NCBI GenBank assembly: GCA_020622085.1
Contig: JAHRYM010000002.1
Span: 519,281 to 583,280, forward strand
DNA from: Paracoccaceae bacterium
GTDB lineage: Bacteria; Pseudomonadota; Alphaproteobacteria; Rhodobacterales; Rhodobacteraceae
Direction of reading: 5' to 3'
Length of the DNA: 64,000 nt
Shown here in pieces: positions 1 through 64,000 of the stretch; the first letter of the stretch is position 1; each line of letters begins with the position of its first letter. Made by a program: the position numbers and the translations under genes. The notes below the pieces were generated by a model. It had not been told where the DNA came from. It made no database searches and saw only the letters and a list, made by a program, of their open reading frames with translations.

Positions 1-320
1 TGCGGGTTCCGGTCTTTGTCGGCCATTCGGAATCGATCAATATCGAGACCGAGGATTTCCTGGACTGGGAAGAGGCAAGCGACATCCTGCGCGAGGCGCC
101 GGGCGTGATGGTCGTCGACAAGCGCGAACCGGGCGGATATGTGACGCCGATCGAATGCGTGGGCGAATACGCGACCTATATCAGCCGCATCCGGCAGGAC
201 TCGACCATTGAAAATGGCCTGAACTTCTGGTGCGTGTCCGACAACCTGCGCAAGGGCGCGGCGCTGAACGCGGTCCAGATCGCCGAAACGCTGGGCAAAC
301 GCTGCCTGAAGAAAGGCTGA
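1..320 (+). CDS. asd: aspartate-semialdehyde dehydrogenase, C-terminal part (truncated by window start)
   Basis: Frame-3 reading RVPVFVGHSESINIETED...VMVVDKREPGGYVTPIECVGEYATYISRIRQD...NLRKGAALNAVQIAE resembles the C-terminus of Asd. Confidence 0.85.
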   Translation, partial: RVPVFVGHSESINIETEDFLDWEEASDILREAPGVMVVDKREPGGYVTPIECVGEYATYISRIRQDSTIENGLNFWCVSDNLRKGAALNAVQIAETLGKRCLKKG

Positions 321-414
321 CCGCGCACCGCCCGACGCGGCCCGGATGGCGGGAATGATCGCAGAGCGCTGCCATGTGCAGACTGGTCCGCGATCGACCG
401 GACCAAAGCAGAGA

Positions 415-442
415 GGCCGCCCCTTTCGGGGGCGGCCTTTTT
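415..442 (+). terminator. Rho-independent terminator downstream of asd
   Basis: GGCCGCCCC-tttc-GGGGGCGGCC stem followed by TTTTT. Confidence 0.8.
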
Positions 443-469
443 CCTGGTGCAGCTTTCATGGCAAGGCGG

Positions 470-1639
470 TCAGGCCGCACGGCCCGGTCCGCGACTTTCC
501 GAGACCAGGGCGCGCAGCACATGGCTGAGGCCACCGCCACCTGGAAACGGCGCGCGAAAGTGCAGGCAGAGCCGTTCAAGCGTCAGCCCGATCGCCTCCA
601 GTTGGAACAGCGGCCGGTCCTCGGGCCAGCTGTGCAGCACAAGGCTGCGGCCGCAGTCGGTCAGACGCAACACCAGGCCCTCGCGGCGCAGGCTTCTTTG
701 CAGGTCAAGCCAACCCGGGGACGACTTGATGATACGCTGCAAGTGCATGTAGGTCGCCATGCCGGGTTCGACCGCCTGTTCCGATCCGGGCGCAAGGCCT
801 GCCTCGGGCGCGACGTCTGGCGTGGCAACGAAATCGGGCGCGTAGGCAAAAGCCGTTTCCGGCAAGCGGAGTTGCAGGAATTCGGCAGTGGGGTTAATCG
901 CATGGTCCGGCACAATATCCCGCGCATGCTCCGGCGCCGCTGCGCCGGCGTGCTGCAGATCGGCGGACATGGCATGATGCGTCGGCTCTCCCCAGCTATC
1001 GCACCAGTCGTCACACCGATCTTCGTGTTCGTCCGCATCTATGGCTGCAGACTCAGTGGCGTTTGTTCCGGCTTCCGGCTGGAAGCAGGTCGTGACCGAC
1101 GCGAAGTCACCTTGGGTGGCCAGGATATCATAGGTCATCGTGCTGAAGGGATGGCCGTCCTCTGCCCGCAGCGGCGATGTGGCGACCATGAATGGCGTTT
1201 CCGGCGACTGAGGCAGATCGACCTGCGCCGATGCTTCCGAACAGACGGCCTTGACCAGAGCCAACACCGGGTCATCGTGCAGAGCCGCGACGGTTGACGG
1301 TTTGACGGTTTCGACAATTTCGGGTTCTGCGGCTGTCCTGCGCAGTGCAGCGAGAACCCGTGCGGTGACGGCCTCCGGCTCTGGCGAAGGCAGGTTTGGC
1401 GATGAGGCCAGCGCCTTGTCGTCATGCAGGGGCGGATTGGACGGTTGCGGGACCGAAGAGAGGGCAGCAAGCGGCGCCCTCGCATCAGGTGACGGGACCG
1501 CAATCGCCTGCCGCAGCAGGGCGCGCATCTGATCCGCAGGTGTCCGGCCCGCCGCCTTGGCGGCGTGGCCGAGGCCAACCAGAAGGTCGGCTGGCAATGA
1601 GAGTGAGATGATGACCGACTGTTCCATGACGCCGATCAT
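470..1639 (-). CDS. hypothetical protein with possible ribbon-helix-helix-like N-terminus
   Basis: 389-aa ORF; N-term SVIISLSLPADLLVGLGHAAKAAGRTPADQMRALLRQA. Confidence 0.55.
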   Translation of the reverse strand: MIGVMEQSVIISLSLPADLLVGLGHAAKAAGRTPADQMRALLRQAIAVPSPDARAPLAALSSVPQPSNPPLHDDKALASSPNLPSPEPEAVTARVLAALRRTAAEPEIVETVKPSTVAALHDDPVLALVKAVCSEASAQVDLPQSPETPFMVATSPLRAEDGHPFSTMTYDILATQGDFASVTTCFQPEAGTNATESAAIDADEHEDRCDDWCDSWGEPTHHAMSADLQHAGAAAPEHARDIVPDHAINPTAEFLQLRLPETAFAYAPDFVATPDVAPEAGLAPGSEQAVEPGMATYMHLQRIIKSSPGWLDLQRSLRREGLVLRLTDCGRSLVLHSWPEDRPLFQLEAIGLTLERLCLHFRAPFPGGGGLSHVLRALVSESRGPGRAA

Positions 1640-1683
1640 GCGGCAAAGCGGTTAATGGACCGTGCAAACCGCCGCGCGATCCG

Positions 1684-2346
1684 TCAGATAACCACGAAGT
1701 CTCCGGTTTCGGCTTCGATCTGCATCAGCTCGCCCGCGCCGGTATCGGTCCAGAGTCCGTGAAGTGTCAGGTCTCCGGCCTCGACGGAAGCGCGGACGAA
1801 GGGGAAGGTCATCAGGTTCTCGATGCTGACCCGGACCGCCTCGCGTTCCAGTTCGGCCACGCGGGTCGCGCGATCCTCGATCGTCTTCACCCGGTCATAG
1901 CCCGGACGCAGGATGTCCATCCAGCGGCCCACGAAACTGCTTTTCTGTTCAAGTTCCGGGGCATTGCCCGAACACATCTCGTGGCAGCCCAGAACGCCCC
2001 CGCAGGAGGAGTGGCCCAGCACGATCACATGCGCGACCTTCAGACTGTTCACGGCAAATTCCAATGCCGCCGAGGTGCCGTGGTATTCACCATCCGGATT
2101 GTAGGGTGGTACCAGGTTGGCCACGTTGCGGTGAATGAAGAATTCGCCCTGGTCGGCACCGAAGATCGAGGTGACATGCACGCGCGAATCGCAGCAGGAA
2201 ATGACCATCGCCCTCGGATGCTGGCCACCTTCGGCCAGTCGCCGATACCACGCGCGGTTTTCGGCATAGGTGGTTGCATGCCAGCCGTGGAACCGCTGGA
2301 CCAGATAGCTGGGCAATGGGCGGACGTTCAGGGGTTCGGACGGCAT
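1684..2346 (-). CDS. beta-class carbonic anhydrase
   Basis: Motifs SCCDSRVHVTSIFGADQGEFFIHRNVANLVPPY and VLGHSSCGG. Confidence 0.9.
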   Translation of the reverse strand: MPSEPLNVRPLPSYLVQRFHGWHATTYAENRAWYRRLAEGGQHPRAMVISCCDSRVHVTSIFGADQGEFFIHRNVANLVPPYNPDGEYHGTSAALEFAVNSLKVAHVIVLGHSSCGGVLGCHEMCSGNAPELEQKSSFVGRWMDILRPGYDRVKTIEDRATRVAELEREAVRVSIENLMTFPFVRASVEAGDLTLHGLWTDTGAGELMQIEAETGDFVVI

Positions 2347-2506
2347 CTTGGCTCTCCTCGGACTTGGGGGTGCAGCACCGTTTGCTTACGCGGCAATTAG
2401 ATCAAGTTCGAGCGGTTTTTTGGAAGCGCGTAAAGAGTTTCTTGGCAGCGTCAGGGCAGGGTCAGGAAGCATTTCAATGCCCGCAGGGGTGCGGATAAAA
2501 GGGGTG

Positions 2507-2914
2507 ATGGTGGTGAAACTGGCGGTCTTGCGCCATGAGGAAGGCGTGCGGCTGGAAGCCGAACGCCTGCTGGCGATCTATGCAGAACTGGGAGACATGC
2601 GGGGCGATCATGTGGTCGGTCGCGCAATCGAGGAGATGGCCGTGCAGATCGCTGACATGCAGCGCTATGCCGAAGAACCGCAGGGTGGCGATACCGGTGA
2701 AGAAGCGATGGTGCTGGCCGCCGGTGCGCTGATCCGGGTCGCACGCCGCATCGGGCTGACCACGGTGGCCCGGGTTGCACAGGACGCCATCATCGCGGCG
2801 CGCGCGGGCGACCGCACGGCGCAGGCAGCGATCCTTGCGCGGCTGATGCGGATCGGGGACCGGTCGCTGAATGCGATCTGGGATCTGCAGGATCTGACAC
2901 TGGCGCCGCGCTAG
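2507..2914 (+). CDS. hypothetical protein
   Basis: ORF MVVKLAVLRHEEGVRLEAERLLAIYAEL...; start chosen inside a longer ORF. Confidence 0.5.
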   Translation: MVVKLAVLRHEEGVRLEAERLLAIYAELGDMRGDHVVGRAIEEMAVQIADMQRYAEEPQGGDTGEEAMVLAAGALIRVARRIGLTTVARVAQDAIIAARAGDRTAQAAILARLMRIGDRSLNAIWDLQDLTLAPR

Positions 2915-2962
2915 GCACGCCCGGGGCCCACCTGTGTGCCCGGGCCGCGCGCGGTGGGGGCG

Positions 2963-3385
2963 TCACTTCTGCAGGCTGCGCAGGTATTCAGCCAATGCGA
3001 CCAGCCGCTCGGGCGTCGGGGTCGAAACCCCCTGCCCGGTGTCGACCATCACGACCGGTCCTTCCTGGAGGAAGGGGCCCATCTCGGGCATCTTCGATCC
3101 CCGGTCTTCGCGGCGGGTATAGCCGTCGATCGTCGACATGACCTTGACCAGCGGAAACTGCCCGCCATTGCGCGCGGAAATCCCGGTCAGGTCGGCGGGC
3201 TTCTTCGCCAAACCCGCGGCGGCAGGGCCATCGCCCTTGCCGCTGTCGCCGTGGCAGGCCGCACAATAATCCTGATAGATTTCCCGGCCCGACACCGTAT
3301 CGGCGGGTCTGGTGCAGGCGGCAACACCGGCCACGCCCGCAGGCACCGCCAGAAGGACCAGGGTCTTCCATAGGTTTGTAGTCAT
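2963..3385 (-). CDS. c-type cytochrome
   Basis: Signal peptide-like N-term; CAACH heme motif (YCAACHGDSGKGDGPAA) and distal Met. Confidence 0.85.
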   Translation of the reverse strand: MTTNLWKTLVLLAVPAGVAGVAACTRPADTVSGREIYQDYCAACHGDSGKGDGPAAAGLAKKPADLTGISARNGGQFPLVKVMSTIDGYTRREDRGSKMPEMGPFLQEGPVVMVDTGQGVSTPTPERLVALAEYLRSLQK

Positions 3386-3511
3386 TCTCTGCCCCTTCGC
3401 ACTCGGCGCCTCTTTGGCGCCTCCTTGCCCGTCCGCGCTGCTTTCCCGGCGCCGTTTTGTGCCCGCTCTGCGGATGACATATATTGCCGGGGCAGAGGTC
3501 CCGCCGCAACC

Positions 3512-4186
3512 TCAGACCAGCCGCCCGCCTTCAAGCCGCAGGGTCCGGTCCATGCGCGCTGCAAGATCGCGGTTATGGGTGGCGATGACGGCGGCAAGGC
3601 CGCTTTCGCGGGCCATCCGCATGAGCACGTCAAAGACCTGTGACGAGGTTTCCGGGTCCAGGTTGCCCGTCGGCTCATCCGCCAGAAGCACCTTCGGACC
3701 GTTGGCAAGCGCCCGGCAGAAGGCGACGCGCTGCTGCTGGCCGCCTGACAATTCGGCCGGGCGGTGGCGGCCGCGGTCTGACAAGCCGACGCTGTCCAGA
3801 AGCCCGGCCGCGCGGGTGGCAGCGGCAGAGCGCGAGGCGCCATTGGCAAGCTGCGGCAGGATGATGTTTTCCAGCGCGGTGAATTCCGGCAGCAGATGGT
3901 GGAACTGGTAGACGAAGCCCAGATCCTGACGCCGCGCGGCGGTGCGGTCGCGGTCGGGCAGCCCCGTGACATCGCGGCCCGCGACCGTGATCCGGCCCGC
4001 ATCGGGCGTATCCAGCAGCCCCGCGATATGCAGGAGCGTCGATTTCCCGGCCCCTGATGGTGCGACCAGCGCCACGACCTCTCCGGGCTGAACCGCCATG
4101 TCGAGGCCGCGGAGCACGATCACCTCGCCCGCCGTGTCGCGCATGTAGCCTTTCTCGATCCCTTCCAGCCGCAGCACGTCATTCAT
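3512..4186 (-). CDS. lolD: lipoprotein-releasing ABC transporter ATP-binding protein
   Basis: Walker [12 protein letters not shown], signature LSGGQQQR, Walker [13 protein letters not shown]; overlaps the lolC/E-like permease. Confidence 0.9.
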
Positions 4187-5474
4187 AGCGCAGCGCCTCC
4201 ACCGGGTTCATGCGGGCGGCCCGGCGCGCCGGAAAGATCGTGACGACGAAGGACAGGATCAGCGACAGCCCCACCGCGCGCCCCACATCCCAGGCCTGAA
4301 GCCTGGCGGGAAGCCGGTAGATGCCGCGGATCGACGGATCCCAGGCGCCGCCGCCCGAGATCCAGTTCACCGCCGACATGATGCTGTCGATGTTCCAGGC
4401 GATCAGGCAGCCCAGGATCACGCCCGCGATGGTGCCGATCACGCCGGTGAACGCCCCGCAGAGGAAAAATACCCGCAGCACCGAACCTTCGGTCAGCCCC
4501 ATCGTCCGCAGGATGCCGATATCGCGGCCCTTATTCTTGACCAGCATCACCAGCCCCGAGGTGATGTTCATGGATGCGATCAGCACGAGGATCGACAGGA
4601 TCACGAACATCACGTCATCCTCGATCGACAGCGCGTTCAGGAAGGCGCCCGCGCTGTCGCGCCAGGTCCAGACCTGGGCATCGGGTCCGGCGGCCTGCGT
4701 GAGCGGGCCGATGAAGCGATCCACCTGTTCGGGGTCTGTCACCGTGACCTGGATCGTATCGACGACGCCTTCGCGGTTGAAATAGCTCTGCGCTTCGGGA
4801 AAGGGCATGTAGACGCGGGTCTGGTCGATGTCATAGCGCCCCGCGCTGAAGACATAGACGACCTCATAGCCATTGACGCGCGGGCTGGTGCCGAAGGCGG
4901 TCTTGGCGCCATCGGGCGAAATCAGCCGCACATGATCGCCGACCGCGATGCCAAGGTCGCGGGCGATCCCGGCGCCGACGGCGATGCCCTGGTCGAAACG
5001 ATTGATATCCCCCACCCCCTGCGCCGGGTCCGACACGCGCGGGATCGCCTTCAGGTCGGCCAGCGTGAGGCCATAGACCTCGGCCACGTTGGAGCGGTCA
5101 TTCAAGGTGATCATCGCCTGGCCCTTGATGACCGGCACCGCCGCCGTCACCCCCGGCACGGCGCGAATGCGGTCGGCCACGGCTTCGTAGTCAGGCATTC
5201 CGTGCTGAACGAAGCCATCGGCATCGACCACCGGAAGCGGGTAGACGGTGACATGGGCATTGGCGCCAAGGATCGTATCGACAAATTCGGCGCGGAAGCC
5301 CGCGCGGACCGCCAGCGTGGCGATCAGCGCCATGACGCCCAGCGCGATGCCGACAAGCGAAATCCAGGTCATCACGCTGACCCCGCCCTCGGCGCGGCGG
5401 GCGCGCAGGTAGCGCCAGGCGATCAGGAATTCAAAGGGCGCGAAGGGGGTCGTGCGTCCGGCCATGCGGGTCAA
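4179..5474 (-). CDS. lolC: lipoprotein-releasing ABC transporter permease (LolC/LolE family)
   Basis: N-term [40 protein letters not shown]-term [18 protein letters not shown]. Confidence 0.9.
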
Positions 5475-5814
5475 TCAATCCAGTCAAAGGTGGCGCGCAC
5501 CGTGGCGAGGGCGAAGCGAAAGGTCAAGGCGGCCACCGCCTGACGACGTGACTGGACCGCGCTTTTCCGGCTGCATGGTGCCTGACCTCCGTTGCCGAAG
5601 GATCCGATGCCGACCTCTGCCCCCCTTCAACTGACGCCCTCTATCGAAACTGTGCCCGAGCACGAGGCGCACGGTGCGACGCAGGCCATGTATCACCCGA
5701 CGCGCAACCATTGCGGCTATCTGCCCAACATCACGGCCATCTTCGGCCACCCTCACCAAAACCCAGCGGGCCCGGAGCGCGCTGCGGCCCCTGGCCGGCC
5801 CATCGCGGGATGGC

Positions 5815-5845
5815 AAAAGGCCCCGCCGGCGGGGAGGGGCCTTTC
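5815..5845 (-). terminator. Rho-independent terminator downstream of the outer-membrane beta-barrel gene
   Basis: Inverted repeat AAAGGCCCC / GGGGCCTTT(T) immediately 3' of the ORF ending at 5870. Confidence 0.65.
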
Positions 5846-5869
5846 GAAGGTTTGGGCAAGACGGCGGGA

Positions 5870-6499
5870 TCAGAACTTGCGGCTGACGCCCACGCGCAGC
5901 GTGGTCACGCTGGCACCCATTTCGGGGTAGGAAATATCGGTCTGGAAATCGGTGCCGTTGTAGTCGGTGTAGAGGATTTCGCCCCGCATGTTCCAGCCGT
6001 TTTGCAGCGGGCGTTCGGCGCCGACGCCGACGGTCCAGCCAAACAGGGTATGGCTGTCAGGATAGACAGTGCCGCCGCTGTTGATGGTCGCCATTTCAAC
6101 CTTCGCGGCGGAATAGCCGAGCGAAGCGAACAGGAAATTGCCGCCTGCAACGGTGCCCACGCGCCCGCGCAGGGTGGCGCTGTTCTTGATCTTGGCCTCG
6201 CAGCTCCAGCTCGGGTTGGAGCAGGGTGATGTGCCGTCGATCTCGCCAAAGGACAAATCACCCTCGACCCCGACAATCAGATTGCCGTAGGCCCGGTTGT
6301 AGCCCGCCACCGCAAATCCGTTGAAGCCGACAGGGTCGGGCATGGCATAGCCGGAAATCGGCTCATCGGCACCGACATCGGATTTCGACCAGGCAAGGCC
6401 GCCACCCATGTAAAAGCCATCGTAATCCTGTGCCTGGGCCATGGCGCCGGCAATAACGAACGACGCCGCAAGAGCGGCGATTTTCAGGGTTTTCATCAC
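5870..6499 (-). CDS. outer membrane beta-barrel (opacity/porin-like) protein
   Basis: Signal peptide, repeated beta-strand pattern, terminal TLRVGVSRKF. Confidence 0.75.
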   Translation of the reverse strand: MMKTLKIAALAASFVIAGAMAQAQDYDGFYMGGGLAWSKSDVGADEPISGYAMPDPVGFNGFAVAGYNRAYGNLIVGVEGDLSFGEIDGTSPCSNPSWSCEAKIKNSATLRGRVGTVAGGNFLFASLGYSAAKVEMATINSGGTVYPDSHTLFGWTVGVGAERPLQNGWNMRGEILYTDYNGTDFQTDISYPEMGASVTTLRVGVSRKF

Positions 6500-6723
6500 T
6501 CACCTCGATAGTCTTGTTTGGTTTTTTCCAAGGATAGCGAGGATGATCGTGGGCGGTCAATCGAAGGACCGCGCATTTGCCCGTTCGGGCGTTTTTCAGA
6601 TTGCGAATTTTCGGAATGGAGTCATTTCGGCAACATCTTGCCGGCTGCGGGCAGGATGTTGCCGGGCGGTTTTTCGCCAGATACCGGTCCTGGTGCGCAC
6701 CGCTGACGCGGAGCGGCGCCGGA

Positions 6724-8061
6724 TCAGACGCCTTCGTAGATCTGCGCGATGCGGTCGACGGCGGTCTCTGCCGTCATTTCCTCGCTGATCCCGGTGCGGC
6801 GGCTGGTCAGTTCGACCTTGCCATTCGCCAGACCGCGCGGGCCGACCGTGACACGCCACGGCAGGCCGATCAGGTCCATCGTCGCAAACTTCGCGCCTGC
6901 GCGTTCGTCGCGGTCGTCATACAGCGGGTCGAGCCCCTTGGCCTTCAGCGCGGCATAGATCGCCTCGCAGGCCGCGTCGGTCGCGGCGTCGCCCTGCTTC
7001 AGGTTGACGATCCCGGCATGGAAAGGGGTGACGCCTTCGGGCCAGATGATGCCCTTGTCGTCGTGGCTGGCTTCGATGATCGCGCCCAGAAGGCGGCTCA
7101 CGCCGATGCCGTGGCTGCCCATTTCCACCGGAACGCGGCTGCCGTCGGCGGTAACGACAGTGGCGCCCATGGATTCGGAATACTTGGTGCCGAAATAGAA
7201 GATCTGCCCGACCTCGATCCCCCGGCCCACCTTGCGGCGTGCTTCGGGAACGGCGTCGAACAGCGCCTCGTCATGGGTTTCATCGGTGCGGGCGTAAAGC
7301 GTGGTGAATTCGTCGCAGATCGCCTTCACCTGCGCGCGGTCATCGTAATCGACCTCGCGGTTGCCCAGCTTCAGGCCGGTCACGGCGTCATCATAGAACA
7401 CCTCGGATTCGCCGGTCGAGGCGAGGACGAGGAATTCATGGGTGTTGTCGCCGCCGATCGGCCCGGACGCGGCGCGCATCGGGATCGCGGTCAGGCCCAT
7501 GCGTTCATAGGTGCGCAGGTAGCTGACCATGTGGCGGTTGTAGGCATGCAGCGCGGCTTCGCGGTCCACGTCGAAGTTGTAGCCGTCCTTCATCAGGAAT
7601 TCGCGGCCCCGCATGACGCCAAAGCGCGGGCGGACCTCGTCGCGGAACTTCCACTGGATGTGGTAAAGCGTCAGCGGCAGTTCCTTGTAGCTGGAAACAT
7701 GGCTGCGGAAGATGTCGGTGATCATCTCCTCGTTCGTGGGGCCGTAAAGCATGTCGCGGTCATGCCGGTCCTTGATGCGCAGCATTTCCTGGCCGTAGTC
7801 GTCATAACGGCCGGATTCGCGCCACAGGTCGGCCGGTTGCAGCGTCGGCATCAGAAGCGGGATGTGGCCGGCGCGGATCTGTTCCTCGTGGACGATCTGT
7901 TCGATCCGCTTCAGCACCTTGAAGCCCAAGGGCAGCCAGGAATAGATCCCCGCGGCCTGTTGCTTGATCATGCCGGCGCGCAGCATGTAGCGGTGCGAGA
8001 CGATCTGCGCCTCGGCGGGGTTTTCCTTCAGGACGGGCAGGAAATAACGGGTCAGACGCAT
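6724..8061 (-). CDS. proS: proline--tRNA ligase
   Basis: [50 protein letters not shown]...; class II aaRS motifs. Confidence 0.95.
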
Positions 8062-8198
8062 GGCGGATCCTGTGACACAAGGGTTCTGACCGTCTATGCG
8101 ATCCATACCGGGCAGGCAAGCGTGGCGCCGCCCGCCTTCGTGGCGTTGCGCTTGCGTGGAACGGCGGCTTCGGCGACAAGGGGCGCAGGCAAGAGGGT

Positions 8199-9299
8199 TT
8201 GGCGATGGGGCTGCCGGTTCGACAGCAGGTTCTTTACTGGGGGATCGCTCTTGCGGTCCTGTTCCTGGCGCTCTGGGGGATGGGCGCGGTCATCCTTCCG
8301 TTCCTCATGGGCGGCGCAATTGCCTATTTTCTCGATCCGATCGCCGACCGGCTGGAACGGGTCGGGCTCTCACGGGTGGTCGCAACGACGCTGATATCGC
8401 TTTTTGCTGTGCTGGTCTTCGTGCTTCTGGCGCTACTGGTCGTGCCGATGCTGTCGCGCCAGCTGATCGCACTGATCAACGACATCCCCAATATCTTCGG
8501 CCGCCTGCAAGGCTTTCTTTCGCAGCGGTTTCCGCAGGTTCTGGAACCCGACAGCGTGGTTCAGCAGACACTGAACAGCATCGGCCAAACCATCCAGTCG
8601 AAGGGCGGTGCACTGGCGTCCAGCGTGCTGAGCTCGGCCCTGTCAGTCATCAACGCGGTGGTGTTCATCGTCGTCGTGCCGGTGGTGGCCTTCTACATGC
8701 TTCTGGACTGGGACAGGATGGTAGAGCGCATCGACAACTGGCTGCCGCGCGACCATCAGCCGACGATCCGACGGCTGGCCCGCGACATCGACACCGCGCT
8801 GGCGGGCTTCGTGCGCGGGCAGGTATCGGTCTGCCTGATCCTGGGCACCTTCTATTCGATCGCGCTGATGCTGGCGGGCCTGGACTTCGGCCTGGTCGTC
8901 GGCGCCATCGCTGGTGTGATCACCTTCATTCCCTATGTCGGCGCCCTGATCGGCGGTGCCCTGGCCATCGGGCTCGCGCTCTACCAGTTCTGGGGGGACT
9001 GGGTCCAGATCGGCGTTGTTGCCGGGATCTTTGCCGTGGGGCAGTTCCTGGAGGGCAATATCATCACCCCGCGCCTGGTGGGAAAATCGGTGGGTCTGCA
9101 TCCCCTCTGGCTGATCTTTGCATTGTCGGCGTTCGGTTCGCTGTTCGGCTTTACCGGAATGCTCATCGCCGTCCCCGTCACGGCAGCGATCGGCGTTCTG
9201 GTGCGCTTTGCACTGGAGCGCTACATGGACAGCCCGCTTTACAAGGGTCTGGCAGGCGGGCCGCATGTCATCCTTCCCAAGGACCAGGGCCGGACCTGA
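8199..9299 (+). CDS. AI-2E family transporter (PerM-like)
   Basis: Multi-TM protein with [17 protein letters not shown] and [17 protein letters not shown] motifs. Confidence 0.85.
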
Positions 9300-9973
9300 T
9301 GCCCCGGCAACTGATCCTCGACCTGCCGGTGCGACCCGCGCTGGCCCGGTCGGATTTCATGGTGTCGCCGGCCAATGCCGAGGCGCTGGCGATGATCGAC
9401 ACGCCGACGCTCTGGCCGCAGGGGAAGCTTTTGCTGATCGGGCCGGAGGGCGCGGGGAAAAGTCATCTGGCGCAGGTCTTCGCCCGCGACCATGATGCCG
9501 AAATGTTTCAGTCCCCGCATCTTGCACCGCCTTCCGGCGAGGCAAAGGCCGTGGTGGTCGAGGATGCCGACACCGTCGCAGGCGACCCGGCAGCCGAGGA
9601 GGCGCTGTTCCACCTGCACAACGATGTCCTGCGGCGCGGCGGGCTTTTCCTGATGACCGCGCGCATGGCACCCGGGCAGTGGGGCATCGCCCTGCCCGAT
9701 CTTCTGTCACGGATGCAGGCCACCGCCAGTGCCCGGCTGCATCCCCCCGACGACGCGTTGCTGGCCGCAGTGCTGGTCAAGCATTTCGCCGACCGGCAGC
9801 TTGTCGTGCCGGCCGGGCTCATTCCCTGGCTTGTGTCACGGATGGAACGCTCGCTGGCCGCCGCCCGCAACCTGGCGGCTGCACTTGATGCCCGCGCGCT
9901 GGCCCAAGCGCGCCCGATCAGCCGCGGCATGGCCGCCGATCTGCTGGACAGCCGGGGCACCGACACGCCATGA
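9299..9973 (+). CDS. DnaA-related (Hda-like) AAA+ regulatory protein
   Basis: [27 protein letters not shown]...[22 protein letters not shown] overlap with the upstream gene. Confidence 0.8.
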
Positions 9974-10016
9974 TCCCGTCATTTCCCTGTTACCAGGACG
10001 TCAGACACTAACCGCC

Positions 10017-12191
10017 ATGACACAGGCCGATTTCCTCAAGGCGCCATTTCCCGCCCCGCTCGACACCGCCGAAAGCGCCCGGTCGGGTCCGAAGCGGTTC
10101 TTCAACCGCGAACTCAGCTGGCTTGCCTTCAACTGGCGGGTTCTGGACGAAAGCCGCAATCCGCGCGTGCCGCTTCTGGAACGGCTGCGGTTCCTGTCGA
10201 TTTCGGCCACCAACCTTGATGAATTCTACTCGGTTCGCGTCGCCGGCCTGCGCGAGCTGCGTCGGGCGGGGAATGCGGTTCCGGCCGCCGATGGTCTGAC
10301 GCCAAGCGAACAACTGACGCTGATCAACCGCGATGCGCGCCGGCTGATGAAGGTGCAGCAGGCGGTCTGGACACGGCTCAAGCGCGAGATGGAGGTGGCG
10401 GGCATCGTCATCCTGACCCGAGGCAAGATCACCCGCGCGGATGCCGCCTTCCTGAAGGACTACTTCCTCAACCGCGTCTTCCCGGTGCTGTCGCCGCTGG
10501 CCATCGACCCGGCGCATCCCTTCCCGTTCATCCCCAACACCGGCTTCTGCCTGGGGCTGCAACTCGAACGCATCACCGACAAGCGCAAGTTGCAGGCGCT
10601 TTTGCCGATCCCCCAGCAGATCGAGCGGTTCATCGCGCTGCCGTCGAAGGCGGGTGAAGCGCGGTTCCTGCCGCTCGAGGAACTGCTGCTCGTGCATCTC
10701 AATTCGCTGTTCCCGGGCTACCGCGACATCGGGCATTGTTCCTTCCGGGTGCTGCGCGACAGCGATATCGAGGTCGAGGACGAGGCCGAAGACCTTGTGC
10801 GTGAATTTGAAACGGCACTGAAGCGGCGACGCCGCGGCCAGGTGATCCGCATGAAGATCACCGCAGGCGCCCCCGAGGAATTGCGCGCCATCATCACGGA
10901 GGAATTGGCCGTCGCACCCGACGAGGTGGTGGAGGTGCGGGGGCTTGTCGGCATGGCCGATGTCAAGGCGCTGGTGCTGGACAGCCGGCGCGACCTGCAA
11001 TGGCCATCCTTCACACCGCGCATCCCCGAACGGGTGCAGGACCATGAAGGCGACATGTTCGCGGCGATCCGCCAGAAGGACATGCTGCTGCATCATCCTT
11101 ACGAGACGTTCGACATGGTGATCCGCTTCCTGCAACAGGCGGCGACCGATCCGAACGTGCTGGCGATCAAGCAGACGCTTTACCGCACCAGCCAGGACAG
11201 CCCGATCGTCGCCGCGCTGTGCGAAGCGGCCGAGGCGGGAAAATCCGTGACCGCGCTCGTGGAACTGAAGGCCCGCTTCGACGAGGCCGCCAACATCCGC
11301 CAGAGCCGGCGGCTGGAGCGGTCGGGCGCGCATGTCGTCTATGGCTTCATCCACTACAAGACCCACGCGAAACTCTCGACCGTGGTGCGCCGCGAAGGCG
11401 AGAGCCTGGTTACCTATACCCATTACGGCACCGGCAACTACCACCCGATCACGGCGCGGATCTATACCGATCTGTCGCTGTTCACCTGTGATCCGGCATT
11501 GGGGCGAGATGCGACCAAGGTCTTCAACTACCTGTCGGGCTATGTGCAGCCCGAGGGGCTGGAAAACCTGGCGATCAGCCCCATCTCGCTGAAGTCGCGC
11601 CTGCTGGACCTGATCGCGCGTGAGGCAGAATTTGCCCGCAAGGGCCGCCCGGCCGAAATCTGGGCCAAGATGAACTCGGTCATCGACCCGGATGTGATCG
11701 ACGCGCTTTACGCCGCAAGCAGCGCGGGCGTGAAGATCAACATGGTGGTGCGCGGCATCTGCGGCCTGCGCCCCGGCATCAAGGGCCTGTCGGAAAACAT
11801 CCGCGTGAAATCCATCGTCGGGCGCTTCCTTGAACACAGCCGCATCGTCTGTTTCGGCAACGGCCATGGCCTGCCCTCGAAACGCGCGCGGGTCTTCATG
11901 TCGTCGGCCGACTGGATGGAGCGCAACCTCTCGCGCCGGGTCGAAACGCTGGTCGAGATCCAGAACGACACCGTCAAGGCCCAGATCGTCAGCCAGATCA
12001 TGGCCGCGAACCTTGCCGACGAGGCGCAAAGCTGGATACTGCAACCCGATGGCCGCTACTTGCGCGACCTGCCCGATGGCCGCGACGACCTGTTCAGCTG
12101 CCACAAGTTCTTCATGGAAAACCCGTCTCTGTCCGGCCGGGGTTCGGCCGGGGCGCGGGATGTTCCAAAACTGGCCCACACGCCGGATTGA
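10017..12191 (+). CDS. ppk1: polyphosphate kinase 1
   Basis: [57 protein letters not shown]. Confidence 0.95.
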
Positions 12192-12267
12192 GCCGGACAG
12201 GCCGGAGGGATAAACCGGCGATGCGAAGCGGCGGCCCGCAACCGGCCGGCACAGGAAGGGATCCGAG

Positions 12268-13836
12268 ATGCGCGGCAAGCACGAGAACCACGATGAATGG
12301 GATCTCTTCGGCCGGCCGCTGTTCGAAGACGCCTCGGCCCGCGCGCTGGAACGGGTTGGCGTCGTGGACGTGGGGTCGAACTCGGTCCGGATGGTGGTCT
12401 TCGATGGCGCGGCTCGCAGCCCGGCCTATTTCTACAACGAAAAGGTCATGGCCGGGCTGGGTCAGGGACTGTCGGAAACCGGGCGCCTCAATCCGCGGGG
12501 CCGGGAACGCGCGCTTGTCGCGCTGAGGCGTTTCGCGGCACTGGCCATCGACATGGATGTGTCACCCCTGACCTGTGTGGGCACCGCCGCCGTGCGCGAA
12601 GCCGAGGATGGCCAGGACTTCCAGCGCGAGGTCGAGGCCGCGACGGGGCTGAAGCTGCATGTCATCGACGGCCAGGAAGAGGCGCGGCTTTCGGCGCAAG
12701 GCGTGTTGCTGGGATGGCCCGAAGCCAAGGGCCTGGTCTGCGACATCGGCGGCAACTCGATGGAACTGGCCGAAGTCGCGGGCGGCCAGATAGGGCGCCG
12801 CGTCTCATCGCCCCTGGGTCCGTTCCGGCTGCAGCAGGTCAAGGGCGGGCGCAAGACGCTGATCGCCCATGTCCGCAGCGTTATGAAGGGCCTTCTGGCG
12901 CAGATCGGCAACGGGCATGAACGCATCTACCTTGTCGGCGGATCCTGGCGGGCGATCGCGCGGCTCGACATGGAACGGCGGTCCTATCCGATGACGGTTC
13001 TGCACGAATACCGGATGACTCCGAAGAACGTCTATGAGACCTGCGACTGGATTGCGGCCAATGACGTGACCGCCATGCGCGCCCGCACCGGCACTTCCGA
13101 GGCGCGGCTGGCGCTGGTGCCGCTTGCGGCGGTTGTCCTGCACGAGTTGGTCGAGGCCTTTCAGCCCGGGACGATCGACCTGTCTTCCTACGGAATCCGC
13201 GAAGGGCTGCTTTATGAACAGATGCCCGAACGACTGCGCCGACGCGATCCGCTGCTCGAGGCCTGCCGTCATGCGGAACGCACGATGGCGCGGATGCCGG
13301 GATCGGGAAAGAAGCTGTTCCATTTCCTCCTGCCTCTCTACCAGAGCGCGACACCGACCGAGATGCGCATGGTCAAGGCGGCCTGCCTTCTGCACGACAC
13401 CACCTGGCGGGCGCACCCTGACTATCGGGCCGAAGTCTGCTTCGACAACGCCACCCGCGCCAATCTGGGCGGGCTGTCGCATTCCGAACGGGTGTTTCTG
13501 GGGCTTGCACTCCTGCACCGATACAAGAGCGCGCGGACGGGTTCGCGGCTGGAAAACCTGTTCAGCCTTCTGAACGAAAGCCAGATCGCCAACGCCGAGG
13601 TGCTGGGCCGTGCGATGCGCTTTGGCGCCATGTTCGCCTTCCGCTCGCTGGAGGAGGCCGGCGCCCTCGAGGTCGACCGCGCGGCGGGGAGCCTGAGTTT
13701 GAAACTCAGCCCGCTTGGCGCCGATCTGTTCGGTGAAGTCGCCGAGGCGCGGTTCGGATCGCTTGCATCGGCACTTGGCCTGACGCCGGCCGTGATCCGG
13801 CCGGAAGCTGCAAAGCCGCCGCGCAAGCGCAAGTGA
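12268..13836 (+). CDS. ppx: Ppx/GppA family exopolyphosphatase
   Basis: VGVVDVGSNSVRMVVFDG, VCDIGGNSMELAEV; follows ppk. Confidence 0.9.
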   Translation: MRGKHENHDEWDLFGRPLFEDASARALERVGVVDVGSNSVRMVVFDGAARSPAYFYNEKVMAGLGQGLSETGRLNPRGRERALVALRRFAALAIDMDVSPLTCVGTAAVREAEDGQDFQREVEAATGLKLHVIDGQEEARLSAQGVLLGWPEAKGLVCDIGGNSMELAEVAGGQIGRRVSSPLGPFRLQQVKGGRKTLIAHVRSVMKGLLAQIGNGHERIYLVGGSWRAIARLDMERRSYPMTVLHEYRMTPKNVYETCDWIAANDVTAMRARTGTSEARLALVPLAAVVLHELVEAFQPGTIDLSSYGIREGLLYEQMPERLRRRDPLLEACRHAERTMARMPGSGKKLFHFLLPLYQSATPTEMRMVKAACLLHDTTWRAHPDYRAEVCFDNATRANLGGLSHSERVFLGLALLHRYKSARTGSRLENLFSLLNESQIANAEVLGRAMRFGAMFAFRSLEEAGALEVDRAAGSLSLKLSPLGADLFGEVAEARFGSLASALGLTPAVIRPEAAKPPRKRK

Positions 13837-14223
13837 TCAGAGGTCGATCTCGGGGCCGTCGGGCTGCAGGAGTTCGGCCGGCGTCTTGCGCCGCAGGATG
13901 ATGTCGCCATTGGGCAGCTTTTCGGGGGCGTGGTAGTTGTGCAGATCACCCGCCATGGCCGCCAGATCCCGCAGCACCGGGCCGTAATCCTGCATCAGCT
14001 GCGAAAGCCCCTCCTGCATCTCCTTCATCGCCGGTTCGGCTTCCTTGAAGAACTGGTCCAGCAGGATCTTCGCCCCTTGCTCGATCAGGCTCATTCCCCG
14101 CTCGGCATCAGGAGAAACGGCTTCGGGCGATGTCTCGGCAGTGGTCTGCGCCAATGGGGCAGTGGCAAGGGCGACCACGACGGCAGTGGACAGGAAGGCA
14201 ATGCGGGCAAATGCGTGTTTCAT
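13837..14223 (-). CDS. hypothetical exported protein
   Basis: Signal peptide MKHAFARIAFLSTAVVVALATAPLAQ; 128 aa. Confidence 0.6.
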   Translation of the reverse strand: MKHAFARIAFLSTAVVVALATAPLAQTTAETSPEAVSPDAERGMSLIEQGAKILLDQFFKEAEPAMKEMQEGLSQLMQDYGPVLRDLAAMAGDLHNYHAPEKLPNGDIILRRKTPAELLQPDGPEIDL

Positions 14224-14283
14224 GCGCGCAAGATACCTCGGCACCGCAAAAGGTCCATCGCTGACGACACGGAAGCGCGGCGG

Positions 14284-14718
14284 TCAGGCGCGTTTCAGCC
14301 GTATCACCACATCCACCCGTGACAGGCTTGCGCCCTCGGGCAGGTCGGGCAGTCGGGAAATGGCCAGTTGGTCAACAGGGGCGTCCACCAGCATCGCGGT
14401 GTCTTCCCAGTAGAAATGCGGATGGTCGTCCAGCCGGGTGTCAAAATAGCTGCGCGATCCATCGACGGTGATTTCGTGGATCAGCCCGGCGTCACAGAAA
14501 TTCCGCAAGGTATTGTAGACGGTCGCCAGCGACACCGGCTCGCCACTGCGGCTGGCCGCCTCATAAAGACCTTCGGCCGTAACGTGCCTGTCCTGCCCGT
14601 CACCGACAAGAAGCACGGCAAGCAGCATCCGTTGCCGCGTCGGGCGCACACCCGCATTCGCCAGCCACCGCGCCGCGCGCGGCGCCGCATCGCATGTCAT
14701 CTGATCAAAAACAGTCAT
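14284..14718 (-). CDS. irr: Fur-family transcriptional regulator Irr
   Basis: GVRPTRQRMLLAVLL, VSLATVYNTLRNFCDAGLIHEI, HPHFYWEDT; divergent from fabA. Confidence 0.85.
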   Translation of the reverse strand: MTVFDQMTCDAAPRAARWLANAGVRPTRQRMLLAVLLVGDGQDRHVTAEGLYEAASRSGEPVSLATVYNTLRNFCDAGLIHEITVDGSRSYFDTRLDDHPHFYWEDTAMLVDAPVDQLAISRLPDLPEGASLSRVDVVIRLKRA

Positions 14719-14887
14719 CTGGGCTGCAAATATGAAGCCTTGGCACCACATTTTCAACCGCTTTCCACGTTGTCGGATCGCCAGCCGCGCCCGACCGGGA
14801 GCCGGCACCAGAATGCCGCGGCTATTGCTCTTTTCGCATTGCGGATGGTAATGGGCGGGAAACGGGGATGCAGTGGAAAGGCAGCAG

Positions 14888-15397
14888 ATGGCGGATTATC
14901 CGAACCGGTTCGACAAGGAAGACCTTCTGCGCTGCGCGCGGGGTGAACTGTTCGGGCCGGGCAATGCGCAATTGCCTGAACCGCCGATGCTGATGATGGA
15001 CCGTATCACCGAAATCTCGGAGGATGGCGGCGAACACGGCAAGGGTCATGTGGTGGCCGAATTCGACATCCATCCCGATCTTTGGTTCTTTTCCTGCCAC
15101 TTCCCCGGCAACCCGATCATGCCGGGCTGCCTGGGCCTTGACGGGCTCTGGCAGCTTACGGGCTTCAACCTGGGCTGGCGCGGCTGGCAGGGGCGGGGCT
15201 ATGCCCTGGGCGTGGGCGAGGTGAAGCTGACCGGCATGGTCCGGCCCGACCGCAAGATGATCCGCTACTTCGTCGATTTCACCAAGGCCGTGCAGACCCG
15301 CCGCCTGACGATGGGCGTGGCCGATGGCCGGGTGGAAGCGGATGGCGAAACCATCTATCTTGTCAAGGATATGAAGGTCGCGCTGTCCGCCAGCTGA
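14888..15397 (+). CDS. fabA: 3-hydroxydecanoyl-ACP dehydratase/isomerase
   Basis: [35 protein letters not shown]. Confidence 0.95.
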
Positions 15398-15417
15398 CCC
15401 GAAGAAGGAGCCGCATC

Positions 15418-16647
15418 ATGCGTCGCGTCGTCATCACCGGGATCGGGATCGTTTCCCCGATCGGCAACAACGCCACCGAGGTCGAAGCCAGCCTGCGCGC
15501 CGGCAAGTCCGGCATCGTCTTTGCCCCCGAATATGCCGAAAGGGGGTTCCGCAGCCAGGTCCACGGCATGCCGCAGATCGTGCTGGAAGACCACATCGAC
15601 AAGCGCAATCTGCGCTTCATGGGTCCGGGCGCGGCCTACAACTTCCTCGCCATGGAACAGGCCATCGCCGACAGCGGGCTTGAGGAAAAGGATGTCTCGA
15701 ACGAACGCTCGGGCCTGATCATGGGATCGGGCGGGCCGTCCACGTCGAACTTCTTCGAAGCGCACCGGATCGTCATGGAAAAGGGCTCGCCCAAGCGGAT
15801 GGGACCGTTCATGGTGACGCGCTGCATGTCTTCGACCAATTCAGCCTGCCTTGCGACGCCGTTCAGGATCAAGGGCGTGAACTACTCGATCACTTCGGCC
15901 TGTTCGACCAGCGCGCATTGCATCGGCAACGGCACCGAACTGATCCAGATGGGCAAGCAGGACATCGTCTTTGCCGGCGGCGGCGAGGAACTGGACTGGA
16001 CCCTGTCGTGCCTCTTCGATGCGATGGGCGCCATGTCGTCGAAATACAACGACACCCCCGCCACCGCCTCGCGCCCCTATGACGCGACCCGTGATGGATT
16101 TGTCATCGCGGGCGGCGGCGGTGTCGTCGTGCTTGAGGAGCTGGGCCACGCACTGGCGCGCGGCGCGAAGATCTACGGCGAAGTCACCGGATATGGCGCC
16201 ACCTCGGACGGCTACGACATGGTGGCCCCTTCGGGTGAAGGCGGCGAACGGTCGATGCGGCTGGCGGTCTCGACGCTGCCCAAGGGCCGCAAGATCGACT
16301 ATATCAACAGCCATGGCACCTCCACCTCCGTCGGCGACGTGACCGAAGTGGAAGCGATCCGCCGCGTCTTCGGCAAGGGCACGACCCCGCCCATTGCCTC
16401 GACCAAATCGCTGACCGGGCATTCGCTGGGCGCGACCGGCGCGCATGAGGCGATCTATTCGCTGATCATGCTGAACAAGGGCTTCATCGCCGCTTCGGCC
16501 AATGTCACGACGCTTGATCCGGCGCTGGAGCCTGCGGAAATCGTCACCGAACTGCGCGAGGGCGTCGAACTCGACTCGGTCCTGTCGAACAGCTTCGGCT
16601 TTGGCGGCACCAATGCGACTCTGGTGATGAGCAAACACCTCGGGTAA
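15418..16647 (+). CDS. fabB: beta-ketoacyl-ACP synthase I
   Basis: [45 protein letters not shown]. Confidence 0.95.
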
Positions 16648-16686
16648 CGGGCGACAGGGCAGCAGGGCATCAAGCGGCGGGGCAAC

Positions 16687-17475
16687 ATGGCGGAACTGAT
16701 GAAGGGTAAGCGCGGGCTCGTGATGGGTGTCGCGAATGAACGGTCGATTGCCTGGGGCATCGCCAGCGCTCTGGCTGCCGAAGGGGCTGAACTGGCGTTC
16801 TCTTACCAGGGCGAGGCCTTCGGCAAGCGGGTCGAACCGCTGGCGGCCTCGGTCGGGTCGTCCTTCCTTGTCGATGTCGACGTGAACGATGACGCCAGCC
16901 TTGACACTGCCTTCGGGCGACTGAAGGCGGAATGGGGCCGCATGGATTTTCTCGTCCATGCCATAGCCTATTCCGACAAGAACGAACTCACGGGGCGGTT
17001 CATCAATACCAGCCGCGAGAACTTCAAGAACAGCCTGGCAATTTCGTGCTTCAGCTTCATCGACGTGGCGCGGCGGGCCTCCGAACTCATGCCTGAAGGC
17101 GGCAGCCTGATCACGTTGACCTATGGCGGGTCGAACCGGGTCACGCCGAACTACAACGTCATGGGCGTGGCCAAGGCGGCGCTTGAAAGCACGGTGCGCT
17201 ATCTTGCCAATGACCTCGGGCCTCAGCGCGTGCGCGTGAACGCGATTTCGCCGGGTCCGATGAAGACGCTGGCCGGCGCCGCCATAGGCGGGGCGCGGGC
17301 GACCTTCCGCCATACCGAAGCCAATGCGCCCCTGCGCGCCAACGCCACGCTTGAGGCCATAGGCGGCACGGCAGTGTATCTGGCATCGGACTATGGCGCC
17401 TGCACCACGGGCGAGATCGTCCGCGTGGATGGCGGCTATCACGTCCTGGGCATGCCGCAAGCCCAGAATCTCTGA
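16687..17475 (+). CDS. fabI: enoyl-ACP reductase (NADH)
   Basis: MKGKRGLVMGVANERSIAWGIA, YSDKNELTGRF, VRVNAISPGPMKTLA. Confidence 0.95.
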   Translation: MAELMKGKRGLVMGVANERSIAWGIASALAAEGAELAFSYQGEAFGKRVEPLAASVGSSFLVDVDVNDDASLDTAFGRLKAEWGRMDFLVHAIAYSDKNELTGRFINTSRENFKNSLAISCFSFIDVARRASELMPEGGSLITLTYGGSNRVTPNYNVMGVAKAALESTVRYLANDLGPQRVRVNAISPGPMKTLAGAAIGGARATFRHTEANAPLRANATLEAIGGTAVYLASDYGACTTGEIVRVDGGYHVLGMPQAQNL

Positions 17476-17553
17476 CGGATGGCGGGGGCATCCGGTCTTC
17501 ACATGGCCGGCCGGCCCATGCCATAATCGCCCCCGGAACCCAAGGAGGGGTGC

Positions 17554-17967
17554 ATGGACCAGATGATCTTCGTCAACCTGCCGGTCAAGGATCTGGGCCG
17601 GTCCCGGGCATTCTACGAGGCACTCGGTTTCCGCATCAACGAACAGTTCTCGGACGACAGCGGTGCCTGTGTGGTGATTTCCGCGACCATCTATGTGATG
17701 CTGCTGACCCATGCCAAGTATGCGCAGTTCACCCCCCTGCCAATCACGGACGAGCGGAAAAGTTCGTCGCATCTGCTGGCGCTGTCGCAACCGGATCGTG
17801 ACGCGGTCGATGCGCTGGTTGCCTCGGCGCTGAAGGCAGGAGGGTCAGAGCCCCGCCCGGCGCAGGATCTCGGCTTCATGTATTCCCGCTCGATCGCCGA
17901 CCCCGACGACCATGTGTGGGAGCCGTTCTGGATGGATCCCGCCACCGTCCGGGGCGATGCAGGCTGA
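17554..17967 (+). CDS. VOC family (glyoxalase/bleomycin resistance-like) protein
   Basis: MIFVNLPVKDLGRSRAFYEALGFRINEQF... IADPDDHVWEPFWMD. Confidence 0.85.
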   Translation: MDQMIFVNLPVKDLGRSRAFYEALGFRINEQFSDDSGACVVISATIYVMLLTHAKYAQFTPLPITDERKSSSHLLALSQPDRDAVDALVASALKAGGSEPRPAQDLGFMYSRSIADPDDHVWEPFWMDPATVRGDAG

Positions 17968-18826
17968 TCCGATGATCCCGTCGACGGCCGAAGGTTTCCA
18001 CATGCACTGTTTCACGGCATCCGACGGCACCAGGCTGGCCTACCGCGACCAGGGCGAGGGGCTTGCGGTCCTGTGCCTTGCCGGGCTGACGCGCGACGGC
18101 CGCGATTTCGACTTTCTTGCCCCCCATCTTCCCGATGTCCGCCTGATCCGCCCCGATTATCGCGGGCGCGGGGCATCGGCATGGAGCGGCGCCGAAACCT
18201 ATACCGTTCCGCGCGAGGCAGAGGATGCGCTGGAGCTGCTTGACCACCTTGGGGTGGACAAGGCTGCCGTCATCGGGGCCTCGCGCGGGGGCATGATCGG
18301 CATGTTCCTTGCGGCGCGGGCAAAGGACCGGTTGCTGGGGCTGTGCCTCAACGATGTCGGCCCGGTGCTGGACCGGGCCGGGCTCGGGCGGATCTTCGAT
18401 TACGTCGGGCGCCACCCCGCTTCGCGAACGCTTGCGGCGCTGGCCGATCGCATGCCCGCCACCAACCCGGGTTTCCACGGCGTTTCGCGCGAACGCTGGG
18501 CCGATATGGTCAGCCGGCTTTATACCGAAGGGCCAGAGGGCCTGCGCATCACCTATGACCCGGCCCTGCGCGAGGCGTTCCTTGCGGCCTTCGAAGGGCC
18601 CGCGCCCGACCTCTGGCCGCTTTTTGATGCCTGTGCAGGCCTGCCGCTGGCACTGATCCGGGGGGCGAACTCGGACCTTCTGTCGGCCGCCACCGCCGAC
18701 GAGATGCAGCGCCGTCGCCCCGACATGATCCGCACCGATGTGCCCGACCGCGCCCATATCCCGTTTCTGGACGAACGCGAGGCGCTGTCCGCCCTGCGGG
18801 ACTGGATCGCGCTGATCGCCCCCTAG
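17957..18826 (+). CDS. alpha/beta hydrolase
   Basis: RLAYRDQGEGLAVLCLAGLTRDGRDF, GASRGGMIG nucleophile elbow; alternative start at 18002. Confidence 0.8.
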   Translation: MQADPMIPSTAEGFHMHCFTASDGTRLAYRDQGEGLAVLCLAGLTRDGRDFDFLAPHLPDVRLIRPDYRGRGASAWSGAETYTVPREAEDALELLDHLGVDKAAVIGASRGGMIGMFLAARAKDRLLGLCLNDVGPVLDRAGLGRIFDYVGRHPASRTLAALADRMPATNPGFHGVSRERWADMVSRLYTEGPEGLRITYDPALREAFLAAFEGPAPDLWPLFDACAGLPLALIRGANSDLLSAATADEMQRRRPDMIRTDVPDRAHIPFLDEREALSALRDWIALIAP

Positions 18827-18926
18827 ACAAAGACCGACCCATGCAAACAGCGCCCGGTCAGGGCGCGCACGATTGCGGGGGGATGTTATGGCACCGGGTC
18901 GCCCCCGCAGCGAAAGGAAGATTGTG

Positions 18927-19793
18927 ATGCCCTTCACCGATCTTGGCGACGTGACGATTCACTGGCACGAGGACGGCGATCCCGCAGGAGCGCCGGTCAT
19001 GTTTCTTCATGCCCTGGGGCTTGATCTGCGGATCTGGGACAGCGTGATCCCGCTTCTGCCGCAGGGATTGCGCCTGATCCGCAATGACCTGCGCGGGCAT
19101 GGGCAATCCTCGGCTCCTCGGGGGCCATATTCTATGGGCGCGCTGGTGCGCGATACCGAACGGCTGATGGACCACCTGGGCCTGAAGGATGCGGTCCTCG
19201 TCGGCCTGTCGGTTGGCGGGATGGTTGCGCAGGCACTGGCGGTCAAGCGGCTGGATCAGGTGCGCGGGCTGGTGCTGTCGAACACCGCCGTCAAGATCGG
19301 CACCGCGCAGACCTGGACCGACCGGATGGGAGCCGTGCGCAAGGGCGGCATTGCCGCAATCGCCACGCCCACGATCGAGCGGTGGTTTTCCCGCAAGGAG
19401 CGCGCGACCCCCGCCGCCGAGCAGGTCCGTCAGCGGTTGCTTGCAACTTCGCCCGAGGGCTATCTGGGTTGCGCAGCAGCAATTTCGGGAACAGACCTGA
19501 TCACCCCCAGTTCGGGCCTGACGCTGCCGACACTGGTGCTTGCGGGCAGCGAAGACGGATCGACTCCGCCGGATCTGGTGCGCGAACTGGCCGATCTGAT
19601 CAAGGGCGCGCGGTTCCACATGATCCGGGGGGCGGGGCATCTTCCCCCGGTGGACCGGCCAGCGGAATTTGCGGCCGAAGTCACGCGCTTCCTCTCTGCG
19701 ATCGCGCATGACGGGGCAGCAATGCCCTGCGGGTCCGGATGCGGCAGCGGTCATTCGCAGGGTCATCTGCACGGACACGCGCACCGGCACTGA
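18927..19793 (+). CDS. alpha/beta hydrolase, 3-oxoadipate enol-lactonase-like, with Cys/His-rich tail
   Basis: GLSVGGMVAQALAV nucleophile elbow; PcaD-like arrangement; C-term PCGSGCGSGHSQGHLHGHAHRH. Confidence 0.75.
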   Translation: MPFTDLGDVTIHWHEDGDPAGAPVMFLHALGLDLRIWDSVIPLLPQGLRLIRNDLRGHGQSSAPRGPYSMGALVRDTERLMDHLGLKDAVLVGLSVGGMVAQALAVKRLDQVRGLVLSNTAVKIGTAQTWTDRMGAVRKGGIAAIATPTIERWFSRKERATPAAEQVRQRLLATSPEGYLGCAAAISGTDLITPSSGLTLPTLVLAGSEDGSTPPDLVRELADLIKGARFHMIRGAGHLPPVDRPAEFAAEVTRFLSAIAHDGAAMPCGSGCGSGHSQGHLHGHAHRH

Positions 19794-19828
19794 CGTCCGC
19801 CCACCCCCTTCCCTTGCCCGGAACCAAC

Positions 19829-20380
19829 GTGCCAACGTCTGCTGCGGCACCGGCAACCGGTGCCTGCCCCAGCCCCGGAAAGGTTGCAATCGAGGCGCTC
19901 CACAGTCGACTGGCACTGTCCTTCATCCTGCTCACGGTCGCGCTGGACGCCATCGGCATCGGGCTGATCTGTCCGGTCATGCCGGACCTGATGCGGCAGG
20001 TCACACATTCGGATCTTTCGGGGGCGGCGATTTGGGGCGGGGTGCTGACGGCCGCCTTCGCGGTGATGCAGTTCCTGTTCGGACCGATTGTCGGCAACCT
20101 GTCGGACCGGTTCGGGCGGCGGCCGGTGCTGTTCGTCTCGCTTGCTGTCATGGTGCTCGACTATGTGGTGATGGCGCTGGCGCAGTCGGTCTGGTCATTG
20201 CTGGCCGCCCGGATCATCGCCGGGATCACGGCGGCAACGCATTCGACTGCCAATGCCTATGTCGCCGATATTTCCCCGCCCGCAGAATGGGCCGGAACTT
20301 CGGTCTGGTCGGCGCGGCATTCGGGCTCGGGTTCGTTGCCGGGCCCCACGCGGCCACTGACCTTGCGAACACCCCGCGCG
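19829..20380 (+). pseudogene. truncated and frameshifted MFS (TetA-like) transporter
   Basis: IGIGLICPVMPDLMRQ, NLSDRFGRRPVLFVSL, IAGITAATHSTANAYVADISPP, then the homologous reading NFGLVGAAFGLGFVAGP continues in another frame and stops; most of the protein is missing. Confidence 0.75.
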
Positions 20381-20381
20381 C

Positions 20382-21554
20382 TCAGGCCACCTGCCCTGCC
20401 GCCCAGGCCGAGGACCAGGCCCACTGGAAGTTGTAGCCGCCAAGCCAGCCGGTGACGTCGACGACCTCGCCCACGAAGTAAAGCCCCGGCACATTGCGGG
20501 CCTGCAACGTGCGGGCATCCAGATCATCGGTATCGACGCCGCCCAGCGTCACCTCGGCGGTGCGGTAGCCTTCGGTGCCCACGGGGCGCAACTGCCAGCG
20601 ATGCGCGGCGTCGGCGATGCGGGCCAGGCTGGCCTTCGACTGGTCGCCCAGCGTGCCGGAAACGCTGGCCCCTTCGGCCACCAGCGCCGCCACCCTTTCG
20701 GGCAGAAGTCGCGCCAGCGCGTTGCGGATTGCGAGCTTCCCCGCGCCGGTCAGGCTGCGCAGTTCGGCCGCGATGTCGCGCCCCCGCGCCAGATCGACGG
20801 TGATCATGTCGCCTTCGCGCCAATAGCTGCTGATCTGCAGGATCGATGGCCCCGACAGGCCGCGATGCGTGAACAGCATCCCTTCGTCGAACCCGATCTT
20901 GCCGCAGGTCACCCGCGCCTCGACGGCGACGCCGGCCAGGGGCGCCGTCCGCGCCAGATCCTGCGGGCCAAAGGTCAGCGCTACCAGCGCCGGTCGCGTG
21001 GGTGTCAGCCGCAGGCCGAACTGCTGCGCGATCTGGTAGCCAAGGCCCGTTGCGCCCATCTTCGGGATCGACTTGCCGCCCGTGGCGACGATCAGCGACG
21101 TGGCCTCGATCACGCCACCCGAGGTTTCGATGCGGAACGGCCCCGGTCCGCTGATCCGGCCGACGGTTGTGGAAAGCCACAACTCGCACCCCGTGGCGCG
21201 CATGTCTTCGGTCAGCATGGCGACGATCTGTTTGGCAGACCCGTCGCAGAACAGCTGTCCCAGCGTCTTTTCGTGCCAGGCAATCCCCGCCCGACCGACA
21301 CGCTCGACGAAATCCTGCGGCGTGAAGCGTCTGAGCGCCGAAAGCGCAAAGCGCGTGTTCTGCGACAGGAAGCGGTCCGCCGGCGCCTCGCGGTTGGTGA
21401 AGTTGCACCGCCCCCCGCCCGAGATGCGGATCTTTTCGCCCGGCCGTGCCGCGTGATCAACCACGATGACCCGCCGCCCGCGCCGCCCCGCCTCGACCGC
21501 CGCGAACATGCCGGCCGCGCCAGCGCCAATGATTGCCACGTCATATCGGGTCAT
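20382..21554 (-). CDS. NAD(P)/FAD-dependent oxidoreductase (HI0933/BaiN-like flavoprotein)
   Basis: YDVAIIGAGAAGMFAAVEAGRRGRRVIVVDHAARPGEKIRISGGGRCNFTN. Confidence 0.85.
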   Translation of the reverse strand: MTRYDVAIIGAGAAGMFAAVEAGRRGRRVIVVDHAARPGEKIRISGGGRCNFTNREAPADRFLSQNTRFALSALRRFTPQDFVERVGRAGIAWHEKTLGQLFCDGSAKQIVAMLTEDMRATGCELWLSTTVGRISGPGPFRIETSGGVIEATSLIVATGGKSIPKMGATGLGYQIAQQFGLRLTPTRPALVALTFGPQDLARTAPLAGVAVEARVTCGKIGFDEGMLFTHRGLSGPSILQISSYWREGDMITVDLARGRDIAAELRSLTGAGKLAIRNALARLLPERVAALVAEGASVSGTLGDQSKASLARIADAAHRWQLRPVGTEGYRTAEVTLGGVDTDDLDARTLQARNVPGLYFVGEVVDVTGWLGGYNFQWAWSSAWAAGQVA

Positions 21555-21663
21555 GCCGCCCCGCATAAGCGGGCGCGCATCCCGGGGCAACGCCCGGCCG
21601 GCGAAACTCTTCGCATTTTTGTCTTGCGGCTCCCCCTCGGCTTGGCTATGAACCGCCGCGTGT

Positions 21664-21738
<75 letters not shown>

Positions 21739-21911
21739 GCCTTCCCGGTCGATCAGAGACATGACGCCTGCTCCGGCAGTTCTGCCGCGATTGCGGGCGG
21801 TTGCGGAGAGAACGACCAACCCCGAGACACGGAACAGAAGCGCGAATCCGGCGCAAATTCCCGCCCATCTCTGTTTGCGCTTTCGAGGATTGTTGATTGG
21901 AACGCGGCGCC

Positions 21912-23576
21912 TCAGAGCCGGGCGATCAGCGCCCGTTGCGCCGCCCAGTCGATGGGCAGGTCGCTGTTGATCAGCGCTTCGGTGGTCAAGCCCAGCGGCT
22001 GACGGCCTTCGGCAATCTGCTGCACGATCTCGGGGGCGAGGAAGGCCAGCGGCAGCAGTTGCTGGATGCGTTGCTTCCAGATCCCTTCGCGGTCAGCAAT
22101 TTCGGCATAGCTTTCGCCACGGCTCAGCGCCGCGAACCAGTCGCGGGCCTTCATCAGGTTGCGGATCAGCACCTTGTCGACCTCGGCCGGGCGGTCACCA
22201 AGCACGACCTTCGTCTCCACCCCGCGGCGGCGGATCCGGAATGGCGCCTCGATCTGAAGCTGCGGCGGGTTCAGCCGTTCCGGCGCCATGTCGAGCCGGT
22301 CGGCCAGCGGATCTGCCGCCACGGTGATGACCATGCGGCCGGGAGAAATGCGGACCTCGGCGACCAGCGCCCGCAGCAGCGCGGCGGCATGCGGACCGTC
22401 GAGCTCGGCGATCAGACTGTCGATCTTGCCGCCAATTGCCTGCATTTCCCCGGTCCGCGGCGTCACCAGCAGATGGCTGGCCTGCCCGGGGGCGCTGAGC
22501 CAGGCCCGCAGCCGGCCGGTGATGCCGGTCTCCAGTTCCGGTGCCGGCAGGCGCCAGGCCTCGGGATGGCTGCCGCTCTTGTCGTTCAGCAGCCGATTGG
22601 AGAGGTAGTAGCGCAGCCGATGGCCGTTCTTGCGGCTGTGGCTCGGCGTCAGCCGGTCACCAGTCTCGTCAAAGAGCTTGCCAGCCAGCGGCGAGGTGAA
22701 GACCGCCGGCGCCCGGCCCCGAGGCCGGCTGGCGCCGGCCTTCAGCAGCTCCTGCACCGCCTGCCAGTCGCCAGGCGCGATGATCGCCGGATGCTGACCG
22801 TCATGGATCACGCTGCGGTGGCGGATGCGCCCGGCATAGACCGGGTTCGTGAGGATGTGGTGCAGATGCGCCCGGCCGAAGGGCCCGCCGCCGCTGACCT
22901 TTCCGTCGGGCGCGGTGCGGGTCCGGGTCCGGAGCCCGAGGTCGGCGGCGCGTTCGCGCAGCGCGATCAGCGAGCCTTCAGCCTGGTAGAGATCGTAGAG
23001 CTGGCGGACGACCTTCGCCTCGGCGGCGTTGATCTTCAGCGTCCGGCCATCGGCATCATAACCGAAGGGGACATTGCCGCCCATCCAGAGGCCCTTGCGT
23101 TTGGACGCCGCGATCTTGTCGCGGATCCGTTCGGCGTTCGGGCGATGGCCCTCACCCTCGCGTTCGAACTGCGCGAAGGACAAGAGCATGTTCAGCGTCA
23201 GCCGGCCCATGCTGGTGGCGGTGTTGAAGGACTGCGTCACCGAAACGAAGGAGGCACCGGCGGCATCGAGCCGGTCGACGATCCGCGCGAAGTCGGCCAG
23301 CGAGCGCGTCAGCCGGTCGATCTTGTAGACGATGATCTGGTCGATCCGCCCGGCATCGACGTCCGTGAGCAGCCGCTGCATCGCCGGCCGCTCCAAGGTG
23401 CCGCCGGAGAGACCGCCATCGTCATAATGATCCGGCAGCAGCAGCCAGCCCTCGGCCTTCTGGCTCTGGACGTAAGCCGCGCAGGCCTCCGGCTGGGCAT
23501 GGAGCGAGTTGAACGCCTGCTCCAGCCCCTTTTCGGAGCTTTTGCGGGTATAGATGGCGCAGCGGACCAGAGCCAT
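21912..23576 (-). CDS. large serine recombinase / resolvase-family site-specific recombinase
   Basis: MALVRCAIYTRKSSEKGLEQAFNSLHAQPEACAAYV...IIVYKIDRLTRSLADFARIVD...SFAQFERE; start reset from the longer ORF to the ATG overlapping the upstream gene. Confidence 0.9.
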   Translation of the reverse strand: MALVRCAIYTRKSSEKGLEQAFNSLHAQPEACAAYVQSQKAEGWLLLPDHYDDGGLSGGTLERPAMQRLLTDVDAGRIDQIIVYKIDRLTRSLADFARIVDRLDAAGASFVSVTQSFNTATSMGRLTLNMLLSFAQFEREGEGHRPNAERIRDKIAASKRKGLWMGGNVPFGYDADGRTLKINAAEAKVVRQLYDLYQAEGSLIALRERAADLGLRTRTRTAPDGKVSGGGPFGRAHLHHILTNPVYAGRIRHRSVIHDGQHPAIIAPGDWQAVQELLKAGASRPRGRAPAVFTSPLAGKLFDETGDRLTPSHSRKNGHRLRYYLSNRLLNDKSGSHPEAWRLPAPELETGITGRLRAWLSAPGQASHLLVTPRTGEMQAIGGKIDSLIAELDGPHAAALLRALVAEVRISPGRMVITVAADPLADRLDMAPERLNPPQLQIEAPFRIRRRGVETKVVLGDRPAEVDKVLIRNLMKARDWFAALSRGESYAEIADREGIWKQRIQQLLPLAFLAPEIVQQIAEGRQPLGLTTEALINSDLPIDWAAQRALIARL

Positions 23577-24037
23577 CAGCCGATCCCGAAGAAGCGCGGC
23601 CCCGACCACTGCGCCCCGGTGATGTGCCGGGCGATCGCCGAGAGCGAGCGGTAAGTGCGGCCATCGAGCCGGAAGCCGTCGGCCACGACCTCGACCCGGT
23701 AGGTGCGGCCGTTCCATTCCCGCATCAGGCAGACCCCGGGCCGCAGCGCCGCCGCCGAGCCGGCCGGCGGCGCCTTGCCCTCGGCGATGGTCCGCAGCGC
23801 CTTCAGCACCCGCGGGGGCACGTCGCCGTGCTGGAAGAGCTGCAAGGTGTGGCCGAGGGCGCGGATCAGAAACCCTGCCGAGACGTTGCGCGGCGGCTCG
23901 GTCCCGAAGAGCTGCCGCCAGAGCTTCAGCAGGTCGGGACGCTCCATCTGCGGCAGGTCGGCGGCCGCAGGCAGCAGCCGGGGTCGTGGGTTCGGAGAAA
24001 TCCCCCGCTCGACCTTCAATGCCGCTTGAACCGCCAT
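23576..24037 (-). CDS. DUF2924 domain-containing protein
   Basis: LLKLWRQLFGTEPPRNVSAGFLIRALGHTLQ... VVADGFRLDGRTYRSLSAIARHITGAQWSGPRFFGI; directly upstream of the recombinase. Confidence 0.8.
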   Translation of the reverse strand: MAVQAALKVERGISPNPRPRLLPAAADLPQMERPDLLKLWRQLFGTEPPRNVSAGFLIRALGHTLQLFQHGDVPPRVLKALRTIAEGKAPPAGSAAALRPGVCLMREWNGRTYRVEVVADGFRLDGRTYRSLSAIARHITGAQWSGPRFFGIG

Positions 24038-24155
24038 TTGATGCCTCCTTCAATCCAGTTTTTTGTCGCCGAAGATGCTGTCCCTGAGGGTGGTGTAGGT
24101 TCTGGCTGAGGTGGTCACCGGCGCTGTTCCGGTAGGGTCTGGTTGCTGACATCGA

Positions 24156-24188
24156 GCCGGTGAACGCCACCGGTTCGAGAGAACCGGC
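24156..24188. repeat. palindromic mini-element, family A copy 1
   Basis: GCCGGT-(21-nt loop GAACGCCACCGGTTCGAGAGA)-ACCGGC. Confidence 0.6.
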
Positions 24189-24266
24189 GAGGCCTGGACC
24201 GGAGATTCCACCGATGTCCACCGACATGATGAACCTGCGCGACCTCGTGGAGATGGAGGAGGATCA

Positions 24267-24291
24267 GGGATTGATCCAGTGGATCAATCCC
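24267..24291. repeat. palindromic mini-element, family B
   Basis: GGGATTGATCC-AGT-GGATCAATCCC, perfect 11-bp stem with 3-nt loop, inside the transposase reading frame. Confidence 0.65.
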
Positions 24292-24546
24292 CCGACGACG
24301 CCCTGACGCGGACCTTCTGCACGAGATGATTGGCTTTGCCGCCGAGCGGCTGATGGAACTGGAGGTCGGCGCTGCAACGGGTGCGGCCTATGGCGAGAAG
24401 GACCCGGCACGGCTCGCGCAGCGCAACGGCTATCGCGATCGGGATCGGGAGACACGCGCCGGGACGGTCGAGCTGCGCATTCCGAAGCTGCGGAAGGGCA
24501 GCTACTTCCCGGGCTTTCTCGAACCGCGTCGGATGGCGGAGAGTGA

Positions 24547-24579
24547 GCCCGCGAACGCCACCGGTCCGAGAGAGCGGGC
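24547..24579. repeat. palindromic mini-element, family A copy 2
   Basis: GCCCGC-(21-nt loop GAACGCCACCGGTCCGAGAGA)-GCGGGC; loop 20/21 identical to copy 1, stem differs compensatorily. Confidence 0.65.
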
Positions 24580-25580
24580 GAACGCTGACGGCAGTGATCC
24601 AGGAGGCCTATGTTCAGGGATCTCGACGCGATCCGTCGATGACCTGGTCAAGGCCATGGGCATGTCGGGCATCTCCAAGAGCCAGGTCTCGCGGCTCTGC
24701 GAAGAGATCGACGGCAAGGTGAAGGCCTTCCGCAACCGCCCCCTTGAGGGCGACTGGCCCTACCTGTGGATCGACGCCACCTACCTCAAGGTCCGGTGCG
24801 GTGGGCGGATCGTCTCGGTCGCCGTGATCATCGCCATCGGGGTCAACACGGACGGGCGGCGCGAGGTTTTGGGCCTGGAGATCGGCACCTCCGAGGCCGA
24901 GCCGATCTGGACGGAGTTCTTGCGCAAGCTGACGCGGCGTGGCCTTCGGGGCGTGAAGCTGGTCATCAGCGACGCGCACGAGGGCATCAAGGCCGCCGTC
25001 TCCAAGGTTCTCAGTGCCACTTGGCAGCGGTGCCGTGTTCACTGCCAGCGCAACGCACTTGCCCATGCCGGCAAGAGCGGGCGCAGGGTGGTCTCGGCCT
25101 TCATCGCCACCGCCTTCGCCCAGGACACTGCCGAGGCCGGCCAGCACCCAATGGCGCGCCGTCGCCGATCAGATCAGGCCAAAGGTGCCAAAGCTGGCGT
25201 CCATCATGGACGAGGCCGAACACGATGTGCTGGCCTACATGTCTTTCCCCAAAGAGCATCGGGCCAAGTTGCATTCCACAAACCCCATCGAGCGCCTGAA
25301 CGGTGAGATCAAGCGCCGAACCGCGGTCGTCGGCATCTTCCCCAATGATGGAGCCATCGTTCGCTTGGTCGGTGCCCTGCTGCTGGAGCAGAACGATGAA
25401 TGGGCAGTTCAACGCGCCAGATACATGACGCTGGAAACCATCGCGCCGATGGGCGAGGATGCCGTCATCAGCTTGCCCGCAGCGGCACCCTGATCAAGCA
25501 GGCCCGCGCCGAACATCACGCTGACGATCAGCGCCAGCTACACCACTCCATGGGACAGCATCGAGTGGAGTGCCTGTCCC

Positions 25581-26861
25581 ATGCCAACCGAAGTCGCGGT
25601 GAGCGAACTCAAGCCCTGGGCGAGGAATGCCCGCAAGCATTCGCGCAAACAGCTGCGACAGATCGCGGCAAGCATCGAGGCCTTCGGCTTTCTGAATCCG
25701 GTCCTGATTGATGCGGAAAAATCGATCCTTGCCGGGCATGGTCGGGTGAAGGCGGCAAAACTCCTGGGGTGGACGACGGTGCCCTGCCTCCATGTCGAAC
25801 ATCTGAGTGCCGCCGAGAAGCGCGCCTATGTGCTCGCCGACAACAAGATTGCGCTCAATGCCGGCTGGGACGAGGACATTCTTGCCGACGAGTTGCGGTC
25901 GCTCTCGGATCCCGACCTCGGCATCTCCGTCGATCTGACCGGCTTCTCGATCGCCGAGATCGATGCGCAGATCGACATCGATGCCCCGGAGGAGGATCGC
26001 AACCCGCGCGACGACCGCTTGCCGGTGGCGGTGCCGGCCCGGGTGCGGCGGGGCGATCTCTGGGCGCTCGGCCCCCACAGGCTGATCTGCGGCGACAGCT
26101 CCGACCCGACGACGGTGGAGCGGCTGATGGCGGGATCGACGGCGCGCATGATCTTCACCGACCCGCCTTACAATCTGCCTGTCGATGGCCATGTCGGCGG
26201 CGCCGGCCGGTTGCGCCACCGCGAGTTCGCGATGGCCTCGGGCGAGATGAGTCCGGAGACTTTCGCCGCCTTCCTGCGCCGGATTTTCGGTCATCTTGCC
26301 CGGTATTCGCTCGACGGGTCGATCCATTTCATCTGCATGGACTGGCGGCATGTGACCAAGATTCAGGCGGCTGCCAAGGGGATCTACAGCGCGCTGAAGA
26401 ACCTGATCGTCTGGGTGAAGGCGGCGGGCGGCATGGGCAGTTTCTACCGCTCCCGCCACGAGTTGATCTTCGTCTTCAAGAAGGTGACGGCGCCGCATCT
26501 GAACAGCTTCGAACTTGGCCAGCACGGGCGGTATCGGACCAATGTCTGGGAATATCCTGGCGCGAGCCAATCGGATCTGGTCCTGCACCCGACGGTGAAG
26601 CCAGTCAGGATGATCGCCGATGCGATCCGCGATGTCTCCGGCCGGGGCGAGATCGTGCTCGATCTGTTCGGCGGCTCGGGTTCGACGCTCATCGCCGCCG
26701 AAAAGACCGGACGGCGCGCCCGCCTGGCCGAGATCGACCCGGCCTATGCCGACCTGATCCTCGCCCGCTGGGAAGAGTTTGCCCGAGACGAGGCGGTGCT
26801 CCTGGAGCGTTGGGAGGAAAGCGCACCAGAGATCGGCGCCGAGGAGACAACCCGTGGCTGA
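25581..26861 (+). CDS. ParB N-domain / DNA adenine or cytosine methyltransferase fusion (phage/ICE-type)
   Basis: ParB-like VSELKPWARNARKHSRKQLRQIAASIEAFGFLNPVLID...AGHGRVKAAK; methylase MIFTDPPYNLPVDG and VLDLFGGSGSTLIAAEKTGRRA. Confidence 0.9.
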   Translation: MPTEVAVSELKPWARNARKHSRKQLRQIAASIEAFGFLNPVLIDAEKSILAGHGRVKAAKLLGWTTVPCLHVEHLSAAEKRAYVLADNKIALNAGWDEDILADELRSLSDPDLGISVDLTGFSIAEIDAQIDIDAPEEDRNPRDDRLPVAVPARVRRGDLWALGPHRLICGDSSDPTTVERLMAGSTARMIFTDPPYNLPVDGHVGGAGRLRHREFAMASGEMSPETFAAFLRRIFGHLARYSLDGSIHFICMDWRHVTKIQAAAKGIYSALKNLIVWVKAAGGMGSFYRSRHELIFVFKKVTAPHLNSFELGQHGRYRTNVWEYPGASQSDLVLHPTVKPVRMIADAIRDVSGRGEIVLDLFGGSGSTLIAAEKTGRRARLAEIDPAYADLILARWEEFARDEAVLLERWEESAPEIGAEETTRG

Positions 26862-27849
26862 CGAGCGTGAACCGGGCGCTTCCGGGGCGGCCGAGAGGGT
26901 CGGCTATGGCCGGCCACCGGTTTCCGGGCGGTTCACCAAGGGATGTTCGGGCAATCCCAAGGGGCGCCCGAAGGGACCGGGCAAGGCCCGGGATCAGACC
27001 GCCCGGCCCGGGTCTCTCGACGAGACGGTGCTGACCGAGGCCGCGCGCGAGATCGCCCTGACCGACCACGAGGGAAAGGTTCGGTCGGTCCCGATCTGCG
27101 AAGTGGTCGTGAAGAAACTTGCCGTGAACGCGGCAAAGGGGAGCAATCCCGCCATCCGGACATTTGTGCAACTGTTTGCGGCGGCTGAACGCAACTCCTC
27201 CAGCCATCGGACGACGCAGATCACATCGATCGAGGCCGGACTGCAGCTCATGCTGGCGGCCCCATTGCTCGAACGCATGTTGGGACCGGCCTTTCCGGCC
27301 TCGCTGCCACGGGCAAATGAGGTGGAGATCGACTTCGGCACCGGCATCGTGACCCTGCGCCGACCGATGGGCAACGCCGAACAGGCCCTTTGGGAGGGCT
27401 GCTGGAGGATGAAAGCGCGCCTTGGGGCTGAGCGCGACCTGCTCGCCCGCCATCTCGCCGATCCGGCGTTCGCGGGCTTCAGAGTCGCCTTGGCCGAACG
27501 CTCGGCCATCATCGATCAGACAGCGCAGAGCATCGACCGTCTGCTCGGCGCAACCTGGCATCTCACGCCCGCCGAACTGGCGGCGCCGCCGCGACATGCC
27601 CGCCCGGACATGAGCCGGGAGTTTCTGCGCGAGGCGCTGTTGCCAGCGGCACGGCGGCTTCTCGACGGGGCCGATGCCGTCCTTCTTGGGCAACAACTCC
27701 TGCGCCGCAGCTACGAGGTGGTTGCCGGGTATGCCGGTGCTCTCGAGAGTCCGACGCCGCAGGCCCTCAGGGCCCGGCTGCTCGCGCATCCCGGTCTCAG
27801 AGCCGATGCCCGCATCGGACGGCAGGTGGAGTGCGATGGCAGCAGATAA
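26854..27849 (+). CDS. DUF5681 domain-containing protein
   Basis: GYGRPPVSGRFTKGCSGNPKGRPKGPGKAR motif; GTG start overlapping the methyltransferase stop. Confidence 0.75.
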   Translation: MADEREPGASGAAERVGYGRPPVSGRFTKGCSGNPKGRPKGPGKARDQTARPGSLDETVLTEAAREIALTDHEGKVRSVPICEVVVKKLAVNAAKGSNPAIRTFVQLFAAAERNSSSHRTTQITSIEAGLQLMLAAPLLERMLGPAFPASLPRANEVEIDFGTGIVTLRRPMGNAEQALWEGCWRMKARLGAERDLLARHLADPAFAGFRVALAERSAIIDQTAQSIDRLLGATWHLTPAELAAPPRHARPDMSREFLREALLPAARRLLDGADAVLLGQQLLRRSYEVVAGYAGALESPTPQALRARLLAHPGLRADARIGRQVECDGSR

Positions 27850-27927
27850 CATTGTCTACACCCCGACGGCATCGCGATGTGCCATGCTGGTGCTGTCGAG
27901 AACCAACTGAGGGAAAGATCCGCCCAC

Positions 27928-28089
27928 ATGAAGATTACAGCACTCGGGATCAATCTCGCCAAGTCCATATTGGACCTGCGCGGCGTTGGTGCCAGCGGCG
28001 TGGTTGTTTTTCAGAAGCGGCTTCGACGGGGCGCGGTGCTCGACTTCCTGCGGGACCTGCCGCCCTGTCTGATCGGGATGGAAGCCTGA
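27928..28089 (+). pseudogene. IS110-family transposase N-terminal remnant
   Basis: MKITALGINLAKSILDLRGVGASGVVVFQKRLRRGAVLDFLRDLPPCLIGMEA then stop. Confidence 0.75.
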
Positions 28090-28339
28090 CCGCCGCTTGC
28101 GCAAGAGGAATCTTCAGAGCTTCTTTTGGCGCGTCATCGGCTGCTGACATGTGTCCGGCCTCTGTTGCTGCGACCATCGTCATGCCGAGGGCCCGTATGG
28201 TGTTCAAGTCGCGGCACCTCACCCTGTGGCGCTGAGATAGAATTCACTGGAAAGTAGATCATGCGAATTTGGGCGACACATTTTGACACCCAACCCATGC
28301 TAGCCATTATCGACTCATCAGTTTTCATCGGAATCGTCG

Positions 28340-30637
28340 ATGTCCATCGCTTACGCTCATTCCGGAACGCAGTCCGATCGCAGTGACTGGCAAACCTTGT
28401 CCAGCCACCTTGCGCAGACCGCTTCTCTCGCCGCCGAACGCGCCTCTCCTTTCGCATTGACCGAGGCGAGCCGGCTGGCTGCCGCTTTCCATGACTTCGG
28501 CAAGAACGATCCGGCATTTGATCGGGTATTGCAGGGGAAAGGAGATCGCGTTGATCATTCGACGGCAGGTGGCAGGCTGTTGATCGACCGCGCCGACAGC
28601 AAGACCCGTTTTGCCGCTCAACTCCTTGCGCATACCATCCTCGGCCATCACGCCGGACTGCCCGACAGTACGGGAAGCGAGGCCTCGCAGTCTCGGCGGC
28701 TGGACGGGTTCAACGATCCGATCTCGGTCGAAGTGACGCGGGCTGCGGTCGTGGACCTCTTGCCTGCGGCTAGGGAGTTGGCCGCCAAATGCCGGAAGGA
28801 ACATCTTGGCTTTGACCTCTCGCTTGCGGGGCGGATGGTGTTTTCTGCTCTGGTCGATGCCGACTTTCGGGATACCGAGGCGTTCTATGGCCAGATGGAG
28901 TCCGGGGAACATGTCTGGCCTGGCCTGCAGGATATTCTACCCGGCCTACGTTCCGGCTTCGACCGAAAGATGGCAGGGTTTGCGAGCGGCGAGTTGAACC
29001 AGCTCCGCTCGGAAATCCTGCGGCACATCCGCGTCGGCGCCGACCTGCGCCCCGGCCTGTTCACACTTACCGTCCCGACCGGCGGCGGCAAGACCCTGGC
29101 CTCGATGGGCTTTGCGCTGGACCACGCGGCAAGGTATGGCCATCGCAGGATCATCTATGCAATCCCCTACACCTCAATCATCGACCAGACGGCCGAAACG
29201 TTCCGGAACCTGTTCCAGAACCTGGGCGATGTCGTGCTGGAGCATCATTCCGCCATCGACACTGAAGCCAGCACCGGGCCGAAGATCGTCAGAGAAGGCA
29301 GCACCCGTCTGTCCGAGCAGAAGGCGAAGCTGCGACTCGCCATGGAGGATTGGGCCGCCCCCATCGTTGTCACGACCAATGTTCAGCTTTTCGAAAGTCT
29401 GTTCGGCTCCCGGCCCTCGCGCTGCCGCAAACTGCACAACATCGCCGGTAGCGTGATCATACTGGATGAAGCGCAATGCCTTCCGCGTTCGCTTCTGGCA
29501 CCGACCCTGCGGATGATCGACGCGCTGGCCGCGCATTATGGCTGCACGGTGGTACTGTGTACGGCCACCCAGCCGGCCTTCAACAGCGCCCAATTGGATC
29601 GGAGCCGCAGGGGGAACGATGGCAAGCCACGGAAGATCGGTCTCGATCTGACCGGACGCGAACTGGCACCGGGCCCCGATGCGTTGGCTGAACGGCTTCG
29701 CCGGGCCAGGATCGTCGACGGCGGCACCATGGACGACGCGGCGCTGACTGTAGCCCTGCAGGAGACCCCGCAAGCCATGGTCATCGTCAACAGTCGCAAG
29801 CATGCACTTGCCCTGTATCGCGCTGTGGAGGACCAGCCGGGCGCGCTGCATCTGACCACCCGGCAGTACCCTGCCCATCGGCGCCAGATCATCGCGGACA
29901 TCAAGCGGCGCCTTGCGGAAGATGCTCCTTGTCGGTTGATCGCCACCAGCCTGATCGAGGCCGGGGTCGACCTATCCTTCCCGAAGGGCTGGCGTGCCGA
30001 GGCGGGTCTCGACAGCATCGTCCAGGCGGCAGGTCGGGTGAATCGGGAAGGCCGGTGGGATATTCAGACCAGCACGCTTACTGTCTTCACGCCCACCGAT
30101 CATGCGCCACCAGCCGAAATCCAGACCCTGGCGAAGACGATGCGCAGCACGCTTGCGCGGTTCGGGCCGGATGCGCTCCTCTCTCCCGCAGCCATCCGGC
30201 ACTGGTTTGAAGAAGTCTACTGGCGCGCCGGGGAAAGCCTTCTTGACCGGCATGCCATCGTCGAGGCTTTCCGCTTCGCACCGTTGACCGGCGACTTTGA
30301 CTTCGCCTATCGCTCGGTCGCCGAGAGTTATCGCATGGTCGAAAGCCCGCTCTTGCCGGTGATCATTCCGACCGAGGCCTCGACCGAGGCCATCCGCCAA
30401 CTGGGGGTAGAGCAGATCTCCTCGAGCAGGATCGCCCGGGCATTGCAGCCCTATGTCGTGCAGGTTCCGGCCCGTTCCCGGGAAATGCTGCGCATCAACG
30501 GCAAGGGCAGCTTCGTGTCAGCAGAAATACGGGGCGACCAGTTCTTTGTGCTCTCGGACCCAGGACTTTACCGGCAGAACATCGGCCTGTTCTGGGAAGG
30601 CGCGGATGAGTTGAGCGAGACCCAGGCCATGATCTGA
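28340..30637 (+). CDS. cas3: CRISPR-associated helicase/nuclease Cas3 (type I-C)
   Basis: HD motif AAAFHDFGKNDPAFDR, HTILGHHAG; helicase TVPTGGGKTLASM, VIILDEAQCLP, TSLIEAGVDLSFP. Confidence 0.95.
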   Translation: MSIAYAHSGTQSDRSDWQTLSSHLAQTASLAAERASPFALTEASRLAAAFHDFGKNDPAFDRVLQGKGDRVDHSTAGGRLLIDRADSKTRFAAQLLAHTILGHHAGLPDSTGSEASQSRRLDGFNDPISVEVTRAAVVDLLPAARELAAKCRKEHLGFDLSLAGRMVFSALVDADFRDTEAFYGQMESGEHVWPGLQDILPGLRSGFDRKMAGFASGELNQLRSEILRHIRVGADLRPGLFTLTVPTGGGKTLASMGFALDHAARYGHRRIIYAIPYTSIIDQTAETFRNLFQNLGDVVLEHHSAIDTEASTGPKIVREGSTRLSEQKAKLRLAMEDWAAPIVVTTNVQLFESLFGSRPSRCRKLHNIAGSVIILDEAQCLPRSLLAPTLRMIDALAAHYGCTVVLCTATQPAFNSAQLDRSRRGNDGKPRKIGLDLTGRELAPGPDALAERLRRARIVDGGTMDDAALTVALQETPQAMVIVNSRKHALALYRAVEDQPGALHLTTRQYPAHRRQIIADIKRRLAEDAPCRLIATSLIEAGVDLSFPKGWRAEAGLDSIVQAAGRVNREGRWDIQTSTLTVFTPTDHAPPAEIQTLAKTMRSTLARFGPDALLSPAAIRHWFEEVYWRAGESLLDRHAIVEAFRFAPLTGDFDFAYRSVAESYRMVESPLLPVIIPTEASTEAIRQLGVEQISSSRIARALQPYVVQVPARSREMLRINGKGSFVSAEIRGDQFFVLSDPGLYRQNIGLFWEGADELSETQAMI

Positions 30638-30638
30638 C

Positions 30639-30681
30639 GGCGCCCGACCGCAAAGGGGCCGGGCGCCTCCGGCTCGGAAAC
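30639..30681 (+). other. candidate degenerate CRISPR repeat (psi-repeat) downstream of cas3
   Basis: 8-bp stem GGCGCCCG/CGGGCGCC, then CGGCTCGGAAAC resembling the 11-nt array handle CGGATCGAAAC (1 substitution, 1 insertion). Confidence 0.4.
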
Positions 30682-30774
30682 TTCTTAGCCAATGTTTCTA
30701 TCCGCATAGCCCGAGGCCACGACCCGCGCTGATTTTAATGCTTTTGCCACAGCTGCCACAGCGCCCAAGAAGAA

Positions 30775-30788
30775 TAACCGCGCGGTTA
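30775..30788. promoter_or_regulatory. 14-bp perfect palindrome in the cas3-cas5c intergenic region (operator candidate)
   Basis: TAACCGCGCGGTTA. Confidence 0.45.
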
Positions 30789-30910
30789 CTTCGATACAAA
30801 AATTTAACTTCTTAACCAATGAAAAAGTGATTGCCAGGGCTTGCAACCCTGTGCAACACTTTCCGGGCCAGACTCACCCTCCGGTGGTCTGGCGCTGCTT
30901 CGAGGAAATC

Positions 30911-31609
30911 ATGTCCTACGGTATCCGATTGCATGCCCGGGGCCGCCACGCCCTTTTCACCCGACCGGAATTGAAAGTTGAGCGCGTCTCCTACGACGTG
31001 ATGCCTCCCTCGGCGGCGCGGGGTATCCTGGAGGCGATCCACTGGAAGCCTGCTATCCGCTGGGTGATCGACCGCATCCATGTGCTGGAGCCGATCCGTT
31101 TCCAGTCGATCCGCCGGAACGAGGTCGGGCACAAGGCGCCGGCCGGCAAGATCAGGCAGGCGATGAACCGGGGCGATCTGGCCGACCTTCAGATCCTGGT
31201 GGACGAGGACCGCCAGCAGCGCGCATCGACCGTCCTTGTGAACCCCGCCTATGTGATCGAGGCGCATTTCGTGCTGACCTCCCGCGCGGATGCCTCCGAC
31301 AGCGAAGGCAAGCATCTCGACATCTTCAATCGTCGCGCGGCCCGCGGCCAGTGCTTTCACCAGCCCTGCCTTGGCACCCGGGAATTCGCCGCCGACTTTG
31401 GCCTGATCGAACCCGGCACCCCGCTGCCCGACCGCGCCCCCGCGGCCGAAACCGCCGATCTGGGCTTCGGCACTCCGCGCGACCTGGGCTTCATGCTCTG
31501 GGACATAGACCACGGCAAGGCGTCCCGCCCCTCGCTTCTGTTCCGCGCGACCTTGCGCGACGGCGTGATGGAGGTGCCGCAACCCGGCAGCCCGGAGATC
31601 CGGCAATGA
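30911..31609 (+). CDS. cas5c: CRISPR-associated protein Cas5 (type I-C, crRNA-processing)
   Basis: MSYGIRLHARGRHALFTRPELKVERVSYDVMPPSAARGILEAIHWKPAIRW. Confidence 0.95.
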   Translation: MSYGIRLHARGRHALFTRPELKVERVSYDVMPPSAARGILEAIHWKPAIRWVIDRIHVLEPIRFQSIRRNEVGHKAPAGKIRQAMNRGDLADLQILVDEDRQQRASTVLVNPAYVIEAHFVLTSRADASDSEGKHLDIFNRRAARGQCFHQPCLGTREFAADFGLIEPGTPLPDRAPAAETADLGFGTPRDLGFMLWDIDHGKASRPSLLFRATLRDGVMEVPQPGSPEIRQ

Positions 31610-33390
31610 GCCTTCTTTCCGCCCTGGTCGCCGCCTACGACCGCCTGCCGGACGCCCCGCCTTTCGGGTATTCGACCGAAAAGATCGGCTTCTGCGTGAT
31701 CCTGAATGCGGATGGGTCCGTGGCCGAAATCATCGATTTGCGATCAGCCGACAATCAACGCAGCCCCCGGATGATGCAGGTTCCTGCGTCACCCAAACGG
31801 TCGGGAAGTACGCCTCGCCCCAATTTCGTTTGGGACAACCTGAACTACGCGTTGGGTGCGGGAAAATCGCGAAACTCCGACGATCTGAGGTTCGACGCTT
31901 TCAAGGCGAAGCATCTGGAGTTCCTGCGGGATCTGAAATCCGAAGATGCGCAGGCCTTTTGCCGTTTCCTTGAAACTTGGAATCCCGAGTCCGTCGCAAG
32001 CCATTTCGATTTGGAGAAGCTTCCGACAGAGGGAATTATTTTCGCGTCCGCAAGCAATGCCGGCAAGACTTTTCTGCATGAAGTACCCGAAATCCGGGCG
32101 TTTTGGGCCAGTGAAGGAGACCGCTGGAAAGCCATCGAGGGCAAGAGTTCCTCTAACGCCACCTGCCTTCTGACCGGCAACCGATCGCCAATCGCCCGGA
32201 CTCATCCGCCGATCAAGGGAGTATGGGGCGCCCAAGTTGCCGGGGCGGCTCTGGTCTCCTTCAATGCAGACGCTTACGAGTCCTACGGCCACGAGCAGGG
32301 CAACAATGCTCCGATCTCCGAAGCCGCGACCTTCGCCTATACGACCGCGCTCAACCGCTTTCTGGCGGACAAGGCGCACCGGGTGCAGATCGGCGACACA
32401 TCTGCCATCTTCTGGGCAGATGCGAGCAGCGTGCAGGCACTTGCGGCCGAAAGCCTCTTCGCCGGGTTTTTCGACGAACGCCCTTCGAAAGAGGACATCA
32501 TCAATGCCGAAGTCCCCGCAACCCGCAAGATCGCCGGGGCGCTGGAAGCGATCCGCGCTGGCGTGCCTATCGCCCGGATCCTGCCCGACCTCGGCCCGGT
32601 CCGGTTCCATGTCCTTGGCTTGGCACCCAATGCCGCCCGCCTTTCGGTGCGGTTCTATTGGGAAAGCAGCTTCGGCCAGCTGGTGCAGAACTATCAGCGC
32701 TATCTGGACGACATGCGGCTTGAGCCGCCGCCGCGCGATGGCTGGCCACCGCTCTGGCGTTATCTGGTCGAGCTGGCCGTGCAGGGCAAGCGCGAGAATG
32801 TGCCCCCCCTTGTTGCCGGAGAATGGATGCGCGCCATCCTGACCGGCGCGCGCTATCCGATGACGTTTTTCTCGACGACCCTGATGCGCATCCGCTCGGA
32901 CGGCGAGGTCAACGCCTACCGCGCTGCCATGCTCAAATCCGTCCTGACCCGCAACTTTTCCATGGAGGCCCCTGTGGCGCTCGATCCCGCCAACCTGAAC
33001 AAAGGCTACATCCTCGGTCGGCTCTTTGCCGTCTACGAAGAGGTTCAGCGCTCCGCCCTTGGTGGCAATGTGAACGCGACGATCAAGGACAAGTTCTATG
33101 GCTCGGCCTCGGCTACGCCGCAGAAGGTGTTCCGAACTCTGGATGCGGGGTCGCAGAACCACTTTTCCAAGCTGCGCAAGTTCAGCCCCGGGCGGGCTGT
33201 AAATCTGGAAAAGCTGCTGACCTCGATCACCGATCTGATGGAGCCCGGCAACGATCCGATCCCGGCCTCGCTGTCGGCTGCGGAACAGGCCTTGTTCGGC
33301 ATAGGCTATTACCACCAGCGCAGCGATTTCTTCCGCAAGCGCGACGAAGCCAACCCGGCCGAGGCTCCGCTGACCGAAGCCATCGAATGA
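31606..33390 (+). CDS. cas8c: CRISPR-associated protein Cas8c/Csd1
   Basis: MSLLSALVAAYDRLPDAPPFGYSTEKIGFCVILNADGSV; LTGNRSPIARTHPPIKGVWGAQ; ATGA overlap with cas5c. Confidence 0.95.
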   Translation: MSLLSALVAAYDRLPDAPPFGYSTEKIGFCVILNADGSVAEIIDLRSADNQRSPRMMQVPASPKRSGSTPRPNFVWDNLNYALGAGKSRNSDDLRFDAFKAKHLEFLRDLKSEDAQAFCRFLETWNPESVASHFDLEKLPTEGIIFASASNAGKTFLHEVPEIRAFWASEGDRWKAIEGKSSSNATCLLTGNRSPIARTHPPIKGVWGAQVAGAALVSFNADAYESYGHEQGNNAPISEAATFAYTTALNRFLADKAHRVQIGDTSAIFWADASSVQALAAESLFAGFFDERPSKEDIINAEVPATRKIAGALEAIRAGVPIARILPDLGPVRFHVLGLAPNAARLSVRFYWESSFGQLVQNYQRYLDDMRLEPPPRDGWPPLWRYLVELAVQGKRENVPPLVAGEWMRAILTGARYPMTFFSTTLMRIRSDGEVNAYRAAMLKSVLTRNFSMEAPVALDPANLNKGYILGRLFAVYEEVQRSALGGNVNATIKDKFYGSASATPQKVFRTLDAGSQNHFSKLRKFSPGRAVNLEKLLTSITDLMEPGNDPIPASLSAAEQALFGIGYYHQRSDFFRKRDEANPAEAPLTEAIE

Positions 33391-33433
33391 CCGGCGCTTT
33401 CTTCCGACCCATCGCTTCCCGAGGACAAACCCG

Positions 33434-34387
33434 ATGACCCCTATTTCCCCTCGCCACGATTTCGCGCTGATCTTCGACGTGACCAACGGCAATCCCAATG
33501 GCGATCCCGATGCGGGCAACCTGCCGCGGCTGGATCCCGAGACCAATCACGGGCTGGTTTCCGATGTCAGCCTGAAGCGCAAGATCCGCAACTATGTCGA
33601 ACTCGCCCGGACCGGAGAGGCGGGGCATCACATCTATGTCCAGGAAGGCGCCATCCTGAACGAGAAGCACCGGCAAGCCTATGTCGCGCTGCGCCCCGAT
33701 GATGCGAAGGCCGGCAAGGATGCCAAGCTGAACCCCAAGGATGACGCCGAAGCGGCAAAGCTTCGCGATTGGATGTGCGCGAATTTCTTCGATGTCCGCG
33801 CTTTCGGCGCCGTCATGTCGACGGGCATCAACTGCGGTCAGGTCAAGGGCCCGGTGCAGATGACCTTCGCCAGCTCGGTCGAACCGATCCTGCCGGTCGA
33901 GATCACTGTCACCCGCATGGCCGCCACCAACGAGGCCGAGAAGAAGAAAGCCGCCGAAGGCTCGGACGGCGACCAGCGTTCCGACAACCGCACCATGGGC
34001 CGCAAGCATATCGTGCCCTACGGCCTTTACGTCGCGCATGGCTTCATCTCGGCCAAGTTCGCCGAAAGGTCCGGCTTTTCCGAGGATGACCTTGCGCTGC
34101 TGTTCGAAGCCCTGACATCCATGTTCGAACACGACCGTTCCGCTGCGCGAGGCGAGATGACGACCCGGCGACTGATCGTCTTCCGGCATGAGAACGCCCT
34201 GGGCAACGCCCCCGCCCACAAGCTGTTCGACCGGATCCGGATCGGGCGGAACGTCGATGGCGAGTTCCGTCCGCTGGACGACAAGGGGCTTGGCAACATG
34301 GCCCCGGCGCGGCGGTTCGCCGATTATCGGATCGAGGTCGACCGGGACGACCTGCCGCAGGGCGTCGAAATCCTGGACCTCGTCTGA
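33434..34387 (+). CDS. cas7c: CRISPR-associated protein Cas7 (Csd2, type I-C)
   Basis: RHDFALIFDVTNGNPNGDPDAGNLPRLDPETNHGLVSDVSLKRKIRNYV. Confidence 0.95.
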   Translation: MTPISPRHDFALIFDVTNGNPNGDPDAGNLPRLDPETNHGLVSDVSLKRKIRNYVELARTGEAGHHIYVQEGAILNEKHRQAYVALRPDDAKAGKDAKLNPKDDAEAAKLRDWMCANFFDVRAFGAVMSTGINCGQVKGPVQMTFASSVEPILPVEITVTRMAATNEAEKKKAAEGSDGDQRSDNRTMGRKHIVPYGLYVAHGFISAKFAERSGFSEDDLALLFEALTSMFEHDRSAARGEMTTRRLIVFRHENALGNAPAHKLFDRIRIGRNVDGEFRPLDDKGLGNMAPARRFADYRIEVDRDDLPQGVEILDLV

Positions 34388-34390
34388 GCG

Positions 34391-35014
34391 ATGCCCGCCG
34401 AGATGGAGCCCATCCCCCTCTCGGCGGTGCAGCATGCGGTCTACTGCCTGCGCCAGGCGGCGCTGATCCACCTCGAACGGCTCTGGGCGGAAAACCGTTT
34501 CACGGCGGAAGGCACGGTCCTGCATGCCGTGGCCGACAAGGGCGGCTCACGCAAGGCGCGCGGGGTGCGGCGGGTTCTTTCGCTGCACCTCGGCTCGCAG
34601 CGGCTGAACCTGGTGGGCGTGGCCGACCTGGTGGAGTTCGCCCCGGACGGCCGCGCCTTTCCGGTGGAATACAAGCGCGGCAAGCCCAAGCTCCACCGCG
34701 CCGACGAGGCACAGCTTTGCGCCCAGGCTCTGTGCCTTGAGGAAATGACCGGGCGACCGGTTCCCGAAGGCGCGCTGTATTATGCCCAGACGAAGCGCCG
34801 GGTGACCGTTCCCTTCGATGAGGGTCTCCGTGCCCTGACCGAGGCCGCCGTGGTCGAGCTCGCCCGGGTGTTCTCCAGCCAGGAAACACCGTCGCCTACC
34901 GCCCAGAAATCACGCTGCCGGGCCTGTTCCCTGGTCGATCTTTGCCGCCCGGATGCCTGTGCCCGCCCCGCCCGCGCTTGGTGCGACCGAATGATCGTGA
35001 AGGCCCTGGAATGA
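34391..35014 (+). CDS. cas4: CRISPR-associated exonuclease Cas4
   Basis: IPLSAVQHAVYCLRQAALIHLERLW...FPVEYKRGKPK...CRACSLVDLCRP. Confidence 0.93.
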   Translation: MPAEMEPIPLSAVQHAVYCLRQAALIHLERLWAENRFTAEGTVLHAVADKGGSRKARGVRRVLSLHLGSQRLNLVGVADLVEFAPDGRAFPVEYKRGKPKLHRADEAQLCAQALCLEEMTGRPVPEGALYYAQTKRRVTVPFDEGLRALTEAAVVELARVFSSQETPSPTAQKSRCRACSLVDLCRPDACARPARAWCDRMIVKALE

Positions 35015-36042
35015 AGAAACTTCTCAATACCGTCTATGTGACCACCGAGGGCGCGGCATTACGAAAGGATGGCGAAAACCTCGTCGCCGAGGTCGAAGGG
35101 GTCGAAAAGGCCCGGGTGCCCCTCCACATGCTTGGCGCCGTCGTGGTCTTCGGGCCGATCCTGCTCACCCCATCCCTGATTGGCACCTGCGCCGAACGGC
35201 GCATCACGATTTCGCTTCTTGACCGCGCCGGGCGGTTCCAGGCCCGCGTCGAAGGTCCGGCGCAGGGCAACGTCCTGCTGCGCCGGGCGCAGTACGCCCA
35301 GGCCGAGGCGGGAACCGACATCGTGCGGTCCTTCGTCCTGGCCAAGATCGCGAACCAGCGCGCCGTCCTGCGCCGGGCGATCCGGGACCATGGCGAGGCA
35401 GATCCTGCCGCTGACGAGGCGCTGGAGCGAGCTTCGGACCGGATGGCCGCGATCCTGCGACGTGTCCAGATGGCCGATGAAACGACCGACCAGTTGCGCG
35501 GATCCGAAGGCGAGGCCGCCAACCTCTATTTCGCCGTCTTCGATCATCTGGTCCGCACCCCGGAACCCGAACTCCGCTGGACATCGCGTTCCCGGCGCCC
35601 GCCGCTCGATCCAATGAATGCGCTGTTGTCATTCCTTTATACTCTTCTGACCCATGACTGCCGCTCCGCCTGCGAATCCGTGGGGCTCGACCCGGCCGTC
35701 GGCTTTCTTCACCGCGACCGGCCCGGGCGCCCATCCCTGGCGCTCGACCTGATGGAGGAATTTCGCGCCCCGCTGGCCGACCGGCTTGCCCTGTCACTGG
35801 TCAATCGCAGGCAGCTTCGGGCGCACGATTTCCAGCGCATGGACAGCGGCGCGGTGCTTCTGACTGACGAAGGCCGCAAGACCGTCCTTACCGCCTGGCA
35901 AGAGCGCAAGCGCGAGGAGCGCCAGCATGGCTTCCTTGACGAGAAGGCGCCGCTTGGCCTCGTGCCCCATCTTCAGGCACAGCTCCTCGCCCGCCATCTG
36001 CGTGGCGACCTCGACGCCTACCCGCCGTGGTTCTGGAGCTAG
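35011..36042 (+). CDS. cas1: CRISPR-associated endonuclease Cas1 (type I-C)
   Basis: MKKLLNTVYVTTEGAALRKDGENLVAEVEG...DPMNALLSFLYTLLTHDCRSACESVGLDPAVGFLH. Confidence 0.95.
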   Translation: MKKLLNTVYVTTEGAALRKDGENLVAEVEGVEKARVPLHMLGAVVVFGPILLTPSLIGTCAERRITISLLDRAGRFQARVEGPAQGNVLLRRAQYAQAEAGTDIVRSFVLAKIANQRAVLRRAIRDHGEADPAADEALERASDRMAAILRRVQMADETTDQLRGSEGEAANLYFAVFDHLVRTPEPELRWTSRSRRPPLDPMNALLSFLYTLLTHDCRSACESVGLDPAVGFLHRDRPGRPSLALDLMEEFRAPLADRLALSLVNRRQLRAHDFQRMDSGAVLLTDEGRKTVLTAWQERKREERQHGFLDEKAPLGLVPHLQAQLLARHLRGDLDAYPPWFWS

Positions 36043-36048
36043 ACGGAA

Positions 36049-36339
36049 ATGCTGGTTCTGGTGACCTATGACGTGAATACGCTGGAGGCCGGTGGCAAGA
36101 AACGCTTGCGCAGGGTTGCCAAAGCCTGTGAAGATTTCGGTCAACGGGTGCAGTTCTCGGTCTTCGAGATCGAGGTCGATCCGGCCCAGTGGGCAAAGCT
36201 GAAAGCGCGCTTGGAAGGCACAATTGATCCAGCCCATGACAGTCTGCGCTATTATTACCTTGGTTCGAACTGGGAACGCCGGATCGAACATGTGGGCGCC
36301 AAACCAGCCACCGACCTGAATGGCCCCCTGATCATTTGA
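36049..36339 (+). CDS. cas2: CRISPR-associated endoribonuclease Cas2
   Basis: [48 protein letters not shown]. Confidence 0.95.
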
Positions 36340-36526
36340 TTGCCGCCGTGCGAACCCCTAGCGTGCCTGAGAGCCCCGGCAGGTTCGCAGTCGATCCAGC
36401 TCTTTGAAACCGTTCAACAAATTGTCAGCTTTCCGCACTCAATGTGAGGAATGGACGACCAATCTCGCCATCTTCGCTATTTAAGACGGATTTTCCGTTT
36501 CCACACAAACGGCTAGACTACCCTAG
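36340..36526 (+). promoter_or_regulatory. CRISPR leader
   Basis: Less GC-rich segment between cas2 and the first repeat; contains inverted repeat GCGAACC (36350-36356)/GGTTCGC (36382-36388). Confidence 0.75.
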
Positions 36527-39500
36527 GTCGCCCCCACCCGGGGGCGCGGATCGAAACCTGACACGTCGGCGTAGCGGAACATCCGGTCGCCGGTCGCCCC
36601 CACCCGGGGGCGCGGATCGAAACGCGCGGACGGCCCGGCAGGGTCACATCCAGCCATTGTCGCCCCCACCCGGGGGCGCGGATCGAAACCTGCCGTATTC
36701 GGCGTTCGCCAGATTTCAGGGCATGTCGCCCCCACCCGGGGGCGCGGATCGAAACCATATCCAGCCCGGTGTCGAAGTCGCGTGCAAGCAGTCGCCCCCA
36801 CCCGGGGGCGCGGATCGAAACGGAGCAAGGTCGCGGTGCTGTCGGTGCCCGAATGTCGCCCCCACCCGGGGGCGCGGATCGAAACTTTGGCTGATCCGTG
36901 AGTGGGCTGACCGCTATGGTCGCCCCCACCCGGGGGCGCGGATCGAAACGCTTGATCTGGCGCGGTCGCTGGCGGGCGATGCGGTCGCCCCCACCCGGGG
37001 GCGCGGATCGAAACTGTCACTCCTTGCACCAAGGGATAAATTTACGCGTCGCCCCCACCCGGGGGCGCGGATCGAAACTGCTATTTCCAGCGGGCCGGGT
37101 ATGAAGGCTTTGGTCGCCCCCACCCGGGGGCGCGGATCGAAACACGCCATATCCTGCGATTGTGGCTTGACAGTCCCGGTCGCCCCCACCCGGGGGCGCG
37201 GATCGAAACGCGAAGCTGCGTGAGCAATATAAAGGCTGGTCGGTCGCCCCCACCCGGGGGCGCGGATCGAAACCGGCGGCTGACCCACATGATGCGGCTC
37301 AATCAAGAGTCGCCCCCACCCGGGGGCGCGGATCGAAACAAGCAGGGCGTCACAAAGGCGCGCGCCGGGCAATGTCGCCCCCACCCGGGGGCGCGGATCG
37401 AAACTGGGATTTGACTCGGCGGCAATGGGACGTGATTGGGTCGCCCCCACCCGGGGGCGCGGATCGAAACCGGTTCTGGCTGGTTTGGCTGCGGCCATCG
37501 CGGGTCGCCCCCACCCGGGGGCGCGGATCGAAACTGGGCCGCTGGCATGCGCTGCGCGCCGCCGGGGGGTCGCCCCCACCCGGGGGCGCGGATCGAAACC
37601 TGGCTGTAGTCGCGCAGGAACACCCGCCCCGGTCGCCCCCACCCGGGGGCGCGGATCGAAACGTGACCAACATTCGCACCCGCTTGGGGCGATCTGGTCG
37701 CCCCCACCCGGGGGCGCGGATCGAAACATTGTAACTACGAATAGTGACAGGCATGGTGCGGTCGCCCCCACCCGGGGGCGCGGATCGAAACGTCCGGTCG
37801 ATGGTCATGTTACCGAACTCGCCTGGTCGCCCCCACCCGGGGGCGCGGATCGAAACGACAGCGATGCCCGCATGGCGACCGCTGGCCAGGTCGCCCCCAC
37901 CCGGGGGCGCGGATCGAAACATGCGGTGGGCGGTGTGACGCGGGCACTTTCGTCGTCGCCCCCACCCGGGGGCGCGGATCGAAACGACTGGATCAGCCCC
38001 TTGTCGCCATGCACCTGGCGGTCGCCCCCACCCGGGGGCGCGGATCGAAACAGTTATTTCCAGCGGGCCGGGTATGAAGGCTTTGGTCGCCCCCACCCGG
38101 GGGCGCGGATCGAAACTGGCGCGGGAGAGCACTGTGTTTGGCTATTCAGAGGTCGCCCCCACCCGGGGGCGCGGATCGAAACTGCGACTGGCCGGGTGGT
38201 CCCTATCCGCAAGGGCGGTCGCCCCCACCCGGGGGCGCGGATCGAAACTGTCGGTTGACCGAAGTCGGCTGCACCCTGTCCTGTCGCCCCCACCCGGGGG
38301 CGCGGATCGAAACAGGTGGCCGATGGGTCGGCGGAAATCAATTGTGGGGATAGTCGCCCCCACCCGGGGGCGCGGATCGAAACAGGTGTTTCTGCGGACG
38401 TTTCTTCGGGATTTGGAAGTCGCCCCCACCCGGGGGCGCGGATCGAAACGGCGTAAAGCCCGGTCCAAGGCGCTCGCGCAACGGTCGCCCCCACCCGGGG
38501 GCGCGGATCGAAACCTGACCAGTGATCTGAAACTTTACCGCTGGACCGGTCGCCCCCACCCGGGGGCGCGGATCGAAACAGCCTGAAGGCCCAATAATGA
38601 TCGTTTTCTATGACGTCGCCCCCACCCGGGGGCGCGGATCGAAACATCTTCGCGGCCCGGATGCTTAAGGACATGGCGCCGTCGCCCCCACCCGGGGGCG
38701 CGGATCGAAACTGGGATTTGACGCGGCGGCAATGGGACGTGATTGGGTCGCCCCCACCCGGGGGCGCGGATCGAAACTCCCTAGACGGGTTCGGTGCGCT
38801 GGCGCGCATAACGTCGCCCCCACCCGGGGGCGCGGATCGAAACATATTTTTCATCGGCCAACCTCAGATAGATGTGGGGTCGCCCCCACCCGGGGGCGCG
38901 GATCGAAACGCGCTCCATGCGCGCCCTCATGCGCGGACGCCCGGTCGCCCCCACCCGGGGGCGCGGATCGAAACGGGTGCTAGGCAACCGCCAATGAGGG
39001 CGGGGGGAAGTCGCCCCCACCCGGGGGCGCGGATCGAAACGCGTATCTTATGAAATACGCTCTCAAAGAGGCGTGTCGCCCCCACCCGGGGGCGCGGATC
39101 GAAACCGATAACCCGCCGACGGCAGGTCGAACGCCCGAAGGTCGCCCCCACCCGGGGGCGCGGATCGAAACCGGTCGATGGTTTTCGGGATGGTGAAACG
39201 CAAGAGTCGCCCCCACCCGGGGGCGCGGATCGAAACGGCAAGAAAAAGGCCAAGGCACCTGGCGTTGATTGTCGCCCCCACCCGGGGGCGCGGATCGAAA
39301 CTCGGCTCCCGGCTACCTTTAAGGCGGCGGCGGATAGTCGCCCCCACCCGGGGGCGCGGATCGAAACCACGGCAACCGGGCCGATTATTGGCTGGGGAAA
39401 AGTCGCCCCCACCCGGGGGCGCGGATCGAAACCGCAGCACGGAACGTATTGGAAGGCGCTGACGAAGGTCGCCCCCACCCGGGGGCGCGGATCGAAACTG

Positions 39501-39832
39501 ACCCGCCTTTCCATCGGGCACGACATACGATTTCACCGGGTCGCCCCCACCCGGGGGCGCGGATCGAAACTGACCCTTCGCGCCTCGACCCGCGACATGC
39601 AGCGGTCGCCCCCACCCGGGGGCGCGGATCGAAACCAGCAGGCCGGTGTCATTGGTGATGCCGGGCCGGGTCGCCCCCACCCGGGGGCGCGGATCGAAAC
39701 TGGACGACCTCAACCTTGTCCGGATCAAGAAAATCGTCGCCCCCACCCGGGGGCGCGGATCGAAACACAAGCGCCTTGACCACGAGCGTGGCGAAGTAGT
39801 CGTCGCCCCCACCCGGGGGCGCGGATCGAAAC
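36527..39832 (+). CRISPR. type I-C CRISPR array, 51 intact 31-nt repeats GTCGCCCCCACCCGGGGGCGCGGATCGAAAC, spacers mostly 32-35 nt
   Basis: Manual count of repeat starts from 36527 to 39802; period about 64-66 nt. Confidence 0.98.
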
Positions 39833-39866
39833 GGCGCCTACCATGTTGTTGACTATGGGGCGCGTG

Positions 39867-39895
39867 GTCGCTCCCACCCGTGCCCGGGGGACTGG
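39867..39895 (+). repeat. degenerate terminal CRISPR repeat
   Basis: GTCGCTCCCACCCGtgcccGGGGGactgg after a 34-nt spacer (39833-39866); marks the leader-distal end. Confidence 0.7.
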
Positions 39896-40271
39896 AGGTG
39901 GAGTTCTGGGGGCGGCCGATGCGGGTCTTCCCCAAGCACGGACAGATCCGGCCGCTGACCCTGATCGGGCGGGCGCTGGCACGGGAACGCATCGGTCTGT
40001 GGCTGATGGCACGGGCGATCGCCCGCGGAGGCCTGCGCATCGTTGGCGCACTGGGCGGACGCTGGCCGACCTGGCTGGGGTTCCGGCTTTGGCTCCTCTT
40101 GCGGCGGCTGGCACGGTCGATCTTCGACTACCCGGAAGACCCGCGCGAAGGCCCACACGGGCGGCTGATGTCAGGCTGCACGGCGATCCTGCGCTTTGAC
40201 TACAACGGCACCGAACGGGTTTTCCGCCTTGACCAGGTGCGCCGCCATCCCAACGACAACATCCATCTTCT

Positions 40272-40596
40272 CGGGCGCCTGCTGCCCGATCGACCTGCGC
40301 TTCCCCGGGCAGTGGTTCCAGACGGAAACCGGCTTGCACCATAACTGGATGCGGGACTACGATCCGACAACCGGGCGGTATCTGGAGGCCGACCCGCTGG
40401 GGCTGGTGGATGGGGCGAGCGTCTGTGGCTACGCAAGGCAGAACCCGGGGCGGTGGACGGATCCGAGGGGATTGGCAGATACGATGCTGCCCAAAAGAGC
40501 ACCTCGGCCGCCTGCCGAACATCTATATTGCGCCAGTAGTGAAGATGACTGCCACGATACCTGGGAAGCTGACAAAGCGGCATGCTACACTAGGCC
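40272..40596 (+). pseudogene. RHS repeat-associated core domain remnant with short variable tip, truncated by an IS
   Basis: DLRFPGQWFQTETGLHHNWMRDYDPTTGRYLEADPLGLVDGASVCGYARQNPGRWTDPRGLA; stop codon supplied by the IS end. Confidence 0.75.
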
Positions 40597-41441
40597 GTGT
40601 TGACAAAAGGGATTCACAAGGCGGGCTGAGCGTGATTCAAGCTGGTATCTGCGATGGCGACCAGCTTGGCACGAGACCTGATGTCGGACGAGGAGTGGGC
40701 ATTCCACGAGCGCTTTATCTTAGCCGTCCGCGCCCCGAACGGGCGCAAGCCACTGAACCATCGGCTTGTTCTGGATGGCATTTTCTGGATCGCGCGGACA
40801 GGTTCGCCTTGGCGGGACCTGCCTGAAGAGTCCGGCAAGTGGTCCAGCGTATACTGCCAGTTCCGGCACTGGACGCTGGCAGGATTGTGGGAGCAGATTA
40901 TGGACGCGCTTGACGAGAGCGGTTTGGTTCCCGACGCCCTGCAGATGGTCGACAGCACCGTGGTCCGCGCCATCATCAGGCAGCGGGCGCTAAAGGGGGA
41001 CTCCACGACAGGGTTTCGGCCGTTCGCGAGGTGGCTTCACGACCAAGATCCACCTCCGCGTCGACGGTGCCGGTCTCCCCATGAGGTCGAACATCACGCC
41101 GGGCCAGACATCGGACCATCCGGGCTTCGATCTGGTCATGGACGACAACCTGCCCGAGCCCTGCGTCCTGCTGGCAGACCGTGGCTATGACTCTGACAAT
41201 GTTCGCAAAACCATGGAGACGCGCAACGTCGTGCCGGTGATCCCGATGCGCAAGTCCCGCAAGCTTCGCATGGCCGTGGATCGCACCTTCTACCGGCTGC
41301 GCAACCTGGTCGAGCGCTGCTTCAACAGGCTGAAGAACGCCCGCCGCGTCGCCACCCGTTACGACAAGACCGCCGAAAGCTTCCTGGGCTTCATCAACGT
41401 CACCTGCATCCGCCTATGGCTCCGCTATTTGTCAACATGAC
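40594..41441 (+). mobile_element. IS5-family (IS427-like) insertion sequence
   Basis: Near-perfect terminal IRs GCCGTGTTGACAAA / TTTGTCAACATGAC flanked by CTAG at 40590-40593 and 41442-41445. Confidence 0.85.
40654..41440 (+). CDS. IS5-family transposase in two overlapping frames
   Basis: ORF A MATSLARDLMSDEEWAFHERFI...; ORF B GGFTTKIHLRVDGAGLPMRSNITPGQTSD...LLADRGYDSDNVRKTM; frame change near ctaAAGGGGGac (about 41000). Confidence 0.8.
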
Positions 41442-42170
41442 CTAGCGTCGTTCGTTCTTCAGAACGGTGACCGAGAGTTGCTGGACCGCTGGTTCCTGCT
41501 GCAATGCATCCGCAAGGCCTTCGCAGTCGAAGCGTCCATCATGGGAGGAAGCCAGCAGCATGTAACGCCTGAGCCCGCTGCCTCGGTCCTGGACCAGCGA
41601 AAGAGATCCCGGCGTGAATCCCTTTCTGGCGAGAATGCCCGAAAGCCGGTCCCGGTCGAAACCCTTGTCGGCGCTGACCGCGATTTCAAGCCGGATCACC
41701 GGCTTTGGCGGGGTAAGTCCCTGCACCATCCGGAACAGCACCAGAACCACCAGCGCGATCACCGTTCCGATGGTCGCCAGTTCCAGCAGGCCCGTCCCGA
41801 AGACCACCCCCAGCGCCGCCATGAGCCAGAGCGAGGCGGCCGTCGTCAGCCCCTTGACCGAAGCGCCTTCGCGGAAGATCACCCCCGCACCCAGAAACCC
41901 GATCCCGGTGATGACCGCATGCGGCATCCGCGACATGTCCGAAACGATCTGCGTGCCATAGGGCAGGACGGCCTTCCATTCGGCCATCCTCAGCGCGATC
42001 AGCGTCATCAGCGCCGAGGAAAAGCAGACCAGCGTATGCGTGCGCAGGCCGGCCGGCTTGCCGTGCAGTTCTCGCTCCGCTCCGATAAGGATGCCGGCCG
42101 CAAGGCTTCCCACAAGCGGAAGCATCAGGTCGGCATTGCGCAGCGTGGCGAGCAGGCTTTCAAATGTCAT
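41442..42170 (-). CDS. MgtC/SapB family protein
   Basis: LPLVGSLAAGILIGAERELHGKPAGLRTHTLVCFSSALMTLIA; GIGFLGAGVIFREG. Confidence 0.9.
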   Translation of the reverse strand: MTFESLLATLRNADLMLPLVGSLAAGILIGAERELHGKPAGLRTHTLVCFSSALMTLIALRMAEWKAVLPYGTQIVSDMSRMPHAVITGIGFLGAGVIFREGASVKGLTTAASLWLMAALGVVFGTGLLELATIGTVIALVVLVLFRMVQGLTPPKPVIRLEIAVSADKGFDRDRLSGILARKGFTPGSLSLVQDRGSGLRRYMLLASSHDGRFDCEGLADALQQEPAVQQLSVTVLKNERR

Positions 42171-42335
42171 CCATCAATCCCGAAGCTGGAGTCCGGCAAC
42201 CGGGGCATCCCCCCGGGGCGCGCGGCCTGTTACCGCAATCGCCCTGTTTGTGACATGGGTTTGCGAAAACGCCAACTCCCTTCCCGGTGCCACGCTCGCC
42301 GGCGTGTCATGGCTGCGCTTTCGTCGCCGCAGGCC

Positions 42336-43406
42336 TTACCGCCCCGGACGGCGGGGTGGCCGACCCTTGCCGCCATATGGAACGGCCGGATCGGGCATGT
42401 TGGCGCGGTTTTCCGTGGTCAGCTTGCGCCATCGTTCCAGCCGGGCCGGGTCAAGTGCGCCTGCCGCAACAGCCGCAAGCACGGCGCAGCCCGGTTCATG
42501 CGTGTGGGTGCAATTGCGGAACCTGCACCCTGGCGCCAGTTCGGTGATCTCGGCGAACAGGATGTCGATGCCCGCCGCACTGTCGCTGACATGCAGCGTG
42601 CGCATCCCCGGGGTGTCGATCACCCAGCCGCCGCCCCGGATGGGATGGAGCGAGCGCGAGGTCGTGGTATGGCGGCCTTTTGCGTCGTCCTCGCGGATGC
42701 CGCCCGTCGCCTGCGCGGTGTCCTCATCATGTCCGGCCAGCGTGTTCAGCAGCGTCGACTTGCCCACGCCCGAAGATCCGAGCAAGGCCACCGTCCGCCC
42801 CTGCCCGCACCATGGCGCCAGCATCGCCACCGCCTCGGGCGACTTGCCGTTCAGTGTGACAACCGGCAGGTCACGTTGCAGGGCCGCGGCCTGCGCCCGG
42901 AAGGGTTCGGCATCGGCCACCTGATCGGCCTTGCTGAGCACGATGACCGGGTCGATGCCGGCCTCGTTCGCCAGGGCAAGGTATCGCTCCAGCCGGGCCG
43001 GATTGAAATCGGCGTTGCAGGAGGTGACGATGAAAAGTGTGTCGATATTCGCGGCGATCAGTTGCGGGGGCCGGGTGCCCTCGGGGCGGCGCTGCACCAC
43101 CGATCTGCGATCGAGCAGCCGGCGCAGCATGCGGGTTTCAGGGTCAACCAGGATCCAGTCGCCCACCGCAAGATCGCCGGCACCGATCTGCGGGGGCAGT
43201 TGCAACTGGACGCGACCTTCAACGCCGACCGCACCAACCCGCGCGCGGTGAACCCTTGCCACACGCAGCGCGACAAGACCATCGTCCTCGGGCTCCAGTT
43301 GTCGGGCAAAGAAATCGGACCAGCCAAGGGCCGACAGGGAAGGGAATGCTGGGCGGTCACTGTCTGTCACGACCGGATCTGTGGCGCTGGCCGGCACAAG
43401 ACGCAA
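42336..43406 (-). CDS. rsgA: ribosome small subunit-dependent GTPase A
   Basis: Circularly permuted GTPase motifs VLSKADQ, LLGSSGVGKSTLLNTL, VIDTPGMR; Cys/His zinc site CRFRNCTHTHEPGC. Confidence 0.92.
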   Translation of the reverse strand: MRLVPASATDPVVTDSDRPAFPSLSALGWSDFFARQLEPEDDGLVALRVARVHRARVGAVGVEGRVQLQLPPQIGAGDLAVGDWILVDPETRMLRRLLDRRSVVQRRPEGTRPPQLIAANIDTLFIVTSCNADFNPARLERYLALANEAGIDPVIVLSKADQVADAEPFRAQAAALQRDLPVVTLNGKSPEAVAMLAPWCGQGRTVALLGSSGVGKSTLLNTLAGHDEDTAQATGGIREDDAKGRHTTTSRSLHPIRGGGWVIDTPGMRTLHVSDSAAGIDILFAEITELAPGCRFRNCTHTHEPGCAVLAAVAAGALDPARLERWRKLTTENRANMPDPAVPYGGKGRPPRRPGR

Positions 43407-43460
43407 GCCTTTCGTTTCAGCACCCGTCCGAAGAACGGTCGACCAGCCCGGGCGCGGCCG

Positions 43461-43982
43461 TCAGCGAACCAGCGCCTGCACGTCATCGGCGTTCCGGCCA
43501 AGGCTGATGTAATGCCGGCGGGTCGCCTCGATCTTGGTGAAGACATCGTCATAGCCCTCGGCATGTCCATGGGCATCGACATAGACATAGACATAACCGC
43601 CGGTGACATGGAACAGCGCCAGCATTTCCTCGACATCATCCGCAAGCACAAGCGTATGCGTCTGTCCGGGTGGGTCGAAGGCGTAGCTGCCCGGAATCGC
43701 TTCCCAATCATGTTCCAGATAACGCCAGCGGCCGCGCAGGGTGAAAGTGTGAACCGCCCCGGCATGGCGGTGACGGGGCATCGTCCCGCCTTCGCTCACG
43801 CGCAGCAGGTTGACGTAGAAGCCCTGGCTTGCACAAAGCAGCAGTGGGCGGAACCAAACGCCGGGTGCCTGCGGAACCCAAAGCCCGGCATCCCGTTCCG
43901 GATTCAATGCCTCGGGCAGGAACAGCCCCGGATGGACGGGTGCGCCTTGCGGCGTGGTGATTGGCGGATCAAGCGTTGTCAT
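43461..43982 (-). CDS. cupin protein, 2,4'-dihydroxyacetophenone dioxygenase-like
   Basis: RVSEGGTMPRHRHAGAVHTFTLRGRWRYLEHDWEAIPGSYAFDPPGQTHTL. Confidence 0.75.
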   Translation of the reverse strand: MTTLDPPITTPQGAPVHPGLFLPEALNPERDAGLWVPQAPGVWFRPLLLCASQGFYVNLLRVSEGGTMPRHRHAGAVHTFTLRGRWRYLEHDWEAIPGSYAFDPPGQTHTLVLADDVEEMLALFHVTGGYVYVYVDAHGHAEGYDDVFTKIEATRRHYISLGRNADDVQALVR

Positions 43983-44193
43983 CGGCCCCCCTCCTGCATT
44001 TTCCGGTCGTCAGCAAATGGATCCTGCGCGATGCCAGCGACGCGGCCATGCCGCAAGGCTCGCCCTGCGGGCACGCAGAGATGTCGCCCGGTGATCACTC
44101 CCCTTCACACTGGCCATAACGCCACATCCGAACGGCAGTTCCATCTGTTGCTGCGGACTTTCTCTGCCGGCGCTCTTGGGCTATCCCAAGGAC

Positions 44194-45252
44194 ATGGCCA
44201 TCACCCTCACTTCCCTGACCGAGCTTGCGACCCTGGGGTTCGACGACATCATCGACGCCCGGGCGCCGTCCGAATACCTTGACGACCATATCCCCGGCGC
44301 GATCAGCCTGCCGGTGCTGGATGATGACGAACGCGCCCGTGTCGGCACGATCTACAAGCAGGTTTCGCCCTTCACCGCACGCAAGGTCGGCGCCGCGCTG
44401 GTGGCGCGGAACGTGGCGGCGCATCTGGAAGGGCCGCTGGCCGACAGGACCGGCGGCTGGCGGCCGCTCGTCTATTGCTGGCGCGGGGGGCAGCGGTCGG
44501 GGTCTTTCGCCACGATCCTGTCGCAGGTCGGCTGGCGGGTCGAAACGCTGGCCGGCGGCTACAAGGCCTGGCGCGGGCTGGTGGTGAAGGCGGTCTATGA
44601 CGATCCCTTCCCCGCGCCGGTGATCGTGCTCGATGGCAATACCGGGTCGGCCAAGACCGAGGTTCTGAACCTTCTGCCCGCGCGCGGGGTGCAGGTGATC
44701 GACCTTGAGGGGATGGCAAACCATCGCGGTTCGGTCTTCGGATCCTTGGGCGCCCAGCCCAGCCAGCGCAGTTTCGAGGCGCGGCTGGCCATGGCGATGG
44801 CGGGGCTGGATCCGGCCCGCCCGGTGGTGGTCGAGGCCGAAAGCGCCAAGGTCGGCCAGTGTCGCTTGCCGCCGAAGCTTTGGCGCGCGATGTGCGACGC
44901 GCCCCGGATCAGCATCGATGCCCCGCGCGAGGAGCGCGCCGCCTACCTGGTCCGGGCCTACGCCGACCTGACCTCGAGCCCCGGGCGGCTGGCCCGGACC
45001 ATCGACGGGTTGCGCCCCTTCCATGCGGCCGAACTGATCGCCAACTGGCAGGCGATGGCGGCAGCCGGGGATTACCTGTCGCTGGCCGATGGGCTGATGC
45101 AGGCGCATTACGACCCGCGCTACAACCGCCACCGCAGCCGCATGGCGGCCCCCGTCACCGGAATTGCGGCGCCAAGCCTTGCGCATGATGCGCTGCCCGC
45201 ACTGGCCGACCATCTGGCCGACCATCTGGCCGAGGCGGTGCGTTTGCGCTAG
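44194..45252 (+). CDS. mnmH: tRNA 2-selenouridine synthase
   Basis: Rhodanese IIDARAPSEYLDDHIPGAISLPVLDDDERARVGTIYKQ, VYCWRGGQRSGS, P-loop LDGNTGSAKTEVL. Confidence 0.93.
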   Translation: MAITLTSLTELATLGFDDIIDARAPSEYLDDHIPGAISLPVLDDDERARVGTIYKQVSPFTARKVGAALVARNVAAHLEGPLADRTGGWRPLVYCWRGGQRSGSFATILSQVGWRVETLAGGYKAWRGLVVKAVYDDPFPAPVIVLDGNTGSAKTEVLNLLPARGVQVIDLEGMANHRGSVFGSLGAQPSQRSFEARLAMAMAGLDPARPVVVEAESAKVGQCRLPPKLWRAMCDAPRISIDAPREERAAYLVRAYADLTSSPGRLARTIDGLRPFHAAELIANWQAMAAAGDYLSLADGLMQAHYDPRYNRHRSRMAAPVTGIAAPSLAHDALPALADHLADHLAEAVRLR

Positions 45253-45297
45253 ACCGGCGCCGACCAGGGGAAGCCCCGCCTGACCGGAGAAATGCGC

Positions 45298-46368
45298 ATG
45301 ACCGTGATCCCGCCCCTGCCCGCCGATGAACCGCGCCTGACCTCGCTGTCGCATGGCGGCGGCTGCGGCTGCAAGATCGCGCCCGGCGTGCTGTCGGGCA
45401 TCCTGCGCGGCACCTCGGCCCTGCCGGTCCCCGAGGCGCTGCTGGTGGGGATCGAAACGTCGGACGATGCGGCGGTCTACCGGCTGAACGACCATCAGGC
45501 GCTTGTGGCGACGACCGATTTCTTCATGCCCATCGTCGACGACCCGCTGGATTTCGGCAAGATCGCCGCCACCAATGCGCTGTCGGATGTCTATGCGATG
45601 GGCGGCACCCCGATCATGGCGCTGGCGCTGGTCGGGATGCCGATCAACACGCTGTCGATCGGGACGATCGGCCGGATCCTGGAAGGCGGGGCCGAGGCCT
45701 GCCGCGCCGCGGGCATTCCCATCGCGGGTGGCCATACCATCGATTCGGTCGAGCCGATCTATGGCCTTGTGGCGCTGGGGCTGGTCGATCCGGCCAACCT
45801 GAAGCGCAACGCCGATGCCCGGCCGGGCGACGTGCTGGTGCTGGGCAAGCCCATTGGCGTCGGCGTCTTTTCCGCCGCGCTGAAGAAGAACGCGCTAGGG
45901 CCGGAGGGTTACGCCCGCATGATCGCGGCAACGACGCGACTGAACACTCCGGGCCCCGATCTGGCACGGCTGGCGGGCGTTCACGCGATGACCGATGTGA
46001 CGGGCTTTGGCCTTGCCGGCCATGCGCTGGAAATGGCGCGGGGGTCGGGGTGTGACCTGCATCTGGACTGGGGTGCGGTGCCGCTTCTGCCCGGCGCGCG
46101 CGCGCTGGCGGGACAGGGGTTCATCACCGGCGCCTCGGGGCGGAACTGGGCCAGCTATGGCGCCGAGGTCAGCCTGTCCGAGGGTTTCGCGCCCGAGGAT
46201 CGCGCATTGCTGTCCGATCCGCAGACCAGCGGCGGGCTTCTGGTGTCTTGCGCGGCGGATGCGGTCGATGCGGTCATGTCGGCGTTCCACCGCCGCGGGT
46301 TCACGGATGCCGCGATCATCGGTCGCGTGACCGCGCCGGCAGAAACGCCGCGCCTCATCCTCGGCTGA
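45298..46368 (+). CDS. selD: selenide, water dikinase (Cys form)
   Basis: LTSLSHGGGCGCKIAPGVLSGIL; TDFFMPIVDDPLDFGKIAATNALSDVYAMGG; adjacent to mnmH. Confidence 0.95.
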   Translation: MTVIPPLPADEPRLTSLSHGGGCGCKIAPGVLSGILRGTSALPVPEALLVGIETSDDAAVYRLNDHQALVATTDFFMPIVDDPLDFGKIAATNALSDVYAMGGTPIMALALVGMPINTLSIGTIGRILEGGAEACRAAGIPIAGGHTIDSVEPIYGLVALGLVDPANLKRNADARPGDVLVLGKPIGVGVFSAALKKNALGPEGYARMIAATTRLNTPGPDLARLAGVHAMTDVTGFGLAGHALEMARGSGCDLHLDWGAVPLLPGARALAGQGFITGASGRNWASYGAEVSLSEGFAPEDRALLSDPQTSGGLLVSCAADAVDAVMSAFHRRGFTDAAIIGRVTAPAETPRLILG

Positions 46369-46405
46369 CCGCGCGTCAGAGCGTCAGAGCGTCAGAGCGT
46401 CCCGA

Positions 46406-47491
46406 TCAGAGTGTTTCGGTTACCTTGCGCAAGTGTGGCGGCAGGTCGGGGTCAAACCCCCGGCGGCGGGCCAGCCCTTCGATGAAGCCATAGAAGCCCG
46501 CGATCAGCACCAATGGCGCCACCAGCGGATGCAGCCCCGGCACGCTGGGCAGCGTCGTCGCACCGCCAACCTCGGCCCCGGTCAGGAAGACATCGGCCCC
46601 CTGCGCCACCAGCCGCTCGACCGTGGCGACAAGCTGCGGCAGCGCCGCATCCTGAACCCCCAGCGCCAGCACCGGGAAACCGGCCTGAACGATGGCCGAT
46701 GGTCCATGCAGCACCTCGGCGGCGCTGTAGGCTTCGGCATGAACGCCCGAGGTTTCCTTGAACTTCAGCGCGGCCTCGCTGGCAATGGCAAAGCCCGGCC
46801 CGCGGCCAAGGACAAAGGCCGAATGCGCCCGCGCCAGACGGTCCGACAGCGGGCCCCAGTCCAGCGCGACCGCCTGCGCCAGCGCATCCGGCAGGCCGGC
46901 CACGGCATCGCGCAGGGCATCGTCCTCTTGCCATTCGGCCAGCAGCGCAAGCCCCGCCAGAACCGAGATCACAAAGGTCTTGGTGGCGGCAACGCTGTGT
47001 TCGGCGCCCGCGCGCAGCGGCAGTCCATGGGCCGAGGCTGCGGCCATCGGCCCGTCTTCATGGTTGGTGATGGCGATGGTCAGCGCGCCGCCTTCGGCCG
47101 CCATGCGCATCAGTTCGACAATGTCGGGGCTGCGGCCCGATTGCGACACGCCGATGCAGACGGCCTGCGCCAGTTTCAGCTTGCGCTTGTAGATCGAGGC
47201 GACCGAGGGGCCGACCGAGGCCACCGGCACGCCCGCCTCAAGCTCGATCGCATATTTCAGATAGGTGCAGGCATGGTCGGACGACCCGCGCGCAACGGTG
47301 GCGATCAGCGCCGGATCCTTGGCCCTGAGCGCCGTCGCCGCCGCCAGAACCTTGCCCCGCGAAAGCTCGAGGAAGCGTGCGGCTGCAACCGGGATTTCCG
47401 CGACCTCGCGCGCCATGTGGCTTCTGCCGGCGCCCGGAGGGGCCTTGTCGCCCACCTTCTTGTCGCCCGCCTTGTGGTCAGGTGCCATCTG
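46406..47491 (-). CDS. SIS domain sugar isomerase/aminotransferase-like protein (AgaS/GlmS C-terminal type)
   Basis: TVARGSSDHACTYLKYAIEL, CIGVSQSGRSPDIVELM, SVAATKTFVISVLAGL, HGPSAIV. Confidence 0.8.
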   Translation of the reverse strand, partial: QMAPDHKAGDKKVGDKAPPGAGRSHMAREVAEIPVAAARFLELSRGKVLAAATALRAKDPALIATVARGSSDHACTYLKYAIELEAGVPVASVGPSVASIYKRKLKLAQAVCIGVSQSGRSPDIVELMRMAAEGGALTIAITNHEDGPMAAASAHGLPLRAGAEHSVAATKTFVISVLAGLALLAEWQEDDALRDAVAGLPDALAQAVALDWGPLSDRLARAHSAFVLGRGPGFAIASEAALKFKETSGVHAEAYSAAEVLHGPSAIVQAGFPVLALGVQDAALPQLVATVERLVAQGADVFLTGAEVGGATTLPSVPGLHPLVAPLVLIAGFYGFIEGLARRRGFDPDLPPHLRKVTETL

Positions 47492-47741
47492 CGCAGTCCT
47501 TTCGCCCCGGGCATCAGCCCCCATGATGCCCGAACCGCACCGGATGGGAAGCGTGAAAAACCCGCGCCCTGCACCGCCCTCTCCGCGCTGCCACGACACC
47601 GCTTTACACCTTGGCTGATCTTGGCACTATGTCAGCAGCAGCGCCGGCGGACGGGCCGGTATCCGTTTGGACCTGCACCATGCAAATTGATGAAGTGATT
47701 TTCAACAAGGGCCCGAAGTGGCCCGCCAATGGGAGACAGAC

Positions 47742-48992
47742 ATGACCCGCACGCTCCGCATCACGCTTCTGGCCAGCACCCTGCTGTCCGGCGCCGCCCA
47801 GGCCCAGGACGTGACGCTGACCATCGAAAGCTGGCGCAACGATGACCTGACCATCTGGCAGGACAAGATCATCCCCGCCTTCGAGGCGGCAAACCCCGGG
47901 ATCAAGGTGGTCTTTGCCCCCTCGGCGCCGGCCGAATACAACGCGGCCCTGAATTCCAAGCTTGATGCCGGGTCTGCGGGTGACCTGATCACCTGCCGCC
48001 CATTCGACGCCTCGCTCGAACTTTACAAGAAGGGCCAGCTGGCCGACCTGACAGGGCTCGGGTCGATGGCGAACTTTACCGATGTCGCCAAATCCGCCTG
48101 GCAGACGGATGACGGCGCGGCGACCTTCTGCGTGCCGATGGCCTCGGTGATCCACGGTTTCATCTACAATGCCGACGCCTTCGACACGCTGGGAATTTCC
48201 GTGCCGAAGACCGAGGCCGAATTCTTTGCCACGCTCGACAAGATCAAGGCGGACGGCACCTTCATTCCGATGGCGATGGGCACCAACGACCAGTGGGAAG
48301 CCGCAACCATGGGCTACCAGAACATCGGGCCGAACTACTGGAAGGGCGAGGAGGGCCGCAAGGCGCTGATCGCGGGCACGCAGAAGCTGACCGACGAGCC
48401 CTGGGTAGCCCCCTATCGCCAACTGGCGAAATGGAAGGACTATCTGGGCGACGGCTTCGAGGCGCAGACCTATCCCGACAGCCAGAACCTGTTCACGCTG
48501 GGCCGCGCCGCGATCTATCCGGCCGGGTCGTGGGAGATCTCGGGCTTCAACACCCAGGCGCAGTTCAGGATGGGTGCCTTCCCGCCGCCCGTTCAGGCCG
48601 AGGGTGATACCTGCTACATTTCCGACCACACCGACATCGCCCTGGGCCTGAACGCAAAAAGCGCGCACCCCGACGAGGCGAAGATGTTCCTTGAATGGGT
48701 TGGCTCGGCCGAATTCGCCAAGCTTTACGCCAATGCCCTGCCGGGGTTCTTCTCGCTTAACTCGACGGCGGTCGAGATGGATGATCCGCTGGCCAGGGAA
48801 TTCGTGAGCTGGCGTGAAAAATGCCAACCCACGATCCGGTCTACCTACCAGATCCTGTCGCGCGGCACGCCGAACCTGGAAAACGAGACCTGGAACGCCA
48901 GTGCCAATGTGATCAAGGGCACCGAGACGCCCGAGGCGGCGGCCAAGCGCCTGCAGGAGGGCCTGGAGAGCTGGTACAAACCCGCTGAGTGA
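47742..48992 (+). CDS. ABC transporter extracellular sugar-binding protein
   Basis: Signal peptide then VTLTIESWRNDDLTIWQDKIIPAFEAANPGIKVVF. Confidence 0.9.
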   Translation: MTRTLRITLLASTLLSGAAQAQDVTLTIESWRNDDLTIWQDKIIPAFEAANPGIKVVFAPSAPAEYNAALNSKLDAGSAGDLITCRPFDASLELYKKGQLADLTGLGSMANFTDVAKSAWQTDDGAATFCVPMASVIHGFIYNADAFDTLGISVPKTEAEFFATLDKIKADGTFIPMAMGTNDQWEAATMGYQNIGPNYWKGEEGRKALIAGTQKLTDEPWVAPYRQLAKWKDYLGDGFEAQTYPDSQNLFTLGRAAIYPAGSWEISGFNTQAQFRMGAFPPPVQAEGDTCYISDHTDIALGLNAKSAHPDEAKMFLEWVGSAEFAKLYANALPGFFSLNSTAVEMDDPLAREFVSWREKCQPTIRSTYQILSRGTPNLENETWNASANVIKGTETPEAAAKRLQEGLESWYKPAE

Positions 48993-49088
48993 CCCGCTGC
49001 GGAAAGGCCGGACCGGGGGAGTCATTCCCCCGGACCCCCTCGGGATATTTTCACCAAGGCGAAAGGCCGTCAGTAAAGGAGCGTAAAG

Positions 49089-49997
49089 GTGCGCCTGAGG
49101 CCCCATGTCATCGTTTTTCTGGCACCGGCGGTGGTGGTCTATACCGCGCTGATGATCCTGCCACTGATCGGGACGCTGAACCTTGCGCTGTTCAGCCGCG
49201 CGCCGGATGGCGGAGCGGTGTTTTCGGGCCTGCGGAATTTTGCCACGCTGTTTGGCGATCCGCGCTGGTCGGGCGCCTTCTGGAATGCGCTGGCGAACAA
49301 CGCCTGGTTCTTCCTGATCCACATGCTGGTGCAGAATCCGGTGGGTATCATGCTGGCGGCGCTGTTATCGTCGCCGCGCCTGCGGATGGCGGCCTTCTAC
49401 CGCACGGCGATCTTCGTGCCGACGATCCTGAGCTTCGTGATCGTGGGATTCGTCTGGAAGCTGATCCTGTCGCCGATCTGGGGGATCGCGCCGGGGATGC
49501 TCGATGCCGTCGGGCTGAAGGCGCTGTTCGCGCCCTGGCTTGGGAAAGAGGAATATGCGCTGACGGCGCTGGCGCTGATTTCGGTCTGGCAGTTCGTCGG
49601 CATCCCGATGATGCTGATCTATGCGGCGCTGCTCTCGATCCCGGATACGGTGATCGAGGCGGCGGAAATGGACGGGGTCACGGGCTGGTCGCAGTTCTGG
49701 AAGATCAAGCTGCCGCTGATCCTGCCATCTATAGGGATCGTGTCGATCCTGACGTTCGTGGGCAACTTCAACGCCTTCGACCTGATCTATGTGGCACAGG
49801 GCGCGCTGGCGGGGCCGGATTTTTCCACCGATATCCTCGGCACCTTCCTTTACCGGACCTTCTTCGGCTTCCAATTGCAGATCGGCGATCCGCACATGGG
49901 CGCTGCCATCGCAACCGCCATGTTCGCCATCATCCTCCTGGGGGTCTGCATCTATCTGTTCGCCGTCCAGTCAAGGATGCGCCGCTATGAATTCTGA
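49089..49997 (+). CDS. sugar ABC transporter permease (MalF-type)
   Basis: MRLRPHVIVFLAPAVVVYTALMILPLIGTLNLALF; EAAEMDGVTGWSQFWKIKLPLILPSI EAA loop. Confidence 0.9.
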   Translation: MRLRPHVIVFLAPAVVVYTALMILPLIGTLNLALFSRAPDGGAVFSGLRNFATLFGDPRWSGAFWNALANNAWFFLIHMLVQNPVGIMLAALLSSPRLRMAAFYRTAIFVPTILSFVIVGFVWKLILSPIWGIAPGMLDAVGLKALFAPWLGKEEYALTALALISVWQFVGIPMMLIYAALLSIPDTVIEAAEMDGVTGWSQFWKIKLPLILPSIGIVSILTFVGNFNAFDLIYVAQGALAGPDFSTDILGTFLYRTFFGFQLQIGDPHMGAAIATAMFAIILLGVCIYLFAVQSRMRRYEF

Positions 49998-50847
49998 GCG
50001 ACCGGCCCTGCTTCTTGCCCGGCATTCCGTCTTTCGCGGCCTTGCCGCCCATGCGGTGCTGATCACCTATACGATCATCGCGCTGTTTCCGGTCTTCGTC
50101 ATCGTGATCAACAGCCTGAAGTCGCGCCGTGCGATCTTTGCCGATCCGCTGGCCTTGCCGGGGCCGGCGAATTTCGACCTGGTGGGATATGTGACAGTGC
50201 TCGAGCAGGGGAATTTCTTCCGGTATTTCCTGAACTCGCTCACGGTGACCGGGGCAAGCCTGTTCTTCGTGCTTCTGTTCGGCGCAATGGCGGCATTCGC
50301 GCTGAGCGAATACCGCTTCCGGGGCAATACGCTGATGGGGCTTTATCTTGCGCTGGGGATCATGGTTCCGATCCGGCTGGGGACGGTGGCGATCCTGCAG
50401 ATGATGGTGGCCTCGGGGCTGGTGAACACGCTTCTCGCGCTGATCCTCGTCTATACCGCGCAGGGGTTGCCGCTGGCGATATTCATCCTGGCGGAGTTCA
50501 TGCGCGGGGTGTCGAGCGACCTGAAGAACGCCGGGCGGATCGACGGGCTGTCGGAATACACGATCTTTTTCCGCCTGGTGCTGCCCCTGGTCCGGCCGGC
50601 GCTGGCAACGGTGGCGGTATTCACCCTGATCCCGATCTGGAACGACCTGTGGTTCCCGTTGATCCTCGCGCCGTCCGAGGCGACCAAGACCGTGACGCTG
50701 GGCGCGCAGGTCTTCATCGGGCAGTTCGTCACCAACTGGAACGCGGTTCTGGCGGCGCTGAGCCTTGCCATCGTTCCGGTGCTGGTGCTTTACCTGATCT
50801 TCTCGCGCCAGCTGATCCGTGGCATCACCGCAGGAGCCGTGAAATGA
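49988..50847 (+). CDS. carbohydrate ABC transporter permease (MalG-type)
   Basis: FPVFVIVINSLKSRRAIFADPLALP; DGLSEYTIFFRLVLPLVRPALATV. Confidence 0.9.
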
Positions 50848-51872
50848 ACCCGATCCGTGTGCTTGTCGCGGGGCTTGGCAACATGGGGACGAGCCATGCG
50901 CTGGCCTGTCACGCCAATCCGGCGTTCCAGATCGTCGGGCTGGTAAACCGGTCGCCGGTCGATCTGCCCGAGGCCCTGCGGCGCTATCCGCTGAGCGGCG
51001 ATTTCACCGAGGCGCTGCATCGCTGGACGCCCGATCTGGTCTGCATTGCCACATATTCCGACAGCCATGCCGATTATGCGGTGGCGGCGATGGAGGCGGG
51101 GGCCGATGTCTTTGTCGAAAAGCCGCTTGCCACAACCGTTGCCGATGCCGAGCGCGTGGTGGATACCGCGCGGCGGCTGGGGCGCAAGGTGGTGGTGGGC
51201 TATATCCTGCGCCACCATCCCGGCTGGCAGCGCCTGATCGCCGAGGCCCGCGCGATGGGCGGGCCTTTCGTGTTCCGGCTGAACCTGAACCAGCAATCCT
51301 CGGGACCGACCTGGGAGGTGCACAAGGCGCTGATGCAGACCACGCCGCCGATTGTCGATTGCGGGGTGCATTATGTCGATGTGATGTGTCAGATCACCGA
51401 TGCCGCGCCCGTCGAGGTGCGGGGCATGGGCCTGCGCCTGACGGATGAAATCGCGCCCGACATGTATAACTACGGCCATTTCCAGGTGCTGTTCGCCGAT
51501 GGCAGTGTCGGCTGGTATGAGGCGGGCTGGGGTCCGATGATGTCGGATACGGCGTTCTTCGTGAAGGATGTCGTCTCGCCCAGAGGCGCCGTGTCGATCC
51601 GCATGCCCGACAGCGCACGGTCCGATGACATCGACACCCATACGCGCACATCGCGGCTGCGCATCCATCGCGCGGGGCTTGGCGACACCGATCTGGACAT
51701 GGCGGACGAGCCCGGCCATCAGGAATTGTGCAATCGCGAACAGGCTTTTGTGGCCCGTGCGATCCGCGAGGATCTGGACCTGACGCGCCACATGCGCGAT
51801 GCCGTGCGGTCGTTGGCCGTCTGCCTTGCGGCGGACGAAAGCGTTCGCAGCGGCCAGGCCGTGAAACTGTAA
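50844..51872 (+). CDS. Gfo/Idh/MocA family oxidoreductase
   Basis: [43 protein letters not shown]. Confidence 0.88.
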
Positions 51873-51882
51873 GGAGACCCAT

Positions 51883-52881
51883 GTGGGAGCCCTGAGCCTC
51901 GGCAATGTCACCAAGTCATTCGGGAAGAACCGCGTCATCCAGGGCGTGGACCTTCAGGTGCAGGACGGCGAGTTCTGCGTCTTTGTCGGGCCTTCAGGCT
52001 GTGGCAAGTCAACGCTGCTGCGGATGATCGCGGGGCTCGAGGATGTGACCTCGGGCGATGTGGTGCTGGACGGGGTGCGGATCAATGATCTGGCGCCGGC
52101 GCGGCGGGGGCTGGCCATGGTGTTCCAGACCTATGCGCTTTATCCCCATCTGACGGTGCGTGACAACATGGGGCTGGCGCTGAAACAGGCGGGAGTGTCG
52201 CGGGATGAAATCCGGCGCGCGACCGACCGTGCCGCCTCGATGCTGGCACTGGAGCCCTGCATGGACCGGCAGCCGGCGGAACTGTCGGGCGGGCAGCGCC
52301 AGCGTGTCGCCATCGGTCGGGCCATCGTGCGGCGGCCGAAGCTGTTCCTGTTCGACGAGCCGCTGTCGAACCTTGATGCGGCGCTGCGGGTGCAGACCCG
52401 GATCGAGATCGCGCGCCTGCACCGGGACTTGGGCGCGACGATGATCTATGTCACCCATGACCAGGTCGAGGCAATGACGCTGGCCGACCGGATCGTGGTG
52501 CTGCGGGCGGGGCGTATCGAACAGGTGGGCCCCCCGATGGAGCTTTACCGCAACCCGGCCAATACCTTCGTTGCAGGTTTCATCGGATCGCCGCAGATGA
52601 ATTTCCTGCGGGCGGGGCCGCTGGGGCTTGCGTCCCACACGCTGGGGGTGCGGCCGGAACATCTGGCGCTGTCGCGCGAAAGCGGCCGGATCACGGGCAG
52701 GATCAGCCATGTCGAGATGCTGGGCAGCGAAACGCTGGTCTATGTGCGGAGCGACGATCACGGGCTGCTGACGGTGCGGCTGTTCGGCCAGCATGACTAT
52801 CATGTGGATGAACCGGTCTTTGTGACCCCGGATGATGCCCATACCTTCCATTTCGATTCCGAAGGTCTGCGGCTGCGTTAA
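51883..52881 (+). CDS. sugar ABC transporter ATP-binding protein (UgpC/MalK-type)
   Basis: [53 protein letters not shown]. Confidence 0.93.
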
Positions 52882-52895
52882 GGTGCAGACCCCGG

Positions 52896-55800
52896 TCAGT
52901 GGAAATCCCGGCTGGGAAACAGTGCCTTGGCCTGCTGGCGCGGGTGGCAGGCGCGGGGCGCGGCGGCGGGTCGCGGGATGCGCGCTTCATCGGGCCGACC
53001 GCTGGCCAGGTCGCCAGGTGGCAGGCCAAGGCGGGAGAGTTCGGAGGAGATATCCTCGATCCGGGTGGCGATCACATGGATCACCTGGCCCTCGCGCTGA
53101 AGCCGCCCCGTGACCCGCAACAGCCGCCCGCCCAGCACCGCGCGGCGGAAGCGTTCGTAGACCCTGGGCCAGACGATGATGTTCGACACGCCGGTTTCAT
53201 CCTCCAGCGTCATGAAGATCACGCCCGAGGCGGTGCCCGGCCTTTGCCGGGTGATGACCAGCCCCGCCACCGTTACCCCGGTGCGGGAGAAGGTCGTGAG
53301 GTCGGCGTGGGGGATCACCCCCGGCAGCCGGGGCCTCAGAAGCGCCACCGGATGGGCGCGGAGCGACAGGCGGAGCGACAGGTAATCCTCGATCACCGCT
53401 TCGCCCGGCGACATGGCGGGCAGGGTGACGGCGGGCTCAGTCAGGCCCTCGCCATCCATCGTGCCGGAAAACAGCGGCAGGGGCCGGGGCGCACGGATCG
53501 CGCGCGCCTGCCAGAGGGCGGCGCGGCGGGTGAGGCCGATGCAGGCGAAGGCGTCGGCCTCGGCCAGACGGTCGAGCATGTCGGGGCGGATGCCCGCCCG
53601 GCGCCAGAGGCTTTCGACATCGGGGTAGCCATTGCCGCGCGCCGCCGCGATCCAGGCGCTGTCTTCCTCGCGCAGGCCCTTGATCTGGCGGAACCCGAGC
53701 CGCAGGGCCAGCGCACCATCATGGCGCGGCTCAAGCGTGTTGTCCCAGAAGCTGTGATTGACGGAGACGGGCCGCACCTCGACCCCATGATCGCGCAGAT
53801 CGCGGACGATCTGGGCGGGGGCGTAAAAGCCCATTGGCTGTGAATTCAGCAGCGCACAGGCAAAGACCGCCGGATGATGCCGTTTCAGCCAGGCCGAGGC
53901 ATAGACCAGAAGCGCGAAGCTTGCCGCGTGGCTTTCGGGGAAGCCGTATTCGCCGAAGCCCTCGATCTGCGCGAAGCAGCGATCGGCGAAATCGGCGCCA
54001 TAGCCGCGTTCGAGCATCCCGCCCACGAAGCGGTCGCGGAAGGTGGAGATGGTGCCCATGCGCCGGAATGTGGCCAGCGAACGGCGCAGGCGGTCGGCCT
54101 CTTCCGGGGTGAAACCCGCCGCGACCACCGCGATCTGCAGCGCCTGTTCCTGGAAAAGCGGCACGCCACAGGTGCGCCCCAGCACCGCGCGCAGGTCTTC
54201 GGATGGCAGTTCCACCGGCTCCTTCCCCTGGCGGCGGCTGATGTAGGGATGGACCATGCCGCCCTGGATGGGCCCCGGGCGGACGATCGCCACCTCGATC
54301 ACCAGGTCGTAGAAGCAGCGCGGCAGCATCCGGGGCAGGAAGTTCATCTGCGCCCGGCTTTCCACCTGGAACACGCCGACCGCATCGGCCTTGCACAGCA
54401 TGTCGTAAACAGCCCCGTCCCCGGGCGGGAGCGTGGCAAGCGAGACTTTCGTGCCGTGGTGATGCGCCAGCAGGTCGAAGCTTTTGCGGATGCAGGTCAG
54501 CATCCCCAGCCCCAGGATATCGACCTTCAGGATCTGCAGGGCGTCGATGTCGTTCTTGTCCCATTCGATGGTGGTGCGCCCCGCCATCGTCGCCGGGCCG
54601 ATGGGGCAAAGTTCATCCAGCCGGTCGCGGGTGATGACGAAACCGCCGACATGCTGCGAGAGGTGGCGCGGGAAGCCGATGATTTCCGCGATCAGCCGCA
54701 GCGCCAGCGCCAGCCGCCGGTCGGTCGGATCAAGCCCGATTTCCCGCAGCCGCACCGGGTCGGGCGGCGTGGTGGACCAGCCCCAGCTTTGGCCGGCGAT
54801 GGCGGCCACGACATCCTCGCTCAGCCCCATGACCTTGCCCACCTCGCGCACGGCGGCGCGGGAACGGAAATGGATCACGGTGGCGGTCAGCCCGGCGCGG
54901 TGGCGGCCGTAGGTGTCGTAGATGTGCTGGATCACCTCTTCGCGGCGTTCGTGTTCGAAATCCACGTCGATGTCGGGCGGCTCGCCCCGGGCTTCGGACA
55001 TGAAGCGTTCAAAGACCATCGAGATCACGTCGGGCGCCACCTCGGTGATGCCAAGGGCGTAGCAGATCACCGAATTGGCCGCCGATCCGCGCCCCTGGCA
55101 GAGGATGCCGCGGGCGCGGGCGAAATCGACGATGTCCTTCACGGTCAGGAAATAGGCGGCGAAGCCCAGCGCCTTGATGATCCGCAGTTCCTTTTCGACC
55201 TTGGCGCTGGTGTCCGGCGAAATGCCGTCGGGGAAGCGTCGCGCCAACCCTTCGGAGGTCAGGCGGGCCAGCCGGTCTTGGGCGGGTTCGCCATTCTGGA
55301 TCTCGTCGGGGTAGTCGTAGGACAACTCGTCCAGCGAAAAGCGGCAGCCTTGGGCGATCTGCTGCGTGCGGGCCAGCGCCTCGGGATGGCGGCGGAACAG
55401 GCGGGCCATTTCCTCCGCGGATTTCAGCCGGCGTTCGGCATTGGGAAGTGCGAGGCGGCCGATCCGGTCGATGGTCAGGCCGTGGCGCAGGCAGGTCAGC
55501 ACGTCGGCCAGCGGGCGGCGCGACCCGTGGTGCATCAGCGCGTCGCCCATCGCCACCATCGGCACCCCGGCGCGATCCGCCAGCGCCGCCAGCGCATCGA
55601 AGCGCGGCTGGTCGCGCCCGTCATAGCGCGGCGCGGCGCCCAGGTGGACGAAGCCGGGCCAGAGCCGGGCCATCTTCCGCAGGTCGTCCTGCAAGGCTGA
55701 CAACCGCCGCCCCGGCTGCGGCAGGGCGATCAGCACCATTCCCTGCCCCCATTCGATCAGATCGGCGCGGGTCAGGTGGCAATCACCCTTGGGTGCGCGG

Positions 55801-56174
55801 CCCTTGCCCAGCGAGATCAGCCGCGACAGCCGCGCATAGGCGGCGCGGTCGGTGGGCAGCGCCACCCAGTCGAGCACACCGTCCGTCAGCACCAGCCGCG
55901 CGCCGATGATCAGGCGCGGAAGGTCGCCCCCCGGCCCCGGCGCGGTCCGATCATCGTCCCGCTGGCGCTTCAACTCGCAGAGCGCGCTATGGGCGCGGAC
56001 CACGCCCGCAAGGCTGTTGCGATCGGTGATGGCGATGGCGGAAAGGCCGAGGGCGGCGGCGCGAACCACATATTCCTCGGGGTGGGAGGCCCCGGTCAGG
56101 AAGGTGAAATTCGTCGTCACGCACAATTCGGCATAGGCCGGGATGGGCGGGATGGAATCAGGCGAAGGTGCCAT
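52896..56174 (-). CDS. dnaE2: error-prone DNA polymerase III alpha subunit
   Basis: AYAELCVTTNFTFLTGASHPEEYV; ILCQGRGSAANSVICYALGITEV; FERFMSEARGEPPDIDVDFEHERREEV. Confidence 0.95.
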   Translation of the reverse strand: MAPSPDSIPPIPAYAELCVTTNFTFLTGASHPEEYVVRAAALGLSAIAITDRNSLAGVVRAHSALCELKRQRDDDRTAPGPGGDLPRLIIGARLVLTDGVLDWVALPTDRAAYARLSRLISLGKGRAPKGDCHLTRADLIEWGQGMVLIALPQPGRRLSALQDDLRKMARLWPGFVHLGAAPRYDGRDQPRFDALAALADRAGVPMVAMGDALMHHGSRRPLADVLTCLRHGLTIDRIGRLALPNAERRLKSAEEMARLFRRHPEALARTQQIAQGCRFSLDELSYDYPDEIQNGEPAQDRLARLTSEGLARRFPDGISPDTSAKVEKELRIIKALGFAAYFLTVKDIVDFARARGILCQGRGSAANSVICYALGITEVAPDVISMVFERFMSEARGEPPDIDVDFEHERREEVIQHIYDTYGRHRAGLTATVIHFRSRAAVREVGKVMGLSEDVVAAIAGQSWGWSTTPPDPVRLREIGLDPTDRRLALALRLIAEIIGFPRHLSQHVGGFVITRDRLDELCPIGPATMAGRTTIEWDKNDIDALQILKVDILGLGMLTCIRKSFDLLAHHHGTKVSLATLPPGDGAVYDMLCKADAVGVFQVESRAQMNFLPRMLPRCFYDLVIEVAIVRPGPIQGGMVHPYISRRQGKEPVELPSEDLRAVLGRTCGVPLFQEQALQIAVVAAGFTPEEADRLRRSLATFRRMGTISTFRDRFVGGMLERGYGADFADRCFAQIEGFGEYGFPESHAASFALLVYASAWLKRHHPAVFACALLNSQPMGFYAPAQIVRDLRDHGVEVRPVSVNHSFWDNTLEPRHDGALALRLGFRQIKGLREEDSAWIAAARGNGYPDVESLWRRAGIRPDMLDRLAEADAFACIGLTRRAALWQARAIRAPRPLPLFSGTMDGEGLTEPAVTLPAMSPGEAVIEDYLSLRLSLRAHPVALLRPRLPGVIPHADLTTFSRTGVTVAGLVITRQRPGTASGVIFMTLEDETGVSNIIVWPRVYERFRRAVLGGRLLRVTGRLQREGQVIHVIATRIEDISSELSRLGLPPGDLASGRPDEARIPRPAAAPRACHPRQQAKALFPSRDFH

Positions 56175-57639
56175 GGGCATACCAATCGGGGTTCTGTGGC
56201 GTGTGGAACAGCCAGAGCCGCCAGCCTTCGCGGGTTTCCACTTTCCAGTAGTCGCGCAAGCCGTTTCGCCAGGCGGGATCATCGAACCACCATTCGGGCG
56301 CGATCCGTTCCGGTCCGCGGGTCCTAGCGCGCGTCAGTTCCATCCGGCGCCAGCGGAAGCGGGCGGGCGGTTCGGCGGCGCAGGGTGCAAGCGGGACCAG
56401 CGGTTCGGGGCGGAACAGCAAGATCGGGCGTTCGGGCGCGTCTGCGGCGGGGGGCCAGGGCGCCGCTTCAGCATGGGCGGCAGGCAGCGTCAGGAAGCTG
56501 CGTTCGGGGATATGGCTTTCGGCGGGGGCGAAGCGCTGGATCGCCTCGAATCCCAGCCGGTTGCCCAGACGGCTGACCAGATCGCTCAGCCGGTCGCCCG
56601 CGACCTCGCCCCCGGCGGAGACCTGACGTGCCGCCAGCGGCTCGGCCTGCGTCACCGTCAGGCGCATCATGTCGATCCCGAAGCCTGCGTCGATGTCTTC
56701 GACGGCAGGGCGGAAGAGGGCCGCGATGCGGCGCGCATCCCGCATGGGGCGGGCAAGCCCGATTTCGGCCAGCACGGTGCTGCGGTCCACCCGCCCCAGT
56801 TCCAGCCGCAGGCGTCGCGCCCCCTGCCCGGCGGCGGCAAGCCGGTCAGAAAGGCGATCAAGGAGCCGGTCCAGCCCCGCCATCACGTCGCTGACCAGAC
56901 CGATGGGTTCGGGCAGCGTCATGCGGACGCCGAAATGCGGCAGCCCGGTTTCAGACGAGAGGGGTTCGGGCTGGATGCCCAGCGCCTGATCCAGCCGCAA
57001 CAGAAGTCCGGCGCCGAAGCGGCGGCTCAGGGGGGCGCGCGGCAGGTCGGCCAGATCGGCGATGCGGCGCAGGCCCAGACGGTTCAGCCCCGCCACGGTT
57101 TCGCTGTCGATCCGCAGGGCAGACAGCGGCAAGCGGCCCAGCGCGGCGCGGGTGGCGCCGGGGGCGGCGATCCCGCCGCCGTGGCGGGCCAGCGCATGGG
57201 CCGCGCCCCGGGTATCGGCGATGGCGGCGCGCACCGTCAGGCCCGCCCGCCCAAGCCGCGCGGCAAGGTCCGCGACCAGCGCCGCTTCGCCGCCGAACAG
57301 ATGCGCGGCGCCGGTGATATCCGCCACCACGCCATCCGATCCGTCCCTCGCCGTCCAGGGGCTGTAGCGCCCCGCCCAGCGCGCCAGCATCCTGAGGAAG
57401 GCCATTTCCCGCGGCAGGTCAGCCGGACGCGTGACCAGCGCCGGGCACATGGCGCGGGCGTCCGGCAAGCTCATGCCCCGGTGCAGCCCGCGGGCTTCGG
57501 CCTCGGGCGAAAGGCAATGCAGATGGTCGGCATTGGCGGCGCGATGAACCAGCGCGAAAGGCCCATCACAGGGCCAAAGGCGCAAGGCCCGTTCGCTCGC
57601 CAGGCGGGGAAACCACAAGCAAAGAACGCGCCTTGGCAT
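56158..57639 (-). CDS. imuB: Y-family polymerase-like ImuB
   Basis: MPRRVLCLWFPRLASERALR; between imuA and dnaE2, overlapping both. Confidence 0.9.
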   Translation of the reverse strand: MPRRVLCLWFPRLASERALRLWPCDGPFALVHRAANADHLHCLSPEAEARGLHRGMSLPDARAMCPALVTRPADLPREMAFLRMLARWAGRYSPWTARDGSDGVVADITGAAHLFGGEAALVADLAARLGRAGLTVRAAIADTRGAAHALARHGGGIAAPGATRAALGRLPLSALRIDSETVAGLNRLGLRRIADLADLPRAPLSRRFGAGLLLRLDQALGIQPEPLSSETGLPHFGVRMTLPEPIGLVSDVMAGLDRLLDRLSDRLAAAGQGARRLRLELGRVDRSTVLAEIGLARPMRDARRIAALFRPAVEDIDAGFGIDMMRLTVTQAEPLAARQVSAGGEVAGDRLSDLVSRLGNRLGFEAIQRFAPAESHIPERSFLTLPAAHAEAAPWPPAADAPERPILLFRPEPLVPLAPCAAEPPARFRWRRMELTRARTRGPERIAPEWWFDDPAWRNGLRDYWKVETREGWRLWLFHTPQNPDWYAHGTFA

Positions 57640-58177
57640 CCCAATTGACGATCCATGTTCCATTTGCTCCCTTTTTGTTCTTGAGAAGGGTCCATTCCTG
57701 CCAGCCCTGGTCCGTCACCCCATCCGCGTGAAGCACCGGTGCGGCCTGCCAGCGGGTTTCGGTTGCATTGCTGCCCGCGCCCGCCCGCACCAGCAAAAGC
57801 CCCGTCGTGCGCCCCGCCTCGGCCGCGAGTTGCAGCCGCCGCCCCGCAGTCAGCGACAGGGGCTTGTCGGGGCTGGCCACAACCAGCCCCAGCGGGCCGG
57901 CGCGCAGACCCTCTTCCGTGGCCCAGAGCAGATCGGTTTCCGACCGCGTCCCGACCGCGATCAGGCGCGAGGGGTCAAGGACCGGCACCAGCCCCGGCGG
58001 GAACAGCCGTTCGGACGCATGGCCCGCGCCGATCCAGAGAACCGGCCCCTTGTGCAGCGCCGCCTGGATCGCAACAAAGCCATGCGCGCCGGGGCCGCAA
58101 ACCTCATGGACGCGGTGAGGCAGAAGCGGTGGCGGGGGAATCGCGGCAGGGATGGCAGCAAGCATGAATCGGAACAT
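57566..58177 (-). CDS. imuA: ImuA mutasome accessory protein (start uncertain; 58165 possible)
   Basis: RVHEVCGPGAHGFVAIQAALHKGPVLWIGAGHASERLFPPGL; position upstream of imuB-dnaE2. Confidence 0.85.
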   Translation of the reverse strand: MFRFMLAAIPAAIPPPPLLPHRVHEVCGPGAHGFVAIQAALHKGPVLWIGAGHASERLFPPGLVPVLDPSRLIAVGTRSETDLLWATEEGLRAGPLGLVVASPDKPLSLTAGRRLQLAAEAGRTTGLLLVRAGAGSNATETRWQAAPVLHADGVTDQGWQEWTLLKNKKGANGTWIVNWDAKARSLLVVSPPGERTGLAPLAL

Positions 58178-58186
58178 AAAGTGAAC
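58172..58186 (-). promoter_or_regulatory. alphaproteobacterial LexA (SOS) box GTTC-N7-GTTC
   Basis: Minus strand GTTCACTTTATGTTC exactly fits GTTCN7GTTC at the start of the imuA-imuB-dnaE2 operon. Confidence 0.85.
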
Positions 58187-58307
58187 ATTGGCAAGTGGCG
58201 AGTCCTTCTCTGCATATCCGGGCGCGGATCCCGCGCGGGTCGCTTGCCCCCGGTGTGCTTCGCGGACAACATCGGAGGGCGCCGCCACCCTTGCGAAAGA
58301 GCCATTC

Positions 58308-59213
58308 GTGGACCGTCTCACCTGTGACCGCATGTTTGCCGCCGTCGTCGAGTCCGGCAGCTTTGCCGGTGGCGCCGCCCGTCTGGGCACCAGCCCCGGG
58401 CAGGCGTCGAAGCTGGTATCGCGGCTGGAACAGGATCTGGGCGTGCGGCTGATGAACCGCACCACGCGGGCGCTGTCGCTGACCGAAGCCGGCAGCGCCT
58501 ATCACGACCGCCTGCGCGAGATCCTGGCGGATTTCGACGCGCTGGACACGGCGGTGCGCAACACCGCGCAGGCGCCGCGGGGGCGGGTCAGGATCAGCGC
58601 GCCGCTGACCTTCGGCATCATCCGGCTGGCCCCCTTGCTGAATGATTTCGCGGCCACCTACCCGGATATCGCGCTGGATGTGCAGTTCAGCGACCGGCTG
58701 ATCAGCCTGGTGGACGAAGGCTTCGACCTTGCGGTGCGGGTGGGCGTGCCGCTTGATACATCATTGATCGCGCGGAAGCTTTGCGACGTGGGGATGCTGG
58801 TCATCGCCGCGCCGGCCTACCTGGCCGCGCATCCCGCCCCCCTCACCCCGCCCGAACTTCAGGGCCATGAATGCATCATCGACACCAATTTCCGCGATCC
58901 GGGCCACTGGACCTTTGCCCAGGGGCAAAAGATCGCGGTGCGCGGGCGGTTGGCGTTTTCCAATGCCGCGGTCTGCGTGGGCGCGGCCGAGGCGGGGTTG
59001 GGCATCGCCTTTTCGCCGGACTTCGTGGCCGGAGAAAGCCTGCGGGCGGGGCGGGTGCAAAGCCTGCTGGCCGCCTTCGATCCCGGGCCCCTTGGGGTTT
59101 ACGCGATGTATCCTTCGGGGCGGCATCTGGCGGCGAAGGTGCGGGTGCTGGTCGATTTCCTGGCGCGGCGGCTAGCCGAGAACCCAATACATTCCGAAAT
59201 GGAAGGAAAGTAA
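58308..59213 (+). CDS. LysR family transcriptional regulator
   Basis: MFAAVVESGSFAGGAARLGTSPGQASKLVSRLEQDLGVRLMNRTTRALSLTEAG; GTG start proposed. Confidence 0.88.
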   Translation: MDRLTCDRMFAAVVESGSFAGGAARLGTSPGQASKLVSRLEQDLGVRLMNRTTRALSLTEAGSAYHDRLREILADFDALDTAVRNTAQAPRGRVRISAPLTFGIIRLAPLLNDFAATYPDIALDVQFSDRLISLVDEGFDLAVRVGVPLDTSLIARKLCDVGMLVIAAPAYLAAHPAPLTPPELQGHECIIDTNFRDPGHWTFAQGQKIAVRGRLAFSNAAVCVGAAEAGLGIAFSPDFVAGESLRAGRVQSLLAAFDPGPLGVYAMYPSGRHLAAKVRVLVDFLARRLAENPIHSEMEGK

Positions 59214-59264
59214 TTCATTCATACCGGATTATCACCCGAACGGAAAAAACCCATTGTTCCAGGC

Positions 59265-59738
59265 ATGCAAACGCCGCAAGGCACCGAACAGGGGATGATC
59301 CAGATGACCACCATATCCACCCATACCGCCGCCGCTTCTGTCACCACGAACGCCGATCTGGCAGCAACGATCCTGCGCGTCGCTTCGGGCGGGCTGTTCC
59401 TGGCCCATGCGGGGCTGAAGCTTTTCGTCTTTACGCCCGCAGGCACCGCCGCCTTCTTCGGCAGCCTTGGCCTGCCCGGTGCGCTTGCCTATCTTGTGAT
59501 TGCCGTCGAAGTGCTGGGCGGCCTCGCGCTGATCCTTGGGATCAAGACCCGCATCGCGTCTCTGATCCTTGCGGCGGTGCTCTTTGGCTCCATCGTCACC
59601 GTCCACTTCGCGGCCGGCTTCTTCTTTTCGAACCCGAATGGCGGCTGGGAATACCCGGCATTCTGGATCGTCACGCTGATCGTGCAGGCGCTTTTGGGCG
59701 ATGGCGCCTATGCGCTGGGACAAAAGTCGGGCCGCTGA
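59265..59738 (+). CDS. DoxX family membrane protein
   Basis: ILRVASGGLFLAHAGLKLFVFTPAGTAAFFGSLGLPGALAYLVIAVEVLGGLALILG. Confidence 0.88.
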   Translation: MQTPQGTEQGMIQMTTISTHTAAASVTTNADLAATILRVASGGLFLAHAGLKLFVFTPAGTAAFFGSLGLPGALAYLVIAVEVLGGLALILGIKTRIASLILAAVLFGSIVTVHFAAGFFFSNPNGGWEYPAFWIVTLIVQALLGDGAYALGQKSGR

Positions 59739-59769
59739 GGCCCGACCCTTCATTCGCAGGAGAATTGAG

Positions 59770-60585
59770 ATGTCTTCCGCCTCTGCCCCCATCGAGATCG
59801 GCCGCGTCGCGCTGACGGTCAATGACCTCGACAAGGTCGGCCGCTTCTATGAAACCGCGCTTGGCCTTCAGCCCTTGTCCCGCGACGGCGACACTGCCCG
59901 CTACGGCGCAGGCGACCGGGTGCTTCTGGAACTGCGCGGTGACAAGGCCGCCCGCCGCGCGAGCCACCGCGATGCGGGGCTGTTCCACACCGCCTTCCTG
60001 ATGCCCGACCGGCCTGCGCTGGCGCGCTGGCTGATCCATGCCGCCGAAACCCGCGTGCCGCTGCAAGGCGCGTCCGACCATCTGGTGAGCGAGGCGATCT
60101 ACCTGGCCGACCCGGAAGGCAACGGGATCGAGGTCTATGTCGACCGCCCGCGCAGCGCCTGGGCCCATGACGGCAAGTCGATCCGCATGACGACCGATGC
60201 GCTGGACCTGAACGACCTGGCCCGCAGCACCGATGGCCCCTGGACGGGCGCGCCCGAAGACATGGTGGCGGGCCATGTCCACCTGCAGGTGGGAACCCTG
60301 CCCGAGGCCGAGGCTTTCTATAACGGCACGCTCGGCTTCGACATCACGACCCATTACCCGGGCGCGACCTTCTATGGATCGGGTGGCTATCACCACCACC
60401 TGGCCACGAACATCTGGAACAGTCGCGGCGCGGGGAAGCGGGCCCAGCCCCCGACCGGGCTTGCGGATGTGGAACTGCTGGCAGACGCTGACAGCTTTCA
60501 GGCACTGACAGTACGCAATGGCGGCAAGACGGCGCTGTCCGACCCGTGGGGCACGTCCGTCACCCTGACACGAAAGGACCGATGA
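59770..60585 (+). CDS. VOC family ring-cleavage-dioxygenase-like protein
   Basis: IGRVALTVNDLDKVGRFYETALGLQPL... ADPEGNGIEVYVDRP... two VOC repeats. Confidence 0.88.
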   Translation: MSSASAPIEIGRVALTVNDLDKVGRFYETALGLQPLSRDGDTARYGAGDRVLLELRGDKAARRASHRDAGLFHTAFLMPDRPALARWLIHAAETRVPLQGASDHLVSEAIYLADPEGNGIEVYVDRPRSAWAHDGKSIRMTTDALDLNDLARSTDGPWTGAPEDMVAGHVHLQVGTLPEAEAFYNGTLGFDITTHYPGATFYGSGGYHHHLATNIWNSRGAGKRAQPPTGLADVELLADADSFQALTVRNGGKTALSDPWGTSVTLTRKDR

Positions 60586-60586
60586 G

Positions 60587-61543
60587 ATGCTCGTCGATGG
60601 AAAATGGACCGAGGATTGGCAACCCGTCCAGGCAAAGGATGACAAGGGCGGTTTCGTGCGCCAGATCTCCAGCTTCCGCAACTGGGTGACGCCGGACGGT
60701 GCCCCCGGCCCCACCGGCGAGGGTGGCTTTCGGGCCGAGGCGGGGCGCTATCACCTTTACGTCGCCTATATCTGTCCCTGGGCCTCGCGCACCCTGATCG
60801 CGCGGAGCCTGAAGGGGCTGTCGGACAAGATCAGCCTTTCGGTGGTCGAACCCGCGCTGTCATTGCAAGGATGGCGCTTTGGCGATTATCCCGGATCGGA
60901 CCATGACACGCTGAATGGCGCCACCTACCTGCACGAGATCTACACCCGCGCCGAGCCGCATTTCACCGGCCGCGCCACGGTGCCGGTCTTGTGGGACAAG
61001 AAAACCGGAACCATCGTATCGAACGAATCCGCCGATATCGTGCGGATGCTGAACGATGGCTTCGGCGACCTCGCCTCGGGCCCCGACCTTTACCCCGCCG
61101 ACCTGCGGGCCGAGATCGACACCCTGAACGACCGGATCTATCCGGCGCTGAACAACGGCGTCTACCGCGCGGGTTTCGCCACCACGCAAGTCGCCTACGA
61201 GGAAGCCTTCCATCAGGTTTTCGCCATGCTTGACGAGCTTGAAGCAAGGCTGTCGGATGGCCGCGATCACCTCTCCGGCCCGCGTTTCACCGAAGCCGAC
61301 ATCCGGCTGTTCGTGACCTTGGTGCGCTTCGACGCCGCCTATCACGGTGCCTTCAAGTGCAACCTGCGCACGCTGGCCTCTTACCCCCATCTTTCGGCCT
61401 ATGTCGCGCGGATCTACCGGATGCCCGGCATTGCCAGGACGGTGAACATCGACCACATCAAGGCGGGCTACTATTCGATCAGGTCGCTCAACCCGAACGG
61501 CATCGTTCCGCTGGGTCCGAAGCTGGATTTCCTGACGGATTGA
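60587..61543 (+). CDS. glutathione S-transferase family (glutathionyl-hydroquinone reductase type)
   Basis: YVAYICPWASRTLIARSLKGL; VPVLWDKKTGTIVSNESADIVRML. Confidence 0.9.
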   Translation: MLVDGKWTEDWQPVQAKDDKGGFVRQISSFRNWVTPDGAPGPTGEGGFRAEAGRYHLYVAYICPWASRTLIARSLKGLSDKISLSVVEPALSLQGWRFGDYPGSDHDTLNGATYLHEIYTRAEPHFTGRATVPVLWDKKTGTIVSNESADIVRMLNDGFGDLASGPDLYPADLRAEIDTLNDRIYPALNNGVYRAGFATTQVAYEEAFHQVFAMLDELEARLSDGRDHLSGPRFTEADIRLFVTLVRFDAAYHGAFKCNLRTLASYPHLSAYVARIYRMPGIARTVNIDHIKAGYYSIRSLNPNGIVPLGPKLDFLTD

Positions 61544-61569
61544 TCCGCCAACGCTGGATCGAGACAGGT

Positions 61570-62985
61570 TCAGTCGCGGACCCAGGGGCCATGCTGGCCG
61601 GTAGTTCCGTCGACCCGCTCGAACCCGTGCGCGCCGAAGAAATCGCGCTGGCCCTGGATCATGTTGGCTGTGGACCTGGCGGTGCGCATCTGGTCGAACC
61701 AGGCAAGACCGGCCGACAAGGCCGGAACCGGCAACCCGTTCAGCGCCGCAAGCGCCACCACCTGCCGCAGGCAGGGGACCGCGCGCATCAGGTGATCGGC
61801 GAAATGGGGCGCCAACATCAGGTTGCGCGCCGGATCTTCGGCCAGCGCCGTAGCCATGTCGTTCAGCATCGCCGAGCGGATGATGCATCCTGCCCGCCAG
61901 ACCCGCGCGATATCGGGCAGCGGCAGCGGCCATGAAAATTGCTGCCGTGCCCGGGCCAGCATGTCGAAGCCTTGCGCATAGCACAGGATCTTGCCGGCGA
62001 TCAGCGCCTGTTCCAGCACATCGGGCGTGGGCGCACCGGCGCCCAGGAGCTGCGGCGCGGGGCCATAAAGTGCCTCGCCCGCCTGCCGGTCCGCCAGTGC
62101 GGCCGAGAGGTTGCGGGCGGCCACCGCCGCCTCGATCGCCGGGACGGCAACGCCAAGGTGCTGCGCCTCGATCGCGGTCCAACGGCCGGTGCCCTTCTGC
62201 CCGGCGGTGTCGCGGATCACGTCAAGCAGGGGCAGGCCCGTCTCTGGATCGATGGTCGCCGCAACCTCGGCCGTGATCTCGATCAGGTAGGAATGCAGCG
62301 CACCCTCGTTCCAGTGCCGGAACAGGGGGGCGATCTGCGCCGCACCCTGCCCCATGCCGTCGCGCAGCACGCCGTAGATTTCGGCGATCATCTGCATGTC
62401 GGCATATTCGATGCCATTGTGGACGGCCTTGACGAAATGCCCCGCGCCACCCGGTCCCATGTGCACGGCGCAAGGCGTCCCGTCATACCGGGCAGCGACT
62501 GCCGTCAGCACCGGGGCGACCCGCGCCCAGTCGCCATCGGTTCCGCCTGCCATGATCGAGGGGCCATGCCGCGCGCCCTCCTCGCCGCCCGAGACGCCGA
62601 TGCCCATGAAGTGCGGCCCCTGCGCCGCCGCCTCGACCGTCCGGCGGTCGGTGTCGTGAAAATCGGCGTTGCCCGCGTCGATGATCAGGTCATCCGCCGC
62701 CATCAGCGGGCGCAGAAGGGCGATCTGCTGATCCACGATCGGCCCCGCCGGCACCAGCAGGATCACCGCACGCGGCGGCTTGATCGCCGCGACCAGACCG
62801 GCAAGCGTCTCAGTCGGCACGATGCGCCCCGCCAGCGGGCCGGCATTGGCGACAAAATCCCGCGTCACCTCGGGGCTGCGGTTCCAGACCGCGATGCGGA
62901 AGCCCTTTTCGGCGATGTTCGCCGAAAGCGCGGCCCCCATGGTCCCAAGACCGATCAGACCTATGTCAGCCGTTCCCGTGGTCAT
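61570..62985 (-). CDS. gnd: 6-phosphogluconate dehydrogenase, decarboxylating
   Basis: IGLIGLGTMGAALSANIAEKGFRIAVWNRSPEV; FMGIGVSGGEEGARHGPSIMAGG; HMGPGGAGHFVKAVHNGIEYADMQ. Confidence 0.95.
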   Translation of the reverse strand: MTTGTADIGLIGLGTMGAALSANIAEKGFRIAVWNRSPEVTRDFVANAGPLAGRIVPTETLAGLVAAIKPPRAVILLVPAGPIVDQQIALLRPLMAADDLIIDAGNADFHDTDRRTVEAAAQGPHFMGIGVSGGEEGARHGPSIMAGGTDGDWARVAPVLTAVAARYDGTPCAVHMGPGGAGHFVKAVHNGIEYADMQMIAEIYGVLRDGMGQGAAQIAPLFRHWNEGALHSYLIEITAEVAATIDPETGLPLLDVIRDTAGQKGTGRWTAIEAQHLGVAVPAIEAAVAARNLSAALADRQAGEALYGPAPQLLGAGAPTPDVLEQALIAGKILCYAQGFDMLARARQQFSWPLPLPDIARVWRAGCIIRSAMLNDMATALAEDPARNLMLAPHFADHLMRAVPCLRQVVALAALNGLPVPALSAGLAWFDQMRTARSTANMIQGQRDFFGAHGFERVDGTTGQHGPWVRD

Positions 62986-63080
62986 GGCCAAACCCTCCCT
63001 GATAGCGGTATCTTCGCCTTGATCCCGGCATTTCGCCACCCCAATCACCCCGCCACCCCCTGATCCGGAGACAACCCTAC

Positions 63081-63690
63081 GTGAAACTCGCGCCCCGGCA
63101 GCAAGTTCCGGACTCCTCCGCGGCCAGACATGGTGCCGGCGACCGGATCGTGCTGATGGGCGTGTCGGGCAGCGGCAAGGCCACCGTCGGGCTTGTGCTT
63201 TCGGAGCAGTTGGAGGTGGCGTGGGTTCAGCCACGCCGAGGATAACATCGCCACGCTTTCGCTTCACCGCGCTGGCATCATCGAATATGATGGGCCAGCA
63301 CAGCAAGCCATCGACGCTGCGGAGTTGAGCCTTGACGAATTCAGCGCAGAAGCAGGCCGAGTCATTGATCAATGGGTTCGACGGGCCGGACTTCCTGTCG
63401 CCACGGGCAGAGGTGGAGGCGCGACTGGCCGTGATGCGGCGCGCCCGGCCAACGCCAAGGATAGCGCTGGAGATCAAGCGACTGGAACAGATCCTGTCAA
63501 TGACGGGGCCGGAGGGCGGGTTCGATCCCGGCCCGACGACGTAACCGACGATTTCGACGGCGCGCTGCTTGACAGCCAGTTCGCGGCGCTGGAGCCACCC
63601 GGAGCGGACGAAGACACGCCTGAGCTTGACGTCTCCGCCCACCCCCCCCCCCGACGCGTTGGTGGACGCCATCCTGCGCTGGCGTGACAG
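63081..63690 (+). pseudogene. gntK: gluconokinase, disrupted by internal replacement and a frameshift
   Basis: N-terminal P-loop IVLMGVSGSGKATVGLVLSEQL (to about 63216) and C-terminal ALLDSQFAALEPPGADEDTPELDVSA..(frameshift at C11)..DALVDAILRWRD (from about 63557) flank unrelated sequence. Confidence 0.65.
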
Positions 63691-63751
63691 GGCGGGATGA
63701 TAGCGGTAGCATCACTTTCGCCCCCGCCGATCGGGGCGCAAGGAGACGCGC

Positions 63752-64000
63752 TTGACCCGACTGCCGTTCCGTTTTCTGCTGCGCATCCTGCGGCCCTGTG
63801 GCCTGTTGCTGGCGACAGTGCTGGCGGTCGCCAGCGGCCAACCCGCGCGGGCCAGCGCCGATCCGCAGGTGGTGCTGACGACATGGTATCGGCTGGTGCT
63901 GGAACTGGTGCGCCATACGCCCACCTATTCGCCCCCCGTCGCCGCCCGCGCCTTTGCTTACCTGGGCATCACGGCCTATGAGGCCACGGCCTCGGGCAAC
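63752..64000 (+). CDS. vanadium-dependent haloperoxidase/PAP2-like protein, N-terminus (truncated by window end)
   Basis: TTG start; signal peptide then DPQVVLTTWYRLVLELVRHTPTYSPPVAARAFAYLGITAYEATASGN. Confidence 0.55.
   Translation, partial: MTRLPFRFLLRILRPCGLLLATVLAVASGQPARASADPQVVLTTWYRLVLELVRHTPTYSPPVAARAFAYLGITAYEATASGN

Follow-up and report, generated by a model that had tools for sequence, protein, structure and literature searches.

A predicted crRNA-like guide and its PAM-flanked partial target in the cas3–cas5c gap of a type I-C CRISPR–Cas locus

The question raised by this type I-C CRISPR–Cas locus is what the 273 bp between cas3 and cas5c encode, and what a short sequence duplicated within them might do. 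The window, i.e. the whole 64,000-nucleotide stretch of Paracoccaceae bacterium DNA analysed here, holds a complete cas gene set of type I-C, a subtype that is very common and has no cas6. On the plus strand, cas3 (28340-30637) forms the upstream border of the gap with its stop ending at 30637, and cas5c (30911-31609; TIGR01876, E 4.8e-44), starting at 30911, is the first gene past the gap and of the operon cas5c-cas8c-cas7-cas4-cas1-cas2. The CRISPR array lies at 36527-39832 and has the repeat GTCGCCCCCACCCGGGGGCGCGGATCGAAAC. Two of its spacers, at 37374/38681 and 37048/38021, are each present twice with one or few changes between the copies, from which part of the array seems to have been duplicated. 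Comparing the array spacers with phage records, for a PAM readout from protospacers, gave no matches; an Rfam scan gave no match at Rfam thresholds, and a plasmid search returned no DNA relative of the gap.

The duplicated element is a 16-mer with copies AACTTCTTAGCCAATG at 30679-30694 and AACTTCTTAACCAATG at 30806-30821, which are identical at 15 of 16 positions. When up to three mismatches are allowed, these two copies are the only occurrences in the 64 kb (0.10 expected), and the best direct-repeat score in the gap is 13, whereas dinucleotide shuffles average 7.7 and 2 of 400 attained 13. The duplication is beyond chance. A previous, sequence-only reading had interpreted it as a CreA/CreR-like type I-C unit on the plus strand, in which the GC stem GGCGCCCG (30639-30646)/CGGGCGCC (30660-30667) served as the repeat of the guide and was followed by a handle, CGGCTCGGAAAC (30670-30681). 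A string check found every string of that reading in its place, and the class of element that it proposed, a degenerate repeat-spacer with a seed match nearby, is well supported by our analysis, while its strand, handle and register had to be replaced: the plus-strand handle has 4 mismatches in 12 positions without gaps and is not conserved in relatives.

Read on the minus strand, the gap contains a degenerate type I-C repeat, psiR1 (GTCGTGGCCTCGGGCTATGCGGATAGAAAC; 30694-30723), that is predicted to fold like the array repeat. The 5' handle, CGGATAGAAAC, makes up its final 11 nt and is one change away from the array counterpart CGGATCGAAAC; over 12 nt, the handle GCGGATAGAAAC at 30694-30705 has a single mismatch, and shuffling the gap 5000 times gave a match as good as this one three times. 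The dot-bracket shape of psiR1 is the same as that of the array repeat, a 7-bp stem with one closing pair, with several stem bases differing. Next on the minus strand is the guide, psiS (30668-30693), consisting of ATTGGCTAAGAAGTT at positions 1-15 and the unmatched tail TCCGAGCCGGA, such that the strand reads GTCGTGGCCTCGGGCTATGCGGATAGAAAC directly joined to ATTGGCTAAGAAGTTTCCGAGCC and then a GC-rich hairpin (30639-30667; 11-bp stem in the minus-strand fold). The hairpin thus sits 3' of the guide instead of being its repeat; it is a candidate psiR2-like 3' handle or terminator, and other relatives with minus-strand guides have a hairpin at the same place, its sequence not being conserved.

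The target seed ATTGGTTAAGAAGTT (30806-30820, minus strand) matches guide positions 1-5 and 7-15, i.e. 14 of 15 bases with the sole mismatch at position 6 (30815 vs 30688), and pairing stops after 15. It lies 127 bp from the guide in the window and is flanked by TTC (30821-30823, minus strand), the exact type I-C PAM as demonstrated in Xanthomonas (PMC8406640). The weakness previously conceded for this element, AAC in place of TTC, is thereby removed with no shift of register. Because AAC and not TTC precedes the guide at its own locus, the guide is not expected to target its own gene. The exact seed pattern TTCATTGGNTAAGA occurs once in the 3.62-Mb genome. Position 6 is the base that type I effectors ignore. 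Being degenerate, single and far from the array, with pairing over only ~15 nt, psiR1 is distinct from a canonical CRISPR array unit.

As a further test of this arrangement, we compared 92 distinct gaps from Cas5c relatives, drawn from named genomes and from samples taken at the family, order, class and phylum levels, and counted a pair wherever a handle-like site accompanied a site next to TTC that agreed with guide positions 1-5 and 7-11, tolerating no more than one error. An equivalent guide/target pair with a locus-specific sequence is present in 22 of the 92 gaps; when guides were instead matched to the gaps of other loci, 4 of 1618 swaps succeeded. When any triplet could precede the target, all loci together gave 35 pairs, and TTC was the triplet in 27 of them. 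Because a scan in which position 6 is free biases the count at that position (~75% expected), we relied on the count with one mismatch allowed anywhere in positions 1-11, in which, among 18 loci, the mismatch fell at position 6 in 14 and at position 7 in one, and three were perfect. Position 12 is likewise free in 16 of the 22 loci. In these sequence comparisons, the predicted freedom at positions 6 and 12 in type I-C gaps follows the rule that mutagenesis established for CreA in Halobacterium hubeiense, with its seed at positions 1-5 and 7-11, dispensable positions 6 and 12 and TTC PAM (PMC8501985). We conclude that comparison between loci establishes the predicted guide/target design. The check that handle and match should co-vary across related gaps, which the previous reading had put forward, came out in favor of the minus-strand arrangement and against the plus-strand handle.

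The same comparison bears on the repeat and on the strand. Across 21 loci the stem arms of psiR1 pair at 117 of 126 positions, and arms swapped between loci averaged 84 and reached 117 in none of 5000 trials; we used this arm-swap test in place of a covariance model because the length-variable stem was misaligned by MAFFT. Because related loci place the constant part of the handle after the first copy, as TTTCTATCC or TTTCGATCC (on the opposite strand, GGATAGAAA or GGATCGAAA), the guide strand is predicted to be the minus strand. Counting against the functional reading, we found no near relative sharing this guide in which purifying selection could be seen: the locus with the nearest cas5c (L096, 91%) has neither cas3 nor a guide upstream, and the one other genome examined in the genus is without cas5c.

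The closest described systems share parts of this architecture. Like CreA of the type I-B haloarchaeal CreTA, the window has a degenerate repeat and a spacer-like guide within the cas locus, with seed positions 1-5 and 7-11, a TTC PAM, free positions 6 and 12 and a site in a nearby promoter region, which in the window is a predicted one (PMC8501985, PMC9458426). Unlike that system, it is of type I-C without cas6, so that psiR1 would presumably be cut by Cas5c, no toxin is evident in the window, and the ORFs of type I-C relatives comprise 26-34 aa rather than being tiny tRNA-trapping ORFs (PMC8501985, PMC9458426). The type I-F CreTA of Acinetobacter likewise occupies the space from cas3 to the first effector gene with a PAM-flanked target nearby, but belongs to another subtype, has the PAM CC and has a characterised toxin RNA (PMC10097628). 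With CreR of types I-B, I-E and V-A, the window shares a (here predicted) crRNA-like RNA with no evident toxin and a partial match ahead of cas genes, and differs in having a guide antisense to the cas operon (PMC13131331, PMC12737573). Specifically, as in CreR, a degenerate repeat carries an effector-compatible handle (11/12, array-like fold), and a seed-limited match with its PAM is close to cas genes (TTC, 14/15, mismatch at position 6); as in CreTA, a guide accompanies a PAM-flanked partial target, whereas a toxin gene under the target promoter is not evident in the window and has candidate ORFs in relatives.

Based on these comparisons, we suggest that the minus strand of the gap would give rise to a small crRNA-like RNA, that Cas5c would cut psiR1 and the RNA would be loaded into the type I-C Cascade, and that the guide would pair over ~15 nt with the TTC-flanked site 127 bp away, where Cascade would bind without cutting and block transcription. 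Because type I-C interference in Xanthomonas needed 27 nt of pairing (PMC8406640), binding without cleavage is expected from a pairing of ~15 nt. The output that we favor would be autorepression of cas5c-cas8c-cas7-cas4-cas1-cas2, possibly together with repression of a minus-strand promoter feeding the guide. It is likely that the window holds a functional Cascade-guided repressor, and a toxin-less crRNA-like guide of the CreA/CreR kind that autorepresses the cas5c operon is, with good probability, the best explanation overall; given a functional repressor, the case for the cas5c operon as its main output is balanced or tips slightly in favor.

The predicted promoters around the target are relevant to this output. 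A candidate cas5c-ward promoter, TTGCCA-18-AACACT (30831-30860, plus strand), has its -35 starting 7 nt past the PAM, and the target lies ~90 nt upstream of cas5c. The proximal cas5c promoter of most close relatives is missing in the window; where those relatives have its -10, the cas5c leader here has a hairpin, GCCAGAC/GTCTGGC (30867-30893). A TTG at 7 nt from the PAM also occurs in L106, L108, L016, L023 and L065, and the first two of these belong to a Tistrella-type group (L106 to L108) in which the order along the locus is target, promoter, guide, cas5c (the coordinates of L107 match Tistrella mobilis NC_017958); in L106 and L108 we saw no ORF beside guide and target as in other relatives. 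Because the proximal promoter is missing and TTGCCA lies 7 nt from the PAM, because this spacing equals that in the toxin-less L106 and L108, and because the stretch from target to guide in the window contains no SD-led mini-ORF, by an ORF test that is blind to small toxin RNAs and leaderless peptides, we favor the cas5c operon as the output, and its promoter, named as the target from the outset, is a plausible one. Against this, transcription of the window guide would lead away from cas5c, which is not the case at the Tistrella-type loci, and the cas5c-ward promoter is weak, with a poor -10 and a score reached by 41% of whole-gap shuffles (not above chance) and by 1.7% of those for the 90 bp adjoining cas5c. 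The better-scoring predicted promoters near the target face away from cas5c: TTGTAT-17-TATTCT (30771-30799, minus strand), just past the target and directed toward psiR1, and the candidate guide promoter GTGGCA-16-TAAAAT (30732-30759, minus strand), whose -10 ends ~9 nt before psiR1, both score 10.7, a value that the best promoter attains in 9% of shuffles. A perfect 14-bp palindrome, TAACCGCGCGGTTA (30775-30788), is situated in the spacer of the former and is possibly an operator.

These minus-strand promoters lead to the alternative that survives best, namely a CreTA module whose guide would repress a minus-strand promoter; in relatives that promoter would drive a small candidate toxin gene, and here the toxin would have been lost or would persist as an atypical RNA or leaderless peptide. 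The loci with minus-strand guides (L016, L023, L025, L041, L053, L065 and, more weakly, L027 and L063) have the order target, small ORF, psiR1, hairpin and cas3 end, with an ORF of 26-32 codons, e.g. MKRRYYAIRLKLGRFTIALELDLEPP, that ends 26-37 nt ahead of the handle motif. Other small ORFs are found at plus-guide loci, e.g. MRVFPPKPSRMLEIGLECLALALRLVLKLLP (L002) and MRLPPLKEPEFWSNVAIITVYVLVKLVRLCNNP (L062). Three small ORFs of relatives had no matches in Pfam; by position, the ORFs beside guide and target in most relatives are candidate creT toxins. Orientation and order in the window are those of the minus-guide relatives, a candidate promoter on the minus strand comes after the target, and the target-to-guide distance is 127 vs 183-219 in the relatives, a shortfall of about the size of their ORFs. 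Because of this distance and the lack of an SD-led ORF, toxin loss is plausible. The lack of such an ORF also argues against a toxin module in the window, and global pairwise alignments with the minus-guide relatives did not exceed shuffles and so do not demonstrate a deletion. Autorepression of the cas5c operon as in CreR is favored over a CreTA with lost or hidden toxin, which we regard as possible but unlikely.

A decayed CreA/CreR unit that is now functionless would agree with the absence of a conserved toxin and of a relative with the same guide; we consider it a good deal less probable still, because decay would not spare seed, PAM, handle and stem together, and here each of them is intact. 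That the 16-mer pair represents operators of a DNA-binding regulator, to which the palindrome in the same region might point, is very improbable: the pairs of relatives differ in sequence from locus to locus yet keep handle, PAM and position-6 freedom, whereas a protein operator would retain its sequence. Least credible of all is the plus-strand guide first suggested (TTCTTAGCC behind the handle CGGCTCGGAAAC), whose strings do exist but which combines a mismatched and unconserved handle with AAC where a TTC PAM is needed and a mismatch at position 7.

The autorepressing guide that we prefer for the window is one of several contents of this gap. On a cas5c tree the kinds of module are scattered (35 changes vs 36.6 by chance), suggesting frequent exchange or loss. 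In L035, L047, L054, L062, L080 and L122, a plus-strand guide lies within a long inverted repeat, and the 3' arm of this repeat spans the cas5c ribosome-binding site (in L122, GGGCTCACTCC ... GGAGTGAGCCC before ATG), and cleavage of psiR1 by Cas5c might alter access to that site in such gaps. In L015, L024, L029, L033, L045, L056, L057 and L099, a conserved ORF of ~100 aa with a motif like NGKIYVGSDLTD takes the place of the guide module; the L056 copy has an in-frame stop as read, the L015 copy had no Pfam or PADLOC match, and identification of this ORF as a GIY-YIG protein was not supported by Pfam. We find it reasonably probable that Cascade-guarded modules are exchanged at the cas3–cas5c gap in alphaproteobacterial type I-C loci, among them guides in either orientation with small-ORF toxins of several unrelated kinds as well as autorepressors lacking a toxin, with Cas5c processing replacing Cas6.

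CreR has been reviewed for types I-B, I-E and V-A, type I-C not being named there (PMC13131331, PMC12737573), and the earlier creTA genes all surround cas6 (PMC10097628). Relative to these reviews and to the type I-B and I-F CreTA papers, a type I-C guide is provisionally new. If this arrangement holds, RNA-guided self-regulation or addiction would be independent of Cas6, Cas5c would process regulatory guides too, and type I-C loci may be able to detect anti-CRISPR proteins or the load of crRNAs. The freedom at positions 6 and 12 across unrelated guides would offer a simple rule for finding further such guides.
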